Source of the DNA: Persicimonas caeni
Lineage (GTDB): Bacteria; Myxococcota_A; Bradymonadia; Bradymonadales; Bradymonadaceae
Direction: 5' to 3'
Length of the DNA stretch: 64,000 nt
NCBI RefSeq assembly: GCF_006517175.1
Contig: NZ_CP041186.1
Location: 7,157,074-7,221,073, forward strand
Shown: piece by piece, positions 1 through 64,000 of the stretch
Numbering within the stretch: the first letter of the stretch is position 1
Layout of the letters: every line of letters starts with the position of its first letter
Translations under genes and position numbers: made by a program
The notes under the pieces: generated by a model
Told to the model about the DNA's origin: nothing
The model's input: only the letters and a program-made list of their open reading frames with translations
Databases searched by the model: none

Positions 1-129
1 GTCGACGGGGCGTTTGGGTGGCTCGAGGCCAACGAGTCGGCCCTGCAGCAGACCGTCGAGGATCTGATCGCCGAAGAGCGCGAGAAGCGCGAAGCGATTA
101 TCGCCGAGTTGATGAACAAAAAAGAGTAG
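1..129 (+). CDS. C-terminal end of an unidentified protein (truncated by window edge)
   Basis: Reading frame 1 is open from the first base to a TAG at 127-129 and gives 42 residues. The visible part is strongly charged and looks like one long amphipathic helix rich in Glu, Lys and Arg (ends EEREKREAIIAELMNKKE). There is too little sequence to assign a family. It lies 45 bp upstream of the kinase gene on the same strand and could share its transcript. The start and body of the gene are outside the window. Confidence 0.6.
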   Translation, partial: VDGAFGWLEANESALQQTVEDLIAEEREKREAIIAELMNKKE

Positions 130-174
130 GGCGGCGCGCTGACCGCCAACCTCGCTTCGAGCCGGAAGCACTAC

Positions 175-3100
175 ATGAGTGACGAAGAGCATATCCCAGA
201 TCTGACCAACGGTATCCAGCCGGTGGCCCCCGACGAAGAGACCAACGAGAACACCGGGCGATCGGTCTCGTTGTCGGCTTCGCAGGCTGCTCCGAGCGGC
301 ACCGGTACCGCCCCGCCGCAATCGACGCCGAAGAAGAAAAAGTCGGACGACCCCTTTATCGGTCGGCGGCTCAAGGGGACTTACGAGCTCGAAAAGAAGG
401 TCGGCGAAGGCGGCATGGGTAACGTCTACGTGGCGACCCAGTACCCGCTCGAGCGTGAGGTCGCCGTCAAAATCCTCAAGCTCAGCGACAGCAACCCGGA
501 GGGCGAGCACTACTTCATGCGGGAGGTGAAGGCGATCAATATGCTTCGCCACCCGAACATCATCAACGTCGTCGACTTCGGCAAAGATGAGCAGACCGGG
601 ACGCTGTTCCTGGTCATGGAGTTCCTGCCCGGGCAGACGCTCAAGCGGATCATCAAAAAGGAGTTTCCGCTCGACCCGGTCCGCATCTGTCAGATCGGCA
701 TTCAGACGCTCAATGCGCTCGAATCGGCTCACGAAGCGGGCATTGTCCACTGTGACCTCAAGCCGGCCAACATCATGGTCGAGCGCGTCGCCGGACAGAA
801 TGATTTCATCAAGGTCCTCGACTTCGGTATTGCCAAGGTCAAAGAGCCGGGGATGGAGGTCGGGCCGTATACCCAGCAAGGCAACATCGTCGGCACGTTC
901 GACTACATGAGCCCCGAGCAGATCATGCGCAAAGATCTGGACGGGCGAAGTGACCTGTGGTCGCTGGGCGTCATCCTCTACGAGATGCTCACCCGCAAGC
1001 GGATCTTCCACGACAAAGACGCCGTCAGCATCATCGGCCGGGTCATGCAGATGCCGCTGCAGCCACCGTCGAGCCACGTCGACGGGGTGCCCAAGATCCT
1101 CGACCAGATCGTCATGAAGGCGATGGAGCGCAACCTCAACGAGCGCTTCAAGTCGGCCGACCACATGCGCAAGGCGCTGCAAAAAGCGGCGCGCCAGCTC
1201 GAGGAGCACGGGCCCGCCGGCGGCGGGTTCGACCTGTACGACGACACTGGCAACACGGGCGCGGGCACCGGCTCGCTGGCTGATAGCGGGCTGGTGCAGG
1301 GCCAGTCGGGTAACCTGCAGTCCTCGCAGATGCTGTCGCGCTCGGGCACGATGAACCGCACCGGTCATACGGGACCGGCCGACACCGGCGAGACAAGCGC
1401 CACGAGCGCCAGCGCGCTCTTTACTCGCTCGGGAAGCTTCGGCTCGGACACTGGCCGCATGGGCACGAGTGTGGCGGCGGGGACCTCGGTGCTCGACCAG
1501 ACCTTCAGCGTCGAAGAGCTCAAGGGAAGCCTGCTCGGCGAGAAGCGTAAGGTCGCCGTGCTCGCCCTCAAGCAACGCTCGAAGAAACGCGAAGGGGTCG
1601 ACGCTGAAGAGCTCGCCCGTCGAAGCCGCCAGGAGGCCGCCGTCGTCAAAGAAGTCGTCGACCATTTCGACGGCGAGATCGACAGCTTCTTGGGCGGTAC
1701 GTTCACGATTTTGTTCGGTGCGCGTCGTGCGCGTGTCGGCGACAACGTGCGCGCCTTGGAATGTGCCGTCGAAATCCAGAAGCGGCTCCGCGAGCTGCCT
1801 CACGGCGCCGAGCATATCGGCATCGGCCTGGTCTACGGGGACGTCTCCATCTCGAAGGCCAAAGATGGAAATGCCTACGGCGACGCCATCGACCGCGCGA
1901 TCTCCATCGCAGGCAAGTCGACGCAAGCGGCGGTCTACGCCGACGAATCGATCGCCGACGCCACGCGCTCGCAAGTCAAATTCGACGCGCCGCGAAATAT
2001 CGGGGGCAAAGAGGCCGCCGAGGTTCTCAAGATCACCAAGACCGCGGCGACCATGGAGGCCGAGGATGAAGAGCTCGATGATCTCGACATCTACGTGCCT
2101 CGCCCGGGAGTCTACGACCAGCTTTCGCGCCGGGCGGCCGACGTCAAAAACAAGGTCGGCGGCGGCGTAGCCATCTTGGGCGAGATGGGCGTCGGTAAGT
2201 CGAAGTTTATCGAGAAATATGTCGAGGCCCAGGGCGACGGCAAGTGGCAGGCCTTCATGGTCGGCGAGGACGAATCGCAGCGCCAGCAAGCCCTGGCGCC
2301 GGTGCGTGTCTGGATCCGAAAGATCGCCGAGACCTACCGCGACCCATCGCGTTTGGTGCGCAAGGCCTGCGAGAGCATCGGCCTGACCCAGCACGTCGAT
2401 GATGTGGTGGCGCTGTATCTCGAGAAAGACTTGAGCGGCCGTGAAATCACCGTGCCGTGGCACTCGCAGCAGGAGTTCTCGCACTTTACCGCTGCGCTGC
2501 TGCATAAAATGGTGCGCTTTGCCCTCAAGAAGGGGCCGGTGATTCTGGCTATCGACGACGTGCCGGTCGACGACGAGCCGACCGTCGAGTTTTTGGACGG
2601 GCTGATCTCGCGCATCCAGAAGATGCCGGTGATGGTGCTGGTGACGCGGCGGATCCACGCCTCGATTCGCGATCACGGACTTCCGGGGAACTTCGAGGTC
2701 TTGCAGCTCGGCGGTTTTACCGAGAGCGAGTCGAAGCAGTTCATCTCTCAGCTCTTGGGTCACACCCCGCCGATGCGCATGGTCCAGCAGCTCCATATGC
2801 GATCGAGCGGAAACCCGGTCTTCCTCAAGGAGCTCGTGCGCTCCATTCGGCGCAATTCGGGCCCCGAGGGCCTGATGGATATCGACGGACTCGACCAGGC
2901 CGGCGTGCCGCTGAGCCTGCACGAGCTTTTGGCCGAGCGAGTCGATAATCTGACCGACGAGTTACGCGACCTGTTGCGTTTGGCCTCGGTTCTGGGCGAG
3001 AGCTTCCGCGAGGAGTGGTTCTTCCAGATCACGCCGTCGCACCTCAATCCGCGACAAAACCTCGAGGAGCTCGTTGCGCATAATATGCTTTCGGCGCGCT

Positions 3101-4227
3101 ACGACTCGGTGGGCCGCATCAATTTGGCGTTCAACCCGCGCGCTCTGCGCAAGATCGTCTACGATCGGCTGCCCGACGAGACGCGCATCGAGATTCACTC
3201 GCGTGTCATCGAGTTTTTGGAGAGTGCCCCCGAAGTGGCCGCGGTCGACCCCATTGAAGTGCCGCTGATGCTCGCCTTCCACTATCGCTCGGTCGAAGGC
3301 CTCGAAGGCGCGGCCTACTACCTGCGTCAGGGCGGCGAGATGCTGCTCGACTTTTACGATTACGCCGGCGCGATCGAGCACTTTGAAGAGGCGATTGATC
3401 TGCTCGACGAGTCCGGGACTGCGGCGACCGCCGAGGTGCGCGTCAAAGTGCAGACCCAGCTTCTGGTCGCGCTGCGCGAGTCGGGGCGCATCGAAGACGC
3501 CCAGCGCATGATCGAGGATCTTCCCGAGCTCGAGCATTTGCCCGAGGAATGCCACGACGACTTGCTCTACGAGATCGGCATGACCGGGCTCGAAGCGGGC
3601 AGCATCGACAAGAGCATCCACGCGCTGCAACGCCTCAACGAGCGCGCCGTCGAGAAGGGGGATCTGAAGTCCGAGGTCAAGGCGCTCTTGGCTATCGCTC
3701 AGGTCTTCGAGAAGCAGAACCAGCTCGGCCAAGCCGCCGACGTGCTCATCCAGGTGCCTCAAAAGGTCGAGCAGATCGGTCAACTCGACTTGAGCGACCC
3801 GGACGATCGCAAGCTGTTTTGGACCGCCTACAATCAATTGGGCACGTTGTTCATTCGCCAAAAGAACTTCCAGAAGGCCCAGCAATTCCTCAACACCGCC
3901 TTGCAGCGGGCGCAGCAAATCGAAGACCACCGCGGCCTGGTCCGCGTACTGTCGAACCTGGGCGCGCTGTGCCTGAGCATGCGTGACGTCAAACGTGCGG
4001 AAAACTACTTCGATAACGCCCGCAAGGCGGCCGAAGGTGTCGGCGATCTGCTCAACCAGAGCCGAATCTTGACCAACCAGGGCATCACCTCGATGCAGAC
4101 CAACCAGCTCGAAAAGAGCAAAAAGTACTTCAAAAAGGCCCGCTCCATCGCCGAGGAGATCGGCTGGTACGAAGGCCTGGCCGAACTCTCCATCCACATC
4201 AAGCGCCTCAAGCAGGCGCTCGGCTAA
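175..4227 (+). CDS. Ser/Thr protein kinase fused to a degenerate cyclase-like domain, an AAA/STAND ATPase and TPRs
   Basis: This 1350-residue cytosolic signalling protein starts at ATG 175. After a disordered N-terminus it has a eukaryotic-type kinase domain (about 65-340): glycine loop 77-82 (GEGGMG), catalytic Lys100, catalytic loop HCDLKPAN with Asp194, DFG at 216-218 and SPE at 246-248. The usual HRD Arg is Cys193, so activation may not depend on activation-loop phosphorylation. A Ser/Gly/Thr-rich linker follows. Residues about 455-625 resemble a class III nucleotide cyclase fold, but the usual metal Asp positions look absent, so this domain is probably regulatory. An ATPase domain follows, with Walker A GEMGVGKS at 669-676 and Walker B ILAIDD at about 790-795. 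The C-terminal third (about 1030-1350) is TPR-like. The order kinase, cyclase-like, ATPase, TPR is typical of large myxobacterial regulators. The substrate is unknown. No transmembrane helix is evident. Confidence 0.92.
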   Translation: MSDEEHIPDLTNGIQPVAPDEETNENTGRSVSLSASQAAPSGTGTAPPQSTPKKKKSDDPFIGRRLKGTYELEKKVGEGGMGNVYVATQYPLEREVAVKILKLSDSNPEGEHYFMREVKAINMLRHPNIINVVDFGKDEQTGTLFLVMEFLPGQTLKRIIKKEFPLDPVRICQIGIQTLNALESAHEAGIVHCDLKPANIMVERVAGQNDFIKVLDFGIAKVKEPGMEVGPYTQQGNIVGTFDYMSPEQIMRKDLDGRSDLWSLGVILYEMLTRKRIFHDKDAVSIIGRVMQMPLQPPSSHVDGVPKILDQIVMKAMERNLNERFKSADHMRKALQKAARQLEEHGPAGGGFDLYDDTGNTGAGTGSLADSGLVQGQSGNLQSSQMLSRSGTMNRTGHTGPADTGETSATSASALFTRSGSFGSDTGRMGTSVAAGTSVLDQTFSVEELKGSLLGEKRKVAVLALKQRSKKREGVDAEELARRSRQEAAVVKEVVDHFDGEIDSFLGGTFTILFGARRARVGDNVRALECAVEIQKRLRELPHGAEHIGIGLVYGDVSISKAKDGNAYGDAIDRAISIAGKSTQAAVYADESIADATRSQVKFDAPRNIGGKEAAEVLKITKTAATMEAEDEELDDLDIYVPRPGVYDQLSRRAADVKNKVGGGVAILGEMGVGKSKFIEKYVEAQGDGKWQAFMVGEDESQRQQALAPVRVWIRKIAETYRDPSRLVRKACESIGLTQHVDDVVALYLEKDLSGREITVPWHSQQEFSHFTAALLHKMVRFALKKGPVILAIDDVPVDDEPTVEFLDGLISRIQKMPVMVLVTRRIHASIRDHGLPGNFEVLQLGGFTESESKQFISQLLGHTPPMRMVQQLHMRSSGNPVFLKELVRSIRRNSGPEGLMDIDGLDQAGVPLSLHELLAERVDNLTDELRDLLRLASVLGESFREEWFFQITPSHLNPRQNLEELVAHNMLSARYDSVGRINLAFNPRALRKIVYDRLPDETRIEIHSRVIEFLESAPEVAAVDPIEVPLMLAFHYRSVEGLEGAAYYLRQGGEMLLDFYDYAGAIEHFEEAIDLLDESGTAATAEVRVKVQTQLLVALRESGRIEDAQRMIEDLPELEHLPEECHDDLLYEIGMTGLEAGSIDKSIHALQRLNERAVEKGDLKSEVKALLAIAQVFEKQNQLGQAADVLIQVPQKVEQIGQLDLSDPDDRKLFWTAYNQLGTLFIRQKNFQKAQQFLNTALQRAQQIEDHRGLVRVLSNLGALCLSMRDVKRAENYFDNARKAAEGVGDLLNQSRILTNQGITSMQTNQLEKSKKYFKKARSIAEEIGWYEGLAELSIHIKRLKQALG

Positions 4228-4284
4228 ACCCCAGCCTGGGCGCGCCACAACGCGCCAGCGTCCTCCCACTCCCGAGTTGCCAAC

Positions 4285-4316
4285 ACGGGCACGTGCTTAG
4301 CTTCGAGCGTGCCCGT
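4285..4316 (+). terminator. Hairpin downstream of the kinase gene, possible terminator
   Basis: A perfect 9-bp stem (ACGGGCACG at 4285-4293 with CGTGCCCGT at 4308-4316) lies 57 bp after the kinase stop codon. No T-run follows, so intrinsic termination is uncertain. A second perfect 8-bp hairpin with a 3-nt loop (4407-4425) sits just before the ribosome binding site of the next gene and is followed only by GGTTTC. Either may separate the kinase transcript from the glycosyltransferase gene. Confidence 0.35.
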
Positions 4317-4452
4317 CCCTCGAGCGACTGGCACGAGGTGCCGCCTGAACAGAGCCCTTTCGACGGGTTCACGGCGGCGTTTCGTCTACACATCCAAGAG
4401 CCGCACTGCCGACGCTGCGTCGGCACGGTTTCATTATAGATTGGAGGACCTT

Positions 4453-5592
4453 ATGGCCTCGAAGCTTCGCATCGCACTGGTCTCACCCTTGGCCGAGAGC
4501 GTACCGCCCAACATGTACGGAGGCACCGAACGGGTGGTCTCGTATCTAGCCGAGGAATTGGTGGGGCAGGGCCACGACGTCACCCTCTTTGCGAGCGGGG
4601 ACTCCGAGACGAGCGCCGAGCTGGTCGATTGCTGCCCCAAAGCGCTGCGCACCGATCCCGACTGCCAGGACCCGCTGGTCTGGCACATGATGATGCTCGA
4701 GAAGGTCTATGGGCGCATCGATGACTTCGATATCGTGCACAACCACGTGCACTACCTTCCTTATTCGGCGATGCGCCGGATGCACAAGCCGATCGTATCG
4801 ACGATGCACGGGCGCATGGACCTGCCCGAGTACGGCCCGCTGTACAACGAATTCAACGACATGCCGCTGGTGTCGATCTCGTACAATCAGCGCCGCCCGC
4901 TGCCCCAGGCCAATTGGGTCCAAACGATCTACCACGGCTTACCGATCGACCTGTACGACTACGACCCGCTGGGCGGCGATTACTTGGCGTTTGTCGGTCG
5001 TGTGTCGCCCGAGAAAGGCTTGGCCGACGCCATCGAGGTGGCCAAGCAGACCGGAATGCCTCTCAAGATCGCCGCCAAGGTCGACGAGGCCGACCGCGCC
5101 TTCTTCGAGAGTCACATCGAGCCCAAGGTTGACGGCGACCTCATCGAGTTCGTCGGCGAGATCGGCGAAGATGAAAAGCGCGAGTTCTTGGGCAACGCCG
5201 CCGCGTTCATCTTCATGATCGATTGGCCCGAGCCGTTCGGACTGGCAATGATCGAGGCGATGGCCTGCGGCACCCCGGTGATCGCCCGACGCCGGGGCTC
5301 CATCCCCGAGGTGGTCGACCATGGCGTCTCCGGTTTTGTGTGCGACGGCGTCGACGACGCCATCGAGGCGGTCGAGCGTCTCGATACCCTCCAGCGCGGC
5401 ACGGTGCGCGAGACCTTCGAGCGGCGCTTCTCGGCCCCGCGCATGGCTCGCGATTACGTGACCTGTTACCGCGAAGTGATGCTCAGCTACCACTCGGCGG
5501 CGCTGACCGGGGCGAGGATGCCCAGGCCGCGGGTACGCAGACAGTCGGGCGACGGCGCCTCGCCCTCCGAGCGCAGCGATCTGTTCCGCTGA
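4453..5592 (+). CDS. GT4-family glycosyltransferase (GT-B fold)
   Basis: The preferred start is ATG 4453, because GGAGG at 4443-4447 is a good ribosome binding site and the protein then begins with the Rossmann strand MASKLRIALVSPLAES. A longer reading from 4309 has no family-like N-terminus. The 379-residue product has the GT4 acceptor-side signature PPNMYGGTERVVSYLAEEL near the N-terminus. The donor-side E-x7-E motif is EPFGLAMIEAMACGTPV, followed by PEVVDHGVSGF. Such enzymes transfer a sugar from a nucleotide-sugar donor in the cytosol. The next gene, 61 bp downstream, is a glycogen-debranching-type glucosidase, so a role in storage polysaccharide or a compatible glucoside is plausible. 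Neither donor nor acceptor can be read from the sequence. Confidence 0.88.
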   Translation: MASKLRIALVSPLAESVPPNMYGGTERVVSYLAEELVGQGHDVTLFASGDSETSAELVDCCPKALRTDPDCQDPLVWHMMMLEKVYGRIDDFDIVHNHVHYLPYSAMRRMHKPIVSTMHGRMDLPEYGPLYNEFNDMPLVSISYNQRRPLPQANWVQTIYHGLPIDLYDYDPLGGDYLAFVGRVSPEKGLADAIEVAKQTGMPLKIAAKVDEADRAFFESHIEPKVDGDLIEFVGEIGEDEKREFLGNAAAFIFMIDWPEPFGLAMIEAMACGTPVIARRRGSIPEVVDHGVSGFVCDGVDDAIEAVERLDTLQRGTVRETFERRFSAPRMARDYVTCYREVMLSYHSAALTGARMPRPRVRRQSGDGASPSERSDLFR

Positions 5593-5653
5593 ATCACCGG
5601 TCCGATAACTCGACTCGAGTCGTTCATCGAAGTCCTACCAGAGGCCGTCGACG

Positions 5654-7822
5654 ATGAAGGAAAAAGATTTCCATATCCTGACGACCAATTTGTTGAACAC
5701 CGCGCGCACCCGGGTGCTCAAACACTCCAACCTGTTCGCGGTGTTCGACGAGGTCGGCGATATCATGTCTTGGGGCACCGGGGCGCACGGTCTCTACAAT
5801 GACGACATGCGTCACCTGTCCAAGCTCGAGCTGCGGTTGTGGGGGCAAAAGCCGATCCTGCTCAGCTCGACGATCAAAGAGGACAACGCGCTGCTGACCG
5901 CCGACTTGACCAACCCCGAGCTCACCGAGCCGGACGCGCGCGTGCCCTCGGACACCATCCATATCCATCGCAGCAAATTCGTGACGGCGGATACCTGTCA
6001 CGAGAAGATCAGGCTGCACAACTACAGTGACCAGCACATCTGCGTGCCGCTGTCGGTGCATTTTCTGGCCGACTTTGCCGACATGTTCGAGATCCGCGGC
6101 ACCGAACGGGAGGCGCGCGGTGAGGTGCTCGAGCCCGAGGTGAGCGACGTCGACGTGGTTTATGCTTATGACGGTCTCGACGACGTGCGGCGCCTGACGC
6201 GCGTGACGTTCGTGCAGCGCCCCACCGACCTCAATGAAGGGCACGCCTACTTCGAGTTCGAGATCGCCCCGCACCAGCGCACCGAGTTGACCTACTCGGT
6301 GCAGTGCGCGTCGCATCCGCAAGATGATGCCAGCCAGTTCTATTTTGCGCGGCCGGCCGGCTATCGGCAGGCGCACGCCGAGTTGACCAATCGACTCGAG
6401 GACGAGCGCGTCGAGCGGTGCCGGTTGGACACCTCCAACGCCTTCTTCAACCACCTGGTCACCCGTGCCGACGCCGATCTGCAGATGCTCATCACCCAGA
6501 CCGAGCACGGCGACTATCCCTACGCCGGAACCCCTTGGTTCAACACCATCTTCGGGCGCGACGGGCTGATCACGGCGTACCAGGTGCTCAACATCAACCC
6601 GCAGGTCGCCCGCGGCGTGCTCGGCTACTTGGCGGCCACGCAGGCCGACTTCTCGGACGCTGCGCGCGACGCCGAGCCGGGCAAGATCCTGCACGAGATC
6701 CGCCACGACGAGATGTCGAATACCGGCGAGGTGCCATTTCGCCACTACTACGGCAGCATCGACTCGACGCCGCTGTTCATCTCGCTGGCCGGCGCGTACT
6801 TGAGGCGCACCAACGACACCGAGTTCATCAAGGGGATCTGGCCGGCGATTCAAAACGGGATCGACTGGATCGACAACCACGGCGACCGCGATGGCGATGG
6901 CTACGTCGAGTATGGCCGTCGCACCGCCAAAGGTCTGCGGCAGCAGGGATGGAAGGATTCCGACGATTCGGTCTTCCACGCCGACGGTCGCCTGGCGGAC
7001 GCGCCCATCGCCCTGTGCGAGGTGCAGGGATATGTGTACGCCGCGCGTCGTGCAGCCGCGATCGTGGCGAGCACGCTGGGTGAGGACGCCTATGCCGAGC
7101 AGCAGCACCGCGAGGCGGAGGCGTTGCGCGAGCGCTTCCAGAAAGACTTCTGGGACGAAGAGCTCGAGACGTTCGTGCTCGCCCTCGACGGCGAGAAGAA
7201 CCCGTGTCGGGTGCGCTCCTCGAATGCCGGCCACTGCCTGTTGAGTGGCATCGCTTCGCCTCGGCAGGCCCAACTGATCGCGCGCCAGCTACTCAGCGAC
7301 GATTTCTACACCGGCTGGGGCATTCGCACGATCCCGTCGACCGAGGCACGCTACAACCCCATCTCGTATCACAACGGATCGGTGTGGCCGCACGATAACA
7401 CGATGATCGCCGCCGGCCTGGCTCGCTACGGGTTTAAAGCCGAGGCCGCGCGGGTGCTCGAGGGATTGTACGACGCGTCGCGTTACTTCGAGCTCAACCG
7501 CCTGCCCGAACTCTTCTGTGGCTTCGAGCGGCGCCCCAGCGAGGGCCCGACGCTGTATCCGGTGGCGTGTGCGCCGCAGGCGTGGGCCGCCGGCGGGGTC
7601 TCCTTGCTCATCGACTCGGTGCTGGGCCTCTTCATCGACGGGCGCGAGGGTCGCATCAAGCTGCACAACCCGCGGCTGCCGCCATTTTTGGAGACGCTTC
7701 GCATGCACCGCCTCAAGGTCGGCGACGCCGAGGTCGACTTGCTCTTCGAGCGCTACCAGGAGGACGTAGGCGTGCAGATTCTGCGACGACGTGGCAAAGT
7801 CGAAGTCATGGTGGTGAAGTAA
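5654..7822 (+). CDS. Amylo-alpha-1,6-glucosidase / glycogen debranching-type enzyme
   Basis: The 722-residue protein has a bacterial-type debranching N-terminal domain (about 15-270) marked by VFDEVGDIMSWGTGAHGLYN and NDDMRHLSKLEL. A C-terminal (alpha/alpha)6 glucosidase barrel follows, with conserved stretches PWFNTIFGRDGLITA, KILHEIRHDEMSNTGEVPF, YYGSIDSTPLFI and GWKDSDDSVFHADG. The acidic residues in the DSTPLFI and KDSDDS segments are where catalytic acids usually lie in this family. It would hydrolyse alpha-1,6 branches in the cytosol. It has no signal peptide. It follows the GT4 gene on the same strand and may be co-transcribed with it. The ribosome binding site is weak. Confidence 0.88.
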   Translation: MKEKDFHILTTNLLNTARTRVLKHSNLFAVFDEVGDIMSWGTGAHGLYNDDMRHLSKLELRLWGQKPILLSSTIKEDNALLTADLTNPELTEPDARVPSDTIHIHRSKFVTADTCHEKIRLHNYSDQHICVPLSVHFLADFADMFEIRGTEREARGEVLEPEVSDVDVVYAYDGLDDVRRLTRVTFVQRPTDLNEGHAYFEFEIAPHQRTELTYSVQCASHPQDDASQFYFARPAGYRQAHAELTNRLEDERVERCRLDTSNAFFNHLVTRADADLQMLITQTEHGDYPYAGTPWFNTIFGRDGLITAYQVLNINPQVARGVLGYLAATQADFSDAARDAEPGKILHEIRHDEMSNTGEVPFRHYYGSIDSTPLFISLAGAYLRRTNDTEFIKGIWPAIQNGIDWIDNHGDRDGDGYVEYGRRTAKGLRQQGWKDSDDSVFHADGRLADAPIALCEVQGYVYAARRAAAIVASTLGEDAYAEQQHREAEALRERFQKDFWDEELETFVLALDGEKNPCRVRSSNAGHCLLSGIASPRQAQLIARQLLSDDFYTGWGIRTIPSTEARYNPISYHNGSVWPHDNTMIAAGLARYGFKAEAARVLEGLYDASRYFELNRLPELFCGFERRPSEGPTLYPVACAPQAWAAGGVSLLIDSVLGLFIDGREGRIKLHNPRLPPFLETLRMHRLKVGDAEVDLLFERYQEDVGVQILRRRGKVEVMVVK

Positions 7823-7869
7823 GCTCCCGGGATGGGGAGCGTTCACGGGTGCTATGACTCGGATGGCCC

Positions 7870-9921
7870 ATGGCCTCAGATCGTTCGCAGATGCACGAGT
7901 ATTCTCCCGCGCGCCTGGTCGACTCGTTCGTCGAGCCGGGCAGCGTCGTCCTCTTTGTCGGCCGCCCCGGCAGCGGTAAGTCGACGCTGATGACGCGCAT
8001 GGCGGATATCCTCGCCTCGCGCGACCAGCGCTTTCGAGCGATCTGCGCCGACCCGGGAAGCCCCGTCTTCGGGCCGCCGGGGGCCGTATCCCTGGCCGGG
8101 CGCGCCGATGAGGAGTGGTCGCTCGAGCGCCTCGAAGCGCTGGCCACGCTAAACGCCGGGCGATACCGACTGCCCGTCGTCACCGCCGTCCATAGGCTCA
8201 ATCATCATCGGCTGACTGAACAGGTCGACGAGCAGACGCTGCTCGTCGACGCCCCGGGAGTCCATCGCGGCGTGGCCGCGCGCGAACTCTTACCGGCGCT
8301 CGCCGAGGCGTGCGGGGCGACGACGGCCATCGTACTCGCACCGGGCGCCGACGAGCCCGACGCGCTCGATGACCTGCGCGCGCTGGGCGTGCGCTGTGTG
8401 CACGTCCGACCTTCCCCGCATGCTTCTTCTGCCACGGGCAACCAACGCGCCGAGGCGCGCACCGCCCGCTGGGACGCCTACCTGCAAGACGCGACTACGA
8501 TTCGCCTCGCCGCCGGTTTGCCTGTGACGGGCAGCCACCCGTCGCTCGACGACGCGCCCGCGTGGCCGGGTCGTCAACTCGGCCTGCTCGACGGGCAGGG
8601 CCGCACACTCGCCCTCGCCGAAATCGCCAAGTTCAACGGGGTCGAGTTCGTCTTGCGCGCGCCCCCCGTCGAGGTCGACCGCATCGCCGGCTTGGTGGCC
8701 CGTGACGCCCGCCGAAACGACCGCGGCCAGCTGCGCACCGCGTCCGACGCGACGAGCTCCGAGGCGCTGACCGCCAACGAGCCGGCCAGAGCGGTGCGCC
8801 TTGGCCCGGCCTTCGAGCAGCGCCCGCGCCCGATCATCGAAGTCGACCCGGGTGGAGCGATGTCGGCGCGCATCAGCTTTGCCGACGTCACCGTGGTCGG
8901 CGGCCTCTTCGAGGACCCCTGCGTGTATGCGCGTTTTCGGCATGGCAAGCGAGGGTTGCTCTTCGACATGGGCGAAGTGGGGCGGATGCCTCCCAAGCTT
9001 CTCCACCGCGTCTCCGACGCCTTCGTGACCCACGCTCACTTCGATCATTTCGCCGGCTTCGTCGACCTGGTGCGTCGCTGGGTGCACGTCAACGACACGT
9101 GCCGAGTTTGGGGGCCTCCGGGGCTGGCCGATCAGGTCGAGGCGATGGTGGGAGCCTTTACCTGGGACCGCATCGGCGAAGGGGAGGGCCCGACCTTTGT
9201 GGTGGGCGAGCTCGACGGCGACGAGCTTCGCCGCACCCGCATCGAGGCGGCCATCGGCGCGCGCGAGGACCTGGGCGTCGAGACGATCGAGGACGGCGAG
9301 TTGCTCGTCGAGCCGCGCTTTCGCGTGCGCGCCTGCTCGGTGGAACACGGCACGACCGTGCTCGCCTACGCGCTCGAGGAGACGAGTAACTACGCGGTGC
9401 GCTCCGACCGCCTCGAGGGGCGCTACGCGCCGGGCGATTGGCTCGGCGAGCTCAAGCAGAAGGCGGCGGTGGGCGCCGACGACGACCTCGTGGAGCTTCG
9501 CGACGGTTCGACCGAAGCGGTGGGCCGACTCGCCGAGCGACTGCTCATCGAGCGCCCGGGCGACAAGATTGTCTACGCGACCGACTTTGCAGATACCCAG
9601 ACCAACCGCGAGCGCATCATATCTTTGGCGCAGGGGGCCAAGGTGCTCATCTGCGAGGCGTCCTTTCGACGCGACGACGCCGAGATCGCCGAGATGGCAC
9701 GGCACCTGACGACGAAGGCCTGCGCGGAGATCGCCCGCGAGGCCAACGTCGAGCGGCTGGTGCCGTTTCATTTCTCGGCGCGCTACGAAGAGGCACCGGA
9801 GCTGCTGTACGCCGAGATTCTGGAGGTATTCCCAGACGTCATCATCCCGGCAGCCATTGCGCGGCGGTTGCGCTCTCAACTTCCTCAGACCAGCGAACGA
9901 GAGAGGACCGAACATGCCTGA
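7870..9921 (+). CDS. Fusion of a Clp1/Grc3-like polynucleotide kinase and an RNase Z-like metallo-beta-lactamase nuclease
   Basis: The 683-residue protein has two parts. Residues about 15-290 look like the P-loop domain of Clp1/Grc3 polynucleotide 5'-hydroxyl kinases: Walker A GRPGSGKST (31-39), a strand ending CADPGSP followed by PGAVSL, a second conserved segment LLVDAPGVHRG, and an Arg-containing EARTARWDAYL near the expected lid. Residues about 335-675 look like RNase Z: THAHFDHFAG with metal ligands His388, His390, Asp392 and His393, then YATDFADT, EASF, HLTTKACAEIA and a late LVPFHFSARY. This suggests an enzyme that processes and 5'-phosphorylates RNA in the cytosol, which is inference. 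The gene starts 47 bp after the glucosidase gene, and its last 8 bp overlap the aminotransferase gene, so translational coupling is likely. The domain assignment is fairly secure; the physiological RNA is unknown. Confidence 0.78.
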   Translation: MASDRSQMHEYSPARLVDSFVEPGSVVLFVGRPGSGKSTLMTRMADILASRDQRFRAICADPGSPVFGPPGAVSLAGRADEEWSLERLEALATLNAGRYRLPVVTAVHRLNHHRLTEQVDEQTLLVDAPGVHRGVAARELLPALAEACGATTAIVLAPGADEPDALDDLRALGVRCVHVRPSPHASSATGNQRAEARTARWDAYLQDATTIRLAAGLPVTGSHPSLDDAPAWPGRQLGLLDGQGRTLALAEIAKFNGVEFVLRAPPVEVDRIAGLVARDARRNDRGQLRTASDATSSEALTANEPARAVRLGPAFEQRPRPIIEVDPGGAMSARISFADVTVVGGLFEDPCVYARFRHGKRGLLFDMGEVGRMPPKLLHRVSDAFVTHAHFDHFAGFVDLVRRWVHVNDTCRVWGPPGLADQVEAMVGAFTWDRIGEGEGPTFVVGELDGDELRRTRIEAAIGAREDLGVETIEDGELLVEPRFRVRACSVEHGTTVLAYALEETSNYAVRSDRLEGRYAPGDWLGELKQKAAVGADDDLVELRDGSTEAVGRLAERLLIERPGDKIVYATDFADTQTNRERIISLAQGAKVLICEASFRRDDAEIAEMARHLTTKACAEIAREANVERLVPFHFSARYEEAPELLYAEILEVFPDVIIPAAIARRLRSQLPQTSERERTEHA

Positions 9922-10777
9922 ACTCGCCTACCTCAACGAAATGATCGTACCCGTCGACGAGGCCAAAGTGCCCGTTCGAGACCGAGGTTTCATCTTCGGC
10001 GACGGGGTGTACGACGTCGCGCGGGTCTATGACGTCCGCCCCCACCGCCTGGGCGCGCATATCGAGCGACTGCGCCGGTGCGCCAGGCAGATCGAGCTGT
10101 GCGACATTCCCTCCGAGGCCGACCTCGAGCGTATCGTCGACGAACTCCTCGACGCGTCGGGGCTGAGCGACGCGATGCTCTACATGCAGCTCACCCGCGG
10201 TGCCGCGCCGCGCAAATCGGCCTATCCGGCCGAGACCCCTGCCACGCTCTTCGTCAGCGTCGAGCGCGTGCGCCGCGGCGCCGACAAGTTTCGCGACACG
10301 GGCGTCGAGGCAATTTTGGTCGAGGATATCCGCTGGGACCGCAACGACATCAAATCAATCAACCTGTTGCCCAAGGTCTTGATGGGGCAGCGCGCTCACA
10401 AGGCCGGGGTCTACGAGGCGCTCTACCACGACGCCGACGGGCACGTGTGGGAGGGGACGAGCACCAATCTCTTCGCCATCATCGACGGCGCGCTCCAAAC
10501 GGCGCCGGAGGGGCCGAGGATTCTGTCGGGCACGACGCGACGTGACGTGCTCGAGTTGGCCGAGCGGCTCGGCTACGACTGCGAGCTTCGCCCGCTGACC
10601 GAAGAGCAACTGCGCTCGGCCGACGAACTCTTCGTCACCGGCACGCTCACCGAGGTGCAGGGCCTCGTAGCAGTCGACGGCACCGCCGTCGGCTCGGGCG
10701 AGGTCGGCTCGATCACGCGCGAGTTCCAAGAGGCGTACGACGAGTTGGTCGAGGATCGCCTGCGACAAATGTCATGA
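9914..10777 (+). CDS. dat: D-amino acid aminotransferase (class IV, PLP-dependent)
   Basis: The start is ATG 9914, preceded by a GAGAGG-type ribosome binding site at about 9899-9906 and overlapping the previous stop by 8 bp. The 287-residue length fits D-alanine aminotransferases. The N-terminus has VPVRDRGFIFGDGVYDVARVYD. The PLP Schiff-base lysine is expected at Lys147 in DIKSINLL, a signature closer to D-alanine aminotransferase than to branched-chain enzymes. WEGTSTNLFAI, SGTTRRDVLELA and ELFVTGTLTEVQG complete the fold-type IV pattern. The enzyme would interconvert D-amino acids and 2-oxo acids, feeding D-Ala/D-Glu for peptidoglycan or scavenging D-amino acids. Its stop overlaps the start of the permease gene by 4 bp (ATGA). 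A branched-chain or 4-amino-4-deoxychorismate lyase role is less likely. Confidence 0.85.
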   Translation: MPELAYLNEMIVPVDEAKVPVRDRGFIFGDGVYDVARVYDVRPHRLGAHIERLRRCARQIELCDIPSEADLERIVDELLDASGLSDAMLYMQLTRGAAPRKSAYPAETPATLFVSVERVRRGADKFRDTGVEAILVEDIRWDRNDIKSINLLPKVLMGQRAHKAGVYEALYHDADGHVWEGTSTNLFAIIDGALQTAPEGPRILSGTTRRDVLELAERLGYDCELRPLTEEQLRSADELFVTGTLTEVQGLVAVDGTAVGSGEVGSITREFQEAYDELVEDRLRQMS

Positions 10778-12570
10778 CCACCGGCATGCTCATCGTGTTG
10801 GTCATCGTGGCGGTGGCCGTCGTGCTCTTCGTGTTCGAGCCGGTTCCCATCGACGTCACCGCGTTGCTGGTGCTCGTCCTGCTGGTACTGCTCGAGCCGT
10901 GGACGCAGATCGGACCCCTGGAGGCCGTCTCCGGGTTCTCCAACCCCGCCACCATCACCGTCTTGGCGATGCTGATCCTGAGCGAGGGCGTGCGCCGCAC
11001 CGGCGTAGTCGAGAGCCTGGGGCGTCGACTCAGCAAAGTGGTGAACACGAGCGAGCGGCGCCACCTGGCCGCCACCATCGGCATGTCGGGGCCCATCTCC
11101 GGCTTGATGAACAACACTCCGGTCGTCGCGCTGCTGATGCCGGTGGTCAACGACATGGCCCACAAGGCCAAGATCTCGCCGTCGAAGCTGCTCCTGCCTC
11201 TGTCGTACGCCTCGATGCTCGGCGGCATGCTCACCCTCATCGGCACCTCGACGAATATCCTCGCCTCCGACCTGTCCGCGCGTCTGCTGGACCACCGCAT
11301 GGGGATGTTCGAGTTCACCCATCTCGGCCTCATCGTGCTCGTCGTGGGCGCCGTGTACCTGATCTTTGCTGCGCCAAAGCTATTGCCCGAGCGCATCAAG
11401 CCCCGGGAGGATTATCTCGAGGAGTACGCCGTCGGGCCTTATCTGACGGAGGTCTGCGTAGGTGAAGACGCGCCGATGATCGGCCTGCGGGTGGGGAAGT
11501 GGCTCGAGATCCAGAAGCTGCGCGTCGACGTGCTCGCCTTGATTCGAGGCGACGAGAAATACGACCACCCGTATCGCGATAACACCCTTCAGCCGGGCGA
11601 TATGCTCCTGGTGCACGCCAGCCGGCGCCGCCTCGACGAGCTGATGGCCGTCGAAGGCATCGACGCGCTCACCTCCCCGGAGCTGACGCCCGACGAAATC
11701 ATCACCGCGGGCGACTTCAACAGCGTCGTCGAACTCGTCATCCCCTCCGGGTCGCGCCTCGAGGGGCAGGCGGTCGCCGAGTCGAAGATCGCCGAACGCT
11801 TCGACGCCTTTATCCTGGCCATTCGACGCGGCGGCGAGACCATCCGAGAGCGTCTCAGCCGCCAGACCTTGGCCGGCGGCGATACGCTGTTGGTGCAGAC
11901 GACCCCCGAGGGCGTCGAGACGATGCAGCGAAGCCAGGACGTCGTCGTGCTCGTCAAGCAGGAGCGCGAGGCGTTCCGGCGAGAGAAGCGCCCGTGGATG
12001 TACGCTATTATCCTCGGCGTCATCGGCTTTGCAGCCGCAGACCTCGTCCCCATCGTCGTCAGCGCACTCGCCGGCGTCGTCGCCATGGTGCTGACCGGCG
12101 TGCTTCGCCCCTCCGAGATGTACGCCGCGGTCGACTGGCGCGTGATCTTCTTACTCGCCGGCATCATCCCGCTGGGCATCGCGCTCGAACAAACCGGCAC
12201 CGCTTCGTACTTGGGCCAACTGCTCGCCTCCAGCGCCTATGTCCTGCCCACGATCGTCGTCCTCTGGCTCTTCTACATCGCCACCGGACTGATCACCGAG
12301 GTCATCAGCAACAACGCCAGCGTCCTGTTGATGATCCCGGTCGCCGTCGAGACCGCCGGCTATATCGACGCCAACCCCTTCGCCTTCGTCCTGGCGGTGA
12401 TGTTCGCCGCGAGTACCGCATTCTTGGGGCCGGTCGGCTACCAGACCAACTTGTTCGTGTATGGGCCGGGCGGCTACCGCGTAAGCGACTTCGTGCGTTT
12501 GGGCGCGCCCCTGCAGTTGGTGATGTCGGTGGTGACCGTCGGCGGCATTGCGTTGTTTTGGGGGGTGTAA
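10774..12570 (+). CDS. SLC13/DASS-type permease with two TrkA-C (RCK_C) domains
   Basis: The 598-residue inner-membrane protein has hydrophobic helices at both ends and a central cytosolic part (about 210-400). The two copies of the SLC13 signature are visible: SGLMNNTPVV (Asn113-Asn114-Thr115-Pro116) and ITEVISNNASVLLM (Asn513-Asn514). The central segment contains two RCK_C-like repeats, recognisable by GLRVGKWLEIQKLRVDVLALIRG with NTLQPGDMLLVHAS, and by LEGQAVAESKIAERFDAFILA with LAGGDTLLVQTT. These domains usually sense ligands or gate transport. The substrate may be a dicarboxylate, sulfate or another anion and cannot be assigned. It is translationally coupled to the aminotransferase through a 4-bp overlap and probably closes the operon. 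Confidence 0.88.
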   Translation: MTTGMLIVLVIVAVAVVLFVFEPVPIDVTALLVLVLLVLLEPWTQIGPLEAVSGFSNPATITVLAMLILSEGVRRTGVVESLGRRLSKVVNTSERRHLAATIGMSGPISGLMNNTPVVALLMPVVNDMAHKAKISPSKLLLPLSYASMLGGMLTLIGTSTNILASDLSARLLDHRMGMFEFTHLGLIVLVVGAVYLIFAAPKLLPERIKPREDYLEEYAVGPYLTEVCVGEDAPMIGLRVGKWLEIQKLRVDVLALIRGDEKYDHPYRDNTLQPGDMLLVHASRRRLDELMAVEGIDALTSPELTPDEIITAGDFNSVVELVIPSGSRLEGQAVAESKIAERFDAFILAIRRGGETIRERLSRQTLAGGDTLLVQTTPEGVETMQRSQDVVVLVKQEREAFRREKRPWMYAIILGVIGFAAADLVPIVVSALAGVVAMVLTGVLRPSEMYAAVDWRVIFLLAGIIPLGIALEQTGTASYLGQLLASSAYVLPTIVVLWLFYIATGLITEVISNNASVLLMIPVAVETAGYIDANPFAFVLAVMFAASTAFLGPVGYQTNLFVYGPGGYRVSDFVRLGAPLQLVMSVVTVGGIALFWGV

Positions 12571-12748
12571 GGCCAAAACCCGGCGACCGGTTACCGGCTC
12601 CGTGACCGTGCCCGTCTCACCATCCCGCACACCTTAGTTGATGCGCCGCATTGACGGTTGGGGCGCGGTCGTCCCCGGCCGCCGGGGTCCGTCTCGGGCC
12701 CCGCATGTGTTCGAGCAAGGCATGCGCCTTGCCGAAGACACGCAAGCT

Positions 12749-12788
12749 GGGGCGGGGACGCCCCAGGGCGGGCGAGGACGCCGCGCGC
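12749..12788. repeat. GC-rich dispersed repeat, copy 1
   Basis: This 40-bp stretch matches 39121-39159 with a single one-base indel; the inner 31 bp are identical. Both copies lie in long non-coding regions close to a 42-bp-period array. The core includes GGGACGCCCCAGGGCGGGCG and GAGGACGCCGCGCG. Its function is unknown. Confidence 0.8.
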
Positions 12789-12820
12789 CCCGACCCGGTA
12801 GTGCGCTTTCGCCATGGTGA

Positions 12821-12981
12821 GACGGCTACGGCTACGGTCACGGCTACGGTCACGGTCACGGTGTCCGGCACCCGGAGACCGGCATCCGGAGACCGTAGAC
12901 CGGCATCCGGCGACCGGCATCCGGCCCCGTAACCGTGTCCGAGACCGAGGCCGAGACCGTGACCGGCTCCGTGGCCGTGAC
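12821..12981. repeat. Simple-sequence block of GGTCAC/GGCTAC and GACCGGC/ATCCGGC units
   Basis: The first half is built of 6-bp units (GGCTAC, GGTCAC) and the second of 7-bp units alternating GACCGGC and ATCCGGC, with variants such as GACCGTA. A related block lies at 13342-13500, and short tracts occur at about 12580-12610 and 14069-14100. The same CCGG-rich grammar appears inside the E2 linker at 21673-21860. Confidence 0.8.
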
Positions 12982-13341
12982 CCCGCCCGCCTCGCGCGCG
13001 CGACTTGCGAGTATGAACAGAGTTGCAAATATGATCCCTCCCCCTGGGTCCCACGGACCCACCCCCATTGACCAACCAAGACGTACCCTGGCGCTGCCTC
13101 CGCCCGCCTCGCTCCGACGCCCGCGTGGGGCGGCTCGGCAGGAGGTATGGGCCAGGCCGAAGTGTCATCTCGTCAACGGGTGCGCATCCCTGAGGGCCGA
13201 ACTCGAACGCGGCGCTGGGTGAGACGACGCGTTCGGGGCCCTCAATACGGTTATCGCGAGATTTGCGGATTTGTTGCGGATTATTTTGTAGATCGGGCTT
13301 TGGTGGGTGCTGGGGGCGGGATCGCTCTTTTGGGCGCTGTT

Positions 13342-13500
13342 ACGTTCACGGTGTCCGGCTCCGATCACGGTCACGGTTTCCGGCACGGGTCATGATCACG
13401 GTTTCCGGCACCGGTCACGGTCACGGTCACGGCGGCCGGCACCCGGCGACCGGCACCCGTGACCGGCACCCGAGACCGAGACCGTACCCGTGACCGCACC
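13342..13500. repeat. Second simple-sequence block (GGTCAC and GACCGGCACCC units)
   Basis: Units GGTCAC, TTTCCGGCAC and GACCGGCACCC alternate through 160 bp. The composition closely follows the block at 12821-12981 and suggests slippage or local duplication. No gene is supported across it. Confidence 0.75.
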
Positions 13501-13726
13501 CGCCCCCCTCCTTGCCTCACCCCCACAATCTCGCACAATGGACCCACTTCGCAGCATGTAGGGACCGTTGTTCGCGCTCAAAAATGACTCCCCGGAAGCC
13601 TCCGAGTCCTATACGCTCGACCTATCTCAATTGATGCCGCCGCTGAGCGCCATCTACCAGCCCTCGCGCGATCCTGCGCCGAACTCCGACCCCGAGCCGG
13701 TCGAGGCGTTCGCTTGCGCTGGACAT

Positions 13727-13764
13727 GAAAAACCCCGACTCGATGTGCCGAGTCGGGGATTTTT
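13727..13764. terminator. Strong symmetric intrinsic terminator
   Basis: A perfect 10-bp stem (CCCCGACTCG at 13733-13742 with CGAGTCGGGG at 13749-13758) has a 6-nt loop. It is preceded by GAAAAA and followed by ATTTTT, so it can work on either strand. It lies between the convergent permease (ending 12570) and STAND regulator (ending 14126) genes. Confidence 0.8.
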
Positions 13765-13777
13765 GTGTCGAGAACAG

Positions 13778-14030
13778 CAACCCGACACGTCCGGTTGCTG
13801 TTTCTTCGCCGTTAGAACGCCAACCGGACGTGTCGTGCCGGGGTTTTTCGACGCCAGAAGGCCAACCGGACGTGTCGTGCCGGGGTTTTTCAACGCCAGA
13901 AGGCCAACCGGACGTGTCGTGCCGGGGTTTTTCAACGCCAGAAGGCCAACCGGACGTGTCGTGCCGGGGTTTTTCAACGCCAGAGCATCAACCCGACATG
14001 TCGTGCAGCAGTTTTGGCGGCTCGAGAACC
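13778..14030 (+). repeat. 42-bp tandem array of terminator-like hairpins
   Basis: Units start at about 13778, 13821, 13863, 13905, 13947 and 13989. The middle four are nearly identical and exactly 42 bp apart; the outer two are degenerate. Each good unit begins CAACCGGACGTGTCGTGCCG and continues GGGTTTTTC. CCGGACG and CGT(G)CCGG can pair around a TGT loop with one bulged G, and are followed by GG and five T. Each unit therefore resembles an intrinsic terminator for plus-strand transcripts. Because 42 is a multiple of three, all frames read through it, giving 14-residue pseudo-repeats that I do not regard as coding. Confidence 0.8.
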
Positions 14031-14125
14031 TCCACCCGACACAAGAACCACGTGAAACGACTCCACCGGCATCCGGCGACCGACACCCGGAACCGTGATC
14101 GGCACCAACTCTCCTATCCACGGCC

Positions 14126-16669
14126 TCACTGCCAGCGAACCACCACCGACTCGTCGACGAAATAACCCTCGTCGTCAGTGCGGATAGCCTCTTCGAGGCC
14201 GAGGCCGCGCAGTCGGCTCATTGTCGTGTAGACGCGGTTGGTGCCGGCCTCCACCGAGACCGTGTCGTCGGGCCAGCCGGCGTCGAGAAGCTCGAAGGTG
14301 GTCGAGCGGGTGCCGGGGGCGTCGAGGTGGGTGCGGGCGAGGTGCAAGAGTAGGCGTCGCATCGAGCCGCGCCGCGACAGGTCGACGCGCTCGCCGCCGT
14401 CGAAGACGAACCACCGCGCCTGCTCGTCGAGCTCGAGGACCGGTCCGGTCGTCGGGGCCGGTGCGTCGTGCCATTGGGCGATGGTGCGGCGCAGTGACAG
14501 GCGCTGTACGCGATTGCCGCCGGCCGATTCCGACAGCATCGCCTCCTCGTCGAGCCGCGCTCGGGCGCGTCGCTCGAGACGCTCGGCCTGTGCGAGCTCG
14601 CCGCCTTCGCGTGCGTGTCGGGCTTCCAAAAGCCCGACCGCCGCCGCGGCCAGCGTGTATAACCCGTTGGGCTGGTCGGGCGCGCCGCCCTCGAGTCGCT
14701 TCCTCGCCTCGGCGAAGTTCCCGCGCACCGCGTGGACGATGGCCAAGCAGCTCTGCGCGGCGCTCAACGTCGAAAAGCCGCTCATCGACTCGCCGCGCGC
14801 TGACAGCTCGAGGGCGTCGCGGCACAGAGACTGAGCCTGGCCGACCTCGCCGCGCTCGAGGGCCAAGATGCCGCGGTCGAGCAGGGCGTTGGCGCGATAG
14901 CCCGCGTAGCCCTGCGCGTCGATGAGCTCGAGTTGCTCGGCGAAGAGTTCATCGGCGCGTTCCAGCTCACCTAACTCGAAGTACAGAAAGCCCGCGCAGC
15001 CGGGCACGGTCGGCTCGACCTGGCTCGGCGGGAGCTCGCGGTTGACCCGTACGCACCGCTCGAGCTCGTCGATGGCCGCGTCGGTCTCGCCCATATCGGC
15101 CAGGGCGAGCCCATACAGCGCGCGGGCGCGATTCGTCGCGGTGTCGTTTCCGGTGGGCTCGAGCAGGTCGAGGGCGCGGCGCAACAGGCGCGAGGCGGCC
15201 ACCAGGTCGCCCCCGTCTCGCTCGATGCGGCCGAGCTCGGTGCTGCACAGCCCGACGCCGTAGTCGAAGCCGAGTTCGCGGTAGGTCTGCAGTCCACGCT
15301 CGTAGGACTGTTGGGCGTCCGTCGCACGCCCGGCGACCGAGGCCAAATAGCCCTCCAGGTGCGCGAGCCACCCGGTCACGTGGCACGTGTCGACCCCGGC
15401 GAGCAGCGTCGAAGCGCGGTCTGCGAGAGCTTCGGCCTCCTCGAAGTCGCCGTCGACGATGGCCAGCGTGGCGCGAAGGTATGCGGCCTCCGCGCGGATC
15501 TCGCGGGATGCGGCGTCGCTCGCCGGAAGCTCGGACAGGACCTGGGCGGCCTCGTCGAAGGCGCGCCGGGCGATGAGCAGGTCGGCGAGTGCGACGCACA
15601 ACTCGTGGCCCAGTTGGGCGTCCTCGTCGTCGCGAAAGCGCGCATGGGCGGTCTGCAAGTTGGGCAGGTCGAGCGACATCGCCCGTCGGGCGGCCAAGTC
15701 GTCGACGCCCAGGCGCGTGGTTCGGTAAGTGTGTGCCGCGTCGGCGAAGAAGGCGGCGTGGCGGCGCTCCGCCGGCCGTGCGTCGCCGGCCTCCTGCAAC
15801 TGCATCTGGGCGAAGTCCCGCACGCTATTAAGGAACCTGTAGCGCACGGTATGCGACGCGGTCGGCTCGACGACCGAGAGCAAGGAGCGCTGCAGCAGGC
15901 GCTGGATCACGTCGAGCGTCGAGGGCCCCTGCGGGCCGGCGTTGACGACGTGCTCGGCGGCGTCGAGCGTAAAGCTTCCACGGAACACGCCGAGTTGAGC
16001 GGCGGTCGCCCGGGTCAGCTCGTCGAGCGTCTGCCAAGAGCCGGAGAGGGCGTCTCGGAGGCTTCGGCCGGCGTCGCTTGCGAGCAGGTCGAAGCGCCGG
16101 TCGAGGCGGTCGAGCATCTGTCGGGGCGTCAGAATGCTCGTGCGCGCCGCGGCGAGTTCGATGGCCAGCGGGAGACGGTCGAGCCCGTCGACGAGCGCGG
16201 CGATGGTGTCGAGGTTGGTGTCGTCGACGCGAAAGCCCGGGCGCCACTGCGCCGCCGCCTGCTCGAATAGGGCGATGGCCTCGTCGTGGGCGAGGACGTC
16301 GAGCGCGATGAGGTGTTGGTCGGGTGCGTGAAATCGGAAGCGGCCGGCCGTCAATACAGTCAGGCCCGGGAAGGCCTCGAGGCAGTGGGCGATATCGCCT
16401 GTGAGAGACTCGGAAGGCGCTCCGTCGATGTCGTCCAGGAACACGACTGTCTTGGTGCCGTGTGTGAGGCCGCCTTCGCTCGGCAGGCTCTCGAGCACCG
16501 TATCGAAGCCGAGCTCGTCGTCAGCGTCGAGCGCGGCCTCGGCCAGCCACGACTTCCCGACGCCCGGCGGGCCCACGAGGCTGACGAGGCGACTCGGGCC
16601 ACGCAGCGCGGCGCGAAGTTCGGCGAGTTCGCCGGTTCGAATGGAGGGGCTTGTCGTGGTCGTCGGCAT
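14126..16669 (-). CDS. STAND/NB-ARC-like ATPase regulator with TPRs and a C-terminal winged helix
   Basis: I prefer ATG 16669 as the start, giving 847 residues that begin MPTTTTSPSIRTGELAEL, a usual start for this class; a TTG at 16741 would add 24 residues and run over the repeats in the divergent promoter region. The NTPase has Walker A GPPGVGKS (33-40) and Walker B VVFLDDID. LDRLPLAIELAAARTSILTP is the classic motif of LuxR/AfsR-type STAND regulators. Residues about 330-750 are TPR-like helices. The C-terminal about 85 residues (MRRLLLHLARTHLDAPG, AGWPDDTV, NRVYTTMSRLRGLGL, TDDEGYFVDE) look like an OmpR/PhoB-type winged helix. The DNA-binding domain is therefore at the C-terminus, unlike in AfsR/SARP proteins. 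It is divergent from the secreted FG-GAP gene, its likely nearest target. The signal is unknown. Confidence 0.85.
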   Translation of the reverse strand: MPTTTTSPSIRTGELAELRAALRGPSRLVSLVGPPGVGKSWLAEAALDADDELGFDTVLESLPSEGGLTHGTKTVVFLDDIDGAPSESLTGDIAHCLEAFPGLTVLTAGRFRFHAPDQHLIALDVLAHDEAIALFEQAAAQWRPGFRVDDTNLDTIAALVDGLDRLPLAIELAAARTSILTPRQMLDRLDRRFDLLASDAGRSLRDALSGSWQTLDELTRATAAQLGVFRGSFTLDAAEHVVNAGPQGPSTLDVIQRLLQRSLLSVVEPTASHTVRYRFLNSVRDFAQMQLQEAGDARPAERRHAAFFADAAHTYRTTRLGVDDLAARRAMSLDLPNLQTAHARFRDDEDAQLGHELCVALADLLIARRAFDEAAQVLSELPASDAASREIRAEAAYLRATLAIVDGDFEEAEALADRASTLLAGVDTCHVTGWLAHLEGYLASVAGRATDAQQSYERGLQTYRELGFDYGVGLCSTELGRIERDGGDLVAASRLLRRALDLLEPTGNDTATNRARALYGLALADMGETDAAIDELERCVRVNRELPPSQVEPTVPGCAGFLYFELGELERADELFAEQLELIDAQGYAGYRANALLDRGILALERGEVGQAQSLCRDALELSARGESMSGFSTLSAAQSCLAIVHAVRGNFAEARKRLEGGAPDQPNGLYTLAAAAVGLLEARHAREGGELAQAERLERRARARLDEEAMLSESAGGNRVQRLSLRRTIAQWHDAPAPTTGPVLELDEQARWFVFDGGERVDLSRRGSMRRLLLHLARTHLDAPGTRSTTFELLDAGWPDDTVSVEAGTNRVYTTMSRLRGLGLEEAIRTDDEGYFVDESVVVRWQ

Positions 16670-16739
16670 CGGTTCCAGAAGGGCGTGATTCCCGGCTCGG
16701 AGCGAGCACACACTCTTAGCGATACGCGCGTCGAGAAAC

Positions 16740-16769
16740 AACTGTAAGGTGTTGCAAGGTGCTGCAAGT
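16740..16769. promoter_or_regulatory. Three tandem 10-bp direct repeats in a divergent promoter region
   Basis: AACTGTAAGG (16740), TGTTGCAAGG (16750) and TGCTGCAAGT (16760) are adjacent and share a TGYAAG core. A looser pair (TGTTGCAA at 16827, GCTGCAAG at 16843) lies over the start region of the FG-GAP gene. Direct repeats spaced about one helical turn apart are the kind of site bound by OmpR/PhoB-type winged helices, the fold predicted for the divergent regulator. Binding is inference. Confidence 0.45.
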
Positions 16770-16850
16770 TGGCGCTAGAGCACGCGCTGCTAAGCTGCTC
16801 GGGTGTAGACAAGTAGTCGACCTGATTGTTGCAACTAATGGAGCTGCAAG

Positions 16851-18458
16851 ATGTTTGAAATGAGCCGTCCCCACGCCGCCAAGCGCGGCCTCCTTGCCTT
16901 GGCGCTTGGCGCCGCCGCCCTCGTCGGCGTACCCGCTTCTGCCGACGCGACCACGATCGCGAGCGACGCCGAGGTCACCTCCGACAACGTCCACGCCGAC
17001 GACGAGTTCGGCGCGGTCGTCGCCGTCGACGGAGACCTGATGGTCGTCGGCGCGCCGCACCACAGCACCCAGAAGGGCAAGGCGTATATCTTCGCCCGAG
17101 ACGAAGGCGGCGCCGACGCCTGGGGGCAGGTCGCCGAGCTGACGCCCTCGCGCAACAACAACCTGTCCAACTTCGGCCAGGCGGTCGCCATCGACGGCGA
17201 CACCGTCGTGTTCGGCGCGCCCCGCGAGTATGGCGCGGGCGCTCGCACCGGCGAGGTCTTCGTCTTCGCGCGCAACGAGGGCGGGGCGGACGCCTGGGGC
17301 GAGGTCACCTCGCTGGCCGCTTCCGACGCGGCCGACAACGACTTCTTCGGCCGATCACTCGCCCTCGAAGGCGACACGCTCGTCGTAGGCGCCAGCGGCG
17401 ACGACGACAACGGAAGCGACTCCGGCGCGGTCTACATCTTCGAGCGCGACGCCGGCACCTGGAGCGAGACGGTCAAGCTCGCCCCCGACGACACCGGACT
17501 GAACGACCAGTTCGGAAAGCGCGTCGCCCTCGAAGGCGACACTCTCGTGGTCGCGGCCGATGACGACACGGCCAACGGCGAGAACGACGGCGCCGTCTAC
17601 ATCTTCGGTCGCAACGAAGGTGGCTTGGACTTCTGGGGCGACGTCGCCAAGCTGAGCGCACCCGCCACGGCGAGCAACCCCGACTTCGGCGACGCGGTCG
17701 CGATTGCGTCGGACTATCTCGTCGTCGGCGCCGATGCAGCCGAAGGCGGTGTCGCCGAGTCGGGCGCGGCCTACGTATACGGTCGCGACGAGGGCGGCGC
17801 GGACAACTGGGGCTTGGTGTCGACCCTGGTCGGCTCGGGCGGTGCGGCAGGCGACGCCTTCGGCCGCACGGTCGCCCTGTCGGCCGACGCGCTTCTCGTC
17901 GGTGCCGAGCGTGCAGACGCACGCGGCACCGACTCCGGCGTAGTCTACTTGTTCGAGATGAACGCCGGGCAGTGGACCGAGTCGCAGAAGCTCGCGTTGC
18001 CGGCGCTGGGCGACGACGACCTGTTCGGAAGCTCCGTGGCCATCGACGCCGACACCTTTGCGGTCGGCGCGACGACGATCATCTCGGAGGGCTCGGTCTA
18101 TATGTTCAGGCTCATCGCCGACACGGGCGGAGACGCCGGCGTGGACGCGGGGCCTGACGCCGGCCCGGATGCTGGGGTGGACGCGGGCGCCGACATCGGC
18201 GTCGATACCGGTCCGTCGGCCGATACCGGCACGCCCGAGGACACCGGAGCCGACGTGAACTCGGATATCGGTGTGGAGGCTGACGCCGGCGACGACGCGG
18301 GCAGCCAGGCAGATGCGGGCGGCCGCGTGCCCGAGGACGACGGGGAGCCGGAAGACGAAGGCTGCGCCTGCAGCAGCGTCGGCAGTACGCCTGGCAGCGC
18401 AGCCGGCATCTTCGTGGCGCTGGTCGCGCTCATCGGCGTCCGCCGACGCCTGAGCTGA
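16851..18458 (+). CDS. Secreted FG-GAP repeat protein with a MYXO-CTERM-like tail
   Basis: The 535-residue protein starts at ATG 16851, with GGAG at 16840-16843 as a possible ribosome binding site. A signal peptide (about 1-32, ending PASADA) is followed by seven FG-GAP-like beta-propeller repeats of the form FGxxVAIDGDTLVVGAP...GxVYIFxR, spanning about 45-420. A low-complexity Asp/Ala/Gly linker (GVDAGPDAGPDAG and similar) leads to the end: a Cys pair (GCACSS), a hydrophobic helix and the basic tip GVRRRLS. That arrangement matches the MYXO-CTERM sorting tag, which predicts surface anchoring after cleavage near the Cys. FG-GAP propellers often bind ligands or partner proteins; the partner here is unknown. 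The gene is divergent from the STAND regulator. Confidence 0.88.
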   Translation: MFEMSRPHAAKRGLLALALGAAALVGVPASADATTIASDAEVTSDNVHADDEFGAVVAVDGDLMVVGAPHHSTQKGKAYIFARDEGGADAWGQVAELTPSRNNNLSNFGQAVAIDGDTVVFGAPREYGAGARTGEVFVFARNEGGADAWGEVTSLAASDAADNDFFGRSLALEGDTLVVGASGDDDNGSDSGAVYIFERDAGTWSETVKLAPDDTGLNDQFGKRVALEGDTLVVAADDDTANGENDGAVYIFGRNEGGLDFWGDVAKLSAPATASNPDFGDAVAIASDYLVVGADAAEGGVAESGAAYVYGRDEGGADNWGLVSTLVGSGGAAGDAFGRTVALSADALLVGAERADARGTDSGVVYLFEMNAGQWTESQKLALPALGDDDLFGSSVAIDADTFAVGATTIISEGSVYMFRLIADTGGDAGVDAGPDAGPDAGVDAGADIGVDTGPSADTGTPEDTGADVNSDIGVEADAGDDAGSQADAGGRVPEDDGEPEDEGCACSSVGSTPGSAAGIFVALVALIGVRRRLS

Positions 18459-18468
18459 CCCTCCCTGT

Positions 18469-18526
18469 GGAGGCAGATCTTCCAGGTCTGGTAGCAGAAG
18501 CGACCAGCGCTGGAAGCGCCGCCTCC
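18469..18526. other. Nested triple inverted repeat between the FG-GAP gene and aceE
   Basis: Three stems nest in one 58-nt element: GGAGGC/GCCTCC (18469-18474 with 18521-18526), TTCCAG/CTGGAA (18480-18485 with 18510-18515) and CTGGT/ACCAG (18488-18492 with 18503-18507), around a 10-nt loop. No T-run follows. It could be an unusual terminator for the preceding gene or a structured leader for the PDH transcript. Nothing else is recognised in 18459-18630. Confidence 0.45.
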
Positions 18527-18630
18527 GAAGGCATGAAGTCGGGTCTGAGTACGCACGCATTGATTTTGCCACAGATGTCCCTAGCGTTTGGGTAGTTGTA
18601 AAAGCTATCGACAAACGCAGGTGAGAGACT

Positions 18631-21339
18631 GTGGCCGAACCAAACGAGAGTTCCGAAAGGGCTCGTCGCGAGCGCGAACGTGCGCAAATTCGCGACTGGC
18701 TCGCCGCCCTCGACGACATCATCGAGCGCGAGGGCGTCGAGACCGCCGAGAAGATGCTGCGCCAATTGCAGCAGCGCGCGGCCGCCCGCGGCGTCGAGCT
18801 TCCCTTCCAGTTCAAGACTCCCTACCTGAACACCATCCCTCCGGGCGACGAGGCCCAGTTCGAAGGCGACCCGGAACTCGAAGAGCGCATCCTCAATATT
18901 GTGCGTTGGAATGCTATGGCCTCGGTCGTGCGCGCCAACCGGCGGCTCGAGGGCATCGGCGGCCATATCGGCAGCTACACGTCGATGAGCACGCTCTTCG
19001 AGGTGGGGTTCAACCACTTCTTCCGCGGCCAGAATCATCCCGAAGGCCCCGACAAGATCTACTTCCAGGGCCACGCTTCGACGGGCGTGTACGCGCGAGC
19101 CTTTCTGGAAGGCCGTCTCGACGAGACGCAGCTCGAGAATTTCCGGCGCGAGCTGCAGCCCGAAGGAGGTCTGTCGTCGTATCCGCACCCGTGGTTGATG
19201 CCCGACTTCTGGGAGTTTCCGACCGTTTCGATGGGGCTGTCGCCCCTGATGGGGATCTATCAGGCGCGCTTCGACCGCTACCTCGAGAACCGCGGAATGG
19301 TCGAGAACGCCGGGCGCGTCTGGGCTTTCTGCGGCGACGGGGAGTTCGACGAGCCCGAGGCGCGCGGGGCGCTGAGCATCGCGGCGCTCGAGGAGCTCGA
19401 CAACCTCAACATCGTCATCGACTGCAACCTGCAGCGCCTCGACGGGCCGGTGCGCGGAAACGGCAAGCTCATCCAGGAGCTCGAGGCGGTCTTCATGGGC
19501 GCTGGCTGGCGCGTCCTCAAGCTGTTGTGGGACAGCGCGTGGGACGAGCTCTTGGAGAAGGATGTCGACGGGGTGTTGGCCGACCACATGGAGTCGACTG
19601 TCGACGGTGAATGGCAGCGCTACGCCGCCGAGGGCGGGGCGTACTTGCGAGAGCACTTCTTCGGCAAGGACCCGGCGCTCGAGCAGATGGTCGAGGGTAT
19701 GTCCGAGCACGAGCTCGACGCGCTCGCTCGTGGCCGCGGCGGCCACGACATGAAGAAGGTCTTTGCCGCCTTTCGGGCGGCCGAAGAGAGCGAGCGGCCC
19801 ACGGTCATTCTGGCGCACACCATCAAGGGCTACGGGCTCGGCGAGGCGGGCGAGGCCCTCAACATCGCCCACAAGACCAAGAAGCTCGACGAGGCGCACC
19901 TTCGCCAGTTTCGCGACCGATTCAACGTGCCTGTGGGCGACGACCAGCTCGCCGACGCGCCGTTCTATCGGCCGGCGAACGACAGTCGTGAGGTGAAATA
20001 CGTCCAGGAGCGCCGCGAGAAGCTCGGCGGCTACGTGCCGCGCCGCAAAGTGCAGGCGCCGCCGCTCGAGATGCCCGACGATGCCATCTTCGACAAGGTC
20101 ATCGAGAACGGCTCGGGCGGCCGGCCGGCGACCACCACGATGATCGCCGTGCGCATGCTCGCCGACCTGCGCAAAGACGACAAAGTCGGCGAGCTCATCG
20201 TGCCCATCGTGCCCGACGAAGCGCGCACCTTCGGCATCGAGGCGCTCTTTCCTCAGGCTGGTATCTACTCGGCGCAGGAGCAGCAATACGAGCCGGTAGA
20301 CGCCAATACGTTGCAGTCCTACAAGGAGTCGACGCAGGGTCAGATCCTCGAAGAGGGCATCACCGAAGCCGGCTCGATGGGCTCGTTCATCGCCGCCGGC
20401 ACGGCATATGCGACCCACGGACTCAACACGATTCCGTTTTTCTTCTTCTACTCGATCTTCGGCTTCCAGCGCATCGGCGACCTGATCTGGGCGGCCGCCG
20501 ACCAGCGCGCCCGAGGCTTCCTGATCGGCGCGACCTCCGGGCGCACCACGCTCAACGGCGAGGGGTTGCAGCACGAGGACGGCCACAGTCATCTGCTCGC
20601 CTACACCAACCCGAGGGTGCGCGCCTACGACCCCTGCTTCGCCCACGAGCTGGCGGTGATCATCCGCCACGGCATGCGCGAGATGTACGTCAACGGCGAG
20701 GACGTCATGTACTACGTGACGGTCGCCAACGAGGACTTCGAGCATCCCGGTCGCGACGAATATGCCGACCAAAGAGGCGTCGACGAGGAGGGCATCATCC
20801 GCGGAATGTACCGCTACCGCGCATCGCGCAAGTCCGGCGAGGTGCGCCGCGTGCAATTGCTCGGCGGCGGTGTGCTGCTGCGCGAGGCGCTCGAGGCGCA
20901 ACGCATCCTCGAAGACGACTTCGGCGTGACCGCCGACGTCTGGAGCGTGACGAGTTGGAAGGCGCTCTACGAGGACGCGCTCGACGCCGAGCGTCACAAC
21001 CGGCTGCACCCGAACGACGAGGAGCAGGTACCGTATTTCACCAAAAAGCTCGGCGAGGAGCCCGGCGCGGTCGTCGCCGTGAGCGACTTCGTCAAGGCGT
21101 TGCCGTACTCGCTGGGTCGGTTCTGCCCCTGCGAGATGGTCGCCCTGGGGACGGACGGCCTCGGGCGAAGCGAAAGCCGCGAAGCGCTGCGCGACTTCTT
21201 CGAGGTCGACGCCAAGCACATCGTCCTCGCCGCGCTGCGCGCCCTCGCCGCCGAGGACCGCTTCCCCGAAGGACGCCTGGAAAAAGCAATCGAGCAACTC
21301 GGCATCGATCCGAGCAAGCCCAATCCGATGACTTCGTAA
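18631..21339 (+). CDS. aceE: Pyruvate dehydrogenase E1 component, homodimeric type
   Basis: Translation starts at GTG 18631 (MAEPNESSERARR), with a GGTGAG ribosome binding site just upstream. The 902-residue length is typical of the homodimeric E1 of gamma- and deltaproteobacteria. The thiamine diphosphate/Mg site is GDGEFDEPE (from residue 235) through NLNIVIDCNLQRLDGPV. Further landmarks are GGHIGSYTSMSTLFEVGFNH, VILAHTIKGYGLG, GITEAGSMGSFIAAGTAYA, TTLNGEGLQHEDGHSH and the late VATDGLGRS-like segment LGTDGLGRSESREALRDFF. The enzyme decarboxylates pyruvate and transfers the acetyl group to the lipoyl domain of E2. It is followed 32 bp later by the E2 gene and then E3, so the whole complex is probably one operon. 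Confidence 0.97.
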   Translation: MAEPNESSERARRERERAQIRDWLAALDDIIEREGVETAEKMLRQLQQRAAARGVELPFQFKTPYLNTIPPGDEAQFEGDPELEERILNIVRWNAMASVVRANRRLEGIGGHIGSYTSMSTLFEVGFNHFFRGQNHPEGPDKIYFQGHASTGVYARAFLEGRLDETQLENFRRELQPEGGLSSYPHPWLMPDFWEFPTVSMGLSPLMGIYQARFDRYLENRGMVENAGRVWAFCGDGEFDEPEARGALSIAALEELDNLNIVIDCNLQRLDGPVRGNGKLIQELEAVFMGAGWRVLKLLWDSAWDELLEKDVDGVLADHMESTVDGEWQRYAAEGGAYLREHFFGKDPALEQMVEGMSEHELDALARGRGGHDMKKVFAAFRAAEESERPTVILAHTIKGYGLGEAGEALNIAHKTKKLDEAHLRQFRDRFNVPVGDDQLADAPFYRPANDSREVKYVQERREKLGGYVPRRKVQAPPLEMPDDAIFDKVIENGSGGRPATTTMIAVRMLADLRKDDKVGELIVPIVPDEARTFGIEALFPQAGIYSAQEQQYEPVDANTLQSYKESTQGQILEEGITEAGSMGSFIAAGTAYATHGLNTIPFFFFYSIFGFQRIGDLIWAAADQRARGFLIGATSGRTTLNGEGLQHEDGHSHLLAYTNPRVRAYDPCFAHELAVIIRHGMREMYVNGEDVMYYVTVANEDFEHPGRDEYADQRGVDEEGIIRGMYRYRASRKSGEVRRVQLLGGGVLLREALEAQRILEDDFGVTADVWSVTSWKALYEDALDAERHNRLHPNDEEQVPYFTKKLGEEPGAVVAVSDFVKALPYSLGRFCPCEMVALGTDGLGRSESREALRDFFEVDAKHIVLAALRALAAEDRFPEGRLEKAIEQLGIDPSKPNPMTS

Positions 21340-21371
21340 GTCCCGACCACTTCGTACGACAGGAGCAATCT

Positions 21372-22808
21372 GTGGCCACTGAATTCAAGCTTCCGCAACT
21401 CGGAGAGCAAGTCGAGAAGGGCATCGTGCTGTCGGTGCTCGTCTCCGAGGGCGACCACGTCGACGCCGACGACGTGGTCCTCGAGTTGGAGACCGACAAG
21501 GCGACCACCGAAGTGCCGGCGCCCAGCGCCGGAACGGTCGGTGAGCTTCGCGTCCATGAAGGGGATGAGATTCAGAGTGGCGATGTGATCATGATGTTGG
21601 AGGAGGATGGGGGCGAGGAAGAAGATGAGGAGAAGAGTAAGAAAAAGGGAGAGGACGCGGAGGAAGAGGAAGCTCAGGAGCCGGAAGCCGGAGGCCGGGA
21701 GCCGGAGCCGGAAGACGGTGACCGGGAGTCGGAGCCGGAAGCCGGTGGCCGGGAGCCGGAGCCGGAGCCGGAATCCGAGGGCCGGGAACCGGAGCCGGAA
21801 GACGGTGGCCGGGAACCGAAGCCGGAGCCGGAGGCCGAGAGACGGTCACGGTCAGGGGACCGGGAACGTCAACGCAAACAGCCGCGGGAGCGCGAACGAC
21901 CCAAGATCGGTGAGCCGGTGCCGGCGTCACCGTCGGTGCGTCGTTTTGCGCGGGAGCTCGGGGTGGAGCTGAGCATGATTGCCGGCACGGGCGATGGTGG
22001 GCGCGTGACCGAAGAGGATATCAAGAGCCACGTGCGCAACCTGCTCGAGGACGTGTCGCGAGAGAAGCAAGCGCGCGAGGACGAGCTGCCCGACTTCTCG
22101 CAATGGGGCGAGGTCGAGCGCGAGCCGATGAACGCCATTCGCCGGGCGACCGCCGACAACGTGGCGCGGTCGTGGGAGAAGATTCCGCACGTCACGCAAT
22201 ACGACGATGCCGACGTGACCGACCTGGAGAATTTTCGTTCGCGGTTTGCCGAGGAGGCCGAAGAAGAGGGCGGGAAGCTCACCGTGACCGCCATTCTCGT
22301 CAAGGTCGCGGCCATCGCGCTGGAGCGGTTTCCCGACTTTAACGCCAGCGTCGACGTGGAGCGCGGGGAACTCGTGCGAAAGAAGTACGTCAGCATCGGC
22401 GTGGCCGTGGACACCGAGGAGGGCTTGCTCGTTCCGGTGCTCCGGGATGTCGACGACAAGGGGCTCGTCCAGATTGCCGCCGAGCTAGGCGAGAAGGCCG
22501 GAAAAGCGAGGGCGCGCAAGATGTCTCGCGAGGATATGAAGGGCGGGACGTTCAGTATCACCAATCTGGGCGGCCTCGGCACCACACGCTTTACGCCGAT
22601 TGTCGGATGGCCGCAGGTGGCCATCTTGTCGGTCGGGCGCATGGAGACCAAGCCCGTGTGGAACGGCGACGAGTTCGAGCCGCGCAAGATCTTGCCGTTG
22701 GGCATCACCTACGACCACCGCGCCGTCGACGGCGCCGACGCCGCCAAGTTCCTGCGCTGGATCGCCGAAACGCTGGAGAATCCGATGCGCCTGACGATGG
22801 AGGCATAG
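21372..22808 (+). CDS. aceF: Pyruvate dehydrogenase E2, dihydrolipoyl acetyltransferase, with a long charged linker
   Basis: The start is GTG 21372, five bases after AGGAGC (21361-21366). Longer readings run back into aceE out of frame. The 478-residue protein has a single N-terminal lipoyl domain with the lipoyl Lys43 in LETDKATTEVPAP. A linker (about 75-180) is almost entirely Glu, Pro, Gly, Arg and Lys in units such as GGREPEPEDG. An E3/E1-binding domain follows (ASPSVRRFARELGV through GGRVTEEDIKSH). The catalytic domain ends in TYDHRAVDGADAAKFLRWI, with His449 and Asp453. Most E2 linkers are Ala/Pro-rich; this one is charged and encoded by CCGG-rich repeats like those in the non-coding region at 12821-13500. 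It transfers acetyl groups to CoA. The 3-bp gap to lpdA indicates co-translation. Confidence 0.95.
   Translation: MATEFKLPQLGEQVEKGIVLSVLVSEGDHVDADDVVLELETDKATTEVPAPSAGTVGELRVHEGDEIQSGDVIMMLEEDGGEEEDEEKSKKKGEDAEEEEAQEPEAGGREPEPEDGDRESEPEAGGREPEPEPESEGREPEPEDGGREPKPEPEAERRSRSGDRERQRKQPRERERPKIGEPVPASPSVRRFARELGVELSMIAGTGDGGRVTEEDIKSHVRNLLEDVSREKQAREDELPDFSQWGEVEREPMNAIRRATADNVARSWEKIPHVTQYDDADVTDLENFRSRFAEEAEEEGGKLTVTAILVKVAAIALERFPDFNASVDVERGELVRKKYVSIGVAVDTEEGLLVPVLRDVDDKGLVQIAAELGEKAGKARARKMSREDMKGGTFSITNLGGLGTTRFTPIVGWPQVAILSVGRMETKPVWNGDEFEPRKILPLGITYDHRAVDGADAAKFLRWIAETLENPMRLTMEA
21673..21860 (+). repeat. CCGG-rich in-frame repeats encoding the E2 linker
   Basis: Imperfect units built from GAGCCGG, GAAGCCGG and GGCCGGGA encode repeats such as AGGREPEPEDG. 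The base pattern resembles the reverse complement of the GACCGGC/ATCCGGC blocks in the intergenic region at 12821-13500. It suggests the same expansion process inside a coding sequence, tolerated because the linker is disordered. Confidence 0.65.
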
Positions 22809-22811
22809 ACG

Positions 22812-24218
22812 ATGGGCGCACAGGTCGAAAGACGCGAGTTGGTCATCATCGGCGGAGGGCCGGGAGGCTACGCGGCCGCATTCATGGCGGCCGACCTCGG
22901 CTTGCAGGTCGCGCTCGTCGACCCGGAGGCGAATCCGGGAGGCGTGTGCCTGTACCGCGGGTGCATCCCGTCGAAGGCGCTGCTGCACGTCGCCGAATTG
23001 ATCGAGCAGGCCAAGGACGCCTCCGCACTCGGTGTGAGCTTCGGCGAGCCGGAGATTGACGCCGCCAAGCTGCGCGAGTGGAAGGACGGCGTCGTCAACA
23101 AGCTCACCGGCGGGCTCGGCCACCTCGCCGAGCGGCGCGACGTGGAGTACGTCCGCGGCCGGGCGCAGTTCGAGGACCACCGCACGCTTCGCATCGAGGG
23201 GGCCGACGGGCCCGGGCGCATAGAGTTCCGCCACGCGATCATCGCCACCGGCTCCGAGCCCACCGCGCTGCCGGGTCTTCCGCTCGACTCGCACGCCATC
23301 TGGTCTTCCAAAGAGGCGCTCGAACTCTCCGAGGTTCCCGAGCGCCTGCTCGTCGTGGGCGGAGGCTACATCGGCCTCGAGATGGCGACTGTCTACAACG
23401 CACTGGGGAGCGAGGTGACCGTGGTCGAGGCGACGCCGGGGCTCTTGCCCGGGGTCGACCGCGATCTTGTCGAGCCGTTGGCGAAGCGACTGAAAGCGAG
23501 GCTCCACGCGGTGCACCTCGAGACGAAGGTCAGCGACGCCTCCCAGCTAGAGCAGGGCGCCGAGGTCGTGCTCCACGGGCCGGACGTCGACGACGAGAAA
23601 GAGGGGTTCGACCGGATTCTGGTGGCCGTCGGTCGCCGCCCGCGAAGCGTCGGGCTCGGCTTGGAGCATACACGCGTCGAGGTCGGTCCCGACGGGTTCA
23701 TCGTCGTCGACGAGAGCCGCCAGACGACCGAGCCCGCCATCTTCGCCATCGGCGATGTCGTCAGTCAGCCGATGCTCGCTCATAAGGCGCACCACGAGGG
23801 CCGCGTCGCCGCCGAGGTGATCGCCGGACGGAAGGCGCGCTTCGAGCCGCGCGCCATTCCGGCGGTGGTCTTCACCGACCCGGCGGTCGCCTGGTGCGGG
23901 CTGACCGAGGCCCAGGCGCAGGACGAAGGCCGGGAGGTCGAAATCGGTCGGTTCCCTTGGTCGGCCTCCGGTCGTGCACTGACCACCGGGCGCTCCGACG
24001 GACTGACCAAGGTGCTCGTCGACCCGGACTCGCAGAGGGTCCTCGGCGTCGGCATGGTCGGGCCCGGGGCCGGCGAGCTCATCGCCGAGGCAGCCTTGGC
24101 CATCGAGATGGGCGCGCGCGCCGAAGATATCGCGCTTACAATTCATCCACATCCCACGCTGTCCGAGACATTGATGGAGGCGTCGGAAGACGTCTTTGGG
24201 GAAGCCACGCACATTTGA
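22812..24218 (+). CDS. lpdA: Dihydrolipoyl dehydrogenase (E3)
   Basis: The 468-residue flavoprotein has the FAD-binding Rossmann motif IIGGGPGGYAAA near residue 14. The redox-active disulfide is GVCLYRGCIPSKAL, with Cys46 and Cys51. The NAD-binding motif is VVGGGYIGLEMATVYNALG. The second FAD motif is IFAIGDVVSQPMLAHKA. The C-terminal catalytic dyad region is HPHPTLSETLMEA, with His447. It reoxidises the dihydrolipoyl group of E2 with NAD+. It starts 3 bp after aceF and ends 10 bp before the acyl-AMP ligase start. It probably also serves other 2-oxo acid dehydrogenases, since no second copy is visible here. Confidence 0.96.
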   Translation: MGAQVERRELVIIGGGPGGYAAAFMAADLGLQVALVDPEANPGGVCLYRGCIPSKALLHVAELIEQAKDASALGVSFGEPEIDAAKLREWKDGVVNKLTGGLGHLAERRDVEYVRGRAQFEDHRTLRIEGADGPGRIEFRHAIIATGSEPTALPGLPLDSHAIWSSKEALELSEVPERLLVVGGGYIGLEMATVYNALGSEVTVVEATPGLLPGVDRDLVEPLAKRLKARLHAVHLETKVSDASQLEQGAEVVLHGPDVDDEKEGFDRILVAVGRRPRSVGLGLEHTRVEVGPDGFIVVDESRQTTEPAIFAIGDVVSQPMLAHKAHHEGRVAAEVIAGRKARFEPRAIPAVVFTDPAVAWCGLTEAQAQDEGREVEIGRFPWSASGRALTTGRSDGLTKVLVDPDSQRVLGVGMVGPGAGELIAEAALAIEMGARAEDIALTIHPHPTLSETLMEASEDVFGEATHI

Positions 24219-24228
24219 GGTCTTGCCG

Positions 24229-26100
24229 ATGAAAGCACACCGACTCGCCGACAGCAGTCAGTACGCCGACAACTGGACCCTCACCGACGAATTGTGGGCG
24301 ATCCTCGACAGCGGACCTGATCTCCGAGGCGAGTTTCGCTTTCTGGAGGTGGGCGAAGAGCCGATGGTGATGAGTCACCGCGAACTCGTCGAGAACGCCT
24401 CGGCAGTGACGGCTGGGCTCGAGCGGCGTGGGCTGCAGAAGGGCGACTCGGTCGCCGTCATCTTGCCGGAGAATCCAGACTTTCTGCGCGGCTTCTTGGG
24501 CGCGGTGATCGGCGCGATGGTCCCGGTGCCGCTGTTTCCCCCGCTCGGCTTCGGCGGGCTCGACGCCTACGTCGAGCGCAACGCGCGCATCTTGGAGGCG
24601 AGCGGCGCGCGGGTGCTGGTGACGTCGAGGCGCCTGCAAAAGGTGATGTGGTCGCTTATCTCCGAGGTCGACACGCTCGAAGAGGTCGTCTGCATCGAGG
24701 ACCTCGCCGAATCGGGCCCGGCCGATATCACGCGCCCCGGCGTCTCGCCCGACGACCTCTGCTTCTTGCAGTACACCTCCGGGAGTACCGCCGCGCCCAA
24801 AGGCGTGATGGTCACGCACCGAAGCTTGGGCGCGAATATGTATGGCATCGTCCATCAGGGGCTCCAGATCGACTTCGACACGGAGGAGGGTGTGAGCTGG
24901 CTGCCGATGTACCACGACATGGGCCTCATCGGGATGACCCTGGCGCCGCTTAGCACCGGCATGACGATGTCCTTTATCCCGACGCTCGACTTCGTGATGT
25001 ATCCGGAGTGTTGGGTCGAGACGATCTCCGAATACCGCGCGGCGGCGACCTTCGCGCCGAACTTCGCCTACGCGCTGGCGACCAAGAAAATCCCCAAGGA
25101 GAAGGTCGCCGCGCTCGACCTGAGCTGCCTGCGCGTGGCCGGCTGCGGCGCCGAGCCGATTCACCCCGACACGATGCGCTCCTTCAACGAGCACTTCGCC
25201 CCGGCCGGCCTGCGTCCCGAGGCGCTGGTGCCGGCGTACGGCATGGCGGAAGCGACGTTGGCGGTGAGCTTTATCGGCGTCGAGGAGCCCGTCAAAACCG
25301 ACCGTGTCTGCCCAAACGCTTACGAACAGGAGAATGTTGCTCGCCCATTGGGTGGGGTAGATACGGATATGAGCGAGCGCCAAGCGCACGAGTTCGTGAG
25401 TTGCGGGCGTGCGTTTCCCCGCCACAGCGTCAAGATCATGGACGAGGAAGGAAACGTGCTCGGCGACCGTGAGGTCGGCGAGATTGTCTTCGAGGGACCG
25501 AGCGTAGCGGCGGGTTATTATCGCGACGCTGAGAAGACCGCCGAGACCTTTACCGAGCACGGGCTTCGCACCGGCGACCTCGGCTACATGGTCGGCGACG
25601 AACTCTATGTCACCGGCCGAAAGAAGGACCTCATCATCATCAACGGGCGCAACTTCGACCCGCAGACAATCGAGTGGAAAGCTTCGGAGGTGGCCGGTGT
25701 TCGCAAGGGCAACGTCGTTGCCTTCTCGCTGCAGACTCGCGAGAGCGAAGAGCTCGTTGTGATTGCTGAGGCCAAGGGCGACGTCGACCCCGGCCGCATG
25801 GCCCGCGACATCAAGCGCGCGGTCTCCCGCGAGTTGTTCATCAAGGTCTCCCAGGTCGAAATCGTCGGGCGAGCGACGCTGCCGAAGACATCCAGCGGAA
25901 AACTGCAGCGCTCGAAGGCAAAGGAGCAATACCTGAGCGGTGAGCTCGGCAAGACGATGCGCGCCGCCAGCCGCAAGGTCGACGTCACCTCCGTGGGCAA
26001 GCACGTGGCGCGCTCGATGGTCAACCGGATGCGTCACTTCGTGAAACAACGTGTCGGCAACCTCTCGGAAACGTTGCGTTCGATCGTGTTGCCAGACTGA
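24229..26100 (+). CDS. Fatty acyl-AMP ligase (FAAL-type adenylating enzyme)
   Basis: I choose ATG 24229 (MKAHRLADSSQYADNW) over an upstream TTG at 24196 that would overlap lpdA; GAGG lies about 10 bases upstream. The 623-residue ANL-family enzyme has the phosphate loop YTSGSTAAPKGVMVTH (from residue 182), then SWLPMYHDMGLIGM, which is characteristic of fatty acyl-AMP ligases. It also has YGMAEATLAVSF, RTGDLGY and VTGRKKDLIIINGRNFDPQTIEW. FAALs activate fatty acids as acyl-AMP and load them onto an acyl carrier protein, often for lipopeptides, polyketides or modified lipids. No carrier protein is nearby, so acyl-CoA synthesis is an alternative. It is adjacent to the PDH operon and to a FadL/PorV-like barrel gene, which hints at fatty acid handling. 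Confidence 0.88.
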   Translation: MKAHRLADSSQYADNWTLTDELWAILDSGPDLRGEFRFLEVGEEPMVMSHRELVENASAVTAGLERRGLQKGDSVAVILPENPDFLRGFLGAVIGAMVPVPLFPPLGFGGLDAYVERNARILEASGARVLVTSRRLQKVMWSLISEVDTLEEVVCIEDLAESGPADITRPGVSPDDLCFLQYTSGSTAAPKGVMVTHRSLGANMYGIVHQGLQIDFDTEEGVSWLPMYHDMGLIGMTLAPLSTGMTMSFIPTLDFVMYPECWVETISEYRAAATFAPNFAYALATKKIPKEKVAALDLSCLRVAGCGAEPIHPDTMRSFNEHFAPAGLRPEALVPAYGMAEATLAVSFIGVEEPVKTDRVCPNAYEQENVARPLGGVDTDMSERQAHEFVSCGRAFPRHSVKIMDEEGNVLGDREVGEIVFEGPSVAAGYYRDAEKTAETFTEHGLRTGDLGYMVGDELYVTGRKKDLIIINGRNFDPQTIEWKASEVAGVRKGNVVAFSLQTRESEELVVIAEAKGDVDPGRMARDIKRAVSRELFIKVSQVEIVGRATLPKTSSGKLQRSKAKEQYLSGELGKTMRAASRKVDVTSVGKHVARSMVNRMRHFVKQRVGNLSETLRSIVLPD

Positions 26101-26153
26101 CAACCCAACGGTTAGGCTCCGCGAGCACACTCGCTTGAAGCTTCGAGTCGACC

Positions 26154-27350
26154 GTGAAGTTCCTGGTTCCCATTCTGACTTTGGCGCTGCTCGCGCTGGC
26201 CGCCCCGGCCCAGGCGCAACAGGTCACCCGGCCGGTGACCATCGAGTATTACCAGGGCCCGGTGGTCTCCTCGAACCGCCTCATCGGCATGGGTGGCGCG
26301 TTTATCGGCGTCGCCGAAGGCGCCGACGCCCACCTCATCAACCCGGCCTCGTTCGCCACCCGCTATAGCTACACCGTCGACGACTGGTTCGACTACGACT
26401 GGGCGCTCTCGTGGGTGACGATGCCCGAAGGCGGCGACGCCGCGCTCAACTCCGCGCCGGTGGCCGTCGACGTCGACAGCGCGAGCTACGTCGAGCTCGG
26501 CTTCGACCTCAAGTTCGGCCGCTTCGGTCTCGGTCTGCACGCTTCCCCGCACACCTTCGACGAGCGCCTCGGCTGGACCGACCCGGAAGAAGGCGTTCGT
26601 GTCGAGGCGGTCACCTGGACGCAGATGGCCGGCGGCATGGGCCTGGGCTATGCGTTCTACGACGGCCAGCTCATCGTGGGGATGGCCTCCGAGACGATTC
26701 AGTTCGGCGTCGCCGGCGAGGAACTCGAGCGAGACGAACTCTTCCACCTGAGCACCACGCAAGTCTTATGGGGTGGCCTCGCCGCCCCGCACGGCGAGCC
26801 GTGGCGGCTGGGCATGCGCTTTCGGACGCCGGCGGATGAGGAGACCGACGTCGTCGGAAGCGCCGAGGCCTTCCAGTTGCGCCTCGAGCCCGAGCGCGTG
26901 GTCGCGCCCTGGGAAGTCGGCATCGGCGGAAGCTGGCGCTTCGGCGAGCGCGCGTACAACCCGCATTACACCTTCGACAAGAGGAGGCCGAACAGCTCCG
27001 TCGGCGACCGGCGCTACGTCCTCGTCGCTGCCGACCTCATCTTGACGGGCACCACCGACAACGCCATCGGCATCGAGTCGTTCCTCGCCCAGGAGTACGC
27101 GCGCGCCGGCGACGAACTCACGCTGAGCGCCCGCGCCGGCGTGGAGAGCGAGGTGGTGCCGAACCTGCTCCGATTGCGCGCCGGCAGCTATTTCGAGCCG
27201 AGTCGTTACTCGGGTCATCCCGGGCGCTTTCACGGGACGGCCGGAGCCGACCTACGGGTGACGCTGGGGTGGGATTGGCGGCTCAACGCGGCCATCGATG
27301 TGGCGCCCGGGTATCAGAACTTCGGCTTCGGGATTGGGTTTTGGCATTGA
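26154..27350 (+). CDS. Outer-membrane beta-barrel protein, FadL/PorV-like
   Basis: Translation starts at GTG 26154, giving 398 residues with a signal peptide (LVPILTLALLALAAPAQAQ). Right after it comes NRLIGMGGAFIGVAEGADAH with LINPASFATRYSY, the N-terminal signature shared by FadL/OmpP1- and PorV-type barrels. The rest alternates polar and aromatic residues as in beta-strands, and the chain ends in GYQNFGFGIGFWH with aromatic residues near the C-terminus, as usual for BAM substrates. It lies 53 bp after the acyl-AMP ligase gene on the same strand. Hydrophobic-substrate uptake is plausible but unproven. Confidence 0.7.
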   Translation: MKFLVPILTLALLALAAPAQAQQVTRPVTIEYYQGPVVSSNRLIGMGGAFIGVAEGADAHLINPASFATRYSYTVDDWFDYDWALSWVTMPEGGDAALNSAPVAVDVDSASYVELGFDLKFGRFGLGLHASPHTFDERLGWTDPEEGVRVEAVTWTQMAGGMGLGYAFYDGQLIVGMASETIQFGVAGEELERDELFHLSTTQVLWGGLAAPHGEPWRLGMRFRTPADEETDVVGSAEAFQLRLEPERVVAPWEVGIGGSWRFGERAYNPHYTFDKRRPNSSVGDRRYVLVAADLILTGTTDNAIGIESFLAQEYARAGDELTLSARAGVESEVVPNLLRLRAGSYFEPSRYSGHPGRFHGTAGADLRVTLGWDWRLNAAIDVAPGYQNFGFGIGFWH

Positions 27351-27398
27351 GCTAGGGGAATGCATTGGCGTGCCGCCTTGCAAGTTCGTTACGCCATT

Positions 27399-27481
27399 TA
27401 CATAAGCAATTAAGGACATAGGGGTTGCGAATCGTCCAGTCGTTCAGGCTCGCAGCCCCTATGTCCTTAATTGCTTATGTA
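27399..27481. repeat. Long near-perfect palindrome (32-bp arms) between convergent genes
   Basis: Arms at 27399-27430 and 27450-27481 pair at 31 of 32 positions around a 19-nt loop. The arms include AAGCAATTAAGGACATAGGG and its complement, and are much more AT-rich than the surroundings. The element sits between the ends of the barrel gene (27350) and the RND pump gene (27538). It may act as a bidirectional terminator, but its length and composition also fit a REP-like or miniature mobile element. Confidence 0.85.
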
Positions 27482-27537
27482 GAGTGAGCAGCGAGCCAGA
27501 ACCACGCCCCAATACGCAGCCCGTATGGTCCTCCCAA

Positions 27538-30500
27538 TTATGTCACCGCCTCCTTCGCCTTCTTGCTCAACTGCTTCACGTCCTCCACCGCCATATACGC
27601 CGCCGGGACGATCACGAGCGTGATCACCGTCACGAAGAGCACGCCGAAGCCGAGGCTGATGGCCATTGGGATCAAAAAGCGCGCCTGCACCGACGTCTCC
27701 AGGATCATCGGCATGAGGCCAAAGAAGGTCGTCAGCGACGTGAGAAGGATAGGGCGGAAGCGTCTGGCGCCGCCGGAGGCGACCGATTCGAGCGGATCTC
27801 GGCCTTCGCGCCGGTAGTCGTTGACCGCGGCGATGAGCACCAGCGAGTCGTTCACCACCACACCTGCCAGCGCGACGATGCCCAGGATGCTGATTAGGCT
27901 GAGGTCGTAGCCCATGAGCATGTGGCCGCCGAGGGCGCCGACCAGGCCGAACGGAATGGCGAAGAGCACGACGATCGGCTGGGCGTAGCTTCGAAAGGCG
28001 ATGGCCATCAGCGCGAACATGACGAGCAGGGCGATGAGGAAGCCCTTGCCCAGCGCGGCCATCGTCTCGGCTTGCTCTTGCTGCTCGCCGGTCAGCTCGT
28101 ACGAGAGGCCGGGGTAGTCGGCCAAGAGTTCGGGCAGGTAGTTCTGCTCGAGGCTGGCCGTGACCTCGTTGCCGCTGGTGACGTCGGTGTCGACGTCGGC
28201 GGTCACGTCGACCACGCGGCCGCCGCCCTCACGCTCGATGGACGTATAGGAGTGGCCGCGTTCGATATAGGCGGCCTGGTCGAGAGGGATTTCGCCGCCG
28301 TCACGGGTGCGTATGAGCAGATTCTCGACGGTATGCTCGGTCTCGCGTTCGCGCTCCGGGCGGCGCACGTAGACGCGAAGCTCGTGGCGGCCGCGCTGCT
28401 CGCGCTTGGCCTCGGCGCCGAAGAAGTGACTGCGCACCTGTCGGGCGAGCTCCGACTCGGTGATGCCCAGCGCGCGCGCCGCGGGCTTGAGCGTCAGGTC
28501 GAGCTGCTCCTTGCCGCGCTGGAAGCCGTCGTCGATGTCGAAGACCCCATTATAGGTCTCCAAGTGCTCGGCGAGCCGCGAAGCGGCCTCCTCCAAGATG
28601 CGTCGGTCCTCGTGGCGCAGCTCGATGGCCACAGGTTCACCGGCGCTGGCGCCGATGCTGTACTGGAAGCGAAGGCTCTCGGCGCCGGGGATTTCGCCGA
28701 CACGCTCGCGCCATTGCTTGGTGAGCTGTGAGGCGGTGATGTCGCGCTGGCCGGCGTCGACCAGAGAGACTGTGACCTGTGCCAAATGTCCGCCGCTCTG
28801 TGTGGAGACCGCGTCTGGCCCGCCGCCGGCCGCGACGGTGCCGACGTCGGCGTAGATGCCGCGGCCGATCTTGTCGGCGCCGCCGGCATCGTCGAGCACC
28901 GCCCGCGCCTCCCGGATGAGCCTGTCGGTCGCCTCGCGCGTCGTCTCGACCGCCGTGCCGAAGGGCATTTCGAGGCTCACTGAGACCTCGTCGCCCTCGA
29001 TCTTGGGCATGAAGTTGAAGCTGATTCGCCCGCTGTAGACATACGCGCCCGCCAAGACGAGCAGCCCGATGCTCGCGGCGAGGGTGATATACCGGTACCG
29101 CAAGAACTTCTTGGCCGATGGGTAATAGACGTTCTCGACGAAGCTCTCGAGCCAGCCTCCGATCTTCTGCTGGTACCCATGCAGCTTCGCCAAGACCCCC
29201 TCCTTGGCAGGGTCGCCGACGTGGGCGAGGTGCGCGGGAAGGATGGCCAGCGCCTCGACGAGCGAGATGAGCAGAATCGGAATGACGATCAGCGGGATAT
29301 TACGAAAGAATTTACCCGATACGCCGGGCACGAAGAGCATCGGAGTGAACGCGATGATGGTGGTGAGCACCGCGAAGACGACCGGACGCGCCACCTCGCG
29401 CACACCGGCGATCGACGCCTCGAGCTTGCTTCGCCCCTCCTCACGCTGCGCATAGGCAGCCTCACCGGCGACGATGGCGTCGTCGACGACGATGCCGAGG
29501 GTGAGGATGAACGCGAACAGCGAGATCATGTTGATGGAGACGTCGAGCGCGGGCATGAACAAGAACGCGCCCAGGAACGAAATCGGGATGCCCAGGGTGA
29601 CCCAGAAGGCAAGGCGCGCCTCCAGCAACAGCCCCAGCAGCACGATTACCAGCAGAAGACCGAGCGCGGCGTTTTTGATGAGCAGGTTGATACGGCTGTC
29701 GAAAATCTCGGAGCGGTCGTTCCAGATGGCCGCGTCGACGTTAGGCGGCAAGTCGACGCCGTCGAGGTACTCGTGGACCGTCTCGGAGATGTCGAGCGGC
29801 GACTGGTCGCCCACCCGGAACACCTGGACGCTCAGCGCACGCTCGCCGTCGTAATAGGCTTCACGGTCGGTCTCGCGAAACTCGTCGAAGACCATTCCGA
29901 GGTCGCCGACGGTGACCTCGGTGCCGTCGGGCTGGCTCTTGACCACGATATCCAGAAACTCTTCGCCCTGTTTGCGCCGCTCGGTCGTGCGCAGGAGAAT
30001 CTCGCCTTTCTCGGTGCGCACCGCGCCGCCGGGGAGTTCGATGGACGCCTCGCGCACCGCGTCGGCGACCTCCGGAAGGGTCAGGTCGAACCGGCGCAGG
30101 TTCTCCTGAGGCACCTCGATGCTGATTTCCGGCTCGGGAATTCCGGTGATCTCGACCAGCGAGATATTCTCCTTGGCCAAGAGTTCGCTGCGCATCTGCT
30201 CGGCGAGTTGGTGGAGCTTCTTCTCACCGATGTCCCCGTGAAGGATGATGGAGAGCACCTCGCGCCGGTTGCTCGACAGGCTGATGATCGGCCGCTCGGA
30301 GTCCTCCGGAAACGAGGTGATGCGGTCGACCTCGCTCTTGATGTCGTTGAGCGCCTCCTGGTCGTTGGTGTCGAGCATCAACTCTGCGGTGACCACCCCG
30401 ACGCCTTCGGCTGCCGTCGACCGCACCTCCTTGATGCCGTCGACCCCGCGAATGGCCTCTTCGACCGCCAGAACGACACCTTGCTCGACCTCCTCGGGGC

Positions 30501-30723
30501 CGGCGCCGGGGTAGGGCACCTGCACGGTGACGATGTCGAGATCGACCTCGGGGAAGACCTCCTGCTTGACCTGACCAGCCATCAAGAGGCCGCCCACGAT
30601 GAAGACGACCATCAGCAGGTTGGCAAAGACGGTATTTTTGGCCGCCCACGCCAGCGGGCCCTTCTTGCTGACGTCCGATGCTTTGTGCGGCTTGGGACCT
30701 TGCTCGGTCGTGGGCTCAGTCAT
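27538..30723 (-). CDS. RND efflux pump inner-membrane permease 1 (AcrB-like)
   Basis: The start is ATG 30723 (MTEPTTEQGPKPHK), which overlaps the adaptor stop by 8 bp; an upstream in-frame Met at 30783 lies deep in the adaptor gene. The 1061-residue protein has the RND layout of two halves, each one helix, a large periplasmic loop and five helices. TM4 contains GIVVDDAIVAGEAAYAQ with the Asp pair of the proton relay. At the TM10 position where AcrB has Lys940-Asn941, the sequence is VVVNDSLVLI, so that Lys is absent. The porter domain begins FPEVDLDIVTVQVPYPGAGP. It exports drugs, detergents or lipids using the proton gradient; the substrate is unknown. It pairs with the upstream adaptor, but no outer-membrane factor gene is next to it. 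It is a close paralog of the pump at 39707-42898. Confidence 0.93.
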   Translation of the reverse strand: MTEPTTEQGPKPHKASDVSKKGPLAWAAKNTVFANLLMVVFIVGGLLMAGQVKQEVFPEVDLDIVTVQVPYPGAGPEEVEQGVVLAVEEAIRGVDGIKEVRSTAAEGVGVVTAELMLDTNDQEALNDIKSEVDRITSFPEDSERPIISLSSNRREVLSIILHGDIGEKKLHQLAEQMRSELLAKENISLVEITGIPEPEISIEVPQENLRRFDLTLPEVADAVREASIELPGGAVRTEKGEILLRTTERRKQGEEFLDIVVKSQPDGTEVTVGDLGMVFDEFRETDREAYYDGERALSVQVFRVGDQSPLDISETVHEYLDGVDLPPNVDAAIWNDRSEIFDSRINLLIKNAALGLLLVIVLLGLLLEARLAFWVTLGIPISFLGAFLFMPALDVSINMISLFAFILTLGIVVDDAIVAGEAAYAQREEGRSKLEASIAGVREVARPVVFAVLTTIIAFTPMLFVPGVSGKFFRNIPLIVIPILLISLVEALAILPAHLAHVGDPAKEGVLAKLHGYQQKIGGWLESFVENVYYPSAKKFLRYRYITLAASIGLLVLAGAYVYSGRISFNFMPKIEGDEVSVSLEMPFGTAVETTREATDRLIREARAVLDDAGGADKIGRGIYADVGTVAAGGGPDAVSTQSGGHLAQVTVSLVDAGQRDITASQLTKQWRERVGEIPGAESLRFQYSIGASAGEPVAIELRHEDRRILEEAASRLAEHLETYNGVFDIDDGFQRGKEQLDLTLKPAARALGITESELARQVRSHFFGAEAKREQRGRHELRVYVRRPERERETEHTVENLLIRTRDGGEIPLDQAAYIERGHSYTSIEREGGGRVVDVTADVDTDVTSGNEVTASLEQNYLPELLADYPGLSYELTGEQQEQAETMAALGKGFLIALLVMFALMAIAFRSYAQPIVVLFAIPFGLVGALGGHMLMGYDLSLISILGIVALAGVVVNDSLVLIAAVNDYRREGRDPLESVASGGARRFRPILLTSLTTFFGLMPMILETSVQARFLIPMAISLGFGVLFVTVITLVIVPAAYMAVEDVKQLSKKAKEAVT

Positions 30724-32020
30724 GGGAAGGCCCCCCGCCGACGGCCGGCTGCTCTTCGCCATCTGGGGAGCGCTCATCGGCACGACGCAGCTTCATCCCT
30801 TCAACCGCCGTGGCGATGGGGCTGGTCACCACCCGTTCGCCGGGGGCGACGCCCTCGCTGACGAGCACCGTCTCGGTGCGCTCCCAGGCGACCTCGACGT
30901 CGCGAATGTCGAGAGTGTCATCGTCGGCGTAGACGTAGACCTGGTTGCCTCCGTGCAGCGATTCGCGCGGCACTTCCACGAGGTCCTCGGCGGTGGGTCC
31001 CGCAATTTTAACGTCGACGAAGGCGCTCAATAGCAGCGGGATGTCGCGGTTCGACTGAGCTCCTTGGCCGGCGTCGGGCTCGTCCCCGCCGACCTCGTCT
31101 CCGGCGACGGAGCCCTCGGGTTGCTCGAGCCCGAAGGGATTGGGCACCTCGATGATAAGGCGCGCCATGCGCCCCTGCGGGTCGAGGTCACCCTGCAGCT
31201 TGGCGACCCTTCCCACACGCTCGATGGTTCGGCCGCCGACGTCCTGTTCGACCGTCGCCGGCGAGCCTTGCTGTGCGTTGACGCCCGGAATGTTGACGTA
31301 AGATATCTTATCGACTGGCACGGACGTACGTACCCAGAAGGTGTCGGTGCCGACCAATGTGGCGACCTGTGACTGCGTGCTGACCGTTTGGCCCAGATCG
31401 AGTGACTCTGTCTGCACGAACGCGTCGAAGGGTGCGTCGACCTCGGTGCGCTCGAGGGCGAGCTTTGCCTGTTCGAGGCGCGCCTGTGCGGCTTGGACGG
31501 AGACGCGCGCGCTCTTGAGCTGCGGCTTACGGAGGGCGAGCGAGGGGTCTTCGACTCCTTCATCGACTTCGTCTTTGAATAGCTCCCACTCACGCTCGGC
31601 CACCTGGACGCGGCCGCGCTCCTGTTCGAGCTGCGCCCGTGCCTGCTCGAGCTCGGTGCGCCGCTCTTCGACGGCGTTCTCGTAGTCACGAGCGTCGATG
31701 CGAAAGAGCGTCTCTCCCTGTTCGACCACACCGCCGGGCACGAGCTTGTCGTTGACCCAGACCACGCGTCCGGCGACCTGAGGGGTGACCTGGACCGTGC
31801 GCGCCGGAATCACCTCGCCGGCGGATGTGACGTTCAACTGGTGGACGCCTCCCTCGACCGGTTCTGTCTCCACGAGCACGCGGCGCTCACGTGGCTGCTC
31901 GCGCACGGGCTCCTCCTGGGTGACGACGAGCAGCACGCCGCCGCCAATCGCCGCCGCGAGGACGAGCACCGGCAAGCCAAACTTCGCCAGCTTTGTCGCA
32001 ATCGGGTTCTTTGGACTCAT
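30716..32020 (-). CDS. RND efflux periplasmic adaptor (membrane fusion protein) 1
   Basis: The 434-residue protein starts at ATG 32020 with an N-terminal anchor (FGLPVLVLAAAIGGGVLLVV). The AcrA-type order follows: a beta-barrel/lipoyl first half (TSAGEVIPARTVQVTPQVAG, VEQGETLFRIDARDYENAVE), a long alpha-helical hairpin rich in Glu/Gln/Arg (about 105-190), and a second lipoyl half (APFDAFVQTESLDLGQTVST). The C-terminal beta domains end with LVSEGVAPGERVVTSPIATA and GMKLRRADE. It bridges the permease to an outer-membrane channel. Its stop overlaps the permease start by 8 bp, indicating translational coupling. The closest relative in the window is the adaptor at 42891-44159. Confidence 0.92.
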   Translation of the reverse strand: MSPKNPIATKLAKFGLPVLVLAAAIGGGVLLVVTQEEPVREQPRERRVLVETEPVEGGVHQLNVTSAGEVIPARTVQVTPQVAGRVVWVNDKLVPGGVVEQGETLFRIDARDYENAVEERRTELEQARAQLEQERGRVQVAEREWELFKDEVDEGVEDPSLALRKPQLKSARVSVQAAQARLEQAKLALERTEVDAPFDAFVQTESLDLGQTVSTQSQVATLVGTDTFWVRTSVPVDKISYVNIPGVNAQQGSPATVEQDVGGRTIERVGRVAKLQGDLDPQGRMARLIIEVPNPFGLEQPEGSVAGDEVGGDEPDAGQGAQSNRDIPLLLSAFVDVKIAGPTAEDLVEVPRESLHGGNQVYVYADDDTLDIRDVEVAWERTETVLVSEGVAPGERVVTSPIATAVEGMKLRRADERSPDGEEQPAVGGGPSHD

Positions 32021-32114
32021 CTTCAGGTACCTGCAACGAGCGAGTCAGCGCACACGTGCCTGAAGGTAAGTCGGATCGCTTAGAAGCCTAGCGATTATAG
32101 GTGGTTGTGGTGGG

Positions 32115-33209
32115 CTATTGGCAGAGGTAAGAGCCCGGTCCCGTCTGGGTGCAAGTTTGCCCGTTGGGGCACTGCTCGACGATAGGCTTGAGGCAGGCGT
32201 CGGTCGGCCCGTTGACGCACTTTTGAACTCCGTTCGAGCACCCGAAGGTCGCGTTGTGGCTGCTTCCTTGGCAGGTGGTGTCCGACTGCCAAATATGACA
32301 GCCGTCTGCGCCGGTGACGCACGTCTGGTAGGTGTCGCCGTTGCAGCGCTCTTGACCCGGCGAGCACTGGTGTTGGCACACGCAGGCTGGGCCCGCGTTG
32401 GTGCTCTGGCACCGCTGATTCGGGCTGCACTGTTGACCGGTGACCAGCTTTCGCTGGCCGGTGAGCGAGTCGGTCTGGCAACGCAGGATCGCGGCGAGGC
32501 TCGGCGAGCACTGGTCTTGGTTGCACTCGTGCACGGCGCAATACGGCGAGGTGTCGGCCACACACACGCCATCGACACACTCTTCGAGCACGAGCTCGCC
32601 GCAGCCGTCGTCCTGCTGGACGCAGCTACGGATAAAGGTCGAGTACTCTCCGATGCCGGCCGGCGTGCAGCTGGGCTCGTCGTTGAGGTTGCAGGCTTGG
32701 TTTCCGCAAAACTCGCACTCGTTGGTGATCGTGTCGCAGTAGCGCGTGCCGTCGCACTCGATCGCACGCGGCTCTTCGCACCCGTCGCCGTCGGTGTCGG
32801 CGCACACGATCTTCTGGCGTAGATCGGCGCTGCAGCCGGCTTCGCAGGGGGTACAGCCGCCGTCAGGCGTGCTCACGTCGTCGCCGGAATCCGCATCGGG
32901 CTGGCCGACGTCGGATGGTTGTGCGTCGGAGGTGTCAGTATCTCCCGTATCGGTCGGCGTGCTCGTATCCGCGGCGTCCGTAGTCGCGTCTTGGCTCGCG
33001 TCGAGCAACCCGTCGACCTCACCGGAGGGCACGCAGGCCAACTGACCGTCGACCGACACGCACTCGTAACCGCTGCTGCAGTCGCGCTGGGTCTCGCAAC
33101 GAAAGTATTGGCCGGTGCGGTCGAGCTCGACCTGACACCCGACGAAGCAGACGCTCGCCAGCGCCCCCACAAGCACTGCGAGAATTCGGGTCGTGAGGAG
33201 TGATTGCAT
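32115..33209 (-). CDS. Cys-rich lipoprotein of unknown function
   Basis: The start is ATG 33209, giving 364 residues; a TTG at 33218 is less likely. A signal peptide ends in FVGC, with Cys25 as the likely lipidated residue although Phe at -3 is unusual. A short Cys-containing N-terminal module (FRCETQRDCSSGYECVSVDG) follows. Next is an Asp/Thr/Ser-rich linker (DTGDTDTSDAQPSDVGQPDA). About 250 residues then carry many regularly spaced cysteines, for example CTPCEAGCSADLRQKIVC and CVCQHQCSPGQERCNGDTYQ. Such proteins are common in myxobacterial genomes and are thought to be disulfide-stabilised surface proteins. It follows the TPR membrane protein gene with a 5-bp gap and ends 94 bp before the adaptor gene. 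Function unknown. Confidence 0.8.
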   Translation of the reverse strand: MQSLLTTRILAVLVGALASVCFVGCQVELDRTGQYFRCETQRDCSSGYECVSVDGQLACVPSGEVDGLLDASQDATTDAADTSTPTDTGDTDTSDAQPSDVGQPDADSGDDVSTPDGGCTPCEAGCSADLRQKIVCADTDGDGCEEPRAIECDGTRYCDTITNECEFCGNQACNLNDEPSCTPAGIGEYSTFIRSCVQQDDGCGELVLEECVDGVCVADTSPYCAVHECNQDQCSPSLAAILRCQTDSLTGQRKLVTGQQCSPNQRCQSTNAGPACVCQHQCSPGQERCNGDTYQTCVTGADGCHIWQSDTTCQGSSHNATFGCSNGVQKCVNGPTDACLKPIVEQCPNGQTCTQTGPGSYLCQ

Positions 33210-33214
33210 AGCCG

Positions 33215-33994
33215 TCAAAACGAGAGGTGGAAGGTTGCCATGGCGCCCTGCGACACCGGGCGCACGTCGAGACGCCCGACTTGTTCGCCGTCATCGTCGA
33301 GAAGCAGATAGGCTCCGACGCCGGTCAACGCCGCGCCGGCGACGCTCGCTCCGATGCCGAGGTTCAGGTACAGGCTCGCGCGCCGCTCGACCTCGGGAAC
33401 CTCGCGCGCCGGGAAGTCGACCACGCGCCCGTCGGTGCGCGCGTCCTCGACCTTGGATGCCTCATTGTTGGAGAGCACGAACATCGTCACCCCGGCGCCC
33501 AAAAACGCCGCGCCAGTGCCGATGGCCGCCCATCCCCACGTCTTCTGGCCGTCGGTGCCGACTTCGGCAGGTGGCTGCGCGAGTTGCACGCCCCCTTTGC
33601 AGTCCTGCTCGTCGAGCTCGGCCAGGTACTCCTCAGTCTTCTGGAGCACCACCGTCGCCGGCGGCTCTTCGACCGCGGGCGCGGTGGCCACCTTGGCGTA
33701 GGCTTCGCGCGCCTCGGCGCACTTGTCGAGCTTCTGATAAGCACGACCCAGGTTGAGATAGGTGATATTGGCCTCGCCATACGCCAACGACTCGTTGAGC
33801 AGCGCCACAGCGCGCTCGGGCTCGCCGCGAATGATGGCGCTGACCGCTTCGTCGTTGAGTTTGGTCTGCAGCTCGCTGATCTGCGCCTTGGACTGCGAAG
33901 TCTCGACGGTCGGATTCTCTTGGGCCGTGGCTGTGCTCGCCGCCCCAAGGCAAATAAACAGCACACACAAACAGGTGAGCGTAGGTCTGGACAC
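33215..33994 (-). CDS. TPR-containing protein with two C-terminal membrane helices
   Basis: The start is GTG 33994: GGAGAG lies just upstream, the protein then begins with a signal sequence (LTCLCVLFICLGAASTATAQ), and a promoter candidate lies about 45 bp upstream. Longer readings from 34081 would begin upstream of that promoter. The 259-residue product has a TPR-like region (about 45-130: SAIIRGEPERAVALLNESLA, ITYLNLGRAYQKLDKCAEAR). Two glycine-rich transmembrane segments follow (WGWAAIGTGAAFLGAGVTMF and LYLNLGIGASVAGAALTGVG). It may be an envelope scaffold. The family is common in this lineage but has no assigned function that I can name. Confidence 0.75.
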   Translation of the reverse strand: MSRPTLTCLCVLFICLGAASTATAQENPTVETSQSKAQISELQTKLNDEAVSAIIRGEPERAVALLNESLAYGEANITYLNLGRAYQKLDKCAEAREAYAKVATAPAVEEPPATVVLQKTEEYLAELDEQDCKGGVQLAQPPAEVGTDGQKTWGWAAIGTGAAFLGAGVTMFVLSNNEASKVEDARTDGRVVDFPAREVPEVERRASLYLNLGIGASVAGAALTGVGAYLLLDDDGEQVGRLDVRPVSQGAMATFHLSF

Positions 33995-34037
33995 CGGCTC
34001 TCCGGGGTAGGAAATGCAGCACGTAATTGTTGCTCGA

Positions 34038-34066
34038 ACGGTACAATAGCCCGCAGCCTGATTCAA
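34038..34066 (-). promoter_or_regulatory. Sigma70-like promoter candidate for the TPR/lipoprotein genes
   Basis: On the minus strand TTGAAT (34066-34061) and TACCGT (34043-34038) are separated by 17 bp. The -10 lies about 44 nt before the GTG at 33994, which leaves room for a leader with the GGAGAG site. The match is moderate and the assignment is by eye. Confidence 0.4.
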
Positions 34067-34116
34067 CGCCTGCCTTCGCACGATTAAGGAGCGCTAAGTT
34101 GCACCGATTTGCTCGC

Positions 34117-35031
34117 TCAGCCCAGCGGAAGAAGCAGGGACATCTTGGCGCCGCCAAGCTCGGAGTCGCCGATTTCGAAGCTGCCTCGGTGCTGGTCGGC
34201 ACAGTAGGCGACCGAGAAGAGGCCCAGGCCAGTGCCGTCTTCCTTGCTGGTGACGAACGGTTCGAGCGCGGCGTCTCGCTTCTCGAGGGGGATCCCGGGG
34301 CCGTTGTCTTCGACGCGCAACTCCAACATGTCGGCCTTGCGCGCCACTGACACGCGAATCTTGCCCTCGGCGCCCGTGGCGTCGGCGGCGTTTAGCACCA
34401 GGTTGATGAGCGCGTGGGTGAGCAACTCGACGTGGACCGGGGCACGCAAGTCGCCTTCGACGTGCGTGTGCAACGTGCGCTCGGTCAGCTTCGAGTGCGT
34501 GCGAATCATCGCCAGCGTCTCGGAGACCAAGCCCGACAGGTCAACGGTCTCCATGGCGTTGGTGGTCTTCTTTTTGGCGGCTACCAGCACCTTTTGGTTC
34601 AGGCGCGTCAATCGTTCGATCGCCTCGTTGGCGTCCTCGAGGGCTTCGCGCTCCATCTGGCCGAGCTCGCCGGTGGACGCCACGAACTCGACGTTGGCCT
34701 TGATCGCCGCGACCAGATTATTCGCATCGTGGACAATGGAGGCGGCCAGGGTGCCGGCGAGTGTGCGGCGCTCGGTGTCGAGCAATTGCTCGCGCCCCTT
34801 TTGCAAGTCGAGGACCTTCTCTTCGAGGTTAGCAAGCATGCGGCTCGTCAGCGCAAAGAGACCGAGCGCCACCACGCTGACGTAGGCAATCCCCTTGAAC
34901 GACTGCATCCGAGCGAGCTGCTCGGCGCTTGTGGCCGCGTGGCTCGTCAGCCAGTCCGAGGTCAGTAGGTAAACGACCGACACGAGCAGGAACGAGCCTG
35001 CAATGATCGACGCAGTCCTGATGGGACGCAT
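34117..35031 (-). CDS. Membrane-anchored sensor histidine kinase (orphan)
   Basis: The 304-residue protein starts at ATG 35031, with a strong AAGGAG ribosome binding site. Two transmembrane segments (about 8-24 and 48-62) bracket a short periplasmic loop of about 25 residues, so the input domain is minimal. The phosphoacceptor region is SIVHDANNLVAAIKANVEF with His101. The ATPase part has the N box LINLVLNAADA, G1 VEDNGPGIP and G2 DGTGLGLFSVAYC. The F box PFVTSKEDGTG is also visible. It should autophosphorylate His101 and pass phosphate to a response regulator, but none is adjacent. It is divergent from selO, with about 200 bp between the two starts. Confidence 0.9.
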   Translation of the reverse strand: MRPIRTASIIAGSFLLVSVVYLLTSDWLTSHAATSAEQLARMQSFKGIAYVSVVALGLFALTSRMLANLEEKVLDLQKGREQLLDTERRTLAGTLAASIVHDANNLVAAIKANVEFVASTGELGQMEREALEDANEAIERLTRLNQKVLVAAKKKTTNAMETVDLSGLVSETLAMIRTHSKLTERTLHTHVEGDLRAPVHVELLTHALINLVLNAADATGAEGKIRVSVARKADMLELRVEDNGPGIPLEKRDAALEPFVTSKEDGTGLGLFSVAYCADQHRGSFEIGDSELGGAKMSLLLPLG

Positions 35032-35229
35032 TTGGCTTCTCCTTGGGCTGCACCAGGCGAGTCGCGTCTGCCGACGCCGAACGAAGATCTTCCGAGCAAT
35101 AGTTAGAGACTAACCTCTGTTTTGTTGTGTGTAAACGCGCCAAACGGCGTGTAATTGGCACTATTCGTGGCTTTTTCGGCGTCTCTCGTTGGTCTTGAAC
35201 CACACGGCGCCTCGGGTATCGTGTGCTGT

Positions 35230-36681
35230 ATGAAAGTACGATTCGACAACAGCTATCTCGCGCTCCCCGAGCGCTTCTATTCGCGAGTTTCCCCTGAACC
35301 GGTCGCCTCTCCGGAGGTGGTGCGCGTCAACACGTCGCTGGCCGAGCAACTCGGCTTCGACCCCGATTGGCTCGACTCGCCCGAAGGCGCCGAATTCGCG
35401 GTCGGCAACCGCGTGTTGGACGGCTCGGAGCCCATCGCTACGGTTTACGGTGGACATCAATTCGGAAACTGGGCCGGCAGGCTCGGCGACGGGCGAGCGC
35501 TCTTGCTCGGCGAGGTCATCGACCGCGACGGCCAGCGCTTCGACGTCCAACTCAAAGGCTCGGGGCGAACGCCGTACTCTCGCCGGGGCGACGGCCGCGC
35601 CCCGCTGGGCCCGGTCTTGCGCGAGTACCTGGTCAGCGAGGCGATGGCCGCGCTGGGGATTCCGACCACGCGCTCGCTCGTGGCCGCGACGACCGGTGAG
35701 TCGGTGCGCCGCGAGACGATTTTACCCGGCGGCGTGCTCGTGCGGGTCGCCAAGAGTCATATCCGCATCGGCACCTTCGAGTGGTTCGCCTCCCGCGGGG
35801 ACACGGACGCGGTCGAGCTTCTGGCCGAGCATGTCGTCGCGCGTCATTATCCCAAACTCGAAGGCGGCTCGGTCGTCGACCTGCTGCGCGCGGTCGCCGA
35901 GCGACAGGCGCGGCTGGTGGCCCAATGGATGCTCGTCGGGTTTATCCACGGGGTGATGAACACTGACAATATGCTCCTGTCCGGCGAGACTATCGACTAC
36001 GGGCCGTGCGCGTTCATGAACGCTTACGACCCGTCGACGGTGTTTAGCTCCATCGACCGCCACGGACGCTATGCCTACGGCAACCAGCCCAAAATCGCGC
36101 AGTGGAACCTGTCGCGGCTGGCTCAGGCGCTGCTCGCCTCGACAGAGCGTGACGAGGCGATCGTGTCGCAGGCGCAAGACGTCGTCGACGCCTTCCCGCA
36201 GATGTTCCAGGACGCGTGGGCCGCGGGCATGGCCCAGAAACTGGGCTTGTCGGAGGTGCGCGAGGAGGATTGGGCCTTGTTCACCGACCTGCTCGAACTG
36301 ATGTACGTCGACGAGTCGGACTACACGCTCACCTTCGTGCGCCTCACCGAACTGGTCGAGCCGCGCTTCGACTCCGAGTTGTCGGCGCTGCCCGACGCGT
36401 TCGGCCCGTGGGTCGAGCGATGGCAAGCGCGCCGGGACGACGACGCGGCCACGCTCCCCGAACAGGCCGAGCTGATGGTGCGTGCCAACCCGGTCTTCAT
36501 CCCCCGCAATCACCTCGTCGAAGAGGCGCTCGACGCCGCGGTAGGCGAGGGCGATTTCTCGCGCTTCCACCAGCTGGTCGAGGTGCTCGCCGACCCGTAC
36601 GCCTACGACGCGTCGCATAGCGAGTTCGCCCTGCCTCCCGGTCCCGACGAGCAGGTGCACGTGACGTTTTGCGGAACATGA
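35230..36681 (+). CDS. selO: SelO/YdiU-type protein adenylyltransferase (pseudokinase fold)
   Basis: ATG 35230 gives the family N-terminus MKVRFDNSYLALPERFYSRV; an upstream TTG at 35155 adds an unrelated stretch. The 483-residue length fits the bacterial family. Conserved segments are VYGGHQFGNWAGRLGDGRA, DVQLKGSGRTPYSRRGDGRA, LREYLVSEAMAALGIPTTRS, HGVMNTDNMLLSGETIDYGP and PVFIPRNHLVEEALD. SelO proteins use a flipped kinase fold to transfer AMP from ATP to Ser, Thr or Tyr of target proteins, linked to redox stress. The C-terminus ends in CGT; selenocysteine versions in eukaryotes lie in a similar place. The gene stands alone, divergent from the histidine kinase gene. Confidence 0.94.
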   Translation: MKVRFDNSYLALPERFYSRVSPEPVASPEVVRVNTSLAEQLGFDPDWLDSPEGAEFAVGNRVLDGSEPIATVYGGHQFGNWAGRLGDGRALLLGEVIDRDGQRFDVQLKGSGRTPYSRRGDGRAPLGPVLREYLVSEAMAALGIPTTRSLVAATTGESVRRETILPGGVLVRVAKSHIRIGTFEWFASRGDTDAVELLAEHVVARHYPKLEGGSVVDLLRAVAERQARLVAQWMLVGFIHGVMNTDNMLLSGETIDYGPCAFMNAYDPSTVFSSIDRHGRYAYGNQPKIAQWNLSRLAQALLASTERDEAIVSQAQDVVDAFPQMFQDAWAAGMAQKLGLSEVREEDWALFTDLLELMYVDESDYTLTFVRLTELVEPRFDSELSALPDAFGPWVERWQARRDDDAATLPEQAELMVRANPVFIPRNHLVEEALDAAVGEGDFSRFHQLVEVLADPYAYDASHSEFALPPGPDEQVHVTFCGT

Positions 36682-36697
36682 GAGGGCAGAGGGAGAA

Positions 36698-36734
36698 GGC
36701 CTTGCAGACGACGGGCGCCATCTATTTGGGGCGC
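36698..36734. repeat. Dispersed 3'-end hairpin element, copy 1 (degenerate)
   Basis: Positions 36698-36719 match 39639-39660 at 21 of 22 bases (GGCCTTGCAGA, then ACGGGCGCC). The GGCGCC segment can pair with GGCGCG a few bases later. Here the outer closing arm (GCAAGGCC) is missing. It lies 16 bp after the selO stop. Confidence 0.65.
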
Positions 36735-36822
36735 GCTGAACTACGAGGGCAAGATGAGGCTGGCTTTCGAAGGCAGCGACGAGGGCTGCGGCAATCCTTC
36801 GGGCAGGTTCGGAAAGCCTGGC

Positions 36823-36842
36823 AAAAGGGTTGCTGCAACCCT
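36823..36842 (-). terminator. Intrinsic terminator candidate for the minus-strand lipoprotein gene
   Basis: On the minus strand a 7-bp stem (AGGGTTG, loop CAG, CAACCCT) is followed by TTTTG. It lies about 100 nt after the stop at 36942. A second, perfect 9-bp hairpin (GTCGGCGAG at 36886-36894 with CTCGCCGAC at 36906-36914) is nearer the gene but lacks a T-run. No gene is seen in 36682-36941. Confidence 0.45.
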
Positions 36843-36941
36843 CGGTGATCGGGTTTTTAGAGTCGGAATCAGGTTATTCGAATGTGTCGGCGAGCAATTT
36901 TGCGACTCGCCGACCCATTGGAACAACCCGTAGGTTCTCGC

Positions 36942-38900
36942 TCAGTCGGGATATGAGACCCGCAGAAGGACCGACTCTCCCTCGGGATTAGCTCCCAGAA
37001 AATAGACTTCATCCAACGAACGACCGGCCACGGCGGACCACTGGACGTCGGCAAATCCATCGAATTCGACCAAGCTCCAAGTGCTGCCGTCATAGCTGTA
37101 CATCTCGGTCGACGTCGTGGCGAAGACTCGGGAGCCTACTGCGGTGACGTAGGAAATCCGTTGGGAGGTGGGGCTTGTCAGTTCTGTTTTCTCGCCGTCC
37201 TTGACCTCGATGATCGTGCCGTTTTGCCCCACCGCAACAACGTGGCCGGGGCCGACCCAGCAGATATCGAGCAGTCCGGCGAGAGCGCCCACAGAATACT
37301 CCTCCCAGGCGCCATTGCGATAGGTGGCGATGCTGTTGTGGGACTGGAACCAGATTTCTGAGGCGCCTCCGGCGGCATGCTGCCAGCCCGGCACGTTGGA
37401 GGGGGCCCCGTCTACTTCCTGGAACTCGAGCTGTGCGCCGGTCAGCTTGCCGATCTTGCTGCTTTGGCTCGCCCATACGGTGCCGGCACCGTCGGTCGCC
37501 GCGCCTTGAAGGTATTCGGAGCTAATCTCGAACTTGTCTCCGGTCCAGACGCCGTAGTAGCCCGCCGATGTCTCGGCGACCAGTCCATCGGCGTCATCAC
37601 TGCGCATACGCACGAGCCGGCCCGTGACCCCATCCACTTCACTCCATTGGCCCTGATCGAGGACGAGGTTGACCGCCTCGGAGCTGTTTTGGGCCCCGAT
37701 GAATAGCCGTCCGTCGCTCAACATGGCGATGCTGGCCGCAACCGGCACCTCTCCCGAAGATGCAGGGAGGTCGACCTGCTCGATGGTCGGTGCTTCCGGC
37801 GGCTCGGGCAAGTCTACGCCTGCGGCGGCGAAATCGGCCGGTGATACCCATCTGAGGACCCGGCCATCTTCAGTGGCGAACCAGATATCGTCGTCCGCAA
37901 TCACGGCAATGTCGGTCAGCCGGGGCGTATCCTCGGGCAGGTCAAATGCGCTCGGGCCCTCGTCAGTGACCTTCCAGACGCGGTTCGTCGAGGCTCCGTC
38001 TCCGGTCTGCTCCAGCACCCAGATCGAGGTGTCGGTGCTGCCCGCGAGGCGAGCACCGTCGGGTTTGAATCCGTCAATGGCGATGGGCTCGTCTGGTTGG
38101 TCTCCGCTGAACCACGTGAGCCCGGCCGGATCTGCGATGACCGCATAACCCTCGTCGGCGCCGACCATCAGCAACTGCTCCGTGACCAAGTCGGGTCGCA
38201 GTGTCGCGCTGAAGTCGGCGTTAATGCTGTATGTGCCGTTCTTCGAGCTCGCCCTTGGATTGCCGTCGGCCGGCGGGGTGGCCACGGCTTTGAATGTCTC
38301 GGCGAACTCGAACCGGTCCTCCGTATAGTTGAGCTGGTCGTAATCATTGGCAGCGTCGCTCATGATGAGTCCGCCTGAAGTGGCCATCCAAAGTGTGCCG
38401 TCGGCTTCGACGGAGATGTCCGAAATCGCGCCCACTTCCGTGGCAATGAGTGTTCCTCTCAGGTGGGCGACCCACTGTTCGCCGTCGAAGCGATAGGCGA
38501 CGGTCTGGCCGTCGCGTCCACTGCTGAATGACGCCGTTGTGTAGAGGGTCTCTGCACTTCGTCCGGCGAGCAGGTTGGCGCCCATCGGCAACTCCAGTCC
38601 CACCGGCTGGAATGCCTGGCCGTCGAAGAGGTGTAGCTGCGCTGTGATTTGGTCATTAGCACGCGCTAGCGCAAAGACGCCGTCTTCGTCGGTGACGACG
38701 AGCGCCTCGATAGAGGTGCCTTGGGCCACGTCGAGCCAGTGCCACTCCGGATCATCGCTCAGAGGCTCACCGCTGTCGGTCTCCGCGTCACCGATATGAC
38801 CGGCGTCGGCGTTGTTGCCGGAGCCGGAGGAACGGTCGGAACAAGCGGCAAACGCCACGGCAGCCAAAGGAATCATCAAACCGGGTAATACTCGTTTCAT
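36942..38900 (-). CDS. Large lipoprotein with a predicted beta-propeller
   Basis: The start is ATG 38900 (MKRVLPGLMIPLAAVAFAAC), which places the lipidated Cys at residue 20, with an AGGTGAG ribosome binding site. The longer open frame upstream (to 39080) runs through non-coding repeats. After a short Ser/Gly/Asn linker (SDRSSGSGNNADAG), the 652-residue protein consists of repeated beta-rich segments with Trp/Phe-Ala/Val-D patterns, such as DGTLWMATSGGLIMSDAAN, DDDIWFATEDGRVLRW, DGRLFIGAQNSSEAVNLVL and AGTVWASQSSKIGKL. These resemble the two-component-regulator propeller or Kelch-like blades of extracellular sensor domains. No kinase or membrane helix follows, so it is probably a surface-anchored binding protein. 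Partner unknown. Confidence 0.8.
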   Translation of the reverse strand: MKRVLPGLMIPLAAVAFAACSDRSSGSGNNADAGHIGDAETDSGEPLSDDPEWHWLDVAQGTSIEALVVTDEDGVFALARANDQITAQLHLFDGQAFQPVGLELPMGANLLAGRSAETLYTTASFSSGRDGQTVAYRFDGEQWVAHLRGTLIATEVGAISDISVEADGTLWMATSGGLIMSDAANDYDQLNYTEDRFEFAETFKAVATPPADGNPRASSKNGTYSINADFSATLRPDLVTEQLLMVGADEGYAVIADPAGLTWFSGDQPDEPIAIDGFKPDGARLAGSTDTSIWVLEQTGDGASTNRVWKVTDEGPSAFDLPEDTPRLTDIAVIADDDIWFATEDGRVLRWVSPADFAAAGVDLPEPPEAPTIEQVDLPASSGEVPVAASIAMLSDGRLFIGAQNSSEAVNLVLDQGQWSEVDGVTGRLVRMRSDDADGLVAETSAGYYGVWTGDKFEISSEYLQGAATDGAGTVWASQSSKIGKLTGAQLEFQEVDGAPSNVPGWQHAAGGASEIWFQSHNSIATYRNGAWEEYSVGALAGLLDICWVGPGHVVAVGQNGTIIEVKDGEKTELTSPTSQRISYVTAVGSRVFATTSTEMYSYDGSTWSLVEFDGFADVQWSAVAGRSLDEVYFLGANPEGESVLLRVSYPD

Positions 38901-39120
38901 CGTTAGCTCACCTAACAACGTGGGTCGTAATGAAATGCAACAACCACTGAGGAGTTGGCCCGACTGCCTGTCAGCGATGTGCTGTTCGGGGACCCACAAT
39001 CCACCCGACGGAGCCGCGCCTTCGGCTCGTAGACCCCGCGGCGGCCAAAAATATTCAAAATTGTCTTGGTCGACCGACAACTAAATTCTTCGGATGGTTC
39101 GACGAGGGCTGAGCGGCGAA

Positions 39121-39159
39121 GGGGCGGGACGCCCCAGGGCGGGCGAGGACGCCGCGCGC
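39121..39159. repeat. GC-rich dispersed repeat, copy 2
   Basis: This matches 12749-12788 apart from one base missing in the first G-run. It directly precedes the 42-bp-period array. The identity over 31 consecutive bases between two non-coding regions 26 kb apart is unlikely by chance, even at this GC content. Confidence 0.8.
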
Positions 39160-39181
39160 GCCGCCGAAATGGACGCACGAG

Positions 39182-39660
39182 CAGAACTCACGCGCATTTG
39201 CGAGTCGAACCTTCGGTCGCAACGTGACCACGACCGCATTCTGCGGACGGAACAGTCCAACGGAACAGAACTCATGCGCATTTGTGACGCGAACACGCCT
39301 CACGAACAGACCCGCCGACCATTTCGAATCCCGACGTGTATTGCCGAGCAGACCGCGAGGTCATTTCCAAATTGGAATTGGAATCGGGGTCTGTCTTCGA
39401 AGCCTTCTCCATTTTGGAAAATCGTCCGCGGCAGCCTCGTCGGTCACCTACAATCTCGAAACTCATCGAGAACAGACCTGCGACCCACCATCCAACGCCA
39501 AACGGCGCCAGGGTCTGCTCGGCACCGTTTTCCAATTTAGAAAAGGCCCTCGGGTCAGCTCTGACGGCCTGTTCCAAATTGGAAAAAGCGTTTGGGTCAG
39601 CCTCGCGGCCGAATTCTAAATTGGAGGAGGGGGCGGAAGGCCTTGCAGACCACGGGCGCC
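39182..39660. repeat. Degenerate 42-bp-period array with TTCCAAATTGGAA palindromes
   Basis: TTCCAATTT at 39530, TTCCAAATTGG at 39572 and TTCTAAATTGG at 39614 are spaced exactly 42 bp. Related positions at about 39323, 39365 and 39407 keep the phase. CAGAACTCACGCGCATTTG at 39182 and CAGAACTCATGCGCATTTG at 39266 are 84 bp (two periods) apart. The palindromic core reads SKLE or SNLE on either strand, giving 14-residue pseudo-repeats. I see no ribosome binding site or stable domain and treat it as non-coding. Confidence 0.75.
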
Positions 39661-39692
39661 CTATGTAGCGGGCGCCTCTCGCCAGCAAGGCC
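39639..39692. repeat. Dispersed 3'-end hairpin element, copy 2
   Basis: An outer stem GGCCTTGC (39639-39646) / GCAAGGCC (39685-39692) encloses an inner stem GGCGCCC/GGGCGCC around 39655-39676. It lies 14 bp after the stop of the RND permease gene on the minus strand. Related elements follow selO (36698) and the SDR gene (50259). Confidence 0.7.
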
Positions 39693-39706
39693 ACCGACAA
39701 AGCAAC

Positions 39707-42890
<3,184 letters not shown>

Positions 42891-42898
<8 letters not shown>

Positions 42899-44159
42899 CG
42901 GAGGCCTCCTCAGCCGGCTTCTTGGCTCCCTGCGAGGCCGCATCGGCGCGCTCTTCCTTGTCGTCCTGCGCGCGAAGCTTCATGCCGTCGACGGCCGTGG
43001 CGATGGGGCTGACGATGACGCGCTCGCCATCTTTGACGCCGCTTTTGACGAGGATCGTGTCGGGCCGCTCCCAGATGACGTCGACCGGGCGGACGGCCAA
43101 GGTCTTGTCTTTGGCGAAAACGAACGCCTTGTCGCCGTCGCGAATCGCCTCACGAGGGATCTCGATGAGGTCGTCGACCGCGGGACCCTGCACCTCCACG
43201 TCGACGAACGAACTCAGCAGCAGGGGGATGCCGCGCTGTTTCGGCTCATCGGTCTCGTCGAGGTCGTTCAGCCCGAACGGGTCGGCGATCTCGACGAGCA
43301 CGCGGGCCATGCGCCCCTGCGGGTCGAGGTCGCCGAGCAGACGCACCACTTTGCCCTCGCGCTCGATGGTCTCCTTGCCGGCGTCTTGCCGGACAATCGC
43401 CTTCGAGCCTTCCTGGGCGTTCACGCCGGGCACGCTGATATACGAGATCTTTTCGACCGGCACGGACATGCGCACCCAGAACTTCTCGGTGCCCACGAGG
43501 CTGGCTACCTGCGACTGCGCGCCGACGAGTTGGCCGATGTCGGCGGACTCGTTGGCGACGAAGGCGTCGAACGGGGCCTCGACCGAGGTGCGGCTCAGGT
43601 TGAGTTGGGCGCGCTTGAGACGCGCCTTGGCGGCGTCGACGGCGACCTTGGCGCTCTCGAGCTGGGGCTTGCGCAGGGCCAGCGAAGGGTCTCGATCGCG
43701 TTGGTCCTCGTCGAGCTCGTTCTTGAACAGCTCCCACTCACGCTGGGCGACCTGCACGCGGCCTCTCTCCTGGGCGAGCTGGGCTTCGGCCTGGGCGAGC
43801 TGGGTCTTCGCCTCCTCGACCGCGATGCGGTAGTCGGCCGGGTCGACGCGAAAGAGCGTCTCGCCTTTGCGGATAATCCCGCCGGGCACGAGCTTGTCGT
43901 TGACCCACACGAGGCGTCCGGAGACCTGGGGGGTCACCACCAGGTTGCGCGCCGCGACGACCTCGCCGGCGGCCTGCACGTTCAGGCGGTGCGAACTCGC
44001 CTCGACCATCTCGGTCTGCACGAGGACCCGTTGCTCGCGCTTCTCTTTGCGCTCGGGCTCTTTTTTGGTGGAGACCAGCAGCACGACCAGTCCGACCGCG
44101 GCGGCCAAGACCACCAGCGGCAGGCCGAATTTGGCGACATTCTTAGCGACGGGATTCAT
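42891..44159 (-). CDS. RND efflux periplasmic adaptor 2
   Basis: The start is ATG 44159 (MNPVAKNVAKFGLPLVVLAA), with AAGGAG about 8 bases upstream; the gene overlaps the outer-membrane-factor stop by 17 bp. The 422-residue protein has an N-terminal membrane anchor and a lipoyl/barrel half (AAGEVVAARNLVVTPQVSGR, IRKGETLFRVDPADYRIAVE). A helical hairpin follows (about 100-190), then the second lipoyl half (APFDAFVANESADIGQLVGA) and the C-terminal domain ending VKDGERVIVSPIATAVDGMK. It is the partner of permease 2 and a paralog of the adaptor at 30716-32020. Confidence 0.93.
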
Positions 44160-45669
44160 TTTCGACTCCTTCGGGGGCTTCGAGCTGTCGGGTCCAGGTG
44201 CCTCCCAACGCGCGGCACAGTTGGACGCGGGTCGAGAGTTGCTGGCGGCGAGCGTCGAGCAAAGTCTGCTGGGTGCGCTGCAGGGCTTGGATGGTGTCGA
44301 GCACCCGCAGGTAATCGAGCACGCCCAGTCGGTAACGGTCGCGAGCGAGGTCGAGCGCACGCTCGGCGGATTCGAGTTGTTTCTGGAGGCTTTCGACGAA
44401 TTCTTGCTGGCGATTCTCGCGGATCAGGGCGTCCTGAGTTTCGCGAAGCGCGGTCAGCAGGGTCTGTGCATAGTTGAGAAGAGCTTCCTCGGCCACGCCC
44501 TCGGCTTGGTCGATCTGAGCGTTGATGCGGCCGCCTTGAAAAATGGGCTGAGAGAGACCGGCCGAGGCGCTGTAGAGCAGTTGCTCGAACAGCTCGGCGA
44601 TTTCGGTCGCCTGCAGCGACAAGCTCAGCGAGAGTTGCAGGCTGGGCAGACGCTCGGCGACTGCTGCTTCGAGGCGCTCGTCGGCGGCCATCAATCGCAG
44701 CTTGGCGGCGCGAAGGTCGGGGCGACGCTCGAGTAGGTCGGCGGGTACGCCCGGGTCGGGGATCGGCGCCAGCTCGGGAAGCTCGGCGGCGGTCAGCCCC
44801 AGATCGGCCTGCGGCGGCTTGCCCACGAGCACCGCGATTTGGTTGCGCGCGACCGCCTCCGAGGCCTTCGCCAACGCCAACTGCCCGCGCAGCGACTCCA
44901 GGTTTTGCTTTTGCTGGGTCACGTCGAGCGCGGTGGCCGTGCCCTGGCTCAGGCGCAGCAGCGTCAGCTCGTAGAACTTCGCGGACGTCTCGATCTGTTC
45001 CTCGAGCAGGTCGATTCGCTCGCGCTGGTAGACCATCGCCAGCCAATTTTCGGCGAGCTGCGAGGTCAGGGTGATCGCCAGCGCCTCAGCTTGGGCGCGT
45101 GTGGCCTCGGCGTCGAGGGCGGCGGCTTCCCAGCGGCTGCGATTCTTGCCCCACAGGTCGAGCTCGTAGGAGGCGGCCATCGAGGCGCGATAGCTGGCGA
45201 AGCCGTCTTCGAGGCTGAAGAAGTCGGGCTCGGGCGCCGGCTGTCCGGGTTGGCCGGTGGGTAGATCGGCGCCGAATTGGGCGCCGATATTGGTGCGCTG
45301 ATAGGTAGCGCCGGCGTCGGCGCTGAGCCACGGCCACAGCGGTGCTTGCTGCTGCTGGGCGATGGCGCGGGCCTGCTTGATGCGCGTAAAAGCCATGCGC
45401 AGATCGAGGTTCTCCTCGAACGAAGCGTCCACCAGCCCCTCGAGCTCTGAGGAGCCGAAGTCGGTGCACCATTGCTCGAGGGGCTCGCCCTCGACAGGTG
45501 TCTGCGAGTAGCTTTCGGGGACCTCGACGACCTCGTCGGTCTTCTCGGCGTACTTCGTCGACTGGCAACTCGAGGCCACCAACGCCACAGCGATGAGCGC
45601 GATGGAGGTCCATCGACCTGCGCGCCATCCCCGAGAGGGTGGGGGAGCATGTCTGTTAGCTACGTCCAT
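44143..45669 (-). CDS. Outer-membrane efflux channel lipoprotein (NodT/OprM-type, TolC superfamily)
   Basis: The 508-residue protein starts at ATG 45669. The signal sequence ends ALVASSC, with Cys35 as the probable lipid attachment site. Two tandem outer-membrane-efflux domains follow; each has long coiled-coil helices (for example RIKQARAIAQQQQAP and ETQDALIRENRQQEFVESLQ) and short barrel strands. The conserved WWxxFGSxxLExLVxxA-like start of the family appears as WCTDFGSSELEGLVDASFEE. LLERRPDLRAAKLRLMAADE matches the usual RPDVRAAE segment. It forms the exit duct for RND pump 2 and perhaps also for pump 1, which lacks its own channel gene. It is the first gene of the operon downstream of tetR. 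Confidence 0.93.
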   Translation of the reverse strand: MDVANRHAPPPSRGWRAGRWTSIALIAVALVASSCQSTKYAEKTDEVVEVPESYSQTPVEGEPLEQWCTDFGSSELEGLVDASFEENLDLRMAFTRIKQARAIAQQQQAPLWPWLSADAGATYQRTNIGAQFGADLPTGQPGQPAPEPDFFSLEDGFASYRASMAASYELDLWGKNRSRWEAAALDAEATRAQAEALAITLTSQLAENWLAMVYQRERIDLLEEQIETSAKFYELTLLRLSQGTATALDVTQQKQNLESLRGQLALAKASEAVARNQIAVLVGKPPQADLGLTAAELPELAPIPDPGVPADLLERRPDLRAAKLRLMAADERLEAAVAERLPSLQLSLSLSLQATEIAELFEQLLYSASAGLSQPIFQGGRINAQIDQAEGVAEEALLNYAQTLLTALRETQDALIRENRQQEFVESLQKQLESAERALDLARDRYRLGVLDYLRVLDTIQALQRTQQTLLDARRQQLSTRVQLCRALGGTWTRQLEAPEGVENESRR

Positions 45670-45682
45670 GACGAAACCAGGA

Positions 45683-45704
45683 AATTAGTAAGTTCGTACT
45701 CATT
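45683..45704. promoter_or_regulatory. Imperfect palindrome, probable TetR-type operator
   Basis: On the minus strand AATGAGTACG-AA-CTTACTAATT forms a 22-bp dyad with 8 of 10 matching positions per arm. It lies 14-35 bp upstream of the outer-membrane-factor start, where a repressor would block transcription or an early promoter element. The half-site AATGAGT also occurs at 46457-46463, overlapping the -35 of the tetR promoter. Confidence 0.5.
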
Positions 45705-45782
45705 AATCGAGCGGCACTGCACAGAGGCCTCGGAGAGAGCGCGGGTGCAGTTGAGATGCACCTGCGAGCGTCTGGGTAACAT

Positions 45783-46403
45783 CTAATCCTCGTGCTGTTC
45801 AGATGGAGGTGCTTGTTCGATTCCGCGCAACAGGTTGTCGACCACGCCGCGCACGAAGGTCTGCTGCGGCATCGGCAGGAAGTCGTTGAAGCCGCAGAAC
45901 TCGAAGAAGGCGTAATTTTGAATCGAACCCAAGAACATGCGAGCGGCAATTTCGGTGTCGCAGCGTCGCACCCGACCACGTCGTTGCTCGGACTGCAGGT
46001 ACTTCGCCAGCGCCTTGAGGCCGCGCACCGGGGGCGGCTCGGCCATGCGCTCGAACATCTCGGCGCGCGCCGAGCCGTCGGCCATGACCATGCTCATCTT
46101 GGGGATGAGCTCTTCGAAAAAGGCGAGCATCTCGTGAGCCAGACGCGTCAGGTTGGTGCGCACGTCGTCGCCGCCCGACTCCTGGAACTCTTCGGTCAGT
46201 GCGATCCAGGTCGGCCGCGGCGAGATGCCCATGGCGGCCATGAATAGCTCGTGTTTGGTGGGGAAGCGACGAAAGATCGTCCCCTCCGAAATCCCCGCGC
46301 GGCGAGCGATTTCGGCGGTCGTCGCGCTGAGTCCAGACTCAAAAAAGACGTCGCGGGCGGCCTGCAGGATTTCTTCGTCTGTGATGCTTGGCGTGCGTGC
46401 CAT
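45783..46403 (-). CDS. TetR/AcrR-family transcriptional repressor
   Basis: ATG 46403 gives MARTPSITDEEILQAARDVF, the normal TetR N-terminus; the longer frame starting with GTG at 46469 would begin inside the -35 element. The 206-residue protein has the N-terminal helix-turn-helix domain (SATTAEIARRAGISEGTIFR, RFPTKHELFMAAM). The C-terminal part is all-helical and probably binds ligand. It lies just upstream of the efflux operon on the same strand, with 113 bp between it and the outer-membrane-factor gene. It probably represses that operon and perhaps itself, with the pump substrate as inducer. Confidence 0.9.
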   Translation of the reverse strand: MARTPSITDEEILQAARDVFFESGLSATTAEIARRAGISEGTIFRRFPTKHELFMAAMGISPRPTWIALTEEFQESGGDDVRTNLTRLAHEMLAFFEELIPKMSMVMADGSARAEMFERMAEPPPVRGLKALAKYLQSEQRRGRVRRCDTEIAARMFLGSIQNYAFFEFCGFNDFLPMPQQTFVRGVVDNLLRGIEQAPPSEQHED

Positions 46404-46749
46404 AGGTGTTCTCGCGCAATTGCCGGGTTCAGGAGGAACCGTAGCCACGCTGAATAAATGAGTCAACACTTTTTATTATTCCGCGCGTCGCCGGCCCGTT
46501 CCTTCGGCAGGCGGCGGCGAGGTGTGGATCGGCACCGCCACCTGGGCTACCATCTTGTTGTACCGCCAGCGCTTTCCGAAACGAGCCGTGGGGTTGGAAG
46601 GATCGGGATCGTGCTGAAGATCAAACGTAACAGATTCTCATACCCGAAGTAGGCGGCTGGCGACACGCTGCATCGACTTGGGGCCCCAACTCATCGAGGC
46701 CCCGATGCAGTTCAACAGGTGGTACGCTCTGATTTGCGAGGCTCGATCG
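46404..46749. other. Divergent promoter region between tetR and the giant secreted peptidase gene
   Basis: This 346-bp stretch contains the tetR promoter (46438-46466) and an AT-rich patch (TTTTTATTATT near 46470). A 64-residue open frame at 46458-46652 has no ribosome binding site or recognisable feature. I see no clear promoter for the plus-strand gene. Confidence 0.55.
46438..46466 (-). promoter_or_regulatory. Sigma70-like promoter of the tetR gene
   Basis: On the minus strand TTGACT (46466-46461), a 17-bp spacer and TACGGT (46443-46438) lie 35 nt upstream of the ATG at 46403. The AATGAGT half-site shared with the operator at 45683 overlaps the -35. Confidence 0.55.
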
Positions 46750-49700
46750 ATGCGCATGTCCGGAAGGATTTGTCTTCTGTTGTCCGTGGTGCTTGTGGCG
46801 ACCGCCTGGTTGATTCCGGCGACGGCTGATGCCCAAGTCTTTGTCTACCCTCGCCGACCCAGTCAGACCAACGTGCGTTGGTTCGACTTCGATTGGCACC
46901 ACGTCGACGTTCTCATCGGCCCGGAGGCGTCCGGCGAGACGATCAAGGATTCCGGGCCGCGCATGCACTATGCGCCCCACGACACGGCTCACGGGCCCGA
47001 GACCCAGCCGCTGGGCCAGGGCGGGCCGTGGGACTGGTCGGCCGCGCGCACCATGCACTACGCCCCGGGCGGCACCGGCGGTTGGGCCCAGGGCGGCAAG
47101 CAAGGCCAAGCCGGCAAGCAGGCCCAAGTTGGCATGCAAGCCCAAGGTGGCATGCAAGCCCAGGGTGGCAAGCAAGCCCAGGGGGGCGAGGACGACGGGG
47201 CCAAAGGCAAAATCGAGGGGGACCGAGAGCTCAGCGAGAGCGAGGCCCAGGCCGACGATGTCCCTCCGTGGACCGGCGGCGTGCGGCTCTTTTTCTACGA
47301 GCGCGAGCGTGAGGTCGCCGAATGGGCCGCCGGCTTTATCGAGGTGATGTACCGCGAACTGGTCAAAGATTTCGACTACGTGCCCCGAAAGACGTTCTCG
47401 TACTTTCTGTACAGCAGCTACCACGAGTTCCTGCAGACCAACCTGTTTCCGATTCAGGAGGGCGTGCTCGGCGTGACCAGCCCGCGCAACCTGGACGTGA
47501 CGCTGCCGTATTTCGGCGACCACGCCATGTTTCGCGACGTCTCCAAGCACGAGCTCGCCCACGAATTCACCATCCAGAAGGTCGGCAGCTACGCCAAAAA
47601 GAACAAGGCGGCGATCAACCCGCTCATGAAGCTGCCGCTGTGGTTCATCGAGGGCTTGGCCGAGTATTATGCCAAAGACGGCCTCGACCCGAGGACCGAG
47701 ACCCTGGTGCGCGACCTGGTCGTCAACCCGGACGCCAGGCGTGGCTACGTGCTCGAGGGCTTCTTCGACGACCGCGTGCGCAGCTTTTTGTGGACCTACA
47801 AGCTCGGCCAAGCGCGTGTGGCGTTCTTGGAGGAAACCTACGGCGAGGGCACCATCCAGCGGGTGCTCGAGGAGTCGTATCGGCTGGTGGGCACCGAAGA
47901 GGGCAAAGACCGCGTGGGGAGCTTTCCGGCGCTGTTGACCGCGCTGACCGGCGACTCGCGCAAGACGATTTCGACGCGCTTCCAAAACTGGGTCAAGCGC
48001 CGCCACTTTCGCACCTACTTGGACGCCGACCAGTCGCCGGGCATCCTGCAGGAGTACGACACCGGCAACGGCATCATCCAGGCCCTGAGCACCTCGCCCG
48101 ACGGGCGGGTGCTCATGTACAGGAGCATCTCGCCGAACACCGGCCAGCGCCAGCTCTACCTGGTCGACCATCGCGATCCGGAGGACGCGCTGACGGTCGC
48201 CGCCGACGGCAAGCCGGGCCTGGAGTCGCTGCACCCCATTGCCGGGCGAAACTTCGACGTCGGCAAGGAGACGCTGGCGTTTGTGGCCCGGCAGGACGAG
48301 CGCGACCTCATCTACTTTCAACCCTACAAGCGAACCGTCGAGTGGGCGGAAGTGCCCTCGGCCGACGACGAGGGCGACGAGGAGGAGGCTTCCGCCCGAG
48401 ACACTGAGAAGACCAAGCTCGCCGCCGCCGACGATAAGGCCGTGGCGCGCGCCGAGGAGGCTGCCAAACAGGTGAGCGACGTCGACTTCGAGCTCGGCCA
48501 GCGGGTCAAATACCGGCTCGACGCTTGGAATATCATCGGTGTCGACACCCTCGCCTTGGGGCCCGACGGCCGGCGTATCGCCTTTGTGGGGCTTCGCGAA
48601 AACGGTCAAAAGGACCTGTACCTGCTCGAACCCAAGAAGGATGGCAAGAGCTTTACGGTCAAACGGCTGACCGACGATGTCTACGCCGAGCGTGAGATCA
48701 GTTGGGGCAGCGACGGCATCGCGTTTACCTCCGATGCCACCGAGAAAGGGCACTACAATATCTTTCGCCTCGAGCCCGACACTCGCAAGATCGAGCGGCT
48801 GACCTTCGAGAACCGCGACCACACCTCGCCGCGCATGCTCGACGACGGGCGAGTCTTCTTTGTGGCCTACGACGAGGTCGGCGCCAACGTCTATCAAGCC
48901 GTCGGCCCGGGGCTGGTGCGAAAGACCGGCCTCGCCACGGCGCTCTCCGACTTGAGTCCTGCGCCGGGTGATGGGCTGTGGGCGCTGCAGTACCACGAGG
49001 GGCGCCAGCGACCGGCGCGCATCCCGGCCAGCCGTCTGCTGACGGGCGATATATCGACACAGTCGGTGCAGGCGGCGGCCTACCCGTTGCCCGAGCGATC
49101 GCTCGACAAGTCCGAGCGCTACGACGTGTGGAGCCTCGATAGCTGGGAGGTGGGCACGGTGTTCGGCATCGTCGGCGCCAGCTCCGAGGGCATCGCCGGC
49201 CAGATCTATGCCACCTCGTACGACAAGCTGCGCGACCACACGGTCATCTTCAACATGCTCGCGTCGGGCTCGGTCGAGTCGATCGACGGCTCGCTCTTCT
49301 ACATCAACCAGGAGAATCGCCTGGTCTGGGGTGGTGGGCTCTTCCAGGACGTCGGCTACCGCCTCGACCGCACCTTCAAGGACGACGGCACGGTCAACCG
49401 GTTCATCTCCTCGGAGCGCTTCTTCGGCGTCACGGGCACCGCGCGTTGGCCCTTCGATCGGTTCACGTTCGTGCAGGGCTCGCTCGCGATCGGTGGTCTC
49501 GACTTCTTCCTGTACGACGGCACCGAAGCCTGCCTGCAAGACCCGAACTGCATCCGCAACAACACCGCGCCCGATGACGCCGGCGGCGTGCTCGACCAGT
49601 GGGAGGCCGAGAACGACGACGTGCGCTTCCAGCTAGAGCCGTCGGTCAGCCTGGGGTACAATACCATTCGCTACCACCCGCAGACCGGCCCGTTTATGGG

Positions 49701-50220
49701 CCACTCGCTACTGCTGACGGGGACCTACGACTGGCAGCCGTTTCGCCAAAACGGCTACACCAACATTCGCTTCGACGCCGAGAAGTACTGGTCGTTGTGG
49801 GGGCGGACGAACCTCTTTTTGCGCGGCGGCACCGGCTACACCTTCGGCAGCCGCTTCGCCCGCTCGTTCTTCCTGTCGAGCTTCGACACGATACGCGGCG
49901 TTCAGTGGGGCGACTTCGACTACCTGCTGGGGCGCTCGTTCTTCTTTTCGACCGCCGAGTTGCAGTTCCCGCTCAACTTCTTGGTGCGCGTGCCGTTTCT
50001 GGACCTGGAGGGCATCACCGGCGTCGACTTCGGCGCGGCCGGCGACGACTTCGCCGAGGTATGGGACCGCCGCGTGCTCGACTACGTGCTCGGGGTCAAC
50101 TTCGGGCTAGGCCCGTTCGTCTTCCGGCTCCACTTCGCCAAGCCGTTCGACATCGGCGCGCCGGTGCCGAACAACGGCGACTGGAACACGAACTTCTCGT
50201 TGTCGTGGCGTTATTGGTAG
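46750..50220 (+). CDS. Giant secreted protein: metallopeptidase (MA clan), PD40-like propeller and C-terminal outer-membrane barrel
   Basis: The start is ATG 46750 (MRMSGRICLLLSVVLVATAW), giving 1156 residues with a signal peptide ending ATADAQ; ATG 46756 is also possible. Residues about 115-146 are a Gly/Gln/Ala-rich repeat of the type GKQAQGG. Residues about 175-420 form a gluzincin-like peptidase: HELAH (267-271) supplies two zinc His and the catalytic Glu268, and GLAEYY supplies the third ligand, Glu305. Residues about 430-790 contain WD40/PD40-like blades such as TSPDGRVLMYRSI, LGPDGRRIAFVGLRENGQKD and ISWGSDGIAFTSDATEKGHY. The remainder is rich in aromatic beta-strands and ends NFSLSWRYW, a typical BAM recognition terminus. 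The likely picture is an outer-membrane-anchored surface protease. The gene stands alone, and its substrate is unknown. Confidence 0.82.
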   Translation: MRMSGRICLLLSVVLVATAWLIPATADAQVFVYPRRPSQTNVRWFDFDWHHVDVLIGPEASGETIKDSGPRMHYAPHDTAHGPETQPLGQGGPWDWSAARTMHYAPGGTGGWAQGGKQGQAGKQAQVGMQAQGGMQAQGGKQAQGGEDDGAKGKIEGDRELSESEAQADDVPPWTGGVRLFFYEREREVAEWAAGFIEVMYRELVKDFDYVPRKTFSYFLYSSYHEFLQTNLFPIQEGVLGVTSPRNLDVTLPYFGDHAMFRDVSKHELAHEFTIQKVGSYAKKNKAAINPLMKLPLWFIEGLAEYYAKDGLDPRTETLVRDLVVNPDARRGYVLEGFFDDRVRSFLWTYKLGQARVAFLEETYGEGTIQRVLEESYRLVGTEEGKDRVGSFPALLTALTGDSRKTISTRFQNWVKRRHFRTYLDADQSPGILQEYDTGNGIIQALSTSPDGRVLMYRSISPNTGQRQLYLVDHRDPEDALTVAADGKPGLESLHPIAGRNFDVGKETLAFVARQDERDLIYFQPYKRTVEWAEVPSADDEGDEEEASARDTEKTKLAAADDKAVARAEEAAKQVSDVDFELGQRVKYRLDAWNIIGVDTLALGPDGRRIAFVGLRENGQKDLYLLEPKKDGKSFTVKRLTDDVYAEREISWGSDGIAFTSDATEKGHYNIFRLEPDTRKIERLTFENRDHTSPRMLDDGRVFFVAYDEVGANVYQAVGPGLVRKTGLATALSDLSPAPGDGLWALQYHEGRQRPARIPASRLLTGDISTQSVQAAAYPLPERSLDKSERYDVWSLDSWEVGTVFGIVGASSEGIAGQIYATSYDKLRDHTVIFNMLASGSVESIDGSLFYINQENRLVWGGGLFQDVGYRLDRTFKDDGTVNRFISSERFFGVTGTARWPFDRFTFVQGSLAIGGLDFFLYDGTEACLQDPNCIRNNTAPDDAGGVLDQWEAENDDVRFQLEPSVSLGYNTIRYHPQTGPFMGHSLLLTGTYDWQPFRQNGYTNIRFDAEKYWSLWGRTNLFLRGGTGYTFGSRFARSFFLSSFDTIRGVQWGDFDYLLGRSFFFSTAELQFPLNFLVRVPFLDLEGITGVDFGAAGDDFAEVWDRRVLDYVLGVNFGLGPFVFRLHFAKPFDIGAPVPNNGDWNTNFSLSWRYW
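47083..47193 (+). repeat. In-frame 24-bp repeats encoding a Gly/Gln/Ala tract
   Basis: Imperfect 24-bp units (GGCAAGCAAGCCCAGGGT and variants with GGCATG) repeat four to five times and encode GGKQGQAGKQAQVGMQAQGG-like sequence between the signal peptide and the peptidase domain. The tract is probably a flexible spacer and could vary in length between strains. Confidence 0.75.
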
Positions 50221-50258
50221 GGTTGGTTTTGCTGGCGTGTAGGTCTTGCAGGAGCGTA

Positions 50259-50294
50259 GGCCTTGCAGAGGTGTGGTGCCTGCTCTGCAAGGCC
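50259..50294. repeat. Dispersed 3'-end hairpin element, copy 3
   Basis: A perfect 12-bp stem (GGCCTTGCAGAG at 50259-50270 with CTCTGCAAGGCC at 50283-50294) encloses a 12-nt loop. It lies between the convergent peptidase and SDR genes. Its stem and flank resemble the element at 39639-39692, including the sequence between each hairpin and the neighbouring stop codon. On the plus strand it is followed by ATCAAAAAAA, so it does not look like a standard T-tailed terminator. Confidence 0.75.
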
Positions 50295-50311
50295 ATCAAA
50301 AAAACGCAAGC

Positions 50312-51442
50312 TCACCCGAGCAACTCTTCAGCCGCCGGCATCTCGATGTCGAGCGACATCCCCGACGACTTCACGAAGTCGACCAGGTTTTCGGCGTAGG
50401 TCGGAAACGGCGGGCAAGAGAGCTCACCCTCGAGCGCCTCCATCGTGTTGATGGAGTTGTAGATGGTCAGCTGGTTGAAGTCCTCGACGAACTGGCGCGG
50501 GCTGCGCGTGAGCTTCTCGAGGTACGGAAACTTCATGATCAGCTGGGTCAGCTTGTAGGGCACGTGACCCACCGGGGCGCGCTTGCCCGCCTTCTCGGCG
50601 ACCAATTCGAAGACCTTGCGCGCCGACAACGGGTTGGGGTCGCACAGGTGGAAGGTCTGCCCGGCAGTGTCTTCGCTCAGGCTGATGCGGTGCATCGCGT
50701 CGCACACGAAGTCGACCGGCACGACGTTGAGCGGCTTGTCGCCTTTGCCGGGCATCAAAATGGGCACCGACTCGGGCATCTGGATGATCAAGTTCATCAG
50801 GTAGTAAGGGCCGGCCATCCGGTCGATCTCACCGGTGCGCGAGTCGCCCACCACGATGCTCGGGCGAAAGACGCTGATGGGCACGTGCGCCATCGCCTCG
50901 CGCATCGCCTTTTCGGCCTCGTACTTGGTGCGCTCGTAGAGGTTTCGGAAGCTCTGCGCCTCCTCGAGCTCGTCCTCCATGATCACGCCGGTGCGCTTGC
51001 CTGCGACGAATGCCGTAGAGAAGTGGTTGAGCCGGTTGAGCTGCTCCATCTCCATGGCCGCGTCGATGACGTTTCTGGCGCCCTCGAGGTTCACGCTCCA
51101 AATCTCGTCTTTGTCGGCCCCCAGATACCAGATGCTGGCGATATGATAGATGTCGGTGACGTTGGCGACGAGCTCCAGATACTCGGTGCCGCTCAGTCCC
51201 AGGTCGAGCGCGACCACGTCGCCGCTCAGGATCTGATAGCGGTCCGGGTCGACCTCCAAGTTCTCGAGGCGCCGCGTGGCGCGGTCGACGAAGTCGGGGC
51301 GCACCAGCAGCCGGACGAACGCGTCGGGCTCGTTGTCCAGAATGGTATGCAGGAGGCGGCGCGACACGAAGCTCGGGAAGCCGGTCAGCAAGATGTCGCG
51401 TGCCTTGTCGGGACGTCGGTTGTCGTCTTTGGCTTTGTTCAT
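50312..51442 (-). CDS. Extended SDR / NAD(P)-binding reductase (thioester-reductase-like)
   Basis: The 376-residue protein starts at ATG 51442 and overlaps coaE by 4 bp. The nucleotide-binding motif is LLTGFPSFVSRRLL, a degenerate form of the usual TGxxGFxG. Further landmarks are GDVVALDLGLS, IYHIASIWYLGADKDEIWSV with NLEGARNVIDAA, and FSTAFVAGKRTGVI. The catalytic Tyr-Lys pair lies in YERTKYEAEKAM, followed by VFRPSIVVGDSRTGEID. This pattern fits the male-sterility/thioester-reductase branch of SDRs, which reduce acyl thioesters or modify sugars and sterols. The substrate is unknown. Coupling to coaE suggests only co-expression; a link to CoA thioesters would be speculation. Confidence 0.82.
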   Translation of the reverse strand: MNKAKDDNRRPDKARDILLTGFPSFVSRRLLHTILDNEPDAFVRLLVRPDFVDRATRRLENLEVDPDRYQILSGDVVALDLGLSGTEYLELVANVTDIYHIASIWYLGADKDEIWSVNLEGARNVIDAAMEMEQLNRLNHFSTAFVAGKRTGVIMEDELEEAQSFRNLYERTKYEAEKAMREAMAHVPISVFRPSIVVGDSRTGEIDRMAGPYYLMNLIIQMPESVPILMPGKGDKPLNVVPVDFVCDAMHRISLSEDTAGQTFHLCDPNPLSARKVFELVAEKAGKRAPVGHVPYKLTQLIMKFPYLEKLTRSPRQFVEDFNQLTIYNSINTMEALEGELSCPPFPTYAENLVDFVKSSGMSLDIEMPAAEELLG

Positions 51443-52101
51443 GTCTGGGCGTCTTCGTCTGCGGGCTTGGCGGTGCCGCGGGTGCGCACGCCTTCCTCGA
51501 TTTGTTGATAAATTTGTTCGACCTGTTCGCGGGTTTGCTGCAGCGTGCCGTTATTGTCGATCACGTAGTCGGCCACCGCGATCTTTTCTTCGAGTGGCAT
51601 CTGTGCGTCGAGGCGCTGGACGGCCTCGTCGTGCGACATGTTGTCGCGCTCCATCACGCGCTTGATCTGCACGTCGCGATCGGCGGCGACCACGATCAGG
51701 CTGTCGAGCCACTCGTGGATGCCGTTCTCGACGATCAGCGCCGCATCGTAGATCACCCAATGGTGGCCCTCCGAGCGAATCTGCTGGGCGCGCTCCATCA
51801 TGCGCTGGCCGATGCGCGGGTGCGTGATCGACTCGAGCTTCTTGCGCGCTTCACGGTCGCCGAAGACGACCTTTCCGAGCGCCTCGCGGTCGAGGGTGTC
51901 GTCATCGCGCAAGACCTCGTCGCCGAAGGCCTCCCGGATATCCTCCCACGCAGGCTCGCCGGGCTCGACGATCTTACGGGCGATGACGTCTGCGTCGATG
52001 ATCCGTGCGCCGAGTTCGGCCATCATGTTGGCCACCGTCGATTTGCCGCTGGCAATACCGCCGGTCAATCCCACGATGACAAATGTGTCGTCCTGTGGCA
52101 T
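51439..52101 (-). CDS. coaE: Dephospho-CoA kinase
   Basis: The 220-residue protein begins MPQDDTFVIVGLTGGIASGK. The P-loop is GGIASGKST (residues 14-22), preceded by GLT. The family segments AELGARIIDADVIARKIVEP, ITHPRIGQRM and a VIYDAALIVENGIHEW substrate region are all present. The usual second motif VVVAADRDVQIKRVMERD-like (here LIVVAADRDVQIKRVMERD) follows. It catalyses the last step of CoA synthesis, phosphorylating the 3'-OH of dephospho-CoA. It is the first gene of a two-gene unit with the SDR gene (4-bp overlap) and is divergent from the ResB-like gene. Confidence 0.95.
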   Translation of the reverse strand: MPQDDTFVIVGLTGGIASGKSTVANMMAELGARIIDADVIARKIVEPGEPAWEDIREAFGDEVLRDDDTLDREALGKVVFGDREARKKLESITHPRIGQRMMERAQQIRSEGHHWVIYDAALIVENGIHEWLDSLIVVAADRDVQIKRVMERDNMSHDEAVQRLDAQMPLEEKIAVADYVIDNNGTLQQTREQVEQIYQQIEEGVRTRGTAKPADEDAQT

Positions 52102-52265
52102 CGCTTCGTCGTCCGTGCTTGAGTTGGTTCAGGTACGTTCCGATTTTATGGCATATCGCGGGGCGGTTGCCAAATGAGCATTGAAGTCTAGGATAGGCGT
52201 GCCCGAACGCGGCCCAAATCGGGCAGTTGGCGAAAGCGGGTGGCTCGCAAAACGGATATCCATCG

Positions 52266-53462
52266 ATGGCCAGACGAAGAAGAAGACGCAGGGGAGACCG
52301 AGGAGCCGAGCAGGGCGGTCTGATCGACCGCGTCTGGACGTACGCGACCGACGTGCGCACGCCGGGCATCTTTATGGTGCTCGCCGGAGTGCTCTTGGCC
52401 TCCACTCCCTGGACTCGCACGCCCGACCCACTGGTGGTGTCGTGGTGGGACTCGCCGTTGTACCTGCCCGACCCGCTCGGCGTCGCGGCTGGTTTGGCGT
52501 CGGTCGCCGCCGTGTTGCTGCTCGGGACGATGTGGAATCGTTATCGGCTGGCCAGCGACCCGGACCTCGCCGAAACCGCCACGCCCGATGCAAGCGTCCA
52601 ACTTACGGACGGCGACGACGTCGGCGAGGCGCGTCGCCCCTGGTTTGCCTGGGCCGGCGCACTGTGCATGCTCTCGGGCATCGCGGTCGTAGTCGGCTAC
52701 TGGTTTTTCGCCCAGCAGATGCTCGGCACCGCACGCGTTCCCGTGGCGGTCGGCGAGACCATCGAGCACTACACGCTCCCGTATGGACAGAAGGGCCTCA
52801 AGGTCATGCTTCCGCTGCGAGTTCGTGTGGATGGTCTCGAGCGCAAAGAAGGGCTGGTCGCCAACGTCCAGTTGTTCAAGGCCGGCCAAGAGCCACCCAG
52901 CCCGCAAGGGGTTCCGGCTGGCTCGGGCGTCGAGATGGGCGACTTTCGCCTCACCTTCGTCGGCATGCAACCGGACGCTACCAAGTTGCGTGCGGTGCTC
53001 CAGAGCAGCGCCCCGAACACCATCCCGGCGGTGGCCAGCGAGGGGGACTCGTTCCGCCTCAGCCTCGACGGCCCCGAGTATAAGGTGTTGGAGGTCTCAC
53101 AGAACTACCTCGGTGTGATGGGCCCGGCGGTGAAAGTCAGCGCGCCCAAGGTCGGCGAATTCTGGGTGTTCCAGAGTGCGTCGCAGGCCAAGGTGCCGCC
53201 CGACTTGGAGCACTCCATCGTGCTCGATCGGTTGCAGACCCAGCCGGCGGCGGTCTTCGCCGTCGCCAAGGCGCAGCCCTTCTGGCCGTTGTCGCTCGGC
53301 GGCACGCTCTTCGTTTTGGGCTTCGCGCTGCTCATCGTCTTTCCGGAGCGCATCTCTCGACGCAAGGATGGTCGAGTGCGCATCTGGAGCTTTAATGAAG
53401 CCGGCCGCATCACCGAGCAGTTGACCACCGCGCCGTCCCCGGCGAAGCGAGGGGAGGACTAA
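52266..53462 (+). CDS. ResB-like membrane protein (possible cytochrome c biogenesis)
   Basis: ATG 52266 (MARRRRRRRGDRGAEQGG) gives 398 residues. Several hydrophobic helices are visible: about 36-50 (GIFMVLAGVLLASTP), 73-90, 125-145 and, after a large periplasmic domain, one near 360-380 (PFWPLSLGGTLFVLGFALLI). The periplasmic part has alternating strands (RLSLDGPEYKVLEVSQNYLG, VKVSAPKVGEFWVFQSA) and a final VAKAQPFWPLSLGG that resembles ResB proteins, which hold haem-handover components in system II cytochrome c maturation. The match is partial, and no CcsA/ResC WWD motif is seen in the partner gene, so the function is tentative. It begins a same-strand run with the next membrane protein, 2 bp away. 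Confidence 0.6.
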   Translation: MARRRRRRRGDRGAEQGGLIDRVWTYATDVRTPGIFMVLAGVLLASTPWTRTPDPLVVSWWDSPLYLPDPLGVAAGLASVAAVLLLGTMWNRYRLASDPDLAETATPDASVQLTDGDDVGEARRPWFAWAGALCMLSGIAVVVGYWFFAQQMLGTARVPVAVGETIEHYTLPYGQKGLKVMLPLRVRVDGLERKEGLVANVQLFKAGQEPPSPQGVPAGSGVEMGDFRLTFVGMQPDATKLRAVLQSSAPNTIPAVASEGDSFRLSLDGPEYKVLEVSQNYLGVMGPAVKVSAPKVGEFWVFQSASQAKVPPDLEHSIVLDRLQTQPAAVFAVAKAQPFWPLSLGGTLFVLGFALLIVFPERISRRKDGRVRIWSFNEAGRITEQLTTAPSPAKRGED

Positions 53463-53464
53463 TC

Positions 53465-54835
53465 ATGAACCTCGTTATCCCAATCATCGCCGTCATCGGA
53501 GCTCTCCTCGCGCTTGCAGTTCTGGCGCCGCTGAGCGAACGCGTGCGCTCGTATCTCGGCCGCTCGGCCGTCGTCTTAGGCTGGCTGGGCGTGCTCGGCG
53601 GTGCGATCGGTATCTACACCGAGCAACTCGCCGGAGCGGGCGTGTTGCTCGGCGTGGCGGCCTCGGCCGGCCTCGCAATCTTGCCCCTCGGTATGCAGCT
53701 CGCCCCTGCGCGCAACCTGGCGTGGACGTTGGGCGCTGCGCTCCCCTTGGTCTTGGCCACGTTGGGCCTGACGGTCCAGGTCGACATGGCCGGCGGAAAC
53801 TCCGGGCTCTTCTTGCTGCACGCCGGCCACTGGGGCGCACTGAGCGCGGCACTTGTGTCGTTGCTCGTCGCCGCGGGGCTCTCCTCGAGCGAGGGCTGGG
53901 CGAAAGATGCCTCCCGCAAGACGCCTGGAATGGGCGTCGGTGTGGTGCTCGCCTCGCTGACGATCGCCGCCTGGATGATCGGCAGCTTGCGAGGAGGCCC
54001 CGAGGGAATCGCCTGGTCAGTGCCGCTCGCCTCCGAAGCCGGCGGTGTGACCTGGCAGATTCCTCCGTCGGCCGCGTTGCCGCAGGGGCTGTGGCTCGAA
54101 GCGGTCGCCGAGCTTGCTTGGATGGGCCCGCTGTTGATCGCTGCTGCCGTTCTCGGCGTGGTGACCGGCCTGGCTACACGCTTTAAGGCTGGACGCCGCG
54201 CTTCAGCGCTCGGCTGGTTTGTCACGGGAGCGGTTGCGTTGTCCGGAGTCGCGGGACTGCTGTCGAGTCGGACCGGCGCCAGTCTGCCGGATCCGGCGCC
54301 GTATCGAGAAACGGCCAGCACGGTCTTGGGCGGCATTCAGGGAGCTCCGATGCTCATCCAGCAGGGAAGCTTCGTCAGCGAGGGCGGCGTGTTCGTGCCT
54401 CTCGGTGACATCGCCCCGGAGCTGGGGATGCTCGTTGCGGCTGCGTTGATTGCGCTGCTGGCCGGCGTCTTCTCCCTGCGTGTCCATTGGCCCGGAAGCG
54501 CCGGCGAAGGAGCCGAGCGCACAGCGATGGGGCTGCATGCACGCGACTACGCGCTGCGCGGCGTCGTGTTCGGCTGGCTCGCTTGGCTGCTCGTTACACT
54601 GATTCACTGGAACCACTTCGGCGCCGTCGGCGTCGGCTCGCCGGCCGAATGGAGCGCGGTGGGTTTTTTGGCGCTCGCGACAGGTGTTCTTCTGCTCAGT
54701 TGGAGCAGGCGGAATGGACGCAGTGACCGTATCATTAGAGAGTTGGCGCCGGGCGTGATGTTCGGATTGCTATTGTTCGGGATTGCGACCGGTGTGGTGT
54801 TCGACGCGCCATTTGGGTTGTCGATCGCGTTTTAG
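53465..54835 (+). CDS. Polytopic membrane protein of unknown function
   Basis: The 456-residue protein starts at ATG 53465, with GAGG about 8-11 bases upstream, inside the end of the previous gene. About ten or more hydrophobic segments alternate with short loops (for example VIPIIAVIGALLALAVLAPL, GVGVVLASLTIAAWMIGSL, GMLVAAALIALLAGVFSL, VMFGLLLFGIATGVVF). The final third contains an isolated LIHWNHFGAVGVGS. I looked for the tryptophan-rich WWD motif that would support a CcsA/CcmC haem-handling role opposite the ResB-like neighbour and did not find it. The 2-bp spacing strongly suggests the two proteins act together in the membrane. The family is not recognised. Confidence 0.75.
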   Translation: MNLVIPIIAVIGALLALAVLAPLSERVRSYLGRSAVVLGWLGVLGGAIGIYTEQLAGAGVLLGVAASAGLAILPLGMQLAPARNLAWTLGAALPLVLATLGLTVQVDMAGGNSGLFLLHAGHWGALSAALVSLLVAAGLSSSEGWAKDASRKTPGMGVGVVLASLTIAAWMIGSLRGGPEGIAWSVPLASEAGGVTWQIPPSAALPQGLWLEAVAELAWMGPLLIAAAVLGVVTGLATRFKAGRRASALGWFVTGAVALSGVAGLLSSRTGASLPDPAPYRETASTVLGGIQGAPMLIQQGSFVSEGGVFVPLGDIAPELGMLVAAALIALLAGVFSLRVHWPGSAGEGAERTAMGLHARDYALRGVVFGWLAWLLVTLIHWNHFGAVGVGSPAEWSAVGFLALATGVLLLSWSRRNGRSDRIIRELAPGVMFGLLLFGIATGVVFDAPFGLSIAF

Positions 54836-54887
54836 TCGGGACTGCTTTGTGGCGCCAAATCGCTACGCCTTGCATACAAGAGAGACC

Positions 54888-55481
54888 ATGAAAATCACGA
54901 AAGCCGAATTCATCAAGAGCGCCACCCAACCCGAGCATTTTCCGCCGGCCGACAAGCCGGAGGTGGCCTTCGCGGGGCGAAGCAACGTGGGCAAGTCGAG
55001 CTTGATCAACACATTGCTCAACCGCAAGAAGCTCGTCAAAGTCAGCGGTCGGCCCGGGCATACCCAGTTGGTCAACTTCTTCAACATCAACGACCAGCTC
55101 TACTTCGTCGACCTTCCGGGCTATGGCTTTGCGAAAGTGCCTAAAGAGGTCAAAGACGCGTGGGGGCCGATGATCGAGGGGTACTTGGCCAATCGGCCCA
55201 ATCTCACCGCCATGGTGTGCATCATGGACGTGCGCCGCGGCGTGCAAGAGGACGATTTCGAACTGATTCACGCAGCCCCTCACTTCGGCGTTCAGCCCAT
55301 CTTGGTCTTCACCAAAGCCGACAAGCTGAACAAGCAGAAGAAGAAGCAACGCCGGATCGACATCGCCAACGAGTTCGGCGTGCACAAAGACGACATCATC
55401 TTGTTCTCGAGCCTCAACCGCACGGGCGTCGATCGCGTATGGAGGCGTATCGAGGAGCTGACCGGGCTGGGCAACGGATGA
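54888..55481 (+). CDS. engB: Ribosome biogenesis GTPase EngB/YsxC
   Basis: ATG 54888 (MKITKAEFIKSATQPEHFPP) gives the usual 197-residue length; the longer upstream frame is not family-like. G1 is GRSNVGKSS (residues 30-38), G2 lies in SGRPGHTQLVNFF, G3 is VDLPGYGFAKVP, G4 is VFTKADKL and G5 is the FSSLNRTG segment. EngB binds GTP and takes part in assembly of the large ribosomal subunit. Its stop overlaps the next start (ATGA), so rimI is translationally coupled. Confidence 0.96.
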   Translation: MKITKAEFIKSATQPEHFPPADKPEVAFAGRSNVGKSSLINTLLNRKKLVKVSGRPGHTQLVNFFNINDQLYFVDLPGYGFAKVPKEVKDAWGPMIEGYLANRPNLTAMVCIMDVRRGVQEDDFELIHAAPHFGVQPILVFTKADKLNKQKKKQRRIDIANEFGVHKDDIILFSSLNRTGVDRVWRRIEELTGLGNG

Positions 55482-55960
55482 GTTGGCGCCTCGACGAGCC
55501 TCGCCTGGTGCGCGAGGGGGACGCGCTCAGAGTGCGCGAAGCCGGCGCCGATGATCTGGAGGCGATCCTCGCCATCGAGGAGACCGCCCACCCGACGCCG
55601 TGGATCGCAGAGGTCTTCGAGCGAGAGATGGCCCTCGACTGGTCGTATCTGTGGCTTTTCGAGCGTGGGAATAAGGCCGTCGGATTCCTCGTCTTCTGGG
55701 TGATCCACGACGAGGTCCACATCCTCAACGTGGCTGTCGATCCTGCATGTCGACGCCAAGGAATCGCCACCGCTGTCTTGGTTTATCTGGTTGAAATCGC
55801 CGAGGAACACGCGTCGAGTTTTGTGACGCTCGAGGTGCGCGAGCACAATCAGGCCGCGATCGCCCTTTACGAATCGCTGGGATTCGAGATCATTGGCAAG
55901 CGCGAGCAGTACTATGCCGACACTGGCGAGGACGCGTTCATCATGAGCTGCATCTTGTGA
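55478..55960 (+). CDS. rimI: Ribosomal-protein alanine N-acetyltransferase (GNAT)
   Basis: The start is ATG 55478, overlapping engB by 4 bp; the 160-residue length fits RimI. The GNAT acetyl-CoA motif A is LNVAVDPACRRQGIATAVLV, followed by VTLEVREHNQAAIALYESLG and FEIIGKREQYYADTGEDAFI, which together are typical of RimI. The N-terminus has IEETAHPTPWIAEVFEREM, matching the HPTPW-type segment of the family. It acetylates the N-terminal residue of ribosomal protein S18 in relatives. Another GNAT substrate cannot be excluded. Confidence 0.88.
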   Translation: MSWRLDEPRLVREGDALRVREAGADDLEAILAIEETAHPTPWIAEVFEREMALDWSYLWLFERGNKAVGFLVFWVIHDEVHILNVAVDPACRRQGIATAVLVYLVEIAEEHASSFVTLEVREHNQAAIALYESLGFEIIGKREQYYADTGEDAFIMSCIL

Positions 55961-56005
55961 TATGCGTGCGTTGCGTCGACCACCCCCCAAACGAGCACAC
56001 AAACA

Positions 56006-56980
56006 ATGAAAGTATTTTCGGGCAGCAGCCATCCCGCTTTTGCCAAGGCGATCTGCGATTACCTGGGCATCGAGCTAGGAAAGAGCCACACCGTCACGTT
56101 CAGCAACGAGAATATGCTCGTTCAGATCGACGAGAACGTGCGCGGAAGCGACGTTTATGTGGTCCAAACCTCGTGTCCGCCGGTGCACACGCACCTCTTC
56201 GAGATGCTCATCATGATCGACGCGCTGCGCTCGGCGTCGGCCAAGCGCATCACGGCGGTCATTCCGTACTTTCCGTACATCCGAAGCGACAAGAAGGATC
56301 GTCCCCGCATCAGCATCACCGCGCGCCTGATGGCCGACTTGGTCAAAGCGTCCGGGGCCGATCGCGTGCTCACGATGGACCTGCACAGCCCGCAGGCGCA
56401 GGGCTTTTTCCGCATGCCGGTCGACCAACTCCAGGGCGCCGGGCCGCTGTGTGAGCGCTTGGCCGACGACAAGCAGGACGACTGGGTGCTCGTGGCCGCA
56501 GACGCCGGCGAGGCCAAAGACCTGGGCCGTTACGCCAACCGGCTCGACCTGCCCATGGCGATCATCGACAAGCGTCGCGAGGGCGACGACGAGAAGCCGC
56601 GCGCGGTCAACCTCATCGGCGACGTGGAGGGGAAGGTCGCGCTGGTCGTCGACGACGAGATCGCCAGCGGGGGGACGCTCATCGAGGCGGCGACGTTCCT
56701 AAAGATCAAGGGCGCTCGCGAAGTAATGGCCGTGGCGACGCACCCGGTGTTCAGCTCGAACGCGCTCGGTCGCATCGCCACCGCGCCGCTGACCAAGGTC
56801 TTGGTCACCGACACGATTCCCATCGCCGAGGGGGCCGACACCGATAAGATCGAGGTCGTCTCGGTCGCGCCGATGTTCGCCGAGGCGATGGCACGTATCC
56901 GCGACGGCAGCTCCGTGTCGAACTTGTTCAAGGCCGACACCTTACGCGAAATCTTGCAAAAAGAGTCGATCGACGACTGA
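56006..56980 (+). CDS. prs: Ribose-phosphate pyrophosphokinase (PRPP synthetase)
   Basis: The 324-residue protein begins MKVFSGSSHPAFAKAICDYL. The catalytic and ATP-site segments are VIPYFPYIRSDKKDRPRISI and VLTMDLHSPQAQGFF. The PRPP-binding loop is VALVVDDEIASGGTLIEAA, a variant of the common DDMIDTGGT. The order and length match class I synthetases, which make PRPP from ribose 5-phosphate and ATP for nucleotide, His and Trp synthesis. It follows rimI after 45 bp and is followed by a clear terminator. Confidence 0.95.
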   Translation: MKVFSGSSHPAFAKAICDYLGIELGKSHTVTFSNENMLVQIDENVRGSDVYVVQTSCPPVHTHLFEMLIMIDALRSASAKRITAVIPYFPYIRSDKKDRPRISITARLMADLVKASGADRVLTMDLHSPQAQGFFRMPVDQLQGAGPLCERLADDKQDDWVLVAADAGEAKDLGRYANRLDLPMAIIDKRREGDDEKPRAVNLIGDVEGKVALVVDDEIASGGTLIEAATFLKIKGAREVMAVATHPVFSSNALGRIATAPLTKVLVTDTIPIAEGADTDKIEVVSVAPMFAEAMARIRDGSSVSNLFKADTLREILQKESIDD

Positions 56981-57000
56981 GCGATCGATTTGACGAGAAG

Positions 57001-57031
57001 AGGGCGGCCCGTCGGACGGGCCGCCCTTTTT
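57001..57031 (+). terminator. Intrinsic terminator after prs
   Basis: A perfect 12-bp stem (AGGGCGGCCCGT at 57001-57012 with ACGGGCCGCCCT at 57016-57027) with a 3-nt loop is followed by TTTTT. It lies 21 nt after the prs stop and serves plus-strand transcription; no T-run is present on the other strand. Confidence 0.92.
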
Positions 57032-57048
57032 GCTCTGTGGCAGGTTTG

Positions 57049-57909
57049 CTACTCGGAGAGCAATGCGTGGAACTCGCGCATCGACATCTCGGGGCCGTAG
57101 ACGTCCAAGAAGTGCTCGAGCGAGTCCATCAACGCCGGATGCTCGGTCATCTCCGTCCACTTGAGGAAGGGGACGAGGAAGGGGCGGGCATGCTCGACCT
57201 CTTTTTGAAGTAGATACGCCGAGACGTCACCGCCATCCAGAAACCCGCTGGTTTCGTAGGCGTCGAGAAAAGCCTGGCGGTCATACTCGACCTGGCGAAA
57301 CTCGACTTCCCAGCCGGTGGGTTTGAGCGTGAAGATGGCGTACTGGGCGCGCCAGTCACCGTTGAAGGGAAGGCCGACCGAGCCGACGTTGACGATGAGG
57401 CCGTCGCCAACCTCTCGCACCATCGGTCGGTGGGTGTGCGCGCAGACTAGCAGCGGCTCTTCGATCGACTCCCAGTGCTCGCGAAGCGTCTCCGCCTGGG
57501 TCCACTCGCCGATGCCTTCGCGGTACGAGCGTGGGCTTCCGTGAAAGAGGCGCAGCGACGGGGCGCACTCGGCAGTCATCGTGAAGGGGAGCGCGTCGAG
57601 GTACTCGGCGTGTTCATCGTCGAGCTCGGCGGCCATCCAGCGCGAGGCTGCCCATACCAACTCGGTGAGCCAATCGTCAGGGACATCCTGGCGGCGAAAG
57701 TCGAGGGTGTAGTCCTCGTGATTGCCGCGCACGCTGTGCCAGCCGAGCTCGCGGACGTGATCGACGACCGCGCTTCCCAGTGGGCCGCGGCCCACGAGGT
57801 CTCCTCCTACCAACACTTCGTCGACGCCGACACGGTCGATGTCGTCGACCACCGCCGCCAGTGCGAAGGGATTAGCGTGGATATCTGAGATGACGGCTAC
57901 GCGCTGCAT
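57049..57909 (-). CDS. Calcineurin-like metallophosphoesterase
   Basis: The 286-residue protein starts at ATG 57909 with MQRVAVISDIHANPFAL. All five metal-site motifs are visible: SDIHAN, VGGDLVGRGP, VRGNHEDY, LFHGSPRSY and CAHTHRP, plus NVGSVGLPFNGD. This order matches the YfcE/MJ0936-type cytosolic phosphodiesterases, which cleave cyclic or linear phosphodiesters with two metal ions. The last about 100 residues (WEVEFRQVEYDRQAFLDAYE and after) are a C-terminal extension of unknown role. It follows the HNH nuclease gene by 27 bp on the same strand, so the two may form an operon. The substrate is not known. Confidence 0.88.
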   Translation of the reverse strand: MQRVAVISDIHANPFALAAVVDDIDRVGVDEVLVGGDLVGRGPLGSAVVDHVRELGWHSVRGNHEDYTLDFRRQDVPDDWLTELVWAASRWMAAELDDEHAEYLDALPFTMTAECAPSLRLFHGSPRSYREGIGEWTQAETLREHWESIEEPLLVCAHTHRPMVREVGDGLIVNVGSVGLPFNGDWRAQYAIFTLKPTGWEVEFRQVEYDRQAFLDAYETSGFLDGGDVSAYLLQKEVEHARPFLVPFLKWTEMTEHPALMDSLEHFLDVYGPEMSMREFHALLSE

Positions 57910-57936
57910 GTCTAGGAGCGTATGCGGTTCGAGGAG

Positions 57937-58443
57937 CTAGGTCCAGAGATAAGGTTTCCACTCGTCCGGATGCTCATCGAAGCGCGCGCTGCTGGCTGAA
58001 AAGGGCCACCACCGCGGCTCTTTGGGCTGCGACAGAAGCGGCATGGTTGCTTCTTCGGGGGTCCGGTCACCCTTGGTTCGATTACACGGTTTGCACGAGG
58101 TGACGATATTTGTCCAGTTCGTCGCCCCACCGCGGCTCCGTGGTAGTACGTGGTCGAAGGTAAGCTCCTCTTTGCGAAAGCGAACCCCACAATATTGGCA
58201 GCTAAAGCCGTCGCGCCGGTAGACGTTGGTGCGGGAGAACTGCACCCGGCTTCGAGGCACGCTGACCCGGCGCAACAGGCGCAATACCGAGGGGAGCCGA
58301 AACACGCGCGTGGCCGAGTGGACCACGCTGGCTTGGGGCTCGATCATCTCCGCTTTGCCCAGGATGAGCAGCGTGATGGCCTTTTTCCAGGAGACGACGC
58401 TCAGCGGCTCGTAAGTCGCGTTGAGTAATAATGCTGGGTCCAT
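57937..58443 (-). CDS. HNH endonuclease-family protein
   Basis: ATG 58443 (MDPALLLNATYEPLSVVSWK) gives 168 residues and the usual N-terminus of small chromosomal HNH proteins; GAGG lies upstream. The nuclease core is CQYCGVRFRKEELTFDHVLP with RSRGGATNWTNIVTSCKPCN: two CxxC zinc pairs around the HNH His/Asn residues, the core His being in FDHVLP. These proteins are common single-gene HNH enzymes found outside mobile elements, and their role is uncertain. The longer frame to 58716 includes basic low-complexity sequence and is not preferred. It is upstream of the metallophosphoesterase gene in the same direction. Confidence 0.85.
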   Translation of the reverse strand: MDPALLLNATYEPLSVVSWKKAITLLILGKAEMIEPQASVVHSATRVFRLPSVLRLLRRVSVPRSRVQFSRTNVYRRDGFSCQYCGVRFRKEELTFDHVLPRSRGGATNWTNIVTSCKPCNRTKGDRTPEEATMPLLSQPKEPRWWPFSASSARFDEHPDEWKPYLWT

Positions 58444-58649
58444 GCCGACGTACCTCGTACTACGGTGGGCCGTTGTTCCGGAACCAGCCGGCGATGGTTC
58501 CAGGCGCTCTCGAGGAGAGGAGCGCATATGCTTTGCCTGTGTCGGCTGTTCCATCCTCGGCTCAACGGGGGCCTGAGATACGTGAGCGCGAGCCGGGTTG
58601 CCATAGATGGAACGACAACCCGGCCAGCGTTTATTTCGTCGGCGTCGCC

Positions 58650-61181
58650 TTATAGGCAGACCCCGTCGATGCATCGAAGCTTCTGCTCCTGCGGGCAATC
58701 GGCGTCGGTGCTGCACTGGCGAATGCTGCCGTCCCAGCGCAGATACGGAATCACGACCCGGTCGCCGGTCTGCGGCGGATTGGGGCCGCCAAAGATGACT
58801 CGGTTGACGATCGAATCATAATCCCATCCGTCGGCGCGGCTACGTGTCCAGTCGACAATCGTGCCCGAGGAGACTTGACCGACGTTGACGTCGATGGAGG
58901 GAGGCGCCGGTGTTCCGCGCAAGCGCAGGCCGCTGGCGATGCCCGCCGAGGCGTTGGCGATATCGGCCAGGGTGGTGCCCAGGTCCGACTGGCAGATGCT
59001 GCCGGCGGTGCCGCCGGTGGCGTTTACCGCGCTGTGAATGCCGGCGGGGGCTTCGGCCGCCGTCGCACAACTCTCGCCGGGAATCCAGTAGATGCCGAAC
59101 AGCGTGGCGGCGACGTCGGTGCGCAGGTAATAATCGACGAAGGGCTGGACGACCGCGTCGACCGCCGACTGATCGTAGTTGGAGTAGGTGGTCGGATCCT
59201 GCGGCGGGTTGCTGCCGCCGCCGGCGTCGGTCCAGTTCATCTTGGCCTGCACGTAGTCGTCGAACTCGTCGGTCACCGAGATGATCACCACCGCTGCGTC
59301 TTGGCGCAGTTTGAGCGGGTCGTTCGCCGCCCGCGGCATCGCCCGGTCGATGGCGGCCACGCCCATCGTCATGGTCATCTCACCCGACTCCTGGTCGGCG
59401 ACCTTCTGCACGCAGTCTTTGAATTTCTGCGGGTCACGGGTGAAGTTGGCGCCGTTGTGGTCACACAACTTGCCGTTTTTGTACGGGGTGAACGAAATCC
59501 CCGGGAACGAGGGCAAAGACGGGCACGACCCGGTAAATCCGCCGCCGCCAAACATGTCCTTGACCCCCTGGCTGACCGCCGGGTCGCTGGAGATGCCATC
59601 GCAGGTGCCCGTAGTCACCGCCAGACGCCAGTCCAGGTTGGACTGCTGCAAAATCTGGACGAAGTCGTCGGCAAACTGACGCACCTGGGCGATCTCCTCG
59701 TTCATCGAGCCCGAGCCGTCGATGATCCAGATGAAATCGACCTTGGGCGTGGTGTCGACCCGGTAGGAGACGCACTGCTCGGTGAGCGTCTCGTTGGCCT
59801 CGGCGATCGCCGCACCACCGGTGATGTCGTCGATCAGATAGCCGGTGGCCGCCGCGTCGTCGGTGTACTCCGACTCGCGCACGACGGCGCCCGAGATGAT
59901 GTAGTTGCCCGAGCCGCGCTTGATAACCTGGTAGACGAAGAGCAGCGGGTTGCCCGAGCTCGCGTTCGGAAGCGTATCCGACAGCGAGTGTGACGGCGTC
60001 GCTCCGTCGAGGCGGCCGAGGATGGCGTCGCGTGCGGAGGTCGGGCTCTGCACACCCGACAGGTCGATCACGGCGCTGACGACGGCGTTGTAGCCGTCGT
60101 GGGTGGTGATGCGCCGGCCGGTGGCGCGCTGCGTCGAGCCGCCATACAGGCCGGTGATGTCGCTGAAGACATCGTCGCGCACGGTCTCGGCGCTCGACCG
60201 GTTGGTCGGCAGCGAGGCCACGAATCCGGCAAAGTTGTTGGTCGTGTCGTTGAACACGTGAGCCTGGCCGCTCGACAGTCCGCTCACCTGACTGGTGGAC
60301 AGCGCCGTCGGTACGGCCAACTGGTAGTTTCCGGTGCTGTTGCTCAGCATCTGCGGTTGAGACAGGTTCTGAGTGTCTTCGGGACGACACTCCAGATACT
60401 GCACTTCGTCGTTGTCGGGCGTGCCGTCGCCATCGGTGTCCGTCGAGCACGGATCGGACTCGCCTTGCGCACAGGTCGGGTCGTACTGCCGGTTGGGGCA
60501 AGTGCCGAGTTGGCCGTCGGCGTTGCCATCTTCGACCGCGTCGGGGATGCCGTCGCCGTCGGTGTCATCCGTGCGTGGGTTCATGCAGCCCGAGTCGACT
60601 TCGGGGCCGTCATTGACCCCGTCGCCGTCGCTATCCGGATTCAAGAAGTCGGTGCCGTTGAGACGCTCTTGCGCGTCGTCGAGCCCGTCACCGTCAGTAT
60701 CAGCGGTGCGCGGATCGCTCTCACCCGGGTCGAATCGGCAGTTTTTGTTCTCGTCTTCTTCGCCGTCGGGGACGCCGTCTCGATCGGTGTCCGAATGGCC
60801 CGGTGACGTGCCCAAGCGGCATTCGCAGCCGTTGGTCAGCCCGTCGCCGTCGCTGTCGAGATCATTGGCACACGCCTGGTTGGCATCGACGTCGACGCTC
60901 GTTTGGGCGTCGGGGTCGTAGTTGGCGTCGGGCGGCACGAAGGCATCCTCACCGCCGCCGGCGTCTGTATCCGAGCCACCGCCGTCGGTGGCGTCGGAGC
61001 CTCCGTTGTTGCCTACCGAACGCTCCGGCTCACATTGGCCCGAGATCTGGTTGAAGACCTCTCCGGGGCCGCAATCGAGCGCGCCCCCTCCAGAGTCGGT
61101 GTCGTCGCTACATGCACTCAGGGTGAGCACGGAGGCAGCGGCGAGGACGAGAAACGAACGACAATATACAAGTGCGCGCAT
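58650..61181 (-). CDS. Lipoprotein with thrombospondin type 3 repeats and a von Willebrand A domain
   Basis: The start is ATG 61181 (MRALVYCRSFLVLAAASVLT), which puts the lipid Cys24 in LSAC; the upstream Met at 61247 gives no signal peptide. The 843-residue protein has a Cys-containing linker, then calcium-binding TSP3 repeats at about 94-270 (DSDGDGLTNGCECRLG, DTDGDGLDDAQERLNGTDFL, DSDGDGVNDGPEVDSG, DTDGDGIPDAVEDGN). A middle domain of unknown type (about 270-480) follows. The VWA domain (about 480-690) has the MIDAS start FIWIIDGSGSMNEEI near residue 488 and VIISVTDEFDD. The C-terminus ends with the Cys pair segment CSTDADCPQEQKLRCIDGVC. It is likely a surface adhesin or binding protein stabilised by Ca2+ and divalent metal. 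The ligand is unknown. Confidence 0.88.
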   Translation of the reverse strand: MRALVYCRSFLVLAAASVLTLSACSDDTDSGGGALDCGPGEVFNQISGQCEPERSVGNNGGSDATDGGGSDTDAGGGEDAFVPPDANYDPDAQTSVDVDANQACANDLDSDGDGLTNGCECRLGTSPGHSDTDRDGVPDGEEDENKNCRFDPGESDPRTADTDGDGLDDAQERLNGTDFLNPDSDGDGVNDGPEVDSGCMNPRTDDTDGDGIPDAVEDGNADGQLGTCPNRQYDPTCAQGESDPCSTDTDGDGTPDNDEVQYLECRPEDTQNLSQPQMLSNSTGNYQLAVPTALSTSQVSGLSSGQAHVFNDTTNNFAGFVASLPTNRSSAETVRDDVFSDITGLYGGSTQRATGRRITTHDGYNAVVSAVIDLSGVQSPTSARDAILGRLDGATPSHSLSDTLPNASSGNPLLFVYQVIKRGSGNYIISGAVVRESEYTDDAAATGYLIDDITGGAAIAEANETLTEQCVSYRVDTTPKVDFIWIIDGSGSMNEEIAQVRQFADDFVQILQQSNLDWRLAVTTGTCDGISSDPAVSQGVKDMFGGGGFTGSCPSLPSFPGISFTPYKNGKLCDHNGANFTRDPQKFKDCVQKVADQESGEMTMTMGVAAIDRAMPRAANDPLKLRQDAAVVIISVTDEFDDYVQAKMNWTDAGGGSNPPQDPTTYSNYDQSAVDAVVQPFVDYYLRTDVAATLFGIYWIPGESCATAAEAPAGIHSAVNATGGTAGSICQSDLGTTLADIANASAGIASGLRLRGTPAPPSIDVNVGQVSSGTIVDWTRSRADGWDYDSIVNRVIFGGPNPPQTGDRVVIPYLRWDGSIRQCSTDADCPQEQKLRCIDGVCL

Positions 61182-61229
61182 GGCATTTATCCAACAGGGC
61201 GGAATTACGTCTGTTATCGACTGGGGCAC

Positions 61230-61259
61230 AATGTAGCGGAAACACAAGTCCCGTTACAA
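61230..61259 (-). promoter_or_regulatory. Weak promoter candidate for the VWA lipoprotein gene
   Basis: On the minus strand TTGTAA (61259-61254) and TACATT (61235-61230) are 18 bp apart, 48 nt before the ATG at 61181. The spacer is one base longer than ideal. The region also serves the divergent Sel1 lipoprotein gene. Confidence 0.28.
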
Positions 61260-61364
61260 GATCACGCGGCGGCTTGACGGTCTGTTCCTTCAGGCGCGAC
61301 ACTTTGGGTCCGTGCTCCTTGGCCTCTTCTTCAATGTTCCGGGGCGTCTCACACTTGTGGATGA

Positions 61365-63863
61365 ATGATGAACCTACGCCTGATACTTGTCTCGCCGCTG
61401 TTGATCGCGACGGCGTTTCTCCTGAGTTGCAGCACCGCGCAGGCTCCCGACGCGCAGGGGGATCTGTCGAAACAGGGGCCGTGCGCTGCGTCTTGGAATT
61501 TGCGCTACGAACGACTTGTGGGCCACAAGTGCTACCCGAAGCGCGTCGTCGAGGCCGCCAAGGCCGGATGCAAGGCCGGTGAGAAGACAAGTTGCAAGGT
61601 CGCGCGCGCCGTCAGTCGATACAACCGAACCACCCACCTCGACTTGGAAGATGGCGCGGTGGCGACCGCGGCGGCGGCTGGCTGCAAGGCCGGCGAAGGC
61701 GACGGTTGCGCCTTGCACGGTCTCGAGCTGTTGGCGATGCGATTTGACGCACAGGCGGCCAAGATCTTCGGTCGCGGTTGCAAGCTGGGGTCGCGGGCGA
61801 GTTGTTTCGAAGCCGCGCGGCTCAAAGGCGAGAAGCCCGCGTTCGACATGGCCCACAACACGTGCGATGCACAGCAGCCGGTGCCGTGCCGCCAACAGGC
61901 GTGCCGCCGCGGTGATGGCGCATCATGTCGCGTGCTCGGGCGTTTCGCCGAGGACGGCGAGCATCTCGAGCGCAACCTTGGTGAGGCGGTCACCTACTAT
62001 GAGAAGGCGTGCATGCTCGCTGATATGGCCGGCTGTGGCGCGTTGGGGCGCTTTTACGCGCGTGGCCAAGTCGTCCCCAGGCAAACGGGCGTGGCGCGTA
62101 AGCTCTTCGCCTGGGGCTGTGGGCCCGATAACACCGAGGCGTGCGTGGGGGCAGCCCGCATGCTCGCCGAGGGGCTCGGCGGCGAGCGCGACCCGCAGGC
62201 TGCCGAGAAACTGTACTCGGCGGCTTGCGAAGGAGAGAGCGGTATCGCCTGCCGTGAACTCGCGTCGCTCTACAAGACCGCGATTGTTTTCCGGACCAAG
62301 AGGGCTGAAATTGCCTCGTATTTTGGCAAGGGTTGTGAGCTTGGCGACGGCCCCGCGTGCGCCCATCGCGCCGAGATCGAGCTCGCCAAGAAGCCTCTGG
62401 ACGAGCAGGCCGTTGCACGCGTGGAGTCGCTCTACCGAAGCGCATGCGACGCAAAGTTCGCCGATGGCTGCAAGCAAGGGGCTGACCGGTTTTACTTCGG
62501 CAACGGAGTTCCCTCCAACGAGAAGGTCGCCATCGAGTTGGCTTCGAAAGCATGCGAGCTCGGGTCGGCCCTGCATTGCACGCGCGCGGCTGACGGCTAT
62601 CGATTCGGACGCGGTGTCTCCGTCGACGACAAACGCGCCACCGAGCTCGTCGAACGAGGCATCGAGCTCCACAAAGATGCGTGCGGCGACGAGCAGGGGC
62701 GCGGCTGTTTCTACGCCGCTCACGCCATCGCCCACGGCTTCCCGCGAGAGAAAAAGCTCGAGGAGGCGAGGGCGTTTCTCGAAAAGGCTTGTGAGGATGG
62801 CGCCAAGGGGGCGTGTCGTGAGATCGCCTCGCAGTATGTCATCGGCGAAATTTATCCTCGTGAGCGCCAGCGGGGTATCGAGAAGCTGCGAAGCCTCTGT
62901 GACAAAGGAGACAACGCCAGCTGCGACACCTTGGCCGACGAGTTGTCCTTCGGGCTGGGCGGGGAGAGCGAACTCGCCGATGGCCTCGACTATCACCGGC
63001 GTGGATGCTTCTGGTACTCGAACGACGCTGCGTGTGTGAAACTCGGATTGCACTATCTGCGCGGTCACGGCGCCCAGCGCGATGCGAAAAAGGCGTTCGA
63101 GTATGCCTTCCGAGCCTGCAGTGAAGACGGCGAGCGCCAAGGCTGCACCGGCGCCGGCGTGACGGTATTGCGCAGTCATCCAGAGAGCGATGACGAAAAG
63201 AGCATGCCCGATTTGCTGCAGCAGTATTGCGTCTATGACGGCAATGACTCCGTTTGTACGCCCCTCGCACGGATGTACGAAACCGGCTACAGCCTTCCCA
63301 GAGAACCCTACCGCGCCCTCAGCCTCTACGAACGTGTCTGCGACGCCGAAGTTGGCTTCAGCTCCGAAGCTTGCTCACGCGCCGAGTTGGTTCGCCTGGC
63401 GAAGAAGACTGATGACGACGCGGACAAGTCCCCCAAAGACCTCGACAAAGCTTGCAAAGCTGGCGACGCGGCGAGTTGTGTGCTCCTGGCGCGGCACCAC
63501 GAGTTCGGAACGACCGACACAAACCGGTTTCGCAAGGCGCTTCCCCACTACCGAAAGGCGTGCGAACTCGGCAGCGCGGACGCCTGCACGATCTATGTCA
63601 CGCTGTCCTTCGAAGAGGGCCAGCCGTGGGGCGCAAAATTCTACGAAGAACTCGCCTGGGCCTGTCAGAAGGGGACGGCGCTGATGTGCTACCAGTGGGG
63701 CAACTACATGGGCAGCCACAACTGGGACATCTTCGTGCGGATGAACCAGGCGGCCTGCGCCAAGGGCAACCAAGTGGCATGTCGCCTCTTGGAGCGCAAC
63801 TTGGAGCCGCTCGAGCTAGAAGCTGAGTCTTCGGCCAAAGCATCGTCCGCAGACAAGCGCTGA
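61365..63863 (+). CDS. Cys-rich Sel1-like repeat lipoprotein
   Basis: The 832-residue protein starts at ATG 61365 (61368 also possible). The signal peptide ends FLLSC, with Cys22 as the lipidated residue. Almost the whole mature part consists of Sel1-like units in which each helix pair carries two cysteines about 8 apart, for example GRGCKLGSRASCFEAARL, EKACMLADMAGCGALGRF, GKGCELGDGPACAHRAEI, SKACELGSALHCTRAADG and RKACELGSADACTIYV. This Cys-paired Sel1 pattern is that of HcpA-type secreted proteins and many myxobacterial lipoproteins. They are thought to act as protein-binding solenoids at the cell surface. It is divergent from the VWA lipoprotein gene and ends 1 bp before the comF stop on the other strand. 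Confidence 0.87.
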   Translation: MMNLRLILVSPLLIATAFLLSCSTAQAPDAQGDLSKQGPCAASWNLRYERLVGHKCYPKRVVEAAKAGCKAGEKTSCKVARAVSRYNRTTHLDLEDGAVATAAAAGCKAGEGDGCALHGLELLAMRFDAQAAKIFGRGCKLGSRASCFEAARLKGEKPAFDMAHNTCDAQQPVPCRQQACRRGDGASCRVLGRFAEDGEHLERNLGEAVTYYEKACMLADMAGCGALGRFYARGQVVPRQTGVARKLFAWGCGPDNTEACVGAARMLAEGLGGERDPQAAEKLYSAACEGESGIACRELASLYKTAIVFRTKRAEIASYFGKGCELGDGPACAHRAEIELAKKPLDEQAVARVESLYRSACDAKFADGCKQGADRFYFGNGVPSNEKVAIELASKACELGSALHCTRAADGYRFGRGVSVDDKRATELVERGIELHKDACGDEQGRGCFYAAHAIAHGFPREKKLEEARAFLEKACEDGAKGACREIASQYVIGEIYPRERQRGIEKLRSLCDKGDNASCDTLADELSFGLGGESELADGLDYHRRGCFWYSNDAACVKLGLHYLRGHGAQRDAKKAFEYAFRACSEDGERQGCTGAGVTVLRSHPESDDEKSMPDLLQQYCVYDGNDSVCTPLARMYETGYSLPREPYRALSLYERVCDAEVGFSSEACSRAELVRLAKKTDDDADKSPKDLDKACKAGDAASCVLLARHHEFGTTDTNRFRKALPHYRKACELGSADACTIYVTLSFEEGQPWGAKFYEELAWACQKGTALMCYQWGNYMGSHNWDIFVRMNQAACAKGNQVACRLLERNLEPLELEAESSAKASSADKR

Positions 63864-63864
63864 G

Positions 63865-64000
63865 CTAGCTGGGTAGGGTGCGCGCGGCGGTCAACACGAC
63901 CACCTCGCGGGCACCGGCACCTCGGAGCACGCGCGCCACTTCGTCGGCCGTCGCGCCGGTGGTCATCACGTCGTCGATGAGCACGACCTTGTTCCCCTCG
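63865..64000 (-). CDS. comF: C-terminal part of a ComF-family phosphoribosyltransferase-like protein (truncated by window edge)
   Basis: The last 136 bases, read on the minus strand, encode EGNKVVLIDDVMTTGATADE followed by VARVLRGAGAREVVVLTAAR and TLPS, then TAG at 63867-63865. VVLIDDVMTTGATADE is the PRPP-binding loop of type I phosphoribosyltransferases, and the short tail with AGAREVVVLTAAR is typical of ComF proteins linked to natural competence. The start and most of the gene lie outside the window. Another small phosphoribosyltransferase is less likely given the short tail. Confidence 0.82.
   Translation of the reverse strand, partial: EGNKVVLIDDVMTTGATADEVARVLRGAGAREVVVLTAARTLPS

Follow-up and report, generated by a model that had tools for sequence, protein, structure and literature searches.

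What does a bacterial protein do that joins a Clp1/Grc3-like polynucleotide kinase to an RNase Z-like hydrolase in one chain? The question is raised by a gene in a 64,000-nucleotide stretch of the Persicimonas caeni genome (the window; positions 7,157,074 to 7,221,073 of a single contig of 8.05 Mb), which an earlier note had read from its letters as such a fusion. This reading is borne out by our analysis. The reading frame from 7870 to 9921 on the plus strand is open and continuous across both halves, and the encoded 683-aa protein matches Pfam CLP1_P in its N-terminal half (49.9 bits, against a curated cut-off of 26.6 for PF16575) and Lactamase_B_2 in its C-terminal half (55-57 bits, against 27). 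All of the motifs that the note had quoted are present: GRPGSGKST, DPGSP, HAHFDH, HLTTKACAEIA and FHFSARY at the positions listed below, PGAVSL at aa 70-75 and LLVDAPGVHRG at aa 124-134. A structure predicted from the single sequence had a mean pLDDT of 38.9 and was unusable. The gene and those downstream of it are arranged as follows.

7870..9921, plus strand: complete fused gene, kinase-like half followed by metallo-beta-lactamase (MBL) half, 683 codons plus stop
9914..10777, plus strand: class IV (D-amino-acid-type) aminotransferase; starts at ATG 9914, overlapping the fusion stop at 9919-9921
10774..12570, plus strand: CitMHS/DASS permease (SLC13) with TrkA_C domains; starts at ATG 10774, overlapping the aminotransferase stop at 10775-10777

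The combination of a Clp1-type domain and an RNase Z-like MBL domain in one chain is rare, and comparison with related proteins shows this fusion to be real and maintained under constraint. As to its function, we tentatively favor a bifunctional nucleic-acid end-processing enzyme, with a layout analogous to that of Pnkp and HD-Pnk, though at slightly less than even odds.

Distribution and neighborhood of the fusion

The frequency of the fusion and the identity of its linked genes, both raised in the earlier note, could be surveyed. Besides P. caeni (G000), the fusion is carried by a genome of the same family (G010; 675 aa, 34% identical to the P. caeni protein) and by another of the same class (G038; 555 aa, 47% identical), with the same domain order in each. 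This amounts to three of the 57 genomes of the class, in three genera and two families, and all three proteins score above the CLP1_P cut-off (49.9, 53.8, and 34.4 bits). A search of 379 genomes of the phylum for CLP1_P at E <=1e-5 returned G000 and G010 only and no unfused CLP1_P protein; it missed the G038 fusion, and the survey is therefore not exhaustive. A scan of genome contigs with the fusion protein, a poor test outside the phylum, gave one weak archaeal MBL match among the matches listed, and relatives of the fusion were not found in the viral contigs scanned. Chance, artefact, or misassembly as the origin of the fusion is rejected, as three independent genomes carry it. Because it occurs in three genera and two families, and because all surveyed CLP1_P matches are fused, the pairing is selected and not an accident of assembly. 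Site residues of both halves are invariant across the three diverged proteins (29-47% identity in the kinase half), and nucleotide binding and metal binding are thus both under constraint. The P. caeni protein is nearer to that of G038 than to that of G010, its own family member; since the fusion is also patchily distributed, it may have been transferred horizontally.

No neighboring genes are shared by the three fusion loci. In P. caeni, a glycogen-debranching enzyme is encoded upstream. The earlier note had singled out translational coupling to the aminotransferase and SLC13 permease; the overlaps are real, but the linkage is not kept at the G010 or G038 fusions. Since the linkage is not conserved and, of 21 genomes, G000 alone yielded a close aminotransferase homolog, this operon carries little functional information and was dropped as a clue. 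Near the G038 fusion are a tryptophan 2,3-dioxygenase, an HHH_8 protein, and, judged by eye, an Lhr-type helicase. In G010, RtcA and a YaeQ-like gene lie about 4 kb from the fusion (L044:1574-3225, G010:C53), and in G000, RtcA is paired with RtcB at a separate locus (C1:2,728,915-2,731,047). Elsewhere in the window, tandem copies of a unit (PTGRVVPGFFNARRP and variants like it) run through overlapping open reading frames on both strands at 13568-14165; this is probably a non-coding tandem repeat and not a gene. Beside the G010 fusion (L043:547-10645, G010:C53), proteins of 1352 and 1412 aa are encoded around a 538-aa HSP90/sacsin-type ATPase.

RtcA, RtcB, and a PF09414 RNA ligase are encoded in all three fusion genomes, compared to 25, 41, and 13, respectively, of the 57 genomes of the class. 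The co-occurrence of the ligase gives p 0.01, rising to about 0.15 among genomes of at least 6.5 Mb, and that of RtcA gives p of about 0.08. Co-occurrence as a functional link was rejected, as it is not significant when genome size is allowed for. In G000 and G010, an RNA ligase of 211-214 aa (PF09414) and an HD/AAA_33 protein form a two-gene unit (L093:5186-7066, corresponding to G000:C1 ~6,789,185-6,791,065, and L094:5268-7204 in G010:C104), which we take to resemble an HD-Pnk/ligase RNA repair pair. The G038 ligases adjoin different genes; one of them (L097:929-5763, G038:C86) is found beside genes judged by eye to encode HerA-like ATPase and SIR2-like proteins, a locus that is possibly a defence island.

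The kinase-like half

The following features were located in the N-terminal half, all on the plus strand.

7939..8487, plus strand: Clp1/Grc3-like P-loop domain, aa 24-206, by CLP1_P match and by hhalign to archaeal Clp1
7960..7986, plus strand: Walker A GRPGSGKST, aa 31-39; G31, G34, G36, K37, S38, and T39 invariant in all three fusions
8050..8064, plus strand: Walker B-type DPGSP, aa 61-65; catalytic D61 and P62, G63 invariant, Gln of DxGQ replaced by Ser
8146..8169, plus strand: fusion-specific TLNAGRYR, aa 93-100, replacing archaeal Clp1 VGxxSP; A96, R98, and R100 invariant
8248..8271, plus strand: DAPGVHRG, aa 127-134, corresponding to the clasp TxGW, with Val in place of Trp; D127, P129, G130, V131, R133, and G134 invariant
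8425..8484, plus strand: lid-like helix, aa 186-205, carrying R193 and R197 but lacking the first Arg of the lid motif
8575..8739, plus strand: region resembling the archaeal Clp1 C-terminal domain, aa 236-290, by hhalign (partly, to aa 266) and MAFFT alignment

The CLP1_P match covers aa 31-206 and nearly the complete profile (positions 1-187 of 188), with 47.3 bits for the whole protein and 49.9 for this half by itself. Other P-loop families in Pfam reach at most 27 bits on this half. When the N-terminal halves of all three fusions were combined in a profile, hhalign aligned it to that of 11 archaeal Clp1 proteins over 247 columns (Prob 99.5, E 3e-22), and the match extends, up to aa 266, into what is the C-terminal region in archaeal Clp1. 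As a control, an AAA_33-type HD kinase from the P. caeni genome aligned over 18 P-loop columns only (Prob 70). By these comparisons, the N-terminal half is a member of the Clp1/Grc3 family.

The published motifs of Clp1 are Walker A, a Walker B of the form [D/E]hhQ, the clasp [T/S/L]xGW, and the lid RxxxxR (PMC6777427). The fusions retain Walker A (GxxxxGK[S/T]) and the invariant catalytic Asp, and depart from the rest to varying degrees. At the Walker B Gln, position 64, the three proteins have Ser, Arg, and Gln, the Gln being found in G038 alone. The clasp reads APGV, TPGV, and APGV, and the TSP loop is absent from the fusions in the alignment with archaeal Clp1. In the lid, the first Arg is missing from all three proteins at the aligned position and the second, R193, is present in two; R197 is invariant. 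Two archaeal Clp1 proteins in the alignment (L067, L071) also lack the clasp Trp, and thus its loss alone does not exclude kinase activity. The claim that this half phosphorylates RNA 5'-OH ends is therefore uncertain: the retained Walker A and catalytic Asp make such an activity plausible, yet four features are altered, namely the Gln of Walker B, the clasp Trp, the TSP loop, and the first Arg of the lid. The bacterial Clp1 of T. scotoductus (Ts-Clp1) is a proven polynucleotide kinase (PMC6777427), and yeast Clp1 binds ATP and shows no RNA kinase activity (PMC3245249).

The yeast precedent frames the main rival to an end-processing enzyme, in which the P-loop half would have lost nucleic-acid kinase activity and become an ATP-binding regulatory or scaffold module controlling the MBL hydrolase. 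The four altered features speak for this reading, as does the greater divergence of the kinase half between G000 and G010 (29% identity, versus 41% for the MBL half). Against it, no change is seen in Walker A, the catalytic Asp, DxPGVxRG, or R197 among proteins that share 29-47% identity, and the clasp Trp can be missing from archaeal Clp1 as well. We regard conversion to a regulator as rather unlikely, if deserving of serious consideration.

The metallo-beta-lactamase half

The features of the C-terminal half, also on the plus strand, are as follows.

8893..9849, plus strand: RNase Z-like MBL domain, aa 342-660, nearest to PRK02126 (273.7 bits)
9031..9048, plus strand: MBL motif II HAHFDH, aa 388-393; H388, H390, D392, and H393 invariant
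9346..9348, plus strand: MBL motif III His, H493, invariant
9376..9561, plus strand: flexible-arm (exosite) region, aa 503-564, with degenerate GP motif APGDWLG
9583..9585, plus strand: MBL motif IV Asp, D572, invariant
9652..9666, plus strand: HEAT-like CEASF, containing E596 of the proton-relay pair, invariant
9703..9714, plus strand: HST-like HLTT, containing H612 of the proton-relay pair, invariant (HLTTKACAEIA, aa 612-622)
9769..9786, plus strand: MBL motif V HFSARY; H634, S636, R638, and Y639 invariant (FHFSARY, aa 633-639)

The best model for this half is PRK02126 (NF002558, NCBIfam), at 271-274 bits in P. caeni; the three fusions score 273.7, 270.3, and 199.7 bits, all below its cut-off of 315. 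Among solved structures, phmmer places the RNase Z of B. subtilis nearest (1y44, E 6e-16). All three fusions retain MBL motifs I-V, motif I being represented by the invariant D366. The HEAT element varies as CEAS, CEAS, and LEAH and the HST element as HLT, HMC, and HLT, with the catalytic Glu and His kept. Stand-alone PRK02126-like proteins are encoded in four other genomes (G021, G035, G058, and G295), and plasmid-borne relatives occur in Methylocella, Rhizobium, Eleftheria, and others, none of them with a kinase half. In a Limimaricola variabilis plasmid (L055:5956-7605), a PRK02126-like MBL forms part of a larger protein whose annotation names a GXWXG domain; this subfamily therefore joins other partners too.

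The bacterial-type tRNase Z arm is about 55 aa long with a GP motif, GxPxGP (PMC3161902). A flexible arm is present in G000 and in G010 (PPGPWLG), with the GP motif as GWPPGP in G010 and in degenerate form, RYAPGD, in G000, but it is deleted in G038. Neither the three fusions nor the PRK02126 relatives aligned have PxKxRN, the CCA anti-determinant by which bacterial-type tRNase Z is defined; the fusions have LFEDP or LFGDP and a gap instead.

The families nearest to both halves are RNA enzymes, which argues against a substrate other than nucleic acid. Such a protein would combine a P-loop phosphotransferase with an MBL phosphodiesterase and have a small molecule, nucleotide, or protein as its substrate, for example in cyclic nucleotide turnover or deAMPylation. 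RNase Z has recently been reported to remove AMP from proteins (PMC12663964), making this less far-fetched, and the C-terminal half has a weak match to a cyclic nucleotide-degrading phosphodiesterase model (30-46 bits, far under the cut-off of 400). Amino-acid metabolism genes neighbor the fusion in G000 and G038, but the neighbors differ among genomes, so that no pathway is supported. We consider this alternative improbable.

The strict form of the initial reading, in which an endonuclease for tRNA 3' ends is joined to a 5'-kinase for RNA, has in its favor the intact MBL motifs, an arm of about bacterial tRNase Z length in G000 and G010, and the match to B. subtilis RNase Z, but it is very hard to sustain given the variant HEAT and HST elements and an RNase_Z equivalog score of 113.6 bits against a cut-off of 292.95, and a general role in tRNA 3' maturation is unlikely because PxKxRN is absent, the G038 arm is lost, and P. 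caeni encodes a separate canonical RNase Z (344.8 bits against the same cut-off).

A candidate end-processing enzyme and its relation to known systems

An enzyme of RNA end processing or repair, as first suggested for this locus, remains the best functional guess. The family of each half and the constraint on both sites are established, whereas catalysis by either half, a nucleic-acid substrate, and a healing role are inferred. In the preferred end-processing reading, the Clp1-like domain would bind ATP and transfer phosphate onto a 5'-OH end, while the RNase Z-like domain, with two metal ions, would hydrolyze a phosphodiester at the opposite end of the break, acting as a nuclease or as a cyclic or 3'-phosphoesterase. 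The target ends may be a 5'-OH with a 2',3'-cyclic phosphate or a frayed 3' end, as left by RNA-cleaving toxins or other nucleases, and the joint product would be a 5'-phosphate and a 3'-OH, as Pnkp and HD-Pnk produce via other domain pairs. Conservation of both halves, the archaeal Clp1 match, the kinase activity of Ts-Clp1, the co-presence of RtcA, RtcB, and ligase, and the proximity of RtcA in G010 were counted in favor of end processing. The altered kinase motifs and the yeast precedent were counted against it, as was the fact that G000 and G010 already own an RNA ligase/HD-kinase pair; no conserved neighbor ties the three loci to RNA repair. A more specific proposal is a new single-chain architecture for healing RNA (or DNA) ends, in which a Clp1-type 5'-kinase is paired with an RNase Z-like MBL 3'-phosphoesterase or nuclease and a TLxAxRYR-like loop and DxPGVxRG replace the canonical Clp1 RNA clasp. 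We put this forward as a possibility that is less likely than not.

Clp1-type kinases were found in 14 of 1,543 bacterial species in a 2019 survey, the main text of which makes no mention of a lactamase or RNase Z partner (PMC6777427). A description of a Clp1-RNase Z-like fusion, or of PRK02126 function, was not found in the open-licence literature searched, and an earlier description elsewhere is possible. The conserved pairing with an RNase Z-like hydrolase points to a candidate partner activity for these very rare bacterial kinases, so that a single protein would suffice to test the role of bacterial Clp1. A first lead on the role of the PRK02126 "RNase Z" proteins would follow as well.

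A comparison of the fusion with known systems shows both shared and distinct elements. Like Ts-Clp1 and P. horikoshii Clp1, it possesses the P-loop profile, Walker A, the catalytic Asp, a lid-like helix, and an archaeal-type C-terminal region; unlike these bacterial and archaeal proteins, it shows the four altered kinase features described above and carries an added MBL domain. With PRK02126 it shares a full-length match, the same MBL motifs, an LFxDP N-terminus, and a WLxxLK arm, whereas members of that family are usually stand-alone genes and the fusion scores below the family cut-off. Runella HD-Pnk and Clostridium Pnkp are end-healing enzymes that carry a 5'-kinase-type P-loop domain and a metal-dependent phosphoesterase in one chain, a layout that the fusion resembles. 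Their kinase is of the AAA_33 type and their phosphoesterase of the HD or calcineurin type, in contrast to the Clp1-type kinase-like domain and the MBL domain found here. In the eukaryotic Grc3-Las1 complex, a Clp1/Grc3 kinase works beside a nuclease as a separate subunit, and in the eukaryotic 3'-end machinery Clp1 is found alongside the MBL nuclease CPSF73, again as separate subunits, CPSF73 being a beta-CASP rather than an RNase Z-like protein. The fusion likewise pairs a Clp1/Grc3-type domain with a hydrolase, but does so in a single chain, and it would thus represent a one-chain bacterial counterpart of the eukaryotic Clp1/MBL-nuclease partnership in 3'-end processing.
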